In this document: in pieces, positions 1 to 35,246 of the stretch
Numbering within the stretch: position 1 is the stretch's first letter
Layout: each line of letters begins with the position of its first letter
Assembly (NCBI GenBank): GCA_013314855.1
Contig: JABUEW010000035.1
Coordinates: 1 to 35,246, forward strand
Direction: 5' to 3'
Source: Bacillota bacterium
Lineage (GTDB): Bacteria > Bacillota > Clostridia > Acetivibrionales > DUMC01
DNA length: 35,246 nt
Translations under genes and position numbers: made by a program
The notes under the pieces: generated by a model
The model's database searches: none
Seen by the model: the letters and a program-made list of their open reading frames with translations, nothing else
What the model was told of the DNA's origin: nothing

Positions 1-53
1 TACCCTGATTACCCTTCTCTCCCAGATTTTGTGCAGTTTGGCGGTTTAATGAA

Positions 54-308
54 GTGAACCCAGACCATATCCATGCCGCAAAAAGGCAGATGGAGGTCGG
101 AAACATAAACAATTTCGGCGAGAAAGTTGCTTTTATATTGTCAGTGGCGGATCTCCTTCGGGGTCCTTACCGGCCGAATCAGTTCAAGAACGTAATGCTT
201 CCCATGACCGTTCTCCGGCGGCTTGACTGTGTGCTTGAGCCAACGAAAGATCAAGTTTTAGAAAGGCTCCGTTTAAATTTGATGTTGCCTACAAACGGAG
301 GCTATTGA
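54..308 (+). pseudogene. HsdM N-terminal fragment (type I restriction methylase)
   Basis: The reading frame contains a stretch typical of the N-terminal helical domain of type I restriction-modification methylase subunits (FGEKVAFILSVADLLRGPYR, then LPMTVLRRLDCVLEPTK). Likely original starts are ATG 54 or ATG 90. Family members run to about 500 residues and carry a SAM-binding NPPF motif; here the similarity stops after about 70 residues and the frame closes at 308. No methylase motifs, hsdS or hsdR follow, so this is a remnant and not a working enzyme. The next frame downstream belongs to an unrelated EAL fragment. Confidence 0.75.
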
Positions 309-346
309 GGCCTTTTCTTAAGATAACACCTGAGGAGTAGGGAACG

Positions 347-628
347 TTGTATGATTTAGCAGACAGAGAGCGTAAAGAAGTATCTCCGGACTTGCCAGAG
401 TATATCGAGGAGTACAACATAAAGTTTTTTACGGAAGAAATGGGAGAAGAGGTTCGGGAACGTTTTTCACTTGAGACCCATTTGACAAAAGCCCTGGAAA
501 AGGAAGAATTCAGCCTCTGTTTTCAGCCCATTGTTAATATCCGGGAAAACAGCGTGGAAGCTGTAGAAGCTCTTTTAAGATGGGAAAATGCAATTCTGGG
601 TTTTATACCGCCGGATAAATTTATATGA
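347..628 (+). pseudogene. EAL-domain N-terminal fragment (c-di-GMP phosphodiesterase remnant)
   Basis: The frame ends in a clear start of an EAL domain: LETHLTKALEKEEFSLCFQP, then the E-A-L-type signature as VEALLRW and the loop GFIPPDKFI. EAL domains continue for about 170 more residues with the catalytic acidic residues; here the frame stops at TGA 626-628, exactly where the left end of the IS1595-like element begins. The upstream 40 residues would be the tail of a preceding domain. A TTG at 347 is the only start in frame and has no good ribosome site. The gene was probably split by the insertion; its remaining part is not found directly to the right of the element. Confidence 0.75.
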
Positions 629-652
629 CTATGACTTTTAGTCAGTAACCCA

Positions 653-681
653 TTGACAACCGAACAATCGTTTGGTATAAT
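653..681 (+). promoter_or_regulatory. Sigma-A promoter of the IS1595-type transposase
   Basis: TTGACA (653-658), a 17-bp spacer and TATAAT (676-681) form a perfect consensus promoter. A near palindrome (CCGAACAA on one side, TTGTTCGG on the other) brackets the -10 and could be an operator or leader hairpin. Confidence 0.8.
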
Positions 682-716
682 TTAACTACAAATATTTGTT
701 CGGGAGGTTATTGATT

Positions 717-1598
717 ATGGCTAAACAAGAAGCATTAAGCTTCATGGAGTTTAAAAGTAAATTTAATAGTGAGGATGCTTGCCGGGAGCATCTTTTTTAA
801 ATGCGTTGGTCTAATGGCTTCAGATGCCCGTGGTAATGAGGCATATTACGTTATTTCAACAAGAAACCTCTATGAGTGTACCGCTTGTCATTATCAAGCA
901 TCCGTCACTGTAGGTACCGTTATGGAAAAGACCCACATTAAGCTTGAAAAGTGGTTCTGGGCCATCTACTTTATAGGAAAGGATAAAAGGGGATGTTCAG
1001 CTATGATGCTTTCTAAAGAGCTTGAAATATCCTACAAAGCAGCTTGGTTTATGCTTCACAGAATCCGCAAGGCCATGAAGGACCGAGATTCGCAATATCT
1101 TCTTGCCGGTGTAGTTGAACTGGATGATGCTTACTTCGGTGCACCGGAAGAAGGCAGTAAGCGAGGAAGAGGAACCAGTAAAGCCACGGTAATGGTAGGC
1201 TTGTCGCTCAATGATGCAAAATGGAGGTAGTTAATGATCTAAAAAAAGAGACTATTGCTGAGTTTGTCCATTCAAACATCAAAAGCGGGTCAACCATTTC
1301 AAGTGATGCATATCGTTCATACCTAGACCTTCAAAAACAAGGTTATAAGTTGGAAGTAAAAGCATTCAATCCAAAAGAAGATTCAGAACACTTGAAATGG
1401 CTACATACCATTGTTTCAAATGCAAAAGCTTTTATAATAGGTACATTCCATGGCCTTGACAAAAAGCATTTGCAACGGTACCTGGATGAATTCTGCTACA
1501 GGTTTAACCGTAGGTTTTTTGAGAGTGAGTTATTTAACCGTATAGTTAATAACTGCATCACCTCGCAAAAAATTAAGTTTACTGAGCTAACGAAATAA
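717..1598 (+). pseudogene. IS1595-family transposase, broken
   Basis: The start ATG 717 follows GGGAGG. The frame reads MAKQEALSFMEFKSKF, then hits TAA at 798-800 where a lysine codon is expected (LF*MRWSNGFRCP). A frameshift follows within the zinc-ribbon motif (only CP is left before the frame moves), and the body continues in another frame with YECTACHYQASVTVGT and the catalytic region ELDDAYFGAPEEGSKRGRG. A second frameshift near 1220, with loss of about six codons, moves to a third frame ending in HLQRYLDEFCYRFNRR, the conserved IS1595 C terminus. At least one nonsense and two frame changes make it non-functional. A working length would be near 300 residues. Confidence 0.85.
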
Positions 1599-1703
1599 TC
1601 ATAAAGTATTATATTGCATTTATCCAGGTTCTTACCAAGGATTATGTAATAAGAAAAGATAAGATGTGTTTGACATTACCTGCAAAACAAAAGAGGTGAT
1701 GGT

Positions 1704-2837
1704 ATGTTTATAAATTTAGACAGGGAAGGTACTGTAAAAAGGTTGCAGTACCTGCTAAAGCAGGCAGATGATGATGAGAATACATCGGGAATTCTCATTC
1801 TTGCTTGTGATGCCAACAGTTTTACCCCTGAAATGGTTGATGAGGTTTTAAAACAATGTAAAAAACCATTATTTGGAGGAATTTTTTCTCGGATTTTATT
1901 TAACAAAGAAATACTCGAGAAGGGGACCATTGTTGCTGGTATCAGTCAACCTGTAAGTACTGCGGTGATTAGAGGTGTCAGTGACATGTCTACTGATTTA
2001 GATGCAATCATAGAACAAACTTTTGAATGGCAATCTCTTGAAGATAAAACGATGTTTGTCTTTGTGGATGGACTTAGCCAACATATCTCTGCTCTAATTG
2101 AGAGCATGTTTAATTGTTGGGGGCTTCTCCCGAATTATATTGGTGGTGGTGCCGGTTCACTGACATTTGAAAGGAAGCCCTGTGTTTTTACCGAGGAAGG
2201 ATTATTAGGAGATGCGGCAGTTTTTGCCTTGGCAGATATAAAAAGTGGGGTAGGGGTTGCTCATGGATGGAAGCCTGTGGCAGGTCCACTGAAAGTAACG
2301 GAAGCAGACCGCAATACAATAATTTCACTGAACTGTCGTCCGGCATTTGAAGTATATCGGGAAACGGTAGAAAAAATATCTGGGGAATCTTTTGACAATA
2401 CTAATTTCTTCCAGCTGGCAAAAGGATTCCCCTTTGGAATTATAAAAATGGCAGAAGAAATGGTGGTTCGAGATCCTATTGCGTTGGATGGTAGCAGATT
2501 GATTTGTGTCGGAGAAGTTCCTTTGAATTCTTTTGTCTATATATTAAAAGGAGATAAAGACTCTTTGATTACTGGTGCAGCCAAAGCTCGTCAATTGGCC
2601 GAAGCATCTTATTGGAAAACACTCAATGAAAAAAAAGAAAAACCACTAACTACCTTTTTTATGGACTGTGTTTCCAGGGTTCTCTTTCTCCAGTCTGATT
2701 TTAATGAAGAACTGGAAGCAGTGTATGCAGGATATCCGCTTCTGGGGGCATTGACTATAGGGGAGATTGCTAATACGGGAAAAGATTATCTTGAATTTTA
2801 TAATAAGACTTCAGTCATCGGATTGTTGGAGGATTAA
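1704..2837 (+). CDS. FIST-domain sensory protein
   Basis: This is a 377-residue soluble protein matching the FIST_N plus FIST_C layout: an N-terminal alpha/beta part (about 20-200) with the glycine-rich NYIGGGAGSL near 145, then a C-terminal part (about 215-365) with CRPAFEVYRE and a final LGALTIGEIAN, typical of FIST_C. FIST domains are thought to bind small ligands such as amino acids and often sit beside diguanylate cyclases or chemoreceptors. ATG 1704 has AGAGGTGATGGT ahead of it. The stop is only 2 bp before the next ATG, so it is co-transcribed with the PAS-GGDEF-HD-GYP gene and probably supplies its input signal (inference). No signal peptide or membrane segment is seen. Confidence 0.8.
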   Translation: MFINLDREGTVKRLQYLLKQADDDENTSGILILACDANSFTPEMVDEVLKQCKKPLFGGIFSRILFNKEILEKGTIVAGISQPVSTAVIRGVSDMSTDLDAIIEQTFEWQSLEDKTMFVFVDGLSQHISALIESMFNCWGLLPNYIGGGAGSLTFERKPCVFTEEGLLGDAAVFALADIKSGVGVAHGWKPVAGPLKVTEADRNTIISLNCRPAFEVYRETVEKISGESFDNTNFFQLAKGFPFGIIKMAEEMVVRDPIALDGSRLICVGEVPLNSFVYILKGDKDSLITGAAKARQLAEASYWKTLNEKKEKPLTTFFMDCVSRVLFLQSDFNEELEAVYAGYPLLGALTIGEIANTGKDYLEFYNKTSVIGLLED

Positions 2838-2839
2838 AA

Positions 2840-5092
2840 ATGGATTATACAATATGGAATCAAATTCTGCTCGAATTAGCTCTTTCTGTCAGTGGTGAGC
2901 AGGAACTCGACAAGTTGGTGAAAAAGGCCGCATCTGCATTTTTGAGAAAACTGAACTGCACTCATGTCAGTGTCTTACAATACAAAAATAATCGTTTGGA
3001 AGCTATCTATGTCGTGCCACGGATAATCCTTAAAAATCCTGTTTATCATGAGCTTATTGGAGAATTTAAAAGAAAATTGTTACAAGAAGAGGACAAAAAT
3101 GTCATAGTAATAAAAAAGGATTTAAATTACTATGGGTTCCCACTGAGAAACTTCGGACTGCTCTTATTAGGGAGGAACGTTCCTATTCAAGAAATGTTTT
3201 TAAAAGAGCTTCTACCTATTACCAATATGCTGGCACAAAACTGTTTTGCTAATCTTGATGCGGCTATGAAACGTCAAGCTATAGAGGCCGAATTGAAAAA
3301 GGAGCGTCATTTACTGAGAGTAATTATAGATACCATTCCGGATTTGATTTTTTACAAAGACCAAAATGGGGTTTATAAAGCAGCAAATGAAGCCATGGGA
3401 AAGTTTCTATCTCTTTTACCAGAAGAAATAAACGGGCATACTGATTGGGATATTCATAATGGAGTGGAAGCAAGTAAATACAAGGAACTTGATCATAAGG
3501 TTATGGAATCAGGTAGCGTTCATCGCTATGAAGAGTGGATTAAACGTTATGATGGTAGTCTGGTTCCTTTTGAAACAATTAAGGTTCCTATTTATGATGC
3601 GGAGGGCAGATGCACAGGTACAGTTGCTGTTTCAAGAGATATCTCAGAACGCGTGGAAGCCGATAAAAAAATTCAAATTGAAAAGAAATGGCTGGAAGTT
3701 TTGTTTAAAAACTCAACAGATGCCATAGTTCGCATTAACCATAATTATTGTATTGAGGAAATCAATTATAGTTTTTATAAGCTGTTTGGGTATAAATTAG
3801 AAGAAATAAAAGGAAAAGATCTTGACTACGTCGTTTATATGGGAAAAGAAAACACTGCAAACAGATATTATACAAAAGCTTTATTATCGGGAAAGGAAAT
3901 TGTAGTAGAAGGCACACACTATACTAAAGAAGGATTACCTGTTGAAGTTATAATAAGAGGTCTCCCCATTATTATTGATGATGAATTACTTGGTGCTTAT
4001 GTGATTTATAACGATATCACAGAGCGCAAACGTTATGAGGAACAGTTGAAATACTTGAGTTTGCGCGATCAGCTTACCGGCCTTTACAATCGCAGGTTTA
4101 TGGAAGAAGAAATAAAGAGGCTGGATACGCCGCGTCAACTGCCTATATCCGTAATCATGGGCGACCTCAATGGCCTGAAGTTGGCTAATGACGTATTCGG
4201 GCACCAGGAGGGCGACAGGTTGCTGATAAAGGCTGTGGAACTCATCAAAAATTCCTGCCGCCGGGAAGACCTTATTGCCCGGTGGGGCGGGGATGAATTC
4301 GTTATCCTTTTGCCTAAGACCGATATAAAAACGGCTGAGGAAATTACCCGGCGGATCAAAGAAAAATGCGATTCACAGAAGGACGGTCCCGTACAGGTGA
4401 GCATTGCCCTTGGCTATGCCGCAAAAAGTAGAGCCGAGGAAAATATCTGGCAGGTATTGAAAGAAGCCGAGGACTGGATGTACCGAAATAAGCTTTTGCA
4501 GAGCAAAAGCTATAGAAATGCCGTTATATCCTCCTTGAAGGCTACTCTTTTTGAGAAGAGCATGGAAACGGAAGAACACACAGAACGTTTGAAAGAAATG
4601 TGCAGAAATATCGGTGAGAGTATGGGCCTAACCCCCCAACAACTGAACGAGCTCGAACTTTTGGTGATACTCCACGACATCGGTAAGGTGGCGATTAAGG
4701 AAAGCATATTGATGAAGCTGGGGCCTTTAACCAAGGAAGAATGGGTACAAATAAGAAAACACCCTGAGATAGGGTATAGGATTGCTCAGGCAGCGCCGGA
4801 ACTGGCCCCTATTGCCGAATACATCCTCTCCCATCATGAGCGATGGGACGGCAAAGGTTATCCCCGGGGGTTGAGGGGGAAAGAAATTCCATTGTTATCA
4901 CGAATTTTGGCGGTTGCTGATGCCTTTGATGCCATGACAAATGACAGGACATATCGGAAGGCAATGAGTAGGGAGGAAGCAATAGCTGAAATAAAAAGGA
5001 ATGCGGGGACGCAGTTTGACCCTAAGGTAGTAAGTGCTTTTATTGAAAGCTATTGCTACAGTGATAAAAATTTTCATGAAGGTCAGAATTAG
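2840..5092 (+). CDS. PAS-PAS-GGDEF-HD-GYP bifunctional c-di-GMP protein
   Basis: The protein has 750 residues. Residues 1-145 resemble a GAF-like sensor. Two PAS domains follow (about 155-275, with IPDLIFYKDQNGVYKAANE, and 283-400). A GGDEF domain spans about 405-555 with RWGGDEF at 481-487 and an RxxD inhibitory site (RRED) five residues before GGDEF. An HD-GYP phosphodiesterase spans about 565-745 with HD at 612-613 and HHERWDGKGYP near 663. Both the synthetic and the hydrolytic signatures are intact, so it may make or degrade c-di-GMP depending on input. No membrane helix is seen. GGAGG precedes ATG 2840. Base composition changes sharply near 4060, at the PAS2/GGDEF boundary, suggesting the two halves have different histories. 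Confidence 0.9.
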   Translation: MDYTIWNQILLELALSVSGEQELDKLVKKAASAFLRKLNCTHVSVLQYKNNRLEAIYVVPRIILKNPVYHELIGEFKRKLLQEEDKNVIVIKKDLNYYGFPLRNFGLLLLGRNVPIQEMFLKELLPITNMLAQNCFANLDAAMKRQAIEAELKKERHLLRVIIDTIPDLIFYKDQNGVYKAANEAMGKFLSLLPEEINGHTDWDIHNGVEASKYKELDHKVMESGSVHRYEEWIKRYDGSLVPFETIKVPIYDAEGRCTGTVAVSRDISERVEADKKIQIEKKWLEVLFKNSTDAIVRINHNYCIEEINYSFYKLFGYKLEEIKGKDLDYVVYMGKENTANRYYTKALLSGKEIVVEGTHYTKEGLPVEVIIRGLPIIIDDELLGAYVIYNDITERKRYEEQLKYLSLRDQLTGLYNRRFMEEEIKRLDTPRQLPISVIMGDLNGLKLANDVFGHQEGDRLLIKAVELIKNSCRREDLIARWGGDEFVILLPKTDIKTAEEITRRIKEKCDSQKDGPVQVSIALGYAAKSRAEENIWQVLKEAEDWMYRNKLLQSKSYRNAVISSLKATLFEKSMETEEHTERLKEMCRNIGESMGLTPQQLNELELLVILHDIGKVAIKESILMKLGPLTKEEWVQIRKHPEIGYRIAQAAPELAPIAEYILSHHERWDGKGYPRGLRGKEIPLLSRILAVADAFDAMTNDRTYRKAMSREEAIAEIKRNAGTQFDPKVVSAFIESYCYSDKNFHEGQN

Positions 5093-5113
5093 ATAAAACC
5101 TTAGATTTTTAGA

Positions 5114-5317
5114 TTCGACCGGATCCTGGCCACCAGGTACGGCCAGGCTGCTGTAAGGCTGGCCCTTGCCGGCGAAAGCGGGAAAATGGTGGCCTTCCGA
5201 AACGGTGTCATCACATCGGTGGTCTTCGAGGACATACCGCCGGGAGGCAGGAACGTGCCGCCGGATCATCAGTTGATTGAGACGGCAAGGAGCATCAGGA
5301 TAAGCTTCGGAGATTAA
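5114..5317 (+). pseudogene. 6-phosphofructokinase C-terminal remnant
   Basis: Without any start codon, the frame from 5114 reads FDRILATRYGQAAVRLALAG, then GKMVAFRNGVITSV, and ends SIRISFGD at TAA 5315-5317. FDR-x-LATR-YG followed by GKMVA is the conserved C-terminal segment of PfkA-type phosphofructokinases (substrate-binding His/Arg region). Roughly the first 300 residues are missing. The fragment is GC-rich like the pdx genes beside it, so it probably marks a deletion joint at the edge of that block. Confidence 0.8.
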
Positions 5318-5353
5318 CACTCCGGGAATTTCGTTTGCCCCATCTCACCGGGG

Positions 5354-5944
5354 TTATCCGGGCACCGCATTAAAATTTTCGGTTGCCATGCTCATAAAAT
5401 AACGATGAAAACTCAAATCCTCCGTCAGTTCAGGGTGGAAGGCGGTGGCCAGGAGATTGCCCTGCCTGGCCGCCACCACCTTTCCGTCGATTTCAAGGAG
5501 CACTTTAACTTCAGGGCCCACTTTCTCCACATAGGGGGCCCTTATAAAGACCAGGGGTACGGGATTTTCCGAAACCTCCGGGACCGCCCGATGGGTTATA
5601 AAACTGTCCAGCTGGCTGCCGTAGGCGTTTCGCCTTACCCATATGTCCATCAGGTCAAGATGGGTGTTGGCCTGGTTCACGATATGTTTTGCAAGCAGAA
5701 TCATGCCGGCACAGGTACCCCATACCGGCATGCCTTCTTTCGCCCGGCGGACTATTTCATCCTTCAGGCCGAAATCTGCCATAAGTTTTCCTATGGCGGT
5801 GCTCTCACCACCCGGGAGGATGAGGGCGTCCACGCCCTCAAGGTCGGCCCAGCTCTTTACGGCCACCGGCTTATTCCCGACCTTAACAATCATATTCATG
5901 TGTTCCCGCACGGCCCCCTGAAGGGCCAGGACTCCTATTTTCAT
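5354..5944 (-). CDS. pdxT: PdxT, glutaminase subunit of PLP synthase
   Basis: This 196-residue class I glutamine amidotransferase hydrolyses glutamine and channels ammonia to PdxS for pyridoxal 5'-phosphate synthesis (DXP-independent route). Visible features are the N terminus MKIGVLALQGAVREH, the LPGGESTAIGKL oxyanion region, the nucleophile Cys78 in GTCAG, and His170 and Glu172 in FHPELTED, completing the triad. Length matches the family. The ATG lies 1 bp after the pdxS stop, with GGTGG inside the end of pdxS as ribosome site, so the pair is translationally linked. No clear terminator is visible downstream. Confidence 0.97.
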   Translation of the reverse strand: MKIGVLALQGAVREHMNMIVKVGNKPVAVKSWADLEGVDALILPGGESTAIGKLMADFGLKDEIVRRAKEGMPVWGTCAGMILLAKHIVNQANTHLDLMDIWVRRNAYGSQLDSFITHRAVPEVSENPVPLVFIRAPYVEKVGPEVKVLLEIDGKVVAARQGNLLATAFHPELTEDLSFHRYFMSMATENFNAVPG

Positions 5945-5945
5945 G

Positions 5946-6851
5946 CTACCACCCGCGCTCAGCGTAGCGCTCTTCCAGTTTGTCTATCTCAAAGCTCTGC
6001 ATGGCTTCGCCCAGGTCTTCGGAAACTTCCGCCAGGATCTCAGGGTCGTTGTAATAGGTTACAGCCTTTACAATGGCCCGGGCGCGCTTTACAGGGTTTT
6101 CCGATTTAAAGATGCCCGAACCCACAAATACCCCGTCGCATCCTAGCTGCATTAACAGCGCCGCGTCGGCGGGTGTAGCCACACCCCCGGCGGCGAAATT
6201 CACCACTGGAAGCTTGCCGTTTTCTGCCACATAAAGCACCAGGTTATAGGGAGCCCCCATTTCCTTGGCGGCGGCCATCAACTCTTCTCTCGGCATATTC
6301 TGAAGCCGACGGATCTCCGCCATAACGGTGCGGATGTGCCTTACGGCTTCAACCACGTTGCCGGTCCCGGCTTCCCCCTTGGTCCTTATCATGGAAGCAC
6401 CCTCACCTATGCGCCTCAGGGCCTCGCCTAGGTTCCTGGCACCGCACACGAAGGGTACTTTGAACTTTTTCTTGTCGATGTGGAAGGACTCGTCGGCCGG
6501 GGTCAGCACCTCGCTCTCGTCTATGTAATCCACACCCAGTGCCTCAAGTATTTGCGCCTCCACGAAGTGACCGATCCTGCACTTGGCCATGACGGGAATT
6601 GAGACAGCCGACTTTATGGCCTTAATTATCTTTGGATCGGACATCCTGGCAACGCCGCCCTGTTTCCTGATGTCCGCCGGGACCCTTTCCAGAGCCATTA
6701 CAGCTACTGCACCGGCTTCTTCCGCAATTTTGGCCTGTTCGGGGGTGGTGACATCCATGATGACCCCACCCTTTAGCATCTCCGCCAGGTTTTTGTTCAG
6801 GCTGTACCGCTCGGGATAAGCGTTGGTGTCATAAAGGTTGTTTTCAGCCAT
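5946..6851 (-). CDS. pdxS: PdxS, PLP synthase lyase subunit
   Basis: This 301-residue (beta/alpha)8 protein makes pyridoxal 5'-phosphate from ribose 5-phosphate, glyceraldehyde 3-phosphate and ammonia. Signatures include [20 protein letters not shown], the active-site lysine in [24 protein letters not shown] and the phosphate-binding [13 protein letters not shown]. The full family length is present. AAAGGAGG lies 8 nt before the ATG. It is the first gene of a two-gene minus-strand operon with pdxT and is divergent from pdxR, its likely regulator. Confidence 0.98.
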
Positions 6852-6904
6852 AATGTATTCCTCCTTTGAAATTTTTAGGGCAACAGGGTTATTCCAAAAT
6901 CATA

Positions 6905-7030
6905 CTTTTATTGAAGCGGAAATTGTGATATAATAATTGTATCATAACAATTTGCCCGTGATGCCCAAATTGTATGTATATATTATGTCATTAACAGCGA
7001 TTGTTTGTCAATACAATATTGCAAATTGTC
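6905..7030. promoter_or_regulatory. Divergent pdxS/pdxR promoter region with AATTGT repeats
   Basis: For pdxR an extended -10 (TGATATAAT, 6926-6934) is clear. For pdxS a weaker pair fits on the minus strand: TTGGGC (complement of 6963-6968), 16 bp, TATGAT (complement of 6941-6946). The segment carries repeated AATTGT motifs at 6921, 6935, 6968 and 7024, and an inverted ATACAAT at 7011-7017. MocR-type PdxR proteins bind direct repeats between pdxR and pdxST; these repeats are the natural candidates (inference). They overlap both promoters, so one protein could act on both directions. Confidence 0.6.
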
Positions 7031-7044
7031 CTGGAGGATTTTTT

Positions 7045-8616
7045 ATGGATAAATATGTATCGATACAATTGGACAGAAGCCTGGGTAAGCCCTTATATAT
7101 CCAGCTGTATGAAGGTATAGTCAGATTAATTGACCAGGGGGAACTGCTGCCCAAAGAAAAATTGCCTCCCATCCGCAGGCTGGCGGCGTTTTTAAAAGTG
7201 AATTCCGTAACGGTGGTCAATGCTTACAGGCTCCTTGAAAAAGAGGGCTATGCGGTATCAAAGGTGGGCAGCGGCACTTATGTGAGCCCTGCCATCATCT
7301 CCACGGGCGGCCCGGCTCACAAATCGCAGCATCAAGGCCGCGGTGCCGACACTGCTGACATTGACCGGGGTTCAGAGGTAAATCCCAAAAACGCATCTTT
7401 TTCCACGGACAGCCCCGAGGGGCCCGACGGTTTTTCCACTAGCGAAAGACGTCACCCCGGTTCGCGGGTGCGGTTCGACTTTGGAGGAGCCGCCATTTCT
7501 CCGGAGTTCTTCCCGGTGGAGGATTTCAAAGTGGTCTTAAATGAAGTTCTGGACCGGGACGGCGGCTACGCCTTCGACTACCAGGAGAGCATGGGCTACA
7601 CTCCTCTCCGGCAATCCATCAGAGACTTCATATTTAAAGAATACGGCATGGAAATGCCCGTCGATGGTATCCAGGTGGTTTCCGGCGCCCAGCAGGGCAT
7701 TGACATTATCGCCAAAGCCTTTTTAAATTTTCAGGATACGGTTTTCGTGGAAGCCCCCACTTACACAGGGGCCATCGACGCCTTTAAGTCCCGGGGTGCC
7801 AGAATAGTTGAAATATCCATGGAGCGAGACGGGATCGACCTGGACGAGTTTGTGTCAAAGCTCAAAAACCGGCCTCCAAAGCTTTTCTATACCATGCCGA
7901 ATTTCCACAATCCCACCGGCCGGTCCTGTTCCGGGCAAAAAAAGAAAGAGCTTCTCTCCCTCTCAACCGAATACGATTTTTTGATTGTGGAAGACGACCA
8001 CATAAACGACTTTTACTTTGGGGAAAAGCCCCAACCGCTTAAGGCTCTGGACTGCAGCAGCCGGGTGCTTTATATAAAGAGCTTCTCGAAGCTGTTTATG
8101 CCTGGGCTTCGCCTGGCGTTTATAGCATCGCCGGAGGGTCTCGCCGGGAAGATTGCCGACGCCAAATATTCCTCGGACATATCTTCTTCCGGCCTTATGC
8201 AGCGGGCGCTGGACCTGTTTTTCCGCAAGTCTCTCTGGACCGGCTACGTAAATCGGATAAGAAAAGTGTTTTATAAAAAATGGCAAATCATGAATCAGGT
8301 ACTGGAAAATTATATGCCTGACTGTATAGAATACACCGGTCCCGCCGGCGGCCTCTTCTTCTGGCTGAATCTTCCCAGGGGATATTATTCTATGAACCTG
8401 TACAGTGAGGCTTTAAGGCGAAGCATTCTCATAATGCCGGGGGATTTATTCTACGCCGACCGGCGCCCCTCGCCGAGTTTCAGGCTTAGCATTGCCGAAA
8501 TATCAACGGAAGACATCGAAGGCGGAATAAAACTGCTGTCGGAGGTAATCTCAGACTTTTTGAAGGAATACAGCTTAAGCCCCATCCGCGGCACCGGTTA
8601 CCGTCCGCTGCTATGA
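7045..8616 (+). CDS. pdxR: PdxR-like MocR-family regulator (GntR HTH + aminotransferase fold)
   Basis: The chosen start ATG 7045 has CTGGAGG 8 nt upstream and gives 523 residues; an upstream in-frame ATG at 6937 would add 36 untypical residues and lies about where transcription should begin. Residues about 10-75 are a GntR winged helix (PLYIQLYEGIVRLIDQGEL, KLPPIRRLAAFLKVNSVTV). A polar linker (about 90-150) leads to a fold-type I aminotransferase domain with YTMPNFHNPTG and the PLP-binding Lys349 in SFSKLFMPGLRLAF. MocR proteins of this type sense PLP and regulate pdxST. The divergent position makes that role very likely. Confidence 0.88.
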   Translation: MDKYVSIQLDRSLGKPLYIQLYEGIVRLIDQGELLPKEKLPPIRRLAAFLKVNSVTVVNAYRLLEKEGYAVSKVGSGTYVSPAIISTGGPAHKSQHQGRGADTADIDRGSEVNPKNASFSTDSPEGPDGFSTSERRHPGSRVRFDFGGAAISPEFFPVEDFKVVLNEVLDRDGGYAFDYQESMGYTPLRQSIRDFIFKEYGMEMPVDGIQVVSGAQQGIDIIAKAFLNFQDTVFVEAPTYTGAIDAFKSRGARIVEISMERDGIDLDEFVSKLKNRPPKLFYTMPNFHNPTGRSCSGQKKKELLSLSTEYDFLIVEDDHINDFYFGEKPQPLKALDCSSRVLYIKSFSKLFMPGLRLAFIASPEGLAGKIADAKYSSDISSSGLMQRALDLFFRKSLWTGYVNRIRKVFYKKWQIMNQVLENYMPDCIEYTGPAGGLFFWLNLPRGYYSMNLYSEALRRSILIMPGDLFYADRRPSPSFRLSIAEISTEDIEGGIKLLSEVISDFLKEYSLSPIRGTGYRPLL

Positions 8617-8718
8617 GGTTCAAAGTCTGATGCTCAAAAGGACAAAGGCCGTATCGGTTAAAACACTCCCAGGTACTGGTCCAGCTCTCACTGGTGGACC
8701 TGTCTCCGGTAAATGTCC

Positions 8719-8817
8719 CATAGCGTCCTCCAGCTGGTCCACCGTTATGGTGACATTTTTGATTATGCCCAGGATATCGGTGAACTGCAGCCTTATGAAC
8801 TTCACATCAAGTTCCTA
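8719..8817 (-). pseudogene. Glutamine synthetase N-terminal remnant
   Basis: On the minus strand the frame reads KFIRLQFTDILGIIKNVTIT, then VDQLEDAM, which is the conserved start of GlnA-type glutamine synthetases. After about 30 residues the similarity ends and the frame runs on into unrelated sequence to 8620. A complete enzyme has about 440 residues or more. The remnant is GC-rich like the pdx block and lies at its right edge. Confidence 0.75.
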
Positions 8818-8894
8818 AACCTTTTTTAAAGCATCGCTTTTTGTAAATTTCGGTATTATACCCCTCCCGGATATTTTATATTTTGGGTATAAAT

Positions 8895-9023
8895 ATGCGA
8901 ACCAAAAGGTGTCGGGTTTTTAAAATCCGGCACCTTTTAAAGAAGCTGCTTAAAGAGGGTTTAATTACACAGGAGGAGTTTGCACTTATAGACGCAGAGA
9001 ACAGGAAACCCTTTAGGAAATGA
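8895..9023 (+). CDS. SHOCT-like small ORF (42 aa)
   Basis: ATG 8895 opens a 42-residue frame whose C-terminal half reads LLKKLLKEGLITQEEFALID, the SHOCT pattern (short helical motif with L-x-x-G-x-I-[TS]-x-E-E-[FY]). Similar very small SHOCT proteins accompany site-specific recombinase cassettes in Clostridia (family knowledge, from memory). No ribosome site precedes the ATG, and a strong hairpin (8904-8938) lies inside the frame, so it may be a truncated remnant that has lost its own 5' end. Confidence 0.45.
   Translation: MRTKRCRVFKIRHLLKKLLKEGLITQEEFALIDAENRKPFRK
8904..8938 (+). terminator. Hairpin resembling a terminator
   Basis: AAAAGGTG and CGGG pair with CCGG and CACCTTTT around a T/A-rich loop, one mismatch in about 12 pairs. 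The 3' arm ends in TTTT followed by AAAG. It could terminate leftward or rightward transcription, but it also overlaps the SHOCT-like frame. Confidence 0.4.
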
Positions 9024-9087
9024 CAAATTTTTCTTGCTATAAGATGGGTTTGGAGTTATCATACATGCCTGATAAAGGAGGGCATGC

Positions 9088-9225
9088 GTGATGGAGAAAA
9101 GAAAACTTAAGGTTTATGAAGCACCGAGCTGCACAACAAGGAATATTCCCTGTATCAGGCTGCAGGGAAGGTGGCTTGGTGAGCTCGGGTTTAAGGAGGG
9201 GGTTGAGGTGAGGGAGGTCATATAG
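9088..9225 (+). CDS. SymE-like small protein (45 aa)
   Basis: GTG 9088 (followed at once by ATG 9091) is preceded by AAAGGAGGG with 6-7 nt spacing and gives a 45-residue protein. The segment IPCIRLQGRWLGELGFKEGV followed by EVREVI matches the SymE-type motif (I-R-L-x-G-x-W-L-x-x-x-G-F-x-x-G). Escherichia coli SymE is an SOS-induced toxin with an AbrB-like fold controlled by an antisense RNA. Whether this clostridial relative is toxic is unknown. No antisense promoter was identified. The good ribosome site and clean frame suggest it is still expressed. Confidence 0.55.
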   Translation: MMEKRKLKVYEAPSCTTRNIPCIRLQGRWLGELGFKEGVEVREVI

Positions 9226-9519
9226 TGCAGGTTAAATAAGAAAAATGATGAACTTTGACGATGATTGACACAAACGAAGAATTATGTAAAAATATAAATT
9301 TGTAATAATGTAATTAATGTAAGGGAAACCTGTAAGCGCTCTCAGAAGAAAATATTGCTGGCACCCAGGAGCGTCCGTTTTTGTTGAAGAACAGACCGAT
9401 TCTATTAAAGAAACCGCCGCAAAAGTCTAAAAAAACACACCTTAAAGCAAAATCCCAAAAGCGGAATTTGGTAGAGCGCTTAGAGCACTACCTGGCTGTG
9501 GACTGGAGAGGTGAATTTG
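9226..9519 (+). other. Intergenic stretch with an unassigned open frame
   Basis: The first 100 bp are AT-rich with TTGACA near 9264 but no convincing -10. From about 9325 a frame stays open to TAG 9534-9536, overlapping the start of the next gene, and reads lysine-rich residues then RNLVERLEHYLAVDWRGEF. Its only starts are TTG codons near 9381 and it has no recognised family. It may be a small basic protein or the tail of a lost gene. Confidence 0.3.
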
Positions 9520-11859
9520 ATGAGAGTTTTGTTTAGAAATATACGAGGTCTTCTGCACAAAGTGGACAAAGTAACACTCATTTTGAGTTTTTATGCATTG
9601 ACTTTAATCGTATGGGCATATATCTTACCTGCAGTCGCTGCTGCAATACTTGCCCTTTTCTTGGTCGTCGCCTGCGCCATGCGATGGGGATTAATAGGTG
9701 GTACAGTGTCGGCCCTTTGGTCTACCGGTGCTATGCTCTTTTCTTTCTACTCTCCTCAGTATTCGACCACTTGGAGTTTAATCCTTGGTTCATTGGCATA
9801 TTTTATTATAGGTATTGGACTGGGCAAAGCTATTGATATCATTCGAAGCCAGCAATTGCAGCTTCAGGAGAGTGAGAATCGCTATCGCAGTCTGTTTGAG
9901 CGGGCCAAAGATGCCATTCTCCTTGTGGACACAGAGGGATGCATTCAGGACTGCAACCCAGCTGCATGTGCGTTGCTGGGATACGACTGTGAGGAGATGC
10001 TCACCAAGAATCTTCGAGACCTCATTCCGCCTGAGGACCTGGCTGCCGAGTCGCTAAAGATTAGTCAGGTGCTTGAGGGGAAACCTATCTCTGTTGAGCG
10101 GAAACTTCGACGGAAGGATGGCACTGTGGTGATTGTAGAAGCAAGTGTCTCGAAACTGGAAAACAAAATGATTTTGGGTATAGCTCACAACATCACTAAG
10201 CGCAAAGAGAACGAGATTCAAATACGGGAACAATTGCAAACCTTGAGCACCCTATATACCGGAGCACGGAGGCTTTCTGAAAGTTTGGATTTAAAGGCGT
10301 TAGCTTATGAAATTACTCGCACCTGCGTGGAGGACTTTGGTGCTTCCTTATCCTGGCTGGGTCACGCAGAACCCGATGGTCAGGTGAAAGTTTTATTTCA
10401 GTATCCCAAGGAGCACCCTTACCCCCGCGATATTGCCGTGCGCTGGGACGATACCCCACAAGGCCAGGGGCCCACAGGAAGAGCTATCCGCAGTGGTACA
10501 CCCCAGATTACCGAGGACATTACCACCGACCTCCGCTTTGCGCCTTGGCGTGAGACTGCTTTACTAAAAGCAGGGTTTTGCACTTCTGCTGCTTTACCGT
10601 TGGTAAGCCGAGGACACATTTTTGGCGCGATCAGCCTGTACAGTGACCAGCCTGGCTTTTTCAGTCCAAAGCGTCTCGAGATGTTTCAGGCTTTTGCTCA
10701 CCAAGCTGCGTCGGCTTTAGAGAACGCTCGCCTTTTTGAAGAGACCCAGCGCCGTCTACGGCACATCCAGGCTCTTCGCAGTATTGATATGGCCATCACC
10801 GGAAGCTTAGATCCGCTCGTCACCTTCAATGTGGCTTTAGATGAGATTACCCGTCAGTTATGTGTTGATGCTGCCTCTATTCTTTACCTTAATCCCTACA
10901 CTCAGACTTTAGGATACGCTGCTGGGCGCGGTTTTTGCACCCGTAGCGTCGAGAAAACTTGTCTTCGCTTGGGCGAGGGTCTTGCCGGACGTGCTGCATT
11001 AGAGAAACGTACTGTGTACGTACCTAATCTATCCGAAAGTAGCGAGTTCACCCGAACTGGTCTTTTTGCTGTAGAGAACTTTACCGCCTACTATGCGGTG
11101 CCCCTCATTGCCAAGAGCCGTGTGCTTGGGGTATTGGAAATCTTCCACCGTTTGCCGCATGAAGGCAACAGTGAATGGCTGGAGTTTCTGGAAACCTTAG
11201 CTAGACAGATAGCGATTGCCATTGATAACGCTGAACTTTTCCACAATTTGGAGCGCTCAAAAACTGAAATTACTCAAGCCTACGATGCTACTATCGAAGC
11301 GCTTTCCTATGCTCTCGATCTCAAGGACAAAGAGACTGAGGGGCACAGCCGACGTGTGACAGAATTGACACTGCGCATTGCCCGGGAAATGGAGATAAAG
11401 GAAGAAGAGCTGGTTCATATTCGGCGCGGGGCACTGCTCCATGATATCGGCAAAATGGGCATCCCCGATGATATCCTCCTTAAGCCCGGAAAGCTTACTG
11501 ATGAGGAATGGGAGATCATGCGAAAGCACCCAATGCACGCTTACCAGATGCTTTCGCACATTGAGTATCTACGTCCGGCTTTGGATATCCCTTATTGCCA
11601 TCATGAAAAGTGGGATGGGACAGGTTATCCACGGGGCTTGAAGGGCGAGGAGATTCCTCTGGCTGCCCGGATTTTTGCGGTAGTGGATGTCATTGATGCT
11701 TTAACGAATGATCGCCCCTACCGAAAGGCTTGGCCAATGGAAAAAGCGCTTGAATACTTCCGTGAGCAGAGCGGAAAACACTTTGATCCCCGGGTGGTGG
11801 AAGTGTTTCTTTCTCTTGCAGAGCGAAATCTTCTTTTTGAGGAAGAGGAAGAGTCTTAA
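9520..11859 (+). CDS. Membrane PAS-GAF-GAF-HD-GYP c-di-GMP phosphodiesterase
   Basis: ATG 9520 with GAGAGGTG about 7 nt ahead gives 779 residues; an in-frame GTG at 9511 sits inside that ribosome site. Four hydrophobic segments lie within residues 15-105 (LTLIVWAYILPAVAAAILA, and SLILGSLAYFIIGIGLG). A PAS domain follows (about 118-235), then two GAF domains (about 250-405 and 420-575), then HD-GYP (about 585-775) with HD at 641-642 and HHEKWDGTGYP near 688. No GGDEF is present, so it should only hydrolyse c-di-GMP. It stands alone. Its higher G+C and its multi-GAF/HD-GYP style differ from its neighbours, which is compatible with transfer. Confidence 0.9.
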   Translation: MRVLFRNIRGLLHKVDKVTLILSFYALTLIVWAYILPAVAAAILALFLVVACAMRWGLIGGTVSALWSTGAMLFSFYSPQYSTTWSLILGSLAYFIIGIGLGKAIDIIRSQQLQLQESENRYRSLFERAKDAILLVDTEGCIQDCNPAACALLGYDCEEMLTKNLRDLIPPEDLAAESLKISQVLEGKPISVERKLRRKDGTVVIVEASVSKLENKMILGIAHNITKRKENEIQIREQLQTLSTLYTGARRLSESLDLKALAYEITRTCVEDFGASLSWLGHAEPDGQVKVLFQYPKEHPYPRDIAVRWDDTPQGQGPTGRAIRSGTPQITEDITTDLRFAPWRETALLKAGFCTSAALPLVSRGHIFGAISLYSDQPGFFSPKRLEMFQAFAHQAASALENARLFEETQRRLRHIQALRSIDMAITGSLDPLVTFNVALDEITRQLCVDAASILYLNPYTQTLGYAAGRGFCTRSVEKTCLRLGEGLAGRAALEKRTVYVPNLSESSEFTRTGLFAVENFTAYYAVPLIAKSRVLGVLEIFHRLPHEGNSEWLEFLETLARQIAIAIDNAELFHNLERSKTEITQAYDATIEALSYALDLKDKETEGHSRRVTELTLRIAREMEIKEEELVHIRRGALLHDIGKMGIPDDILLKPGKLTDEEWEIMRKHPMHAYQMLSHIEYLRPALDIPYCHHEKWDGTGYPRGLKGEEIPLAARIFAVVDVIDALTNDRPYRKAWPMEKALEYFREQSGKHFDPRVVEVFLSLAERNLLFEEEEES

Positions 11860-11870
11860 TAGTAGAAAAC

Positions 11871-12023
11871 ATGGCAAAACTTTTGCAGAGGCTTTCAATA
11901 GAAGTAGTAGCCGAATTTGTTGAAAACCGTGAAATAGCTAAAGTATTGAAAAATGCAGACATCTGCTACGGGCAGGGTTACTATTTAGGAAGGCCGTTAC
12001 GCTGCCCTAGTAGCAAATATTAG
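11871..12023 (+). pseudogene. EAL-domain C-terminal fragment
   Basis: This 50-codon frame reads IEVVAEFVENREIAKVLKNA and then YGQGYYLGRPL. V-A-E-x-V-E-N followed by G-x-x-x-x-Q-G-Y-x-x-x-x-P is the conserved end of EAL phosphodiesterases (the second catalytic-face acidic residues and the substrate loop). The first 180 or so residues of the domain are missing. It follows the HD-GYP stop by 11 bp in another frame and is not part of that protein. Composition is AT-rich like the KaiC operon to its right. Confidence 0.75.
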
Positions 12024-12040
12024 CGCAGCACAAGCTATTG

Positions 12041-12049
12041 TGCTATAAT
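12041..12049 (+). promoter_or_regulatory. Extended -10 promoter of the KaiC-like operon
   Basis: TGCTATAAT matches the extended -10 consensus TGnTATAAT. Initiation would fall near 12056, which excludes ATG 12055 as start and supports TTG 12076. No good -35 is present, as usual for extended -10 promoters. Confidence 0.65.
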
Positions 12050-12075
12050 ATATAATGAGTTTGGGAGGGATAATT

Positions 12076-12444
12076 TTGAATGATTGTATTGACAAGAAGA
12101 TCGAACGTTATGAAGCTTTGCTGCGAGAGATGTGGGCTGTGTCTGAGAAATACCTCGGGATGTTTTCTGTGAAACTTTTGGTGGAAAGGGTTGTGTGGGA
12201 TCTTTCTACTGAGTATAAGGAAATAGAACTGCTGTACTATGATGAGGGTAGGATATCGTGTGCAGAAATAGCGGCCAGTTTGAAGAAAAACCCTGACTTA
12301 CCGGTCGATGATATGTTCATGAAGTTTGTTGCAAGATATGTAGAAATTCTAGCAAGGCTCATTGGTCATGAAAAAACGGAAAAAATAACGAAGAAGCTGA
12401 ACGAAGAATTCGGAAATATTCTAGTTGACACAAAGGAGGAATAA
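12076..12444 (+). CDS. Small conserved-looking protein of the KaiC-like operon (122 aa)
   Basis: The start is TTG 12076 with TGGGAGGGA 7 nt upstream; the earlier ATG 12055 lacks a ribosome site and coincides with the predicted transcription start. The product is about 122 residues, acidic/basic and mostly helical, with no signal peptide or membrane segment. It contains VKLLVERVVWDLSTEYKEIE followed by LLYYDEGRI and, near the end, YVEILARLIGHEKTEKITKK. I do not recognise a named family with certainty. It is 3 bp from the KaiC-like gene and must be co-translated with it, so it is a probable partner or regulator of that ATPase (inference). Confidence 0.7.
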   Translation: MNDCIDKKIERYEALLREMWAVSEKYLGMFSVKLLVERVVWDLSTEYKEIELLYYDEGRISCAEIAASLKKNPDLPVDDMFMKFVARYVEILARLIGHEKTEKITKKLNEEFGNILVDTKEE

Positions 12445-12447
12445 GAG

Positions 12448-13851
12448 ATGGATAAATTAAAAACAGGCATAAAGAATCTCGATGGTATTCTTAATGGCGG
12501 CATACCTGTGTATTCGCTTAATATCGTTTCCGGCTCCCCGGGCAGCGGAAAAACGATATTTGTTCAAAACATTATTTTTAATAGCGCAAGGAGTGGCCTT
12601 AAAAGTTTATATCTGACCACTATATCTGAATCACAATTCAAGATGGTAAGGCATTTGCAGGAGTTTGAGTTTTTTTCGGACGATTTCCTGGGGGACAAGT
12701 TTATTTATGGTGATCTGGGAGATGTCCTGCGCAAACAGGGAACGGACAAGGTTCTGGGATACCTGACCGAAATGATTAAAAGACATCAACCGAATATAGT
12801 TGTAATAGACAGTTTTAAGGCCATAAGAGACATCTTTCCGGACGAGAAAACTTTTAAGGCTTTTGTTTTTGATCTGGCTGCTGCTTTATCGATATGGGAG
12901 GTTACCGTGTTTCTCATAGGCGAGTATGAAGAAAAAGAACTCACTCTCTTAAGTGAATTTGCCATTGCCGATGGGATTTTTCACCTTTACGGGCAGGAAG
13001 AAAAACGGTTTCAAAAAAGGTATTTGCGTATTCTTAAGATGAGGGGAACCAATTTTGAACAGGGAGAGCACTTGTTTCAAATTAGCTCTGCGGGAATAGA
13101 AGTGTATCCGAGGATAAAACCGGAAGGTAAAAAACTCCAGTATGAGGTCAGGTCGAGGAGAAAAGGATTCGGAATCACGGGCTTGGACGAAATGCTGAGT
13201 GGTGGGATAACAGAAGGAACAATTACTCTTATTTCCGGCGGTACAGGTACGGGCAAAACCGTGTTTGCTCTTAAATTCTTACTGGATGGGGCTGAAAAAG
13301 GAGAAAAGGGACTATTCCTTTCTTTTGAAGAGCCTGTTACTCAACTTATAGATAACGCCCGTTGTCTGGGATGGGAGCTGGATAGATATCTGGCAGACGG
13401 CCGTCTAAATATCAAATTTATTTCTCCAATAGAGTTGGACGTAGACAAGCACGCTTTTGAAATACTGGACATGGTCAATAAAAATAAGGTGGAGAGGTTT
13501 GTTATCGACAGCATATCTTCTTTTGAAAGCAGCGTTTCTGATATACAAAAATATAAAGATTATCTGTGGGCGATAGGACAGCAGCTCAAAAGGAGGCATA
13601 TTACTACTATATTTACCGTACTAAACGAAGACCTCTTTTCACCGGTAGTAGTAACTAAAGCTCAAATATCCTTAATGACAGATAATATAATCATTCTGCG
13701 CTACGTGGAAGATAATTCAAGCGTTAAAAAAGTTCTTGGAATCCTTAAAACCCGTGGAATCAACCACGACAGAGACATTAGAGAATATGAGATTACCCCG
13801 AACGGAATAAATGTTCTCGGAAAGTTAGACAAAGCAAATATGTTGAGATGA
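12448..13851 (+). CDS. KaiC-like two-domain RecA-family ATPase
   Basis: The protein has 467 residues with two KaiC domains. Domain 1 (about 1-225) has Walker A GSPGSGKT at 29-36. Domain 2 (about 232-460) begins GITGLDEMLSGGITEGTITL and has Walker A GGTGTGKT ending at T271. Domain 2 keeps the catalytic glutamate pair (LFLSFEEP) seen in KaiC; domain 1 has TTISESQ at the same place, so the pair is not conserved there. Cyanobacterial KaiC has 519 residues; this one is shorter and no kaiA or kaiB lies nearby, so clock function is not implied. KaiC-like proteins outside cyanobacteria act in stress or signalling switches. AGGAGG precedes ATG 12448. Confidence 0.88.
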   Translation: MDKLKTGIKNLDGILNGGIPVYSLNIVSGSPGSGKTIFVQNIIFNSARSGLKSLYLTTISESQFKMVRHLQEFEFFSDDFLGDKFIYGDLGDVLRKQGTDKVLGYLTEMIKRHQPNIVVIDSFKAIRDIFPDEKTFKAFVFDLAAALSIWEVTVFLIGEYEEKELTLLSEFAIADGIFHLYGQEEKRFQKRYLRILKMRGTNFEQGEHLFQISSAGIEVYPRIKPEGKKLQYEVRSRRKGFGITGLDEMLSGGITEGTITLISGGTGTGKTVFALKFLLDGAEKGEKGLFLSFEEPVTQLIDNARCLGWELDRYLADGRLNIKFISPIELDVDKHAFEILDMVNKNKVERFVIDSISSFESSVSDIQKYKDYLWAIGQQLKRRHITTIFTVLNEDLFSPVVVTKAQISLMTDNIIILRYVEDNSSVKKVLGILKTRGINHDRDIREYEITPNGINVLGKLDKANMLR

Positions 13852-13862
13852 GGTGCAACTAA

Positions 13863-15281
13863 ATGCCAGCAAACCTTTTACTCAGTGTTTCGTTAAAATA
13901 CTGGCAGGATTTTCAGGATACTCTTGCCAGGGTGATGGATGCAAACATTTACATCTTTGATATAAATGGCGGCTCTTTTTCCCAATTCAGTCGAGAAGTC
14001 GAACTATGCAAGAAGGTAAATAAAGGAGGGAAGATCTGCAACGAAAAGTGCATCCGTTTTTATAAAGACATCCTGGGCTCGTTAGAAGATAAAGGCACAT
14101 TTACCTGTCCTTACGGGATTAGACTTTATGCCTACCGCCTGGGCACCTATACACAAAAGATAGGTTTCCTTATCATTACTCCTACCAGGATAAGAACCCA
14201 GGTGGGCAGCGAGGAAGAAAATACTTTTATCACCAAAGTATACAGCATTTATCAGACTATCAATGAGGTTCTTAAGGCCATCCTTGAAAAAAACCTTTTA
14301 GGACTACGAAGTCTTGAACTGAACAGCATTTATGAAATTAGCCGCCTGTTGACCTCAACCATTGAACTGGAAAAGGTTATGGACCTCATAACGAATTCCC
14401 TGATCATAATATACAAGGCCGAACTGGGTTTTGTTGGCCTTCGAGAGGGTGATAAAATCAGGGTGGCGCAGGCTAAAGGTGATCACGACCACCTTTTGAT
14501 AGGGAAGGAATGGCCTATGGTTCAGCCGTTGATGGAGAAGTTTTTTTCAAAAGTTGAGCCATCATTTCTGAATATTGATGAATTAATGACTTTACCGGGT
14601 CTTGCTGATTTGAAGGTTGATTCCGTGAATAAAATCATGTTTTATCCCCTATGGTCTTCTTTGGGTGCTGTTGGCCTGTTAGGTATAGTGTTTTCTCCTG
14701 AGTCGATAGATGACAGCTCCACCAGAAACCTGCAGATATATGCGAACTTTGCTGCGATAGCTTTGACTAACGCAAAACTTATAAGCCGACTGGAAAGAGA
14801 AGCCGAAACCGACTTTTTGACCGGCTTCTTTAATAAGCGTGCTCTGCGCAACATACTGGTTAATGAACTTGAGAGGAAAATCAGGTATGGTATCCCTTTG
14901 GCAGTTATTTTCCTGGATATCGATAACTTTAAGTGTTACAATGATACCTTTGGTCATGTAGCTGGCGATGTGGTGCTGCAGAAGACGGCAGAGATAATAA
15001 AAAACTCCATCAGGACTGTGGATATTGCGGGCCGTTACGGAGGCGAGGAGTTTGTAATTATTCTTCCTGGGACAAAAGAAGAAGGTGCTGTTGCAGTCGC
15101 AGAAAGAATACGAAAAACCATAGAGATTTATCCATTTCAACATCATAAAGTTACTGCAAGTTTGGGCATAGCTTTAGCAAAAAACAGTGATTCTGTTGAT
15201 ACCTTGCTCAAAAGGGCAGATCAGTCCTTATATCAAGCGAAAAGACAAGGAAAAAACTGCTTTTGCTTGGATCCATCATAA
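13863..15281 (+). CDS. PocR-GAF-GGDEF diguanylate cyclase
   Basis: The product has 472 residues. Residues about 5-135 form a PocR-type sensory domain (YWQDFQDTLARVMDANIYIF) with a cysteine set (C56-like ELCKK, ICNEKC, FTCPYG) that may bind a metal or ligand. A GAF domain follows (about 165-310), then GGDEF (about 315-470) with RYGGEEF (GGEEF at 393-397) and an RxxD inhibitory site (RTVD) five residues before it. It should make c-di-GMP. It starts 11 bp after the KaiC-like gene with GAGGTG as ribosome site, so the KaiC-like ATPase and this cyclase are very likely one signalling unit. Confidence 0.9.
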   Translation: MPANLLLSVSLKYWQDFQDTLARVMDANIYIFDINGGSFSQFSREVELCKKVNKGGKICNEKCIRFYKDILGSLEDKGTFTCPYGIRLYAYRLGTYTQKIGFLIITPTRIRTQVGSEEENTFITKVYSIYQTINEVLKAILEKNLLGLRSLELNSIYEISRLLTSTIELEKVMDLITNSLIIIYKAELGFVGLREGDKIRVAQAKGDHDHLLIGKEWPMVQPLMEKFFSKVEPSFLNIDELMTLPGLADLKVDSVNKIMFYPLWSSLGAVGLLGIVFSPESIDDSSTRNLQIYANFAAIALTNAKLISRLEREAETDFLTGFFNKRALRNILVNELERKIRYGIPLAVIFLDIDNFKCYNDTFGHVAGDVVLQKTAEIIKNSIRTVDIAGRYGGEEFVIILPGTKEEGAVAVAERIRKTIEIYPFQHHKVTASLGIALAKNSDSVDTLLKRADQSLYQAKRQGKNCFCLDPS

Positions 15282-15298
15282 AAATATTAACTTAAATT

Positions 15299-15341
15299 GT
15301 CTTAAAACGGCCCCGGGTCAAGTGTTTTTAAGACTTCCCGG
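15299..15341. other. Nested inverted repeats after the KaiC-like operon
   Basis: GTCTTAAAAC (15299-15308) pairs with GTTTTTAAGAC (15324-15334), and CCGGG (about 15313) pairs with CCCGG (15337-15341). The two foldings are mutually exclusive. No U-run follows, so it is not a standard terminator, although it lies where operon transcription should end. Confidence 0.35.
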
Positions 15342-15376
15342 ATTGAAGCGGCGTAATTGAGGAGATTGCGAATATT

Positions 15377-15562
15377 ATGAGAGAGAAGTTGGCATTGGAC
15401 GACAAAACTAAAGGCGCAGAGTTCAGCGAAGATGAAGCTCGCTTCTTAAGCGTCCTTCGTGCAAGCCTTGACCTTGCTATTGACCGAGGTCAAGAGGAAA
15501 ATGCGGCAATGCTCAGGAAACTTAAGCGGGACATACGACGAGCGCAGGTGTATTACAAATGA
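15377..15562 (+). CDS. Hypothetical 61-aa protein ahead of the Fic fragment
   Basis: ATG 15377 opens a charged, helical 61-residue frame containing EDEARFLSVLRASLDLAIDR and ending RRAQVYYK. A GAGGAG lies 12 nt upstream, a little far. The 3' third overlaps the Fic fragment in another frame. Small antitoxins often overlap fic genes, but the Fic-inhibitory pattern [ST]xxxE[GN] is not present here, so an antitoxin role is not supported. It may be a small resident gene or the head of a gene cut by the same rearrangement that truncated fic. Confidence 0.35.
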   Translation: MREKLALDDKTKGAEFSEDEARFLSVLRASLDLAIDRGQEENAAMLRKLKRDIRRAQVYYK

Positions 15563-16007
15563 GGAACGGCCGGGCGAGTTTAAAAAGCACGATTATGTAA
15601 CCGGCGTCCATGAGGTCGGCTCCGCTGCGGAAAATGTGGAAAACGACCTGAGGGAACTGATTGCCGAAGTAAATGCGTATGAGGGCAAAGATGTTTTGAA
15701 AGCCGCCACCTACCTTCACGCGAGGTTTGAGTTTATCCATCCCTTCGCAGACGGTAACGGACGTGTCGGCAGGACGCTCATGAATTACTATCTCATGATA
15801 CATAACCATCCACCCCTCATCGTCTATTATGAGGATAAGCGGATGTATTACGACTGCCTGCAAAAGTATGACGAAGCCGGGGAATTAAATCCCCTGTATG
15901 AGTTTTTCAAATATGAAACGGAAAAAACATGGGAAAAGGCGCTGGCTCTTGCAGACGGCATGAAATTGGAACGCAAAGGCTTGCCGGATTTTATCCGGAA
16001 TATGTAA
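15459..16007 (+). pseudogene. Fic-domain protein, N-terminally truncated
   Basis: Recognisable Fic sequence begins near 15522 (SGTYDERRCITNEERPGEFK, HDYVTGVHEVGSA) and runs to the stop, including the complete catalytic loop HPFADGNGRVGR used for AMP transfer to target hydroxyls. Full-length relatives have 100-200 more N-terminal residues, usually carrying the inhibitory helix; the frame upstream of 15522 is not Fic-like and the ATG codons at 15459 and 15501 have no ribosome site. The catalytic core is therefore present without its regulatory front part. It is more likely a remnant than a working enzyme, but the core frame is uninterrupted. Confidence 0.75.
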
Positions 16008-16028
16008 CCAATAGAACAATATGGGAGT

Positions 16029-16057
16029 AAAAGTCATTTCGAAATGATGGCTTTTTT
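16029..16057 (+). terminator. Rho-independent terminator after the Fic fragment
   Basis: The perfect palindrome TCATTTCGAAATGA (16034-16047) is extended by AAAAG and GGCTTTTTT, giving a hairpin followed by six T. It isolates the downstream PHP-UvrD gene from leftward transcription. Confidence 0.65.
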
Positions 16058-16083
16058 AAAGTATAAAAAACAGGTGTATTATT

Positions 16084-19000
16084 ATGTTTATAGCTGATTT
16101 TCATATACATTCAAAATACTCAAGAGCTACAAGCAGGGATTGTGTACCTGAAGTGCTTGAATTTTGGGCACGGCGTAAAGGGATTGGCGTTATTGGTACG
16201 GGTGATTTCACCCATCCTGCCTGGCGTGAGGAATTAAAGGAGAAGCTTGTTCCCTCAGGAGAAGGACTTTATGTTCTTAAGAATGATTTCCGCAAAGAGG
16301 ATAAAGTTGCAGGAGCAGATTTCAAGCCTCGATTTGTTGTTTCTGGTGAAATCAGCTCAATATACAAAAAGAACGGAAGGATAAGAAAGGTTCACAACCT
16401 GATACTTCTACCCAGCCTGGAACATGCTGAATTAATATCACGCAGGCTTGAGGCCATAGGCAATTTGCGGTCTGACGGCAGGCCGATATTGGGCCTTGAC
16501 AGCAGGGATTTGCTTGAGATAGTACTTGATATGTGCTCGGAGGCTATATTTATACCTGCTCACATATGGACGCCGCATTTCTCCCTGTACGGTGCATATT
16601 CCGGTTTTGACGACATCATGGAGTGCTTCGAGGACCTCACAGGCTATGTATATGCACTCGAAACAGGCCTTTCCTCAGACCCTCCAATGAATTGGCGCCT
16701 TTCTGCACTGGATGACTTTACGCTGGTTTCCAACTCGGATGCACATTCCCCGGCAAACCTGGGAAGAGAGGCAAACATTTTCGATACAGGACTTTCTTAT
16801 CAGTGCATGTTGAAGGCGTTAAAAAACCGCAGTACAAAGGAGTTCCATGGTACAATAGAGTTTTTTCCGGAGGAAGGCAAATACCACTATGACGGGCACA
16901 GGGCATGCAAGGTGTGCTGGAAGCCTTCGGATACAAAAGCTGCGGGAGGCATATGCCCTGTATGCGGCGGCAGGATTACAGTCGGAGTGCTTCACCGGGT
17001 TGAAGTCCTTGCAGACAGGGAAGAGGGGTTCGTGCCACCGGTGGCAAAGCATTTTGAAAGCCTTGTTCCTCTTTATGAGGTAATAGCTTCCTCGATAGGT
17101 TCTGCTGTTACCGGTACGAAGGTGAAGGAAAAGTACGATGACCTGATACGGAGCCTCGGACCGGAGTTATTTATACTCCGTGAGGCACCGCTGAAAGATA
17201 TTGAATTGGTGGCAGGCCCATGTATAGCTGAAGGCATCCGCAGGCTGAGATGCGGCAAGGTCGAAATACAACCTGGGTTTGATGGAGAATACGGTAGAAT
17301 TAAAATAATAGACAAAAGTGAAATAGACATGCTTTCAGGCCAGCTATGCTTTATTGATGATAAAAGTACTTGTATTAAAAAACCATCGATACCTAAAACT
17401 ATTCAGGACATAAAGGTTTCGGCTAATGAAGCGGAATCGGCGCCGGTTTTAGTTGATGCCTGTCCGTCAAACGATAGTGAGTACCCTATGAAAGCTGTTT
17501 CCTCAAACATTCTCTATGGATTGAACGAAGAGCAGTGGGAAGCTGTTTCGTCCCCCAGCCCGGCAATTGCGGTAATTGCAGGTCCTGGAACCGGAAAAAC
17601 AAAAACACTGGTATGCCGTATTGCTTACCTTGTTGAAAAATGCGGTATACATCCCTCGCAGATAACTGCCGTTACTTTTACAAATAAGGCTGCAAATGAG
17701 ATGCGCATCCGTCTGGAGAAGCATTTCGGGGACAAGCGGACAGCAGGTGCAATGACAATAGGGACATTCCACTCTATATGCCTTCAGATTTTGTCCAAAT
17801 GGAGGGGCAAGAATAACATAACTATTATTGATGAATATAATGCCGTTTCAATAATCGAGGAAATATTAAAGGATATGAAATTGGAGATTTCTCCTCGAGA
17901 TGTCATGAGAGGGATATCGCTGATTAAAAACGGTGCATCCCCGGTGGGAGATAAGAAAAAATCCGATATCCCAGCCATTGTATACGATTTATACTGCTCG
18001 CAGCTTAAGCGTTACGGTGTAATGGACTATGACGATATCCTCCTCGAAGTACTTCACCAGTTTGAGTGTAGAAACATAGGGGATATATCAGACAGAAGCC
18101 TGGAAAACTCTTTCTCGTACCTGCTGGTGGATGAGTTCCAGGATATAAACGAGATTCAATACCGCTTGATAAAAGAATGGGGCAGGAAAAGCGAGAGCAT
18201 TTTTATTATAGGTGACCCTGACCAGTCGATTTATGGTTTCAGGGGTTCGGATTTCCGCTATTTTGAAAGGTTTATAGAGGATTTCCCCGGTATCCACCAC
18301 GTCCGGTTGACTCAGAATTACCGTTCAACACCCGAGATAATCGCTTCCGCCAAATCGGTAATCTCAAAGAAATCTGCAGGGGGGCGTACATGTTCCCTCG
18401 ACGCAAAAAGAGAAAGCGGCACCAAAGTACGTTTTATAAAAACCAACGATGAATTTTCGGAGGCGCTGTTTGTTGCAAAGGAAATAAACCGTATGGTTGG
18501 CGGTATCGATATGCTTGATACACAGATACTGTCAGCACCCAACAGAAAAAGGCCTGCGGCAAAACACCCAAGAGGCTTTTCTGATATTGCCATATTATAC
18601 CGCACCAATCGTCAGGCGGAAATTCTGGAGCAGTGCTTTTTAAAAGAAGGTATCCAGTATGTAGTCGTCGGGCGGGACGAGTTCCTTTCAGATAAGTTGG
18701 TCCGTGAGGCGATTGCGTTTTTCAGGTTTTTGCTCAACCCCGGGGATATCGCTTCACTATTGGTATGTCTTAAAGCAGAAAGCATATATTCGGCAGACCT
18801 GAACCAAAAAGTCCTAGAAAGTTACGTTGCAGGTGAGAAAAGCGTATCATCCCTCGCAAGGATCATGGAAGGGATTCAGCTGCCGCTGCAAAAATTAGGC
18901 AAATCCCGGAATTTCATAGAAATGTTGAGGAAATATCAACCTATCATTAATAAAGAAAAGCCGTGGAAGATTATAGATTCCTGGATTAACGACAACAGTC

Positions 19001-19434
19001 TGTCAGGTATAAGGTGCATGGAACTGCTTTTAAATACGTCTGTTATGTATAACAAAATGTCTTCCTTTATTCAAAACCTTGTGTTGGGTCGCGAAAGTGA
19101 TGTTGTACGCAGCGGTAGCAAGGTTTATTCTCCGGATGCGGTTCAGTTAATGACCATGCATGCGGCAAAAGGCCTTGAATTTCCCATAGTGTTTATTTGC
19201 GGCGTAAACGATGGCATAATTCCTTTAAAGAACAGCAACCCAGGCTTTGATATTGACGAGGAGAGACGGCTTTTCTATGTCGGGATGACAAGGGCACGGG
19301 ATGAGCTTATACTTCTGACATCCCGTACCCCATCTCCTTTTATTGCAGACATATCTGAAGAGCAACTTATAAGAGAGAATGCTTTTACGCAAAAGCAAGT
19401 GCCTCAATACAAGCAAGCAAGCCTTTTTGACTAA
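16084..19434 (+). CDS. Endonuclease Q-like PHP nuclease fused to a UvrD-type helicase
   Basis: The protein has 1116 residues. The N-terminal part (1-about 425) is a PHP nuclease of the EndoQ type: metal ligands DFHIHSKYS at 5-13, GTGDFTHP near 39, PAHIWTP near 159, NSDAHSP at 217-223, then a zinc finger with C275, C278, C291 and C294. EndoQ of Thermococcales nicks DNA 5' of deaminated bases and abasic sites. The C-terminal part (about 475-1116) is an SF1A helicase: NEEQWEAV (Q motif), GPGTGKT at 500-506, LLVDEFQD ending at D687, GDPDQSIYGFRG, LTQNYRS, TMHAAKGLEFP and FYVGMTRARDEL, so all motifs are intact. A nick-and-unwind repair enzyme is the likely role (inference). It ends 35 bp from the convergent asnB. 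Confidence 0.9.
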   Translation: MFIADFHIHSKYSRATSRDCVPEVLEFWARRKGIGVIGTGDFTHPAWREELKEKLVPSGEGLYVLKNDFRKEDKVAGADFKPRFVVSGEISSIYKKNGRIRKVHNLILLPSLEHAELISRRLEAIGNLRSDGRPILGLDSRDLLEIVLDMCSEAIFIPAHIWTPHFSLYGAYSGFDDIMECFEDLTGYVYALETGLSSDPPMNWRLSALDDFTLVSNSDAHSPANLGREANIFDTGLSYQCMLKALKNRSTKEFHGTIEFFPEEGKYHYDGHRACKVCWKPSDTKAAGGICPVCGGRITVGVLHRVEVLADREEGFVPPVAKHFESLVPLYEVIASSIGSAVTGTKVKEKYDDLIRSLGPELFILREAPLKDIELVAGPCIAEGIRRLRCGKVEIQPGFDGEYGRIKIIDKSEIDMLSGQLCFIDDKSTCIKKPSIPKTIQDIKVSANEAESAPVLVDACPSNDSEYPMKAVSSNILYGLNEEQWEAVSSPSPAIAVIAGPGTGKTKTLVCRIAYLVEKCGIHPSQITAVTFTNKAANEMRIRLEKHFGDKRTAGAMTIGTFHSICLQILSKWRGKNNITIIDEYNAVSIIEEILKDMKLEISPRDVMRGISLIKNGASPVGDKKKSDIPAIVYDLYCSQLKRYGVMDYDDILLEVLHQFECRNIGDISDRSLENSFSYLLVDEFQDINEIQYRLIKEWGRKSESIFIIGDPDQSIYGFRGSDFRYFERFIEDFPGIHHVRLTQNYRSTPEIIASAKSVISKKSAGGRTCSLDAKRESGTKVRFIKTNDEFSEALFVAKEINRMVGGIDMLDTQILSAPNRKRPAAKHPRGFSDIAILYRTNRQAEILEQCFLKEGIQYVVVGRDEFLSDKLVREAIAFFRFLLNPGDIASLLVCLKAESIYSADLNQKVLESYVAGEKSVSSLARIMEGIQLPLQKLGKSRNFIEMLRKYQPIINKEKPWKIIDSWINDNSLSGIRCMELLLNTSVMYNKMSSFIQNLVLGRESDVVRSGSKVYSPDAVQLMTMHAAKGLEFPIVFICGVNDGIIPLKNSNPGFDIDEERRLFYVGMTRARDELILLTSRTPSPFIADISEEQLIRENAFTQKQVPQYKQASLFD

Positions 19435-19445
19435 TTGACAGATTG

Positions 19446-19482
19446 GGATAATGTGCTTCGGCAGTGACTTCACATAATCCTT
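19446..19482. other. Convergent hairpin between the PHP-UvrD gene and asnB
   Basis: GGATAATGTG and CACATAATCC form an arm pair with one mismatch. The right arm overlaps the asnB stop. There is no T-run on either strand, so termination is uncertain, but the position between two convergent stops suits a shared 3' end. Confidence 0.35.
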
Positions 19483-21311
19483 ATCCTGTATTTCCTCAAC
19501 CATACATCAACCTGTATCAGGTAAGCGAACATCTGTGGTGTTGCCATAAGCTGACCAAACCACGGTTTGCCGTAATCTGACTCGCTTTCAGCAAGTGAGC
19601 GAACTGCTTTTACATCTATCAACGGCTTAATTGGTGAATTGCTGTCGTATAAAATTTCCAGCATCCATTTCTTTACTTCAGCCTCATATGATGGGTTATG
19701 GGTTTTTGGATAAGGGCTCTTTTTGCGGTACAACACATCATCCGGCAGGACGCCTTTCAGTGCCTGACGCAACAGTCCTTTTTCTCTTCCTTCAAGCATT
19801 TTCATTTCCCATGGAATGTTCCAAACATACTGTACCAGGCGGTGGTCACAGTATGGAACTCTCACTTCAAGCCCTGAAGCCATACTCATGCGATCCTTAC
19901 GCTCAAGAAGCGTGCTCATGAACCAGGTTATATTAAGGTAGAACAATTCGCGCCTGCGGGCTTCCAGCGCATTTTCACCAGGAAGACGCGGAACTTCTTC
20001 AAGGGTTTCAAGATACCTTCTGTTAATATACTCTTCAGGTTTAATTCGCTCAATTAATTCCCGCGATAGCACTCTTGTACGCTCCTGAATGGAACGGGCC
20101 CAGGGAAATGTATGAGCGTTGAGCAGTTCTTCATGGTGGAACCATGGATATCCTCCGAATATCTCATCAGCACATTCACCTGAAAGTGCGACGGTTACGT
20201 CTTTCTTTATTTCACGGCAGAACAACCATAATGAGGAATCTACATCGGCCATGCCGGGCAAATCGCGAGCGTTAACTGCGGAAATGAGGGATTCCACCAG
20301 CTGGGGAGTATCGAATCTTATATAATGATGGCATGTATTGAATTCCTCAGACATGCGTTTAACCCATGGTCCATCCGAATTTGGCTGGAATGAGCTGGGC
20401 TTGAAATACAACTCATTATCTACATAGTCTATAGAGTAAGTGTGAAGCTGTCCCTGGCCTGTCATCCTAAAGTGGTTTGCTGCAATTGCAGTAATGGCGC
20501 TTGAATCAAGACCACCGGACAAAAATGTGCATACAGGCACATCTGCAACAAGCTGTCTTACAACGGCATCCTTGACAAGTACGCTCAACTTCTCGATAGT
20601 ATCTTCCAAACTGTCTTCATGAGGGTAGCTTTCGAGAGACCAGTATTTGCGCATATGTACTCCATTTGAATCGTACAGAATGTAGCAGGCAGGCTTAACT
20701 TCCGAAATACCTTTAAATACTCCATGCCCTGGTGTGCGTGCAGGACCCAGCGAAAAAACCTCTGCCAGTCCTTCGGTATCAACCTCGGGCTTAATTAAGG
20801 GGTGTGCAAGTATGGCCTTTAACTCAGAACCAAATATTAATGAACTTCCATGCTCTGCATAGAATAAAGGCTTAACTCCAAACCTGTCGCGTGCTAGAAA
20901 AAGGCTTTGGTCTTTTTCACTCCATACTCCAAAAGCGTAAATTCCATTTAAGTATTGAACACATTCAGGTCCCCATTCAATATATGACATAAGCAATACT
21001 TCTGTGTCCGAATTGCTGAAGAACACATGTCCCCTGGACTCGAGTACATTGCGCAAATCCGCCGTGTTATAAAGCTCTCCGTTGTAAGTTATAACGTAAT
21101 TATAGCCACCCTTCTGACGTATCATAGGTTGAGATCCACCGGAAGGGTCGATAACTATGAGGCGCCTGTGGGCTATGAGGGCATGAGGCGATATCCATAG
21201 CCCGGAAGCGTCAGGCCCGCGATAATTTAGCGTATCAGCCATCTCTTCAATTATTTTCTGCTGAGTACTCAAATCTTTTTTCAGGTCTATCCAACCTGCT
21301 ATCCCACACAT
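19470..21311 (-). CDS. asnB: Asparagine synthetase B (glutamine-hydrolysing)
   Basis: The start was set at the ATG giving MCGIAGWIDLKK, because the N-terminal cysteine (Cys2) is the glutaminase nucleophile and must be exposed; a longer frame starting at 21362 would block it. AGGGAG lies 9 nt before this ATG. The 613-residue protein has an Ntn glutaminase domain (2-about 200: RGPDASG, AHRRLIVID, YNGELYN) and a synthetase domain with the ATP pyrophosphatase motif LSGGLDSSAI and SGECADEIFGGY. It converts aspartate to asparagine using glutamine and ATP. Length is usual for the family. A terminator-like hairpin lies in its leader. Confidence 0.95.
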   Translation of the reverse strand: MCGIAGWIDLKKDLSTQQKIIEEMADTLNYRGPDASGLWISPHALIAHRRLIVIDPSGGSQPMIRQKGGYNYVITYNGELYNTADLRNVLESRGHVFFSNSDTEVLLMSYIEWGPECVQYLNGIYAFGVWSEKDQSLFLARDRFGVKPLFYAEHGSSLIFGSELKAILAHPLIKPEVDTEGLAEVFSLGPARTPGHGVFKGISEVKPACYILYDSNGVHMRKYWSLESYPHEDSLEDTIEKLSVLVKDAVVRQLVADVPVCTFLSGGLDSSAITAIAANHFRMTGQGQLHTYSIDYVDNELYFKPSSFQPNSDGPWVKRMSEEFNTCHHYIRFDTPQLVESLISAVNARDLPGMADVDSSLWLFCREIKKDVTVALSGECADEIFGGYPWFHHEELLNAHTFPWARSIQERTRVLSRELIERIKPEEYINRRYLETLEEVPRLPGENALEARRRELFYLNITWFMSTLLERKDRMSMASGLEVRVPYCDHRLVQYVWNIPWEMKMLEGREKGLLRQALKGVLPDDVLYRKKSPYPKTHNPSYEAEVKKWMLEILYDSNSPIKPLIDVKAVRSLAESESDYGKPWFGQLMATPQMFAYLIQVDVWLRKYRIRIM

Positions 21312-21340
21312 ATGCCTCAACTCCCTTAAATAAATTCTTA

Positions 21341-21366
21341 TACTATCAAAAAGTACTATCAAAAAG
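21341..21366. repeat. Tandem 13-bp direct repeat in the asnB leader
   Basis: Two perfect, abutting copies of TACTATCAAAAAG (21341-21353 and 21354-21366). On the minus strand each copy supplies a T-run, the second directly after the leader hairpin. Confidence 0.8.
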
Positions 21367-21391
21367 GCACCATACTCACATGTATGGCGCC
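21361..21391 (-). terminator. Terminator-like hairpin in the asnB 5' leader
   Basis: Read on the minus strand, GGCGCCATAC (complement of 21382-21391) pairs with GTATGGTGCC (complement of 21366-21375), one mismatch, followed by TTTTT. It lies about 55 nt upstream of the asnB start with no minus-strand gene ahead of it, so it is a candidate attenuator. The T-box sequence GGTGG and an obvious riboswitch are not seen. Confidence 0.55.
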
Positions 21392-21540
21392 TTTGCCTAA
21401 TTGATAATCAATATCATTAACGTTACATTACTAATATATGATGACACAAAAAATTGGTTACGATAAAACTAATAAAATTTTGCAAAATTTTTAGAAAAAA
21501 TATATGTGTAACAGTCAATTTAATCTAAAATGTTTGTTTA

Positions 21541-21640
21541 ATGAGTATGACTTTTAGTAAGTAACCTATTGCCAACCGAATAATTATTTAGTATAATTTA
21601 ACTACAAAACAATTGTTCGAGAGGTTGCATAAACATTATG
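21541..21640 (+). mobile_element. Solo left end of the IS1595-type element
   Basis: This stretch aligns with 625-719 through most of its length (shared TATGACTTTTAGT, AGTAACC, CAACCGAA, GTATAATTTAACTACAAA, TTGTTCG, GAGGTT) with scattered changes. It stops around the original start codon; no transposase follows. It is an old IS remnant. Confidence 0.8.
21569..21597 (+). promoter_or_regulatory. IS-derived promoter upstream of the two-component system
   Basis: TTGCCA (21569-21574), a 17-bp spacer and TATAAT (21592-21597) correspond to the transposase promoter of the full element. It points toward the response regulator gene with no terminator in the 130 bp between. Confidence 0.65.
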
Positions 21641-21730
21641 TTCTAATAAACAAATTTTATTAAAAAAATTAATACAAATTTAAGATTTTTAATAAATTTG
21701 ATAATCTGATGAATATAAAGAGGTACATTT

Positions 21731-22426
21731 ATGGATGAGGTAAGAGTTTTGATAGTTGATGATGAAGAGCGCATAAGGGAAATGATTAAGGAATATATCA
21801 GCCTTGAGGGATATATTATTGATGAAGCTTCGGATGGAGTTGAAGCATTAAACCTGTTCGAACAAAATAAATACTCGCTTGTTGTGCTCGATGTTATGAT
21901 GCCTAAAATGGACGGCTGGAGTGTGTGCAGGGAAATCCGGAAAACCTCTCATGTACCTATAATCATGCTGACAGCAAGAGGCGAAGAATACGATAAATTG
22001 TTTGGGTTTGAACTAGGAGTGGACGACTATGTTGTAAAGCCTTTCAGCCCGAGGGAACTGCTTGCCCGTATGAAAGCAGTTATGAGAAGGAGTATTTTGC
22101 CGTTTCAGGATGTTCAAAGGGAGAATAAAGCTGTCTTTGAAGGCCTTGTTATCGAGTTTGATTCACGGAATGTATATGTAGATGGGAATATTGTCAGCCT
22201 TACACCAAAAGAGTATGAACTATTGAATTTCTTTGTCAGGAATCCGAATAGAGTGTTTTCAAGGGAGCAGCTTCTCACAGAGGTCTGGAGTTATGATTTT
22301 ACAGGAGATGATAGAACCGTGGATACCCATGTAAAAATGTTACGGGAAAGCCTGGGCCATTATAGGAAATATATTGTGACTGTTTGGGGAACAGGCTATA
22401 AATTTGAAGCAGGAGTCAGAAAATGA
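21731..22426 (+). CDS. OmpR-family response regulator
   Basis: The protein has 231 residues. The receiver domain (1-about 120) has the acidic pair DDE near 10-12, phospho-acceptor Asp54 in VLDVMMPKMDGW, the conserved Thr in MLTARGE and Lys in VVKPFSPREL. The C-terminal winged helix (about 135-230) has LTPKEYELLNFFVRNPNRVF and VDTHVKMLRESLG, typical of OmpR/PhoB. AAAGAGGT precedes ATG 21731. It overlaps the kinase gene by 4 bp (ATGA). Its probable binding site is the set of 11-bp direct repeats at 23857-23889. Confidence 0.95.
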   Translation: MDEVRVLIVDDEERIREMIKEYISLEGYIIDEASDGVEALNLFEQNKYSLVVLDVMMPKMDGWSVCREIRKTSHVPIIMLTARGEEYDKLFGFELGVDDYVVKPFSPRELLARMKAVMRRSILPFQDVQRENKAVFEGLVIEFDSRNVYVDGNIVSLTPKEYELLNFFVRNPNRVFSREQLLTEVWSYDFTGDDRTVDTHVKMLRESLGHYRKYIVTVWGTGYKFEAGVRK

Positions 22427-23820
22427 AAAGTATAGGTTTTAAGCTCTGGGCCGGGATGATGGCCCTTGTTATAATTGTATTAGTACTTCTATGGCTTTTT
22501 CAGATTGTGTTTCTTGAAAGCTTTTATACCGGTATGAGAGTATCGGGGGTAAAAAATGAAGGTAGTTCCATTGCTAAATTACTTGGCGAGGGAAATAAGG
22601 CCGAATTTGAAAACAAAGCAGATATTTTCGCATTTAATAACAACTTGAGCATTGAACTTTTAGACTTGGATGGAAGTATTGTATATACAACAGGCTCGAC
22701 GGGCTATGCCGGACAAATGCCCATGATGAGAAGTAGAGAAAAGGTTGAGGCTTTTCAGGAAGTTCTTGCCGGAAAGGAAGTAACCATCCCTTTATCTCAT
22801 CCCCGGTTCGGGAACAAATTTATGATGATAGGACTCCCAGTAAAAACATCCGGAGAATTAACAGGCGTGCTTTTTATAAACATGCCGTTAGCTCCGGTTG
22901 AGGATACTGTTTTAATTTTAAAAAAACAGCTTATATTTATTACATTGATTTTGCTTGCTGCAGCACTCTTTATTTCATATATGATCTCCAGAACATTTAC
23001 GAAACCTATACTTGAGATTAAGAAGGTATCTGAGAAGATGGCTTCCGGCGATTTTTCAGACAGGATAAAATCCGGGAGTAGGGATGAAATCGGTAAACTG
23101 GCAGAAACAATCAATTATATGGGAGAGGAACTTTCTAAGATTGAACAGCTTCGTAAAGACTTGATTGCCAATGTATCCCATGAGCTTCGGACACCGTTAA
23201 GCTTAATCCGCGGCTATGCAGAGACCATAAGAGATGTCAGCGGAAATGTTCTGGAAAAACGTGAAAAACAGCTTGATATTATTATTGAAGAATCAGAGCG
23301 GCTAAGTAAGATTGTGGATGATATTCTTAACCTTTCACAGATGCAGGCAGGGTACATGAACTTAAATCCGGGACAGTTTTTGATAAACAAAACAATAGAG
23401 GATATAATTAAAAGATATAATATTTTAAGTGATAAGACAGGTATTAAGATTATATTTAAAGCTACCGGGGACATAATGGTAACAGCTGATGAGTTGAGAA
23501 TAGAACAGGTATTGTATAATCTTATAAATAATGCTTTCAACCACACACCGGAAGGGGGAAGCATAACGGTTAAAGTGATTAATCGTCAAGACACTGTTAA
23601 AGTCGAGGTATCAGATACTGGAACGGGCATCTCAGATGAGGACATCAAGCGTGTGTGGGACAGGTACTATAAAGCAGACAAAACAAGCGGAAGGAAAATG
23701 GTGGGTACAGGACTTGGACTTGCTATCGTAAAAAGCGTACTTGAGGCACATAAGGCTTTATATGGTGTAGAAAGCAAAAAAGGAGCCGGAACTACATTTT
23801 GGTTCGAGCTTAATAAATAG
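22423..23820 (+). CDS. HAMP-domain sensor histidine kinase
   Basis: The protein has 465 residues. One transmembrane segment lies near 10-30 (MMALVIIVLVLLWLFQIVF) and a second near 168-190 (LIFITLILLAAALFISYMI); between them is an extracytoplasmic sensor of about 135 residues. HAMP follows (about 190-240), then the phospho-acceptor helix with His253 in NVSHELRTPLSLIRGY, then the ATPase domain with NNAFNHTP (N box), DTGTGIS (G1) and GTGLGLAIV (G2). All kinase boxes are intact. It is translationally coupled to the response regulator and should phosphorylate it. The signal is not evident from the sequence. Confidence 0.95.
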   Translation: MKSIGFKLWAGMMALVIIVLVLLWLFQIVFLESFYTGMRVSGVKNEGSSIAKLLGEGNKAEFENKADIFAFNNNLSIELLDLDGSIVYTTGSTGYAGQMPMMRSREKVEAFQEVLAGKEVTIPLSHPRFGNKFMMIGLPVKTSGELTGVLFINMPLAPVEDTVLILKKQLIFITLILLAAALFISYMISRTFTKPILEIKKVSEKMASGDFSDRIKSGSRDEIGKLAETINYMGEELSKIEQLRKDLIANVSHELRTPLSLIRGYAETIRDVSGNVLEKREKQLDIIIEESERLSKIVDDILNLSQMQAGYMNLNPGQFLINKTIEDIIKRYNILSDKTGIKIIFKATGDIMVTADELRIEQVLYNLINNAFNHTPEGGSITVKVINRQDTVKVEVSDTGTGISDEDIKRVWDRYYKADKTSGRKMVGTGLGLAIVKSVLEAHKALYGVESKKGAGTTFWFELNK

Positions 23821-23856
23821 GTAAGCGTTCACATTATTTTAATAAATATTTCACAA

Positions 23857-23903
23857 TTCTTTTAGAGTTCTATCATACTTCTATCACAATTACTCCTTAT
23901 AAT
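23857..23903 (+). promoter_or_regulatory. Response-regulator box and promoter of the DUF2680 gene
   Basis: Three tandem 11-bp units start at 23857, 23868 and 23879 (TTCTTTTAGAG, TTCTATCATAC, TTCTATCACAA). They end 8 bp before a perfect -10, TATAAT (23898-23903). There is no -35 hexamer; the repeats occupy its place. This is the layout of promoters activated by OmpR/PhoB-type regulators, so control by the adjacent regulator is likely. Confidence 0.7.
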
Positions 23904-23930
23904 AGAAATAGAAAATGTAAAAACAACGTC

Positions 23931-23981
23931 GGACATTTCCTAACTGAACAGGAATGTATTATTGTTCGGAGAGAAATGTCC
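23931..23981 (+). other. Long hairpin in the DUF2680 gene 5' untranslated region
   Basis: GGACATTTC (23931-23939) is the perfect complement of GAAATGTCC (23973-23981), with an inner GAACA/TGTTC pair. It lies between the promoter and the ribosome site and may stabilise the mRNA. Confidence 0.6.
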
Positions 23982-24008
23982 TAATACCAAAAAAGGAGTG
24001 TGAATTTT

Positions 24009-24488
24009 ATGAAAAACTTAAAAAGAATTATTGTAGTAGTAATAGTAGTAGTTATACTTGGCGTAGCTGGTGCTGCTTATGCCGCAACAGCAAAGACACC
24101 TGCAGAAATTGCATCGGGATTGACAGGAAAAGCTATTGAGGATCTCTACAAGGAGCGTGCTGCAGGAAAGACTTACGGCACCATTGCAAAAGAAGCCGGA
24201 AAACTAGAGGAATTCAAGGAACAAATGCTGGAACAGAAGAAAGCAATTCTTGACCAGCGTGTAGAGGATGGAAAGCTTACTCAGGAACAGGCCGATGAAA
24301 TCTATGATTCTATCAAAAACAACCAGGCTGCATGTGATGGAACAGGGAATGCCGGAATTGGTAAAAAATATGGAGCGGGTTTCGGCCAGTGCAGCGGTAT
24401 AGGCAATAGTATTGGCAAAGGTGGAGAAATACGCAATGGCAGTGGATTTGGCGGTAGAATGGGAGTTGGTAGAGGTCAAAACAGGTAG
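24009..24488 (+). CDS. Secreted DUF2680 protein with Gly-rich tail
   Basis: ATG 24009 lies 11 nt after AAGGAG; GTG 24000 is too close to it. The 159-residue product has a signal peptide (MKNLKRII followed by a valine-rich core and a likely cleavage at AAYA-AT). The mature part holds a DUF2680/YckD-like helical region (KTYGTIAKEAGKLEEFKEQM, LDQRVEDGKLTQEQADEIYD) and a glycine-rich C terminus (GKKYGAGFGQ, GFGGRMGVGRGQ). Proteins of this kind are exported and of unknown role. It directly follows the two-component system and has its own regulated promoter, so it is the probable output of that system. Confidence 0.85.
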   Translation: MKNLKRIIVVVIVVVILGVAGAAYAATAKTPAEIASGLTGKAIEDLYKERAAGKTYGTIAKEAGKLEEFKEQMLEQKKAILDQRVEDGKLTQEQADEIYDSIKNNQAACDGTGNAGIGKKYGAGFGQCSGIGNSIGKGGEIRNGSGFGGRMGVGRGQNR

Positions 24489-24544
24489 AGAGCTCTCTAA
24501 TGTTTAAAGGTTTTAGAAAAATATAGCTTTTATTTGAACAAAAA

Positions 24545-24591
24545 TAAAACCACAAAGGATGCTGTAAAGAACAGCTCTTTTGTGGTTTTTA
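24545..24591 (+). terminator. Terminator of the DUF2680 gene
   Basis: AAAACCACAAA pairs with TTTTGTGGTTTT, with an inner GCTGT/ACAGC stem, followed by TTTTT. Because the arms begin and end in A/T runs it could act in both directions. Confidence 0.8.
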
Positions 24592-24647
24592 TCGTATATT
24601 AATTTATAAACATCCTAAATAATGTTAGATGTTATGTTTGATGGTAG

Positions 24648-24824
24648 ATGAGTAAACTAGACTTCAAGAAGAGAAGCGGTTTTATAGATGCTTTTCTTTT
24701 AGGAATACCCTTCGGTATTTCTGCGTTACCACCCTGTACCATGCCAATTACAGCTTCTGTTCTTGCTTATTCTGCAACTAGAGGAAGTGCATTGTTAGGA
24801 GCAGTACTGATGTTTACCTATTGA
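24648..24824 (+). pseudogene. CcdA/DsbD-type membrane protein fragment
   Basis: The 58-codon frame reads FIDAFLLGIPFGISALPPCT, then MPITASVLAYSATRGSALLG. A hydrophobic helix with a PPC motif is typical of CcdA-like thiol-disulfide carriers, which have six or more helices. Only about one and a half remain. No ribosome site is present. Confidence 0.55.
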
Positions 24825-24898
24825 AAGGGTATGTAAACATACTTCTTACGAAAATATTCAGAGCGGTTAAAAGAACGGATACCATGGATGTATTTTGA

Positions 24899-25180
24899 GA
24901 TATTGATAAAATTGCTCCCCAGGTGTTGAAACACATAGAAGAAAATTATAACAAAAAACTCACGTTGAATGAACTGGCAAGGTCCAGTTTCTATAACCCC
25001 TCGTATTTTAGCAGGATATTCAAGGAATGCTATGGCAAGATACTTACTGAATACATAAGCGAAAAGAGACTTGAGGCTTTTTTGAGCCCAATACCAGAGA
25101 CTTTATTAAAGATTAAAGCGTGGGTAATGGAAGGACCTACACACCACTATGCTCTGGGAAGCGAACATAATTCTATTTAA
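24899..25180 (+). pseudogene. AraC-type regulator fragment joined to a sugar isomerase tail
   Basis: Codons 24899 to about 25083 encode the C-terminal AraC helix-turn-helix (KKLTLNELARSSFYNPSYFS, RIFKECYGK, EYISEKRLEAF), cut before the end of the second helix-turn-helix. The frame then continues, apparently by deletion fusion, into KIKAWVMEGPTHHYALG, which resembles the end of L-fucose isomerase-type sugar isomerases (W-x-x-x-GPTHHxxLG). There is no start codon with a ribosome site. Both parts are remnants of a sugar-utilisation locus, in line with the GH78 and permease remnants further right. Confidence 0.6.
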
Positions 25181-25270
25181 TTTATGGAGACTATGTTATA
25201 TAATTACTATTACGCCTCTGTTTTAAAATACAAAGCAGATTTATATATAATGGGTGATAAACGGTGTTAT

Positions 25271-25309
25271 AAAAATATAGCAGGGTAATATTTAAATAAC
25301 ACCCTGCTA
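25271..25309 (-). terminator. Terminator of the multicopper oxidase gene
   Basis: TAGCAGGGT (25278-25286) and ACCCTGCTA (25301-25309) form a perfect 9-bp stem. On the minus strand it is followed by TATTTTTATAA. Confidence 0.75.
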
Positions 25310-25323
25310 CTTCTAACTCTATA

Positions 25324-27279
25324 TTACGCTTTTACTTTGTATGGTCTCATCATTTCATTATCTTCGTGGTCTAAGATATGGCAATGCCAAACATATCCAG
25401 GACCAAGTGTAGGATCGAAAGAATACAGGTTTTTGCCTGGTTTTGCAACAAATACAGGGATATCTTGTGGTGCGAAACGGACTCTTATACGGGTAACTTC
25501 ATTCGAGTTCACCTTTACAGTATCTTTCCACCCTTTTTCATTATCAGGTGGACTGATGGGTTCGCCGTCCAAATAGGGTTCTATTGGCAATGCAATAGTG
25601 GGATGGTCTAAAGGAGGAACTCCATTAAATTCTTCCCATTTATTCTTATACTCTTCTGCCTTAAAATTCTGGCGGCTAACAACCTGGAATTGCACCAGAT
25701 GCAAATGTATTGGATGTGTATCCATTGTTAGGTTAATTATAATCCATTCCTCTGTTGATCCGACTCTTGGTAATTCTGATATTGGGGCCGACCATTTTTG
25801 ACCATTTAATACAAGTATTACTGGACCATTAGGTGTAGTTACTTCATTTAATGTCAGGATTCTGGGAGGTGAGTCCGGTATAAGTCTTGGAATTCTATTA
25901 AGTTTGTCAGGCAGCCTGGGCGGTTTAACTGGCGCGGAAGAATCTGCAAGTACTGTGAATTGCATAATTTGTCCGACAGTATTCGGATCAGGCGTATCTC
26001 CGCCCGGAAATGGAGCGTTTGCATCATTCTGAAGAATTATTGAAGTACCTGGTTCAATACTCGAAAAATCCATAAGAATGTCTGCACGTTCTCCCGGTGC
26101 TATTAAAAGTGAACCAAGCTCAACTGGCTTAGGTAGGAAGCCACCATCACTTCCAATTTGTACAAATGTCATACCATTTGACAGCTTCAGATTATAAAAC
26201 CGGGCATTGGAACCGTTAAGAAATCGGAACAGATACTGGCGTGGTTCTACATCCAGGTTTGGCCATACTTTTCCATTTACCATAATAGTGTCACCAAAAA
26301 ATTCAGGTGTCCAGTAAGGATGAATATTGGGATTTACTCCAACGTTGTTAAATGAAAAGGAGCCATCAGTATTAAATGACCTATCTTGTATCACTATTGG
26401 TATCTCATATTTCCCGCTGGGTAAAACTACATTTTTCTCAAGTAATGTATTATGTTTGCAATTTTCGGGGTCACGTAACAAATAAAATCCAGCAAGTCCC
26501 AAATACACATTAAGTCGTGTTATACCAAGTGTATGGTCATGATACCATAGAGTAGCTGGTTGCTGTTTATTAGGATACGTATAAAGGGATGTTACAAATT
26601 TAGGTCCCCTCTTCCCATTGCTAGTGAACCATGCATCCGGATGACCGTCAAAAGTAGAAGGTACTTCACCTCCATGAAGGTGTGTCACCACTGGTATCGG
26701 TTTTTGTGCCTTAGGGAATCCGGGAGGGAATAAAGGCCAGGGCATGGGCGGGTCCATAGGCATATTATTAGGATTTGCCCAATGTAAGGTCGGGTCGACC
26801 GCAAGTAGGTGTAAACCAGTCAATTTATTAATCCATTTTACCATAACAGGGATACCTCTAACAGCTTCAAAAGTAGCTCCGGGTGAACTTCTGGAATACT
26901 TGATACGCCCGGTTTCAGGGTCTTTAACAAGTCCACCGTATCCCCAAACTGTCGTCTGAGGAAAACCTTCAGGAAGAATCTGCTGCTTGAACTCACTTAT
27001 ATCTACAAAATAAAGATGCCTTTTTTCCTTATTTTTATATATATTCACTTTATTTCCATGTATTTTTTCTTCAATTGTGACTTTTACTTTTAATATAAAG
27101 GGTTTATAAACAGGCGGCTTTACTAATTGATTGACAAACTTTGGTATAGATGCAGGATCAAGCTTGGTGGTTTGCCTAAAGGATTGTACTTGAAGCTTCT
27201 TCTTACATATAATATATTTTAAATAATTTATAGCTTTAAATAGATAGAAAGAAAATATTCCTAATAGGATTTTAAACAT
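25324..27279 (-). CDS. Multicopper oxidase (CotA/bilirubin oxidase type)
   Basis: The protein has 651 residues and three cupredoxin domains. All four copper motifs are visible: HLHGG near 200, WYHDHTLG near 250, HPIHLH near 535 and HCHILDHEDNEMM near the end (HCHxxxHxxxxM, type 1 copper with Met ligand). These enzymes oxidise phenols, bilirubin or metal ions with O2. GGGAGG lies 8 nt before the ATG. The first 30 residues are hydrophobic and basic (FKILLGIFSFYLFKAINYLK) without a clear cleavage site, unlike spore-coat CotA, and may anchor the enzyme in the membrane. It is a single-gene unit. Possible roles are spore pigment, metal oxidation or oxygen removal. Confidence 0.92.
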   Translation of the reverse strand: MFKILLGIFSFYLFKAINYLKYIICKKKLQVQSFRQTTKLDPASIPKFVNQLVKPPVYKPFILKVKVTIEEKIHGNKVNIYKNKEKRHLYFVDISEFKQQILPEGFPQTTVWGYGGLVKDPETGRIKYSRSSPGATFEAVRGIPVMVKWINKLTGLHLLAVDPTLHWANPNNMPMDPPMPWPLFPPGFPKAQKPIPVVTHLHGGEVPSTFDGHPDAWFTSNGKRGPKFVTSLYTYPNKQQPATLWYHDHTLGITRLNVYLGLAGFYLLRDPENCKHNTLLEKNVVLPSGKYEIPIVIQDRSFNTDGSFSFNNVGVNPNIHPYWTPEFFGDTIMVNGKVWPNLDVEPRQYLFRFLNGSNARFYNLKLSNGMTFVQIGSDGGFLPKPVELGSLLIAPGERADILMDFSSIEPGTSIILQNDANAPFPGGDTPDPNTVGQIMQFTVLADSSAPVKPPRLPDKLNRIPRLIPDSPPRILTLNEVTTPNGPVILVLNGQKWSAPISELPRVGSTEEWIIINLTMDTHPIHLHLVQFQVVSRQNFKAEEYKNKWEEFNGVPPLDHPTIALPIEPYLDGEPISPPDNEKGWKDTVKVNSNEVTRIRVRFAPQDIPVFVAKPGKNLYSFDPTLGPGYVWHCHILDHEDNEMMRPYKVKA

Positions 27280-27421
27280 TTATATAACCTCCCTTATAAT
27301 GTTTACTACAATATATTATGTTGACTACTGTAAAAAGGTTCTTGCATTATTGCGGTGCTGATTTACGCACAATGTTCCAACGCAGCCCTGGTGGCGAATA
27401 TGCTGACTTGAAACAGGAAAG

Positions 27422-27790
27422 TCGGAAGATATATTAAAAAGTAAAAAGCAGGCACTTCTTAATTCCGGTGATGAGTGGATTATAGACGGCAATTATGGAG
27501 GCACTATAGATATGCGCCTTGAAAAAGCTGATATAGTTATTTATTTAAATTTAAGTAGATTTGTATGTTTGACAAGTTATATAAAACGGGTTATTCCCCA
27601 TATAGGAAAAGGAAGAGCGGATATGCAGGAAGTATGCCTTGAGAAGCTTGATTTTAAGTTTATGAAATATACCTGGAATTTTCCTAAAACATCAGGTCGA
27701 AGAAATAAGGAAAGACTTGGAATGTATAGCAATAAAAAATATGAGAATATGAGTATTGAAATGTATAATAGCATAATAAACCGCTATTGA
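27422..27790 (+). pseudogene. FlaR-like P-loop kinase, C-terminal fragment
   Basis: The frame from 27422 reads SGDEWIIDGNYGGTIDMRLE, then IVIYLNLSRF and FMKYTWNFPKTSGRRNKERL. W-I-x-D-G-N-Y-x-x-T and the FPK segment are typical of the adenylate-kinase-like family annotated as DNA topology modulation protein FlaR. The N-terminal P-loop (GxxGxGKS) is absent and no ribosome site lies before the first ATG (27512). The preceding 140 bp hold a short open frame of unknown origin. Confidence 0.7.
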
Positions 27791-27942
27791 AGCATATGCG
27801 GAGTGATATATACAGGATTCAGCTATAAAAACTCAATTCGTCATAACGCTGTTTTTACTATTATATTTGAATAATTTGATGACTTTCAGTAGATTATTCA
27901 AAGCTGTCGCTGGCGGTGATTGGCAAGGCAGTTCCTGAACAT

Positions 27943-27969
27943 CCACGGGGAGAATACCCGTGGAATTTT
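27943..27969 (+). terminator. Hairpin with short T-run
   Basis: CCACGGG (27943-27949) and CCCGTGG (27957-27963) form a perfect stem with a 7-nt loop, followed by AATTTTG. It lies between the FlaR-like remnant and the end of the first Phd-Uma2 gene. Confidence 0.5.
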
Positions 27970-28002
27970 GTGAGGTGCCCGTGCTATCAGTTTTGGTATA
28001 GG

Positions 28003-28761
28003 TTATGATTCAAAGACCTCTTTGAGTGGTGCCTCCAGATCTTCAAACCAATAGGATTTTATAACTTCGCTGTTTTTATACGTTATGAATGAATCAATCT
28101 GAAAATCTTTAAAACCGTAAACCAGGACTGTTTTCCCTTGGGGGTCTACCACCCAGAATTCCTTTACGCCCGACAGCATATAAGTATTCAATTTATCTAC
28201 CATGTCTTTAGACCTGGTATCGGGCGACAATATTTCAACAACCAGTGTGGGTGTTCCCATATACCGCCCCTTTTCGTTCACTGTATGTTCCAGGTCACAG
28301 GCAATAAGCAAATCAGGCTGCATCACATCTGGCTCTTTAAAACCTTTTTTGTAAAAATGCACATCAAAAGGTGAATAGAATACTTTACACGGCTTTCCCT
28401 TCAGATAATTTCTTAATAAGACATGTAGATTGCCTGAAATATTCTGATGATAGGTACTTGGAGACGACAACAGGACAATCTCTCCATTAATGTACTCCAT
28501 ACGCAGATCGCTTTTTTCATAGATTGCCATGAATTCTTCATAGGATACCTTTTTTCCACCGTACTGATAATCCAAAGACCTTTCCAGTACGGTAAAATAC
28601 CGCTCAATATCGGTAATATACGGTGTCATGCGAATTATTTTCTTGCCGTTTTTTGTGATAACCACTTCATTATCATTACATACATAATCTAAATATTTTC
28701 CAAGGTTGGACTTTAATTCTGTGGCTGTGATCACCAATTTATTTTCATTTTCCATATTCAC
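28003..28761 (-). CDS. Phd/YefM antitoxin-like domain fused to Uma2 (PD-(D/E)XK) domain, copy 1
   Basis: The protein has 252 residues. Residues 8-55 match the Phd/YefM fold (VITATELKSNLGKYLDYV, VVITKNGKKIIRM), which normally binds operator DNA and neutralises a toxin. Residues 75-250 are a Uma2 domain (DUF820) with Glu89 in MEYINGEI, His105, the PD motif ending at Asp150, Glu176 in VVEILSPDTR and Lys190, consistent with a PD-(D/E)XK nuclease site. Uma2 proteins are abundant but poorly characterised. ATG 28761 has GAGGCGGTG upstream. It resembles the gene at 29068-29808 along its whole length. Three ATCGTA motifs around its promoter suggest self-regulation by the N-terminal domain (inference). 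Confidence 0.85.
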   Translation of the reverse strand: MNMENENKLVITATELKSNLGKYLDYVCNDNEVVITKNGKKIIRMTPYITDIERYFTVLERSLDYQYGGKKVSYEEFMAIYEKSDLRMEYINGEIVLLSSPSTYHQNISGNLHVLLRNYLKGKPCKVFYSPFDVHFYKKGFKEPDVMQPDLLIACDLEHTVNEKGRYMGTPTLVVEILSPDTRSKDMVDKLNTYMLSGVKEFWVVDPQGKTVLVYGFKDFQIDSFITYKNSEVIKSYWFEDLEAPLKEVFES

Positions 28762-28783
28762 ACCGCCTCTTACTATGATTTAC

Positions 28784-28846
28784 ATCGTATGGTTTAACAA
28801 AAAAATCGTACATATATATAATATCATATCGTACGAATATTTGCAA
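28784..28846 (-). promoter_or_regulatory. Promoter and ATCGTA repeats of Phd-Uma2 copy 1
   Basis: On the minus strand TTGCAA (28841-28846), a 17-bp spacer and TATTAT (28818-28823) form a promoter. ATCGTA occurs at 28828-28833 (in the spacer, within the palindrome TCGTACGA), 28805-28810 (just past the start site) and 28784-28789, spaced 23 and 21 bp. Confidence 0.65.
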
Positions 28847-28863
28847 TACCGACTCTGTTTATA

Positions 28864-28897
28864 GGGCGCATTTTATTTTTATGAAGAAAATGCACCC
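28864..28897. repeat. Minimal 34-bp copy of the MITE-like terminal repeat
   Basis: Together with one preceding base, the first 30 bp are identical to 31636-31666, the left end of the 245-bp element. The sequence ends AAAATGCACCC, an imperfect inverse of GGGCGCATTTT, so it is itself palindromic. GTTTATA precedes it and GTTTAAA follows it, a possible target duplication. Confidence 0.65.
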
Positions 28898-29067
28898 GTT
28901 TAAAGCCGAAGTGAAAGTATTTGCTGAAAGATCGGCCGACATGGGCAAGATACTTGGTCAGAATGCCATGATACACTGCAGGAGGATTTTGGTAGGGCCA
29001 GGTGCATATGCAGATATGGTTATAGATAGGAATTAATAGTAATAGAAGAAGGAATACAGCATATTAT
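28898..29067 (+). other. Coding-like remnant without identity
   Basis: An open frame reads VKVFAERSADMGKILGQNAM and ends GPGAYADMVIDRN at TAA near 29037. It has no ribosome site of its own and no family I recognise; it looks like the tail of a lost gene. Confidence 0.25.
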
Positions 29068-29808
29068 TTATATTGAAAAAACATCATCAAGATTGGCTGT
29101 TAATCCCTTAAATACTATTGACTCTGCGGATTCGCCGATTTTCCAGGTGCGCGTCTCGGAAATTTCATTGTTCTCAAATAAATATAAATGGATTTCCTTG
29201 TTAAAAGTGTTAATAATCCAGTATTCTTTTACACCACTGCTCATATACAAATTCAATTTTAACACCATATCTCTGCTTCTCGTTGCTTTAGATAGGATTT
29301 CAACAATAAGTGAAGGTGTGCCAATATATCTGTCTTTTTCATCAAGCATTTCTTCCGGATTACATATGATCACGATATCTGGCTGTACGACGTTTTTATT
29401 ATCCTCATAATCTGTCAAAGTAATATCAAAAGGTGAAACCAGAGGGGTACAATTTTTCCCTTTAAACCAATTGCCAAAAATCAAGAATAAATTTGCTTGA
29501 ATTTTTTGATGAGTGTAACTTGGTGAAGCCATTAAATAAATTTGTCCATTTATAAACTCGTAATGTTTATCAGATGCATCTTTCATTTTTAGAAAATCTT
29601 CGTATGAGGTTTTTGTATTTCCACTATGATATTCAAGGCTTTTTTCACAAACGACTCCTTCCTTATACAAATTAGTAAGCAACTCTTCATTATATTTGAC
29701 CAGCATAGCTATATTTTTACCATTACTGGACACAATAACTTCTTCAATTTTACATAGTTTGAGGTATTTATCGAAATTGTTTTGCAATTCTGTTGGATTT
29801 ACTACCAT
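29068..29808 (-). CDS. Phd-like domain fused to Uma2 domain, copy 2
   Basis: ATG 29808 with GGAG about 10 nt ahead is chosen over GTG 29817, which lies next to the ribosome site. The product has 246 residues: a shortened Phd-like part (about 1-45, VNPTELQNNFDKYLKLCKIE, VIVSSNGKNIAML) and a Uma2 part with Glu84 in YEFINGQI, His100, PD ending at Asp144, Glu170 in IVEILSKATR and Lys184. It is clearly paralogous to the gene at 28003-28761 but well diverged, so the duplication is not recent or the two arrived separately. The catalytic set is intact. No separate toxin gene is adjacent to either copy. Confidence 0.83.
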   Translation of the reverse strand: MVVNPTELQNNFDKYLKLCKIEEVIVSSNGKNIAMLVKYNEELLTNLYKEGVVCEKSLEYHSGNTKTSYEDFLKMKDASDKHYEFINGQIYLMASPSYTHQKIQANLFLIFGNWFKGKNCTPLVSPFDITLTDYEDNKNVVQPDIVIICNPEEMLDEKDRYIGTPSLIVEILSKATRSRDMVLKLNLYMSSGVKEYWIINTFNKEIHLYLFENNEISETRTWKIGESAESIVFKGLTANLDDVFSI

Positions 29809-29838
29809 ATAAATCACACTCCAAATACTTAATTTTAT

Positions 29839-29875
29839 TAGCTAATATTATATAACAAAATAGCTAAAATGTAAA
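29839..29875 (-). promoter_or_regulatory. Promoter and TAGCTAA repeats of Phd-Uma2 copy 2
   Basis: On the minus strand TTTACA (29870-29875), a 17-bp spacer and TATAAT (29847-29852) form a strong promoter. TAGCTAA occurs at 29861-29867 (in the spacer) and 29839-29845 (at the start site), 22 bp apart, the same geometry as in copy 1 but with another sequence. Confidence 0.65.
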
Positions 29876-30264
29876 TAGTATCCAAATTAAAGGAAGTATA
29901 TAAATATCGCAGAAATCTTTCATTCTGCTGTTCATGATACCTCTTTTAATCATGGCATGGAACTTTTCCGCAATAAAGGAAGATTTGAGATAAAAGATTT
30001 TAAGTATGTACAATTAGAAATACAGTTAAATACTTTTATCAACAGAAGGCTGAAATTCAAATAAAATCAGCCTTTTCTGCGCGCGTCGGGAATGTTCCCC
30101 TATTCACAGTATGAAACCATTTTTTAAGCCGTTGTATAGTAGGAGAATAGGTGTGACGGTACACTACAGAGCAAACTATATTTATTTTTATCATACAATT
30201 AAAATATGCTCTATTCTTTGCGATAATTGCTTGAAGTATTGCAAAAATTGCTATATATGATGTG
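29876..30264 (+). other. Gene-poor stretch with a short open frame and a terminator-like hairpin
   Basis: A frame near 29899-30064 reads NIAEIFHSAVHDTSFNHGME and on to RRLKFK without a start site; it is not assigned. GAAGGCTGA (30045-30053) pairs with TCAGCCTTTTC (30067-30077) and ends in TTTT, a plausible terminator. From 30080 to 30264 nothing recognisable is seen apart from a GGGAATGTTCCCC palindrome near 30088. Confidence 0.35.
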
Positions 30265-31474
30265 TCATAAAAGACAAAGTTGGACGTCCCCGCGCCTGCA
30301 TGATACCCTGACTCTGCCTTTTATAGTCTGCATCTCAAAGGTCAAATACTCCAGATATCCGGGAATATGCGGCGAGAAACTTATTTCCTCCCATCCTGGT
30401 TTGGCTGGCTTAAGCCCGATAATGTCTTCTATCATCACCGGAATCGGTGCACTAGCCCAGGGATGGCACAGGCTGGTGTTCCACTTCTGGTCCTTTCCCC
30501 ATACCTCAAAGCATGCAGTTGCACCCTCTCTCAGCATATTGGCCCAGGAATGTTTATCCTTGGACGTTATGAGCTGGTACACGAGTTCATACTCTCCGAT
30601 ACCTGCTAATCCCTTTAGGTTGATAACATTATGACAGCCGTCACCCACAACTGTCGAAAGGTTAAAATCATAATCATCCCGTAAATTCTCCGGCCAGTCA
30701 ACCAGATTCCATTTCTCCTTGACGTTTTCCAGAAGACCGTCGTCTCTTTGATACTTTTTAAAATACTCAACAACTCCCTTTGCTACCGGGTACATCTCTC
30801 TTAAAAATTCTTTATCGCCGCTGTGTTGATAGTAATTTAAAAGCTGAAGGGGCCACTGAAGAGAATAATCGGCAATTTCCTGCATAAAGCTTCCCGGTGC
30901 GACTGCCAATCAAACCGGGACAAATATACGACGATGCGGCAAAATCCTGCAGCTCTTTCTTAAATAGTCTCAAGTCTCCCAAAAGATACAGGTGTGAAAG
31001 ACTGGTAATGGTAGCATCTCCCAGATACTGTCCTTTTTCTCTGCTGGGGCAATCTACAAATACTTCCTGCAAGCCATATTTTACAGCATTTTTGCATATT
31101 GTCCATATATTATTCAACAGAGGGTCGGAGGATTCAAATTTGCATTTGTTGTCATCCATAGGATAGTGGCGGACAACTGCACAAAAGCTTTCAGGCTGTA
31201 AAGGATTTGTGGGTGAAATTACTTCCACATACCGGAATGCCTTGTAATCATAATGTTCCAGAACATTCCTCCCGTCGGACAAAATCCAGCTATCCTTGTA
31301 GTTGCAGTTGCACCTCATCATATATCTGACATGTTCCCCCAGGCCTTCCTCCAATTCCTCGCCGCACAGTATTTCTACAAGTTCGCCGGATTTCCCCGAG
31401 GTCTCCATTTTGAACTGCCCGGTGATTTCATGTCCGAAATCAATAAGATAATGGCCTTCTCCAAGTTTTTTCAC
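30265..31474 (-). pseudogene. GH78 alpha-L-rhamnosidase-like gene, broken
   Basis: Two overlapping frames together give a GH78 protein. The first (31474 down to about 30905) has YLIDFGHEITGQFKM, FRYVEVI and the catalytic-site signature FVDCPSREKGQYLGDA. Reading then shifts frame near 30905-30910 and continues VAPGSFMQEIADYSLQWPLQ, DFNLSTVVGDGCHNVIN, CHPWASAPIPVMIEDIIGLK and PGWEEISFSPHI. Besides the frameshift, roughly 100 residues are missing after NVIN, in the barrel part, and the N-terminal domains are absent. The gene is dead. It once removed L-rhamnose from plant or microbial polysaccharides, matching the sugar permease piece next to it. Confidence 0.8.
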
Positions 31475-31636
31475 CTTAAAAAATTAGCTTCCTTGAAAGC
31501 ATATAGATAGTTGGAAAACATCCACTTCCTGGGGAAGAATGCTCCGCCGGAAGTGAGTTCCCAGTTGGTCTTCAGTGACCCAAGCAAGGCATATAATACC
31601 GGATAAACTGTAAACAAAATTAAGTCAGTATTGAAA
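31471..31636 (-). pseudogene. MalG-type sugar ABC permease fragment
   Basis: The minus-strand frame reads ILFTVYPVLYALLGSLKTNW, then GGAFFPRKWMFSNYLYAFKE and stops at TGA. This is the first transmembrane segment and following loop of carbohydrate ABC permeases of the MalG class. It has no start; its 5' side ends exactly at the MITE-like element, and no continuation is found beyond that element. It overlaps the start of the GH78 remnant by a few bases. Confidence 0.7.
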
Positions 31637-31881
31637 GGGCGCATTTTATTTTTATGAAGAAAATGCTTCCGGCAACTAAATGCTCCAAGTCTTAAGAGGC
31701 TGTAAATTCACTTCGGGGCAAATCAAACTCGCAAAATAATTTGAATAGAATTTAATAATATTTCAATGTAATTATTTTGCTCATACAGTTGATTTGCTTA
31801 TCCCTCGTCGGATTAACAGGCTCTATAAGACTTTCCACAATGTTACTTTCAGCATTTTCTTCAAAATTTGAAAATGCGCCC
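31637..31881. mobile_element. MITE-like element of 245 bp
   Basis: The ends are GGGCGCATTTT and AAAATGCGCCC, extended after a 7-bp mismatch by a shared GAAGAAAATGCT, so the terminal inverted repeats are about 30 bp. Inner inverted repeats also pair (GCAAATCAA with TTGATTTGC, CAAAATAATT with AATTATTTTG, AGAGGCTGT with ACAGGCTCT), so the whole element can fold on itself. Flanks GTATTGAAA (31628-31636) and GTATTAAAA (31882-31890) look like a 9-bp target duplication with one change. It encodes no protein. Confidence 0.75.
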
Positions 31882-31898
31882 GTATTAAAAAATGGTTA

Positions 31899-31927
31899 TT
31901 GAGTAAAAGCATTTTCCATGGTATAAT
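31899..31927 (+). promoter_or_regulatory. Promoter of the fluoride operon
   Basis: TTGAGT (31899-31904), a 17-bp spacer and TATAAT (31922-31927). It begins 18 bp after the right end of the MITE-like element. Confidence 0.8.
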
Positions 31928-31932
31928 TAAAT

Positions 31933-32015
31933 AAAGGCGATGGAGTTCGCCATAAATGCTAGTATGCTAATGACTCCTACAGATAACATGTTCTTGTTGT
32001 CTGTGGGAGTTTTTG
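31933..32015 (+). ncRNA. Fluoride riboswitch (crcB motif) with terminator platform
   Basis: The aptamer contains GGCGATGGAGTTCGCC, then ATGCTAGTATGCTAATGACT and CCTAC, matching the crcB motif: a GGNGAUGG start, a short hairpin, and a 3' UCCUAC strand. The 3' strand also forms a terminator: ACTCCTACAGA pairs with TCTGTGGGAGT, followed by TTTTG. Fluoride binding should stabilise the aptamer and prevent termination, so the downstream exporter genes are switched on. Confidence 0.92.
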
Positions 32016-32031
32016 TTTGGGGGTAGTTTAT

Positions 32032-32748
32032 ATGGATAGGCATTTTGTATATCATGAGCTTTTAGATTGCATGGAAAGTGATGGGTGTCCGATTTGCATG
32101 CTGATTAATAAAAATATAGACCGGTTTATTGATGGGTTGTTGTATGAAAGTGTAAATGATATTAAAATCAGAGATAATATTAATAAGGCAAAAGGCTTCT
32201 GCAATTATCATGCATGGCGATTACAGCAAGAAGGCGACCCGCTTGCACATTCCATCATTTATGGAGATCTGGTAAATACCGCGATTAAAGAAATCGAAAG
32301 CTTTTTAAAGGAAACCGAGGGTTTAGAAAAGGCTTATTTAAAGTTTTCTAACAGGTCTAACCACATGCTTAAACAGTTAAAGCACTCCTTGAATGGAGAG
32401 GCAGAATGCCCATTATGCAAAATGGTGGAAGAAAGTGAAAAAGTGTATATAACGTCAATGACTGAATATATCTTTGCGGATAAAGAATTTAATATAAAGT
32501 TCCAAAAAAACAGTTTCATGTGTGTGCCGCATATGTTAAAAATGCTGGAATACTGCAGTAGTTTATCTTCAATAAAAACTGTTTTAAAAATTCAGTTGGA
32601 AAGGTTTAAGGAAATGTCTGGCTATTTGAGTGAGATAAAAAGGAAATCGGATTACAGATTTTTTAATGAACCTCACAGCAGTGAGGAGAAAAAAGCATGG
32701 ATTACTGCAGTAAAGCTTTGGGTTGGCGAGAAAGGAACTAATAAATAG
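32032..32748 (+). CDS. DUF6062-like cysteine-rich protein of the fluoride operon
   Basis: ATG 32032 has GGGGG about 8 nt upstream. The 238-residue protein contains two similar halves, each starting with a CPxC pair (DGCPICML near 18; ECPLCKM near 125) and each later holding a Cys-x2-3-His (GFCNYHAWRL; FMCVPHMLKM). This pattern suggests two zinc sites. Proteins of this type (DUF6062 as far as I can tell) occur beside crcB genes in Firmicutes but have no known function. It is the first gene after the fluoride riboswitch, so it is fluoride-induced. No membrane segment or signal peptide is seen. Confidence 0.75.
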   Translation: MDRHFVYHELLDCMESDGCPICMLINKNIDRFIDGLLYESVNDIKIRDNINKAKGFCNYHAWRLQQEGDPLAHSIIYGDLVNTAIKEIESFLKETEGLEKAYLKFSNRSNHMLKQLKHSLNGEAECPLCKMVEESEKVYITSMTEYIFADKEFNIKFQKNSFMCVPHMLKMLEYCSSLSSIKTVLKIQLERFKEMSGYLSEIKRKSDYRFFNEPHSSEEKKAWITAVKLWVGEKGTNK

Positions 32749-32774
32749 CTGTTTGCGAAGGAGATGTATTTCAA

Positions 32775-33230
32775 GTGAAAAAGTACATTTATATTGGACT
32801 GGGAGGCTTCCTTGGTGCAATATCAAGGTATATTATTAAAGGAGTGACGATATATCATTATAAAGAGCACGTACCTTTAAATACCTTGATAATAAATATC
32901 ACCGGCAGTTTTGTACTGGCATTGCTGCTTTCTATCGCTTTGGAAATACTTGAATTTGATGCTGACCTGCGTTTGGGAATCGCTACTGGTTTCTTAGGTG
33001 CTTATACGACCTTCTCGACACTGTGCAAAGAAACGGTGAATCTGATGATGGAAAGTAATTACTACTCAGCAATCTCCTATATAACGGTTTCTACTATGAT
33101 CGGACTGGCTGCGGCATACTTTGGGATTGTCCTTGCCAGAGAAACCGTAGCAAAGCTTGTCAATAGAATGAAGAATAATTTAGAGCCGGAAGATGAGGTA
33201 CTGCTGCAAAAGGAAGGGGAGACTGAGTAA
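32775..33230 (+). CDS. crcB: CrcB/Fluc fluoride channel, subunit 1
   Basis: GTG 32775 follows AAGGAGAT by 9 nt and gives 151 residues with four membrane helices. Family motifs: GGFLGAISRYI at the start, NITGSFVLA and GFLGAYTTFSTLCKET, which holds the pore phenylalanine and the TTFST stretch. A charged cytoplasmic tail of about 25 residues (MKNNLEPEDEVLLQKEGETE) is longer than usual. Fluc channels export F- as antiparallel dimers; tandem genes like this pair usually form a heterodimer. The stop is immediately followed by the ATG of the second subunit. Confidence 0.93.
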   Translation: MKKYIYIGLGGFLGAISRYIIKGVTIYHYKEHVPLNTLIINITGSFVLALLLSIALEILEFDADLRLGIATGFLGAYTTFSTLCKETVNLMMESNYYSAISYITVSTMIGLAAAYFGIVLARETVAKLVNRMKNNLEPEDEVLLQKEGETE

Positions 33231-33596
33231 ATGGAATATATTTTAGTAGGTATCGGAGGAGCTTTTGGCAGTATAGCAAGATTTAGTCTGGAGAGAATTA
33301 TTACACAAAAGACAAATTCATCATTGCCAATAGGTACATTCATCATTAACATAACAGGAGCGCTTTTACTTGGACTTGTCAGCGGTCTGGGAATAAACGG
33401 AAATCTGTATTTGTTGACTGCAGAAGGGTTCCTGGGTGCCTATACGACTTTTTCAACTTTTATGTTTGAGGGGTTTAACCTTTTTCAGGAGAATGAAAAA
33501 TTGAATGCGTTCATATATATATTAGGTTCTTTGACTTTGGGGATTATTGGTTTTGCTGCAGGTTTAGAGACAGGCAACCTGTTAAAAGTTATATGA
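33231..33596 (+). CDS. crcB: CrcB/Fluc fluoride channel, subunit 2
   Basis: The protein has 121 residues and four membrane helices, with GGAFGSIARFSLERI, NITGALLLGL and GFLGAYTTFSTFMFEG. It abuts the first crcB gene with no gap, so translation is coupled; the ribosome site (GGGGAG) lies in the end of that gene. The pair should assemble as a heterodimer with opposite topology in the cell membrane. AGGAGG follows the stop, belonging to a truncated third gene. Confidence 0.93.
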   Translation: MEYILVGIGGAFGSIARFSLERIITQKTNSSLPIGTFIINITGALLLGLVSGLGINGNLYLLTAEGFLGAYTTFSTFMFEGFNLFQENEKLNAFIYILGSLTLGIIGFAAGLETGNLLKVI

Positions 33597-33609
33597 AGGA
33601 GGAGAATAT

Positions 33610-33672
33610 ATGAGTTTGCTGGGAAAGTGCAAAATATTAAAAATTTACATCATAAAATATTATGTTAACTAA
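33610..33672 (+). pseudogene. DUF190 N-terminal remnant
   Basis: A perfect AAGGAGGAG leads to ATG 33610 and MSLLGKCKILKIYI, which is the usual start of DUF190 proteins (M-x-L-x-G-K-A-K-x-L-x-I-[YF]-I), commonly the third gene of crcB operons. The frame then ends after 20 codons. About 85 residues have been lost. Confidence 0.6.
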
Positions 33673-33968
33673 TAAAATTTGGTAATTACAGCAGCTTTTT
33701 CGCTGCTGATTGGTTTACAACTGTATTGTGCTAGTAAAATATTAGTTGGCAATATCGATAAAATAAAAAGCCTACCCTTAAAGGTAGACTCCATCACGTT
33801 CATCCTGTATAATATTAGTTGAAAGAAAAATCAAAAGACAGTATGGTGAAGTGGAATAAAACAAGCTGGAGTATTATCACCTATAGTACCTGAAGATGTT
33901 AGAAAAGTTTACTTAAACAATAAAGAGAGTATCAAATTATGAACTTGACCTGAACTTTGGAGGATTTT
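33673..33968. other. Non-coding stretch with two hairpins
   Basis: CAGCAG and CTGCTG flank a T-rich loop near 33690-33710 and may end the fluoride operon, though no T-run follows. A second hairpin (CTACC 33772-33776, GGTAG 33783-33787, extended by AG/CT) is followed on the minus strand by TTTTTATTTT and is a good leftward terminator, yet no minus-strand gene ends there. No gene was found. Confidence 0.4.
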
Positions 33969-35102
33969 ATGGCAAAGTTAAATCTTATAGCTACAGCTGC
34001 TTTTGGTGTTGAGGCAGTAGTAGCAAGAGAGCTTAAAAAACTTGGATATACTGAACAAACAGTAGAAAATGGAAGAATAACTTTTGCAGGTGATTACGAG
34101 GCCATATGCCGGAGCAATATCTGGCTCAGGTCTGCAGACAGAGTATTGGTAAAAGTCGGTGAATTCAAAGCACTCACTTTTGACGAGCTCTTTGAAGGTA
34201 CCAAGGCTCTACCATGGGAGGAGTGGATTCCTGAGGACGGGGAGTTTCCTGTGGAGGGTAAATCCATAAGTTCAAAGCTTGCAAGCGTACCTGACTGCCA
34301 GGCTATAGTAAAAAAGGCTGTTGTAGAACGGTTGAAAAAAAGATATAAACGTACATGGTTTGAAGAGACAGGGCAAAAATATAAAATTGAGGTTGCACTT
34401 TTAAAAGATACTGCTACTTTAACTATAGATACCAGTGGTGCCGGCCTCCATAAAAGAGGATACAGAAAGCTGGTGGGTGAGGCCCCATTGAAGGAAACTC
34501 TGGCGTGCGCTATGTTATTGATAAGCCGGTGGAGAGGGGACAGAGTTCTTATTGACCCTTTTTGCGGCTCAGGTACAATTCCTATTGAGGCTGCTATGAT
34601 AGCCAAAAATATCGCTCCGGGGTTAAAACGGGAATTTGCAGCAGAAAATTGGCCGGTTATCCCGAAGAATTTATGGGAAAATACAAGGACAGAGGCAATG
34701 GACCTGGTAAAGAGAGAGCAAGTTATAAGGATCCAAGGTACAGATATTGATGAAAAGGCAATAAGCCTGGCTCGGTACCATGCAAAAGAGGCAGGGGTAG
34801 ATGAATTTATACACTTACAGTGTATGCCGGTTTCACGGATAAGCTCTAGGTATAAATACGGCTTTATTATCTGTAATCCGCCTTATGGTGAAAGATCGGG
34901 AGAAATCAAATCCGTAGAAAAACTGTATAGTCAAATTGGTCAAATATTCAACAAGTTTGACACGTGGTCATTTTACATTTTAACATCCCACCCTGAGTTT
35001 GAAAAATTTTTTGGGCGAAAAGCTGATAAAAAAAGGAAGCTTTATAATGGTAGAATAATGTGTAATTATTATCAGTTTTTTGGGCCTCCACTGCCCAAAT
35101 AA
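33969..35102 (+). CDS. THUMP-domain 23S rRNA guanine-N2 methyltransferase (RlmL/YpsC type)
   Basis: ATG 33969 has TTGGAGGA 5 nt upstream; a TTG at 33957 is part of that ribosome site. The 377-residue protein has an N-terminal ferredoxin-like/THUMP part (about 1-160: LNLIATAAFGVEAVVARELK, then the THUMP core around EVALLKDTATLTIDTSG) and a class I SAM-dependent methyltransferase (about 165-375) with GLHKRGYR, DPFCGSGTIPIEAA and the catalytic NPPYGER. These enzymes make N2-methylguanosine in 23S rRNA (position 2445 in E. coli). Length matches the bacterial single-domain form, without the second methyltransferase found in E. coli RlmL. It stands alone. Confidence 0.92.
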   Translation: MAKLNLIATAAFGVEAVVARELKKLGYTEQTVENGRITFAGDYEAICRSNIWLRSADRVLVKVGEFKALTFDELFEGTKALPWEEWIPEDGEFPVEGKSISSKLASVPDCQAIVKKAVVERLKKRYKRTWFEETGQKYKIEVALLKDTATLTIDTSGAGLHKRGYRKLVGEAPLKETLACAMLLISRWRGDRVLIDPFCGSGTIPIEAAMIAKNIAPGLKREFAAENWPVIPKNLWENTRTEAMDLVKREQVIRIQGTDIDEKAISLARYHAKEAGVDEFIHLQCMPVSRISSRYKYGFIICNPPYGERSGEIKSVEKLYSQIGQIFNKFDTWSFYILTSHPEFEKFFGRKADKKRKLYNGRIMCNYYQFFGPPLPK

Positions 35103-35121
35103 TTGCCGTCAACGTAAATTG

Positions 35122-35149
35122 TTGTTGCCAAAAAATATTTGACTAATAT
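35122..35149 (+). promoter_or_regulatory. Candidate promoter near the window end
   Basis: TTGCCA (35122-35127), a 16-bp spacer and TATAAT (35144-35149). The gene it would serve lies beyond the window; nothing else is seen in 35103-35246. Confidence 0.45.
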
Positions 35150-35246
35150 AATGAAATATATTATTATTTATAAAAAGTATTTACAAAAGCATGATGGTAG
35201 GGTGGTAGAAAGGATAGGGTTACTTGTATGTTATTGAAGGTTAGAA

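Follow-up and report, generated by a model that had tools for sequence, protein, structure and literature searches.

The stretch of DNA analysed here (35,246 nucleotides, referred to as the window) carries a reading frame that runs without interruption from end to end and encodes an EndoQ-like PHP nuclease followed by a UvrD/PcrA-type helicase (Table 1). The initial annotation had placed these two enzymes in one polypeptide, and domain and structure matches that lie far beyond chance bear this out. In a structure model of the whole fusion protein (pLDDT 82.7), the EndoQ module aligned with 7k30, PfuEndoQ with dU DNA, with a Z score of 42.0 across 379 residues that include the zinc-binding C4 domain and the C-terminal helical domain, and the helicase module aligned with D. 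radiodurans UvrD with a Z score of 44.5 across 588 residues, confirming the identity of each half. The residues H7-I8-H9, S218-D219-A220-H221 and C275/C278/C291/C294 also sit where they had been assigned.

Table 1. Features of the fusion gene and its product; nucleotide positions are those of the window.
Feature	Position	Strand	Remarks
EndoQ-UvrD fusion gene	16084..19434	+	ATG start, 1116 aa
AGGTG, Shine-Dalgarno-like	16072-16076		by eye
EndoQ-like module, residues 1-417: PHP nuclease, C4 zinc-binding domain, C-terminal helical domain	16084..17334	+	
Linker, residues 418-474, ~55 residues	17335..17505	+	predicted disordered, pLDDT about 30 over 421-470
Linker clamp-type motif QLCFI, residues 420-424	17341..17355	+	degenerate in window protein
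UvrD/PcrA-type SF1A helicase module, residues 475-1103	17506..19392	+	motifs intact
C-terminal clamp-type motif QASLF, residues 1111-1115	19414..19428	+	

Within the nuclease half, residues 4-410 match PfuEndoQ (5zb8; E 2.4e-45) and residues 4-406 match the full length of TIGR00375, an NCBIfam hypoth_equivalog model (E 1.7e-53). The TIGR00375 score of 182.3 bits is below the curated cut-off of 326.6, which was reached in 0/245 genomes of the class, and we therefore call this half EndoQ-like and not a member of TIGR00375. In PfuEndoQ, residues E76, H84, H139, G169 and S171 are reported to be indispensable, either to cut DNA or to keep normal bases out; E76, H84 and H139 are Zn ligands, and H139, G169 and S171 form the filter that excludes normal T and A (available text of the review PMC8307549). 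The initial annotation had named substituted EndoQ metal ligands or base-recognition residues as grounds for rejecting its reading; none of these five is substituted, the corresponding E89, H104, H160, G195 and S197 being kept in 91/91 rows of the alignment. H7, H9, E89, H104, H160, D219 and H221 (Pfu H8/H10, E76, H84, H139, D193 and H195) are present in all 86 fused rows, and D219 and H221 are also kept in the full 91, which include split and stand-alone copies; D219 aligns with Pfu D193, where the 7k30-7k33 sequences have N. The zinc cysteines C275, C291 and C294 are found in 86/86 fused rows and C278 in 79/86, the window included. Across 77 fused loci the EndoQ half is better conserved than the helicase half, with 61-90% as against 37-78% identity to the window.

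The helicase half matches Pfam UvrD-helicase (E 2.3e-64; 218.1 bits, cut-off 23), UvrD_C (E 1.7e-48; 166.3 bits, cut-off 25.6) and PcrA 1pjr (E 3e-80). As the initial annotation had reported, every SF1A helicase motif is intact, each of 33 helicase-motif positions being kept in 80-86 of the 86 fused rows. The description of the helicase as complete holds for the motor core but not for the C-terminal part of PcrA, which is absent: the PcrA equivalog model TIGR01073 is matched over positions 2-633 of 725, with 386.3 bits against a cut-off of 911.2. This C-terminal part is described as binding RNA polymerase in PcrA. The helicase half shares 34-38% identity with the top-matching PcrA-like proteins from related genomes, and in a helicase tree 18 fused proteins group in a single clade that excludes 14 PcrA-like proteins (SH-aLRT 100). 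The direction of UvrD translocation is given as 3'-5' in the accessible text of PMC7776575 and PMC11253446.

A feature that the initial annotation did not mention is found at the C-terminus of the protein. In the literature, QL[S/D]LF or QxxLF is the motif for binding the clamp, and PolC carries it at its C-terminus (PMC12309361, as far as available). We searched the last 30 residues of 83 distinct fused proteins with a relaxed pattern, Qxx[LMIF][FLMY], which is loose, and a strict pattern, Q[LMI][SDTN][LMF][FL]. The relaxed pattern was present in 82/83 compared with 9.6% of shuffled tails, and the strict pattern in 60/83 compared with 0.14%, while neither was present in the 21 readable tails of stand-alone EndoQ proteins (a 22nd is masked) or in 26 tails of PcrA-like helicases. 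Q1111 is kept in 85/86 and F1115 in 83/86 fused rows, and QASLF at 1111-1115 has a pLDDT under 50, as in an accessible disordered tail. In the linker, within 20 residues, the relaxed pattern occurs in 73/83 and the strict pattern in 49/83 of the proteins; outside tail and linker, the same 83 proteins (86,734 residues) contain them 100 and 5 times, respectively. Linker residue Q420 is kept in 86/86 fused rows, but the QLCFI of the window protein fails even the relaxed pattern, as do the linkers of nine others among the 83. Judged by these patterns, conserved clamp-type motifs are specific to the fused form, and the fused proteins may bind the sliding clamp. Archaeal EndoQ has a C-terminal PIP box that binds PCNA, which stimulates the enzyme, and bacterial EndoQ homologs have been described with C-terminal clamp-type motifs (both from the available part of PMC4858679). 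Since the stand-alone clostridial tails have no such motif, this gives a hint, at most, that Bacillus EndoQ is closer to the fused type than to the stand-alone clostridial type.

A survey of domain architectures, an approach proposed in the initial annotation, found both halves in one ORF at 77 of the 80 best-matching loci; among the 77, L086 and L088 run off the contig and L126 ends early. In the class sample, 12/245 genomes have an ORF of 1070-1170 aa that starts with fused-type EndoQ (the window's own included), and the helicase is present in 12/12. In the phylum sample such ORFs, of at least 980 aa, occur in 46/398 genomes, with the helicase in the same frame in all 27 of those examined, and fused-type EndoQ as such is found in 60/398 (both hand counts). 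This recurrence across genomes rules out an assembly chimera. The carriers include the culturable clostridia Flavonifractor plautii, Christensenella intestinihominis, Eisenbergiella tayi and Moorella stamsii. The gene is nevertheless patchy, with no such EndoQ among the matches listed for one genome of the same genus and one of the same family; the breadth and the patchiness of the family both go beyond the initial annotation.

In an EndoQ tree rooted at its midpoint, in which PfuEndoQ sits on a very long branch and is placed with uncertainty, stand-alone and split fused-type EndoQs nest within the fused clade, and a long internal branch measures 4.64 changes per site. This nesting and the separate helicase clade are what a single, early joining of the halves would produce. 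Four fused-type EndoQ loci have no helicase in the flank examined (about 8 kb for L063 and L076, 1.5 kb for L167 and L188), and the EndoQ nuclease can therefore do without the motor. Natural gene fission was considered for the split cases, which are unconvincing, sequencing error or decay being as likely: at L098 the halves are in one frame with a stop codon in between, at L062 and L120 the frame changes near the helicase start, and L100 runs off the contig. The fusion is not described in the available portions of PMC7776575, PMC7690668, PMC8307549 and PMC11253446, and no description of an EndoQ-UvrD fusion was found in a search of the open-licence literature.

The fusion, both folds, the intact catalytic residues and the conserved clamp-type motifs of the fused form are computational observations. 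On balance, we favour the explanation that the protein combines a damage-specific nickase with a 3'-5' helicase and docks as a single chain on the sliding clamp of replication, and it is probably an overlooked repair enzyme. A fuller version, modelled on clamp-guided mismatch repair and in our view conceivable but somewhat short of probable, is that of a previously unrecognised one-polypeptide excision-repair machine of clostridia, which would dock on the clamp via two hooks, incise deaminated or abasic nucleotides and drive removal of the damaged strand, giving a replication-coupled, direct-incision route parallel to glycosylase repair. For the favoured explanation we infer the nicking activity, its substrate, clamp binding, the coupling of nick to unwinding, and the unwinding and completion steps. 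The C-terminal QxSLF, together with the linker motif in most relatives, would hook the beta clamp on new or replicating DNA. The EndoQ module would then flip out uracil, hypoxanthine, perhaps xanthine, or an abasic sugar and cut the phosphodiester bond 5' of the lesion, to give a 3'-OH end and a damaged nucleotide with a 5'-phosphate; 3'-OH and 5'-P ends are the products given for EndoQ in the available text of PMC4357722. The helicase, on its flexible linker, would load at the nick and track 3'-5' along the intact strand, so that the lesion-bearing 5' end would be peeled off as a flap, and completion of the repair would fall to further enzymes: a polymerase bound to that clamp, a flap nuclease and ligase.

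The initial annotation had suggested a self-contained alternative excision repair route. This is unsupported, since uracil-DNA glycosylase (UDG) was present in all 53 genomes checked (17 with fused-type EndoQ, 21 with ordinary stand-alone EndoQ and 15 with none), the window's genome encodes a separate PcrA-like helicase (G000:C51), and domain searches of the fusion protein found no strand-removal or resynthesis domain. The presence of UDG whatever the EndoQ status also rules out replacement of UDG. EndoV is missing from 52/53 of the same genomes, the window's included, with or without EndoQ, so that a hypoxanthine nickase would have a niche in them; the counts do not show substitution for EndoV, which is missing whichever EndoQ type the genomes have. 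There is accordingly no sign of genetic substitution, because fused EndoQ does not track the absence of UDG and EndoV is missing regardless.

We compared the fused proteins with stand-alone EndoQ at 68 near-invariant positions, of which 47 are kept and 21 are changed across the fused subfamily. The fused rows ended at 450 residues in this comparison, and for L107, L122 and L127, which have N-terminal extensions, positions about 398-404 are missing, so that counts are low there. Eleven of the 21 are nearly fixed to one other residue (in Pfu numbering, E78 to S, F89 to L, F141 to W, L168 to T, A177 to N, N234 to T, G236 to E, L237 to F, L241 to E, D281 to H and G374 to D). By its sequence, fused-type EndoQ is a separate, diverged subfamily, and therefore the substrate range of PfuEndoQ is not simply transferable to it. 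Several changed positions adjoin, by sequence position, the zinc-binding domain, which contributes to the shape of the pocket (available text of the review PMC8438529), and for this reason the specificity of the fused type may differ. No biochemistry of the fused subfamily was found in the open-licence literature.

These changes, with the long internal branch, speak for an unlikely though credible alternative, a fused nickase-helicase whose target has changed to other lesions, be it oxidised pyrimidines, an adduct or a signal from a mismatch or strand mark, and whose reaction, guided by the clamp, resembles mismatch repair. Uracil is already covered by UDG in these genomes, PfuEndoQ itself accepts oxidised pyrimidines (PMC8307549, in part), and mismatch repair follows the same order of a nick and then UvrD (PMC8744996, in part). 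However, the T- and A-excluding residues H139, G169 and S171 and the catalytic zinc ligands are all kept, which points to the same kind of base check.

No exact GAACN4GTTC box was found at -250 to +150 of 86 fused genes, as would have indicated SOS control, and scans for promoters (8 vs 7.2) and terminators (3 vs 3.7) around the gene gave about the same numbers as shuffles. An operon or defence-island partner was rejected, as none is recurrent and the commonest neighbour cluster occurs at only 7/80 loci. A phage, plasmid or viral origin was likewise rejected: the EndoQ half had no match in phage and plasmid collections, and of 49 pattern matches in viral contigs none was confirmed as a relative. 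Of 410 plasmid matches to the whole protein, the best 15 all start at query residue 425 or later and are therefore helicase only.

Both results weigh against an anti-phage enzyme, which we consider improbable and in which the EndoQ half would cut uracil-containing or modified phage DNA and the helicase would open it, loosely as in Gabija. Such a role is suggested by the patchiness of the gene, by a match of the helicase half to the PADLOC GajB models (best E 6.7e-74) and by a published proposal of antiviral defence for bacterial EndoQ (PMC8307549, available text). However, models of PcrA, Rep and UvrD are matched better than those of GajB, and the GajB match reflects the motor that they have in common. 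A Pfam scan of 20 ORFs of the window, among them the two neighbours of the fusion gene, showed no GajA-like partner, and the conserved clamp-type motifs suggest a place in the DNA metabolism of the host. More improbable still is an EndoQ half that has little nuclease activity and serves for structure or binding as an adaptor, the protein then being chiefly a helicase that the clamp directs to forks or transcription conflicts: many EndoQ positions have changed, and a motor with a clamp motif could fill such a role by itself, but a better conserved half with invariant catalytic residues is the opposite of a decaying nuclease.

If the protein is indeed a clamp-docked nickase-helicase for damaged DNA, the natural fusion names a partner for EndoQ, a UvrD-type motor, with the clamp as their meeting place. 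The steps after the EndoQ nick are described as proposed, not established, and bacterial use of EndoQ as described for few genera only, in the available text of PMC4357722 and PMC8438529. The counts in the phylum sample make fused-type EndoQ widespread in bacteria, and because the fusion is one gene and occurs in culturable clostridia the pathway is directly testable. The protein may also be a useful reagent where deaminated DNA has to be nicked and opened at moderate temperature.

The initial annotation had described EndoQ as known from Thermococcales, but activity has also been published for Methanosarcina and Bacillus pumilus (PMC6202378, in part). The fusion protein shares with Endonuclease Q (Pfu, Tko, M. 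acetivorans and B. pumilus) the fold including the zinc domain, the Zn ligands and the base-filter residues, and with the archaeal enzymes a clamp-type motif directly after the EndoQ domain, at the site of their PIP box; it differs in its fused helicase, its long-branched subfamily, its changed positions and its score under the TIGR00375 cut-off. In motor fold and motifs it resembles PcrA, UvrD and Rep (SF1A), whereas it forms its own clade and, in place of the RNA polymerase-binding part of PcrA, ends in a clamp-type motif. As in Gabija GajA-GajB, AddAB and AdnAB, a nuclease is teamed with a UvrD-type motor, although in contrast to these systems no partner gene adjoins the fusion gene. The nuclease folds of GajA, AddAB and AdnAB are TOPRIM or RecB-like and differ from that of the EndoQ half. 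The sliding-clamp clients PolC, MutS and MutL (listed as such in the available text of PMC12309361 and PMC8744996) also carry a QLSLF/QxxLF-type motif in a disordered tail, whereas most fused members have two putative clamp motifs. Finally, in FacAGT-EndoV of Ferroplasma an endonuclease for deaminated bases is likewise joined to a second repair domain (PMC4357722, in part), but this protein has no helicase, its nuclease belongs to another family and its partner is an alkyltransferase.

An AlphaFold2 model of the window protein, built from 54 family members (mean pLDDT 82.7, pTM 0.57), contains two confident bodies separated by a stretch, residues 420–474, with pLDDT below 50; since the pTM is low, the model does not fix how the two bodies are placed relative to each other. 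Residues 4–410 match the archaeal reference PfuEndoQ (5zb8; E 2.4e-45) and residues 477–1092 match PcrA/UvrD. The initial annotation had read the polypeptide as an EndoQ-like PHP nuclease joined to a complete UvrD helicase, and structure prediction bears out both halves: residues 1–417 can be overlaid on 7k30, a complex of EndoQ with dU DNA (Z 42.0, rmsd 2.6 over 379 residues), and residues 475–1103 on Deinococcus radiodurans UvrD 4c2t (Z 44.5, rmsd 4.7, 588 residues), with Foldseek in agreement with both superpositions.

The active-site zinc of PfuEndoQ is reported to be held by E76, H84 and H139, alanine at any of which abolishes cutting, and normal T and A are reported to be kept out by H139, G169 and S171 (PMC8307549). 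Our alignment was examined for substitutions of metal ligands or base-recognition residues, and the counterparts of all five (E89, H104, H160, G195 and S197) are kept in 91 of 91 rows, comprising 86 fused, three split and two stand-alone sequences of the fused type. D219 aligns with Pfu D193, a position that reads N in the 7k30–7k33 entry sequences. The helicase motifs are intact as well, each of the 33 positions checked in motifs I, Ia, II, III, IV, V and VI being kept in 80–86 of 86 rows. Among the 77 fused loci of named genomes, identity to the window protein is 61–90% over the EndoQ half and 37–78% over the helicase half, a better conservation that suggests strong selection on the nuclease.

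A genome scan with the EndoQ half gave at least 591 confirmed relatives, the best 80 of which were taken for locus reading. Going by record titles these 80 are from Bacillota, including Lachnospiraceae, Oscillospiraceae, Christensenella, Moorella, Peptococcaceae and others. EndoQ and helicase share a single ORF in 77 of them (two, L086 and L088, reach a contig end and L126 is short). In a class sample of 245 genomes, EndoQ-led ORFs of 1070–1170 aa were present in 12, besides G085, where the contig is short, and G290, where EndoQ stands alone. By hand count, fused-type EndoQ occurs in 60 of 398 genomes sampled across the phylum (E < 1e-80 to the EndoQ profile, which leaves out a piece in G450 at E 6.6e-38): 46 have ORFs of at least 980 aa, nine solely ORFs of 424–519 aa, and the remaining five have pieces seemingly cut by contig ends. 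The helicase is in frame in all 27 of the 46 long ORFs that were read. A further EndoQ of this subfamily, standing alone, is present in four of the 46 genomes (G292, G561, G584 and G605); in G584 and G292 it lies on the same contig as the long ORF, about 12 kb away or less. Around the window's organism the distribution is patchy: of 60 genomes, its own included, the window's genome and G026 have the full fusion, G030 a frame-broken one, G009 just the EndoQ and G059 fragments, and no fused-type EndoQ was among the matches listed for the sole same-genus and sole same-family genomes.

At 68 positions near-invariant in 22 stand-alone clostridial EndoQs and PfuEndoQ, the fused type keeps 47 and differs at 21, of which 11 are nearly fixed to another residue (Pfu numbering: E78 to S, F89 to L, F141 to W, L168 to T, A177 to N, N234 to T, G236 to E, L237 to F, L241 to E, D281 to H and G374 to D). 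With this many differences, the fused type need not share the substrate range of PfuEndoQ. A midpoint-rooted tree of 63 EndoQ rows has two clades, each at 100/99: one holds the 22 ordinary stand-alone EndoQs, and the other, on a long branch, holds the fused rows with split and stand-alone fused-type EndoQs dispersed among them. A quick-search helicase tree places 18 fused halves in one clade apart from 14 PcrA-like rows (SH-aLRT 100). The simplest history is a single early fusion followed by a few helicase losses. A Propionispora copy clusters with Peptococcaceae copies in the trees, and some horizontal transfer of the gene is likely.

The window protein ends in KQASLFD. Apart from this motif, whose Q1111 is kept in 85 and whose F1115 in 83 of 86 rows, the tails of the family are poorly conserved; typical ones read KQLSLF, RQMSLFD and EQLSLF. 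Within the last 30 residues, a relaxed pattern, Qxx[LMIF][FLMY], is present in 82 of 83 distinct fused proteins compared with 9.6% of shuffled tails, and a strict one, Q[LMI][SDTN][LMF][FL], in 60 of 83 compared with 0.14%. Both patterns are missing from 26 PcrA-like tails and from the tails of stand-alone EndoQs, of which 21 could be read and one more, L053, is masked. A second copy (GQLSLF, GQMSLF and others) directly follows the EndoQ domain, with Q420 in 86 of 86 rows; within 20 residues, 73 of 83 proteins match the relaxed and 49 the strict pattern, the window's own QLCFI being among the ten that do not match. Elsewhere in the same proteins the relaxed pattern occurs 100 times and the strict five times in 86,734 residues. 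For the stand-alone fused-type EndoQs (L063, L076, L167 and L188), the tails of L063 and L076 were read and neither has the linker clamp-type motif. The published bacterial clamp-binding motif is QL[S/D]LF or QxxLF, C-terminal in PolC (PMC12309361), and PCNA is described as stimulating archaeal EndoQ through a C-terminal PIP box, with clamp-type motifs noted in some bacterial EndoQs (PMC4858679). Motif conservation, the published motif and the PCNA precedent together make predicted docking on the sliding clamp the best-supported new proposal of our analysis.

The fusion seems not to replace uracil-DNA glycosylase, an enzyme present in all 53 genomes checked. Of the same 53, all of the window's class, 52 lack endonuclease V, whatever their EndoQ and including those without one, so hypoxanthine could, at a guess, matter more as a target. 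The 86 fused genes showed no exact LexA-type box and no neighbour recurs, the commonest being in at most 7 of 80 loci. The EndoQ half had no match in phage or plasmid records, and none was confirmed in viral contigs. In the window the fusion gene comes after a Fic-domain gene, with an asparagine synthase gene facing it; neither neighbour has an evident functional connection with it.

Table. Features of the window described in this analysis.
Feature	Position	Strand	Remarks
EndoQ-helicase fusion gene	16084-19434	+	uninterrupted ORF, 1116 codons
Two adjacent genes, each with a Phd/YefM antitoxin-type N-terminus and a Uma2 nuclease-like domain	28003-28761, 29068-29817	-	
KaiC-type ATPase gene, then GGDEF protein with PocR-type sensor domain	12448-13851	+	
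Short ORF with a match to an IS1595-type transposase, C-terminal part	1221-1598	+	

The component parts, EndoQ and a UvrD-type helicase, are already known. We found no description of their fusion in the open-licence literature searched. The family is a helicase-fused EndoQ subfamily that is probably docked on the clamp. From the reported properties of each half, a cut leaving 3'-OH and 5'-phosphate (PMC4357722) and 3'-5' polarity for UvrD (PMC7776575, PMC11253446), we infer a nick-then-unwind scheme: the motor would start at the EndoQ nick and track on the intact strand, the damaged strand would be displaced as a 5' flap, and the 3'-OH would remain available to a polymerase sharing the clamp. 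In Escherichia coli mismatch repair, too, UvrD is described as being guided to a nick that a different enzyme has introduced (PMC8744996).
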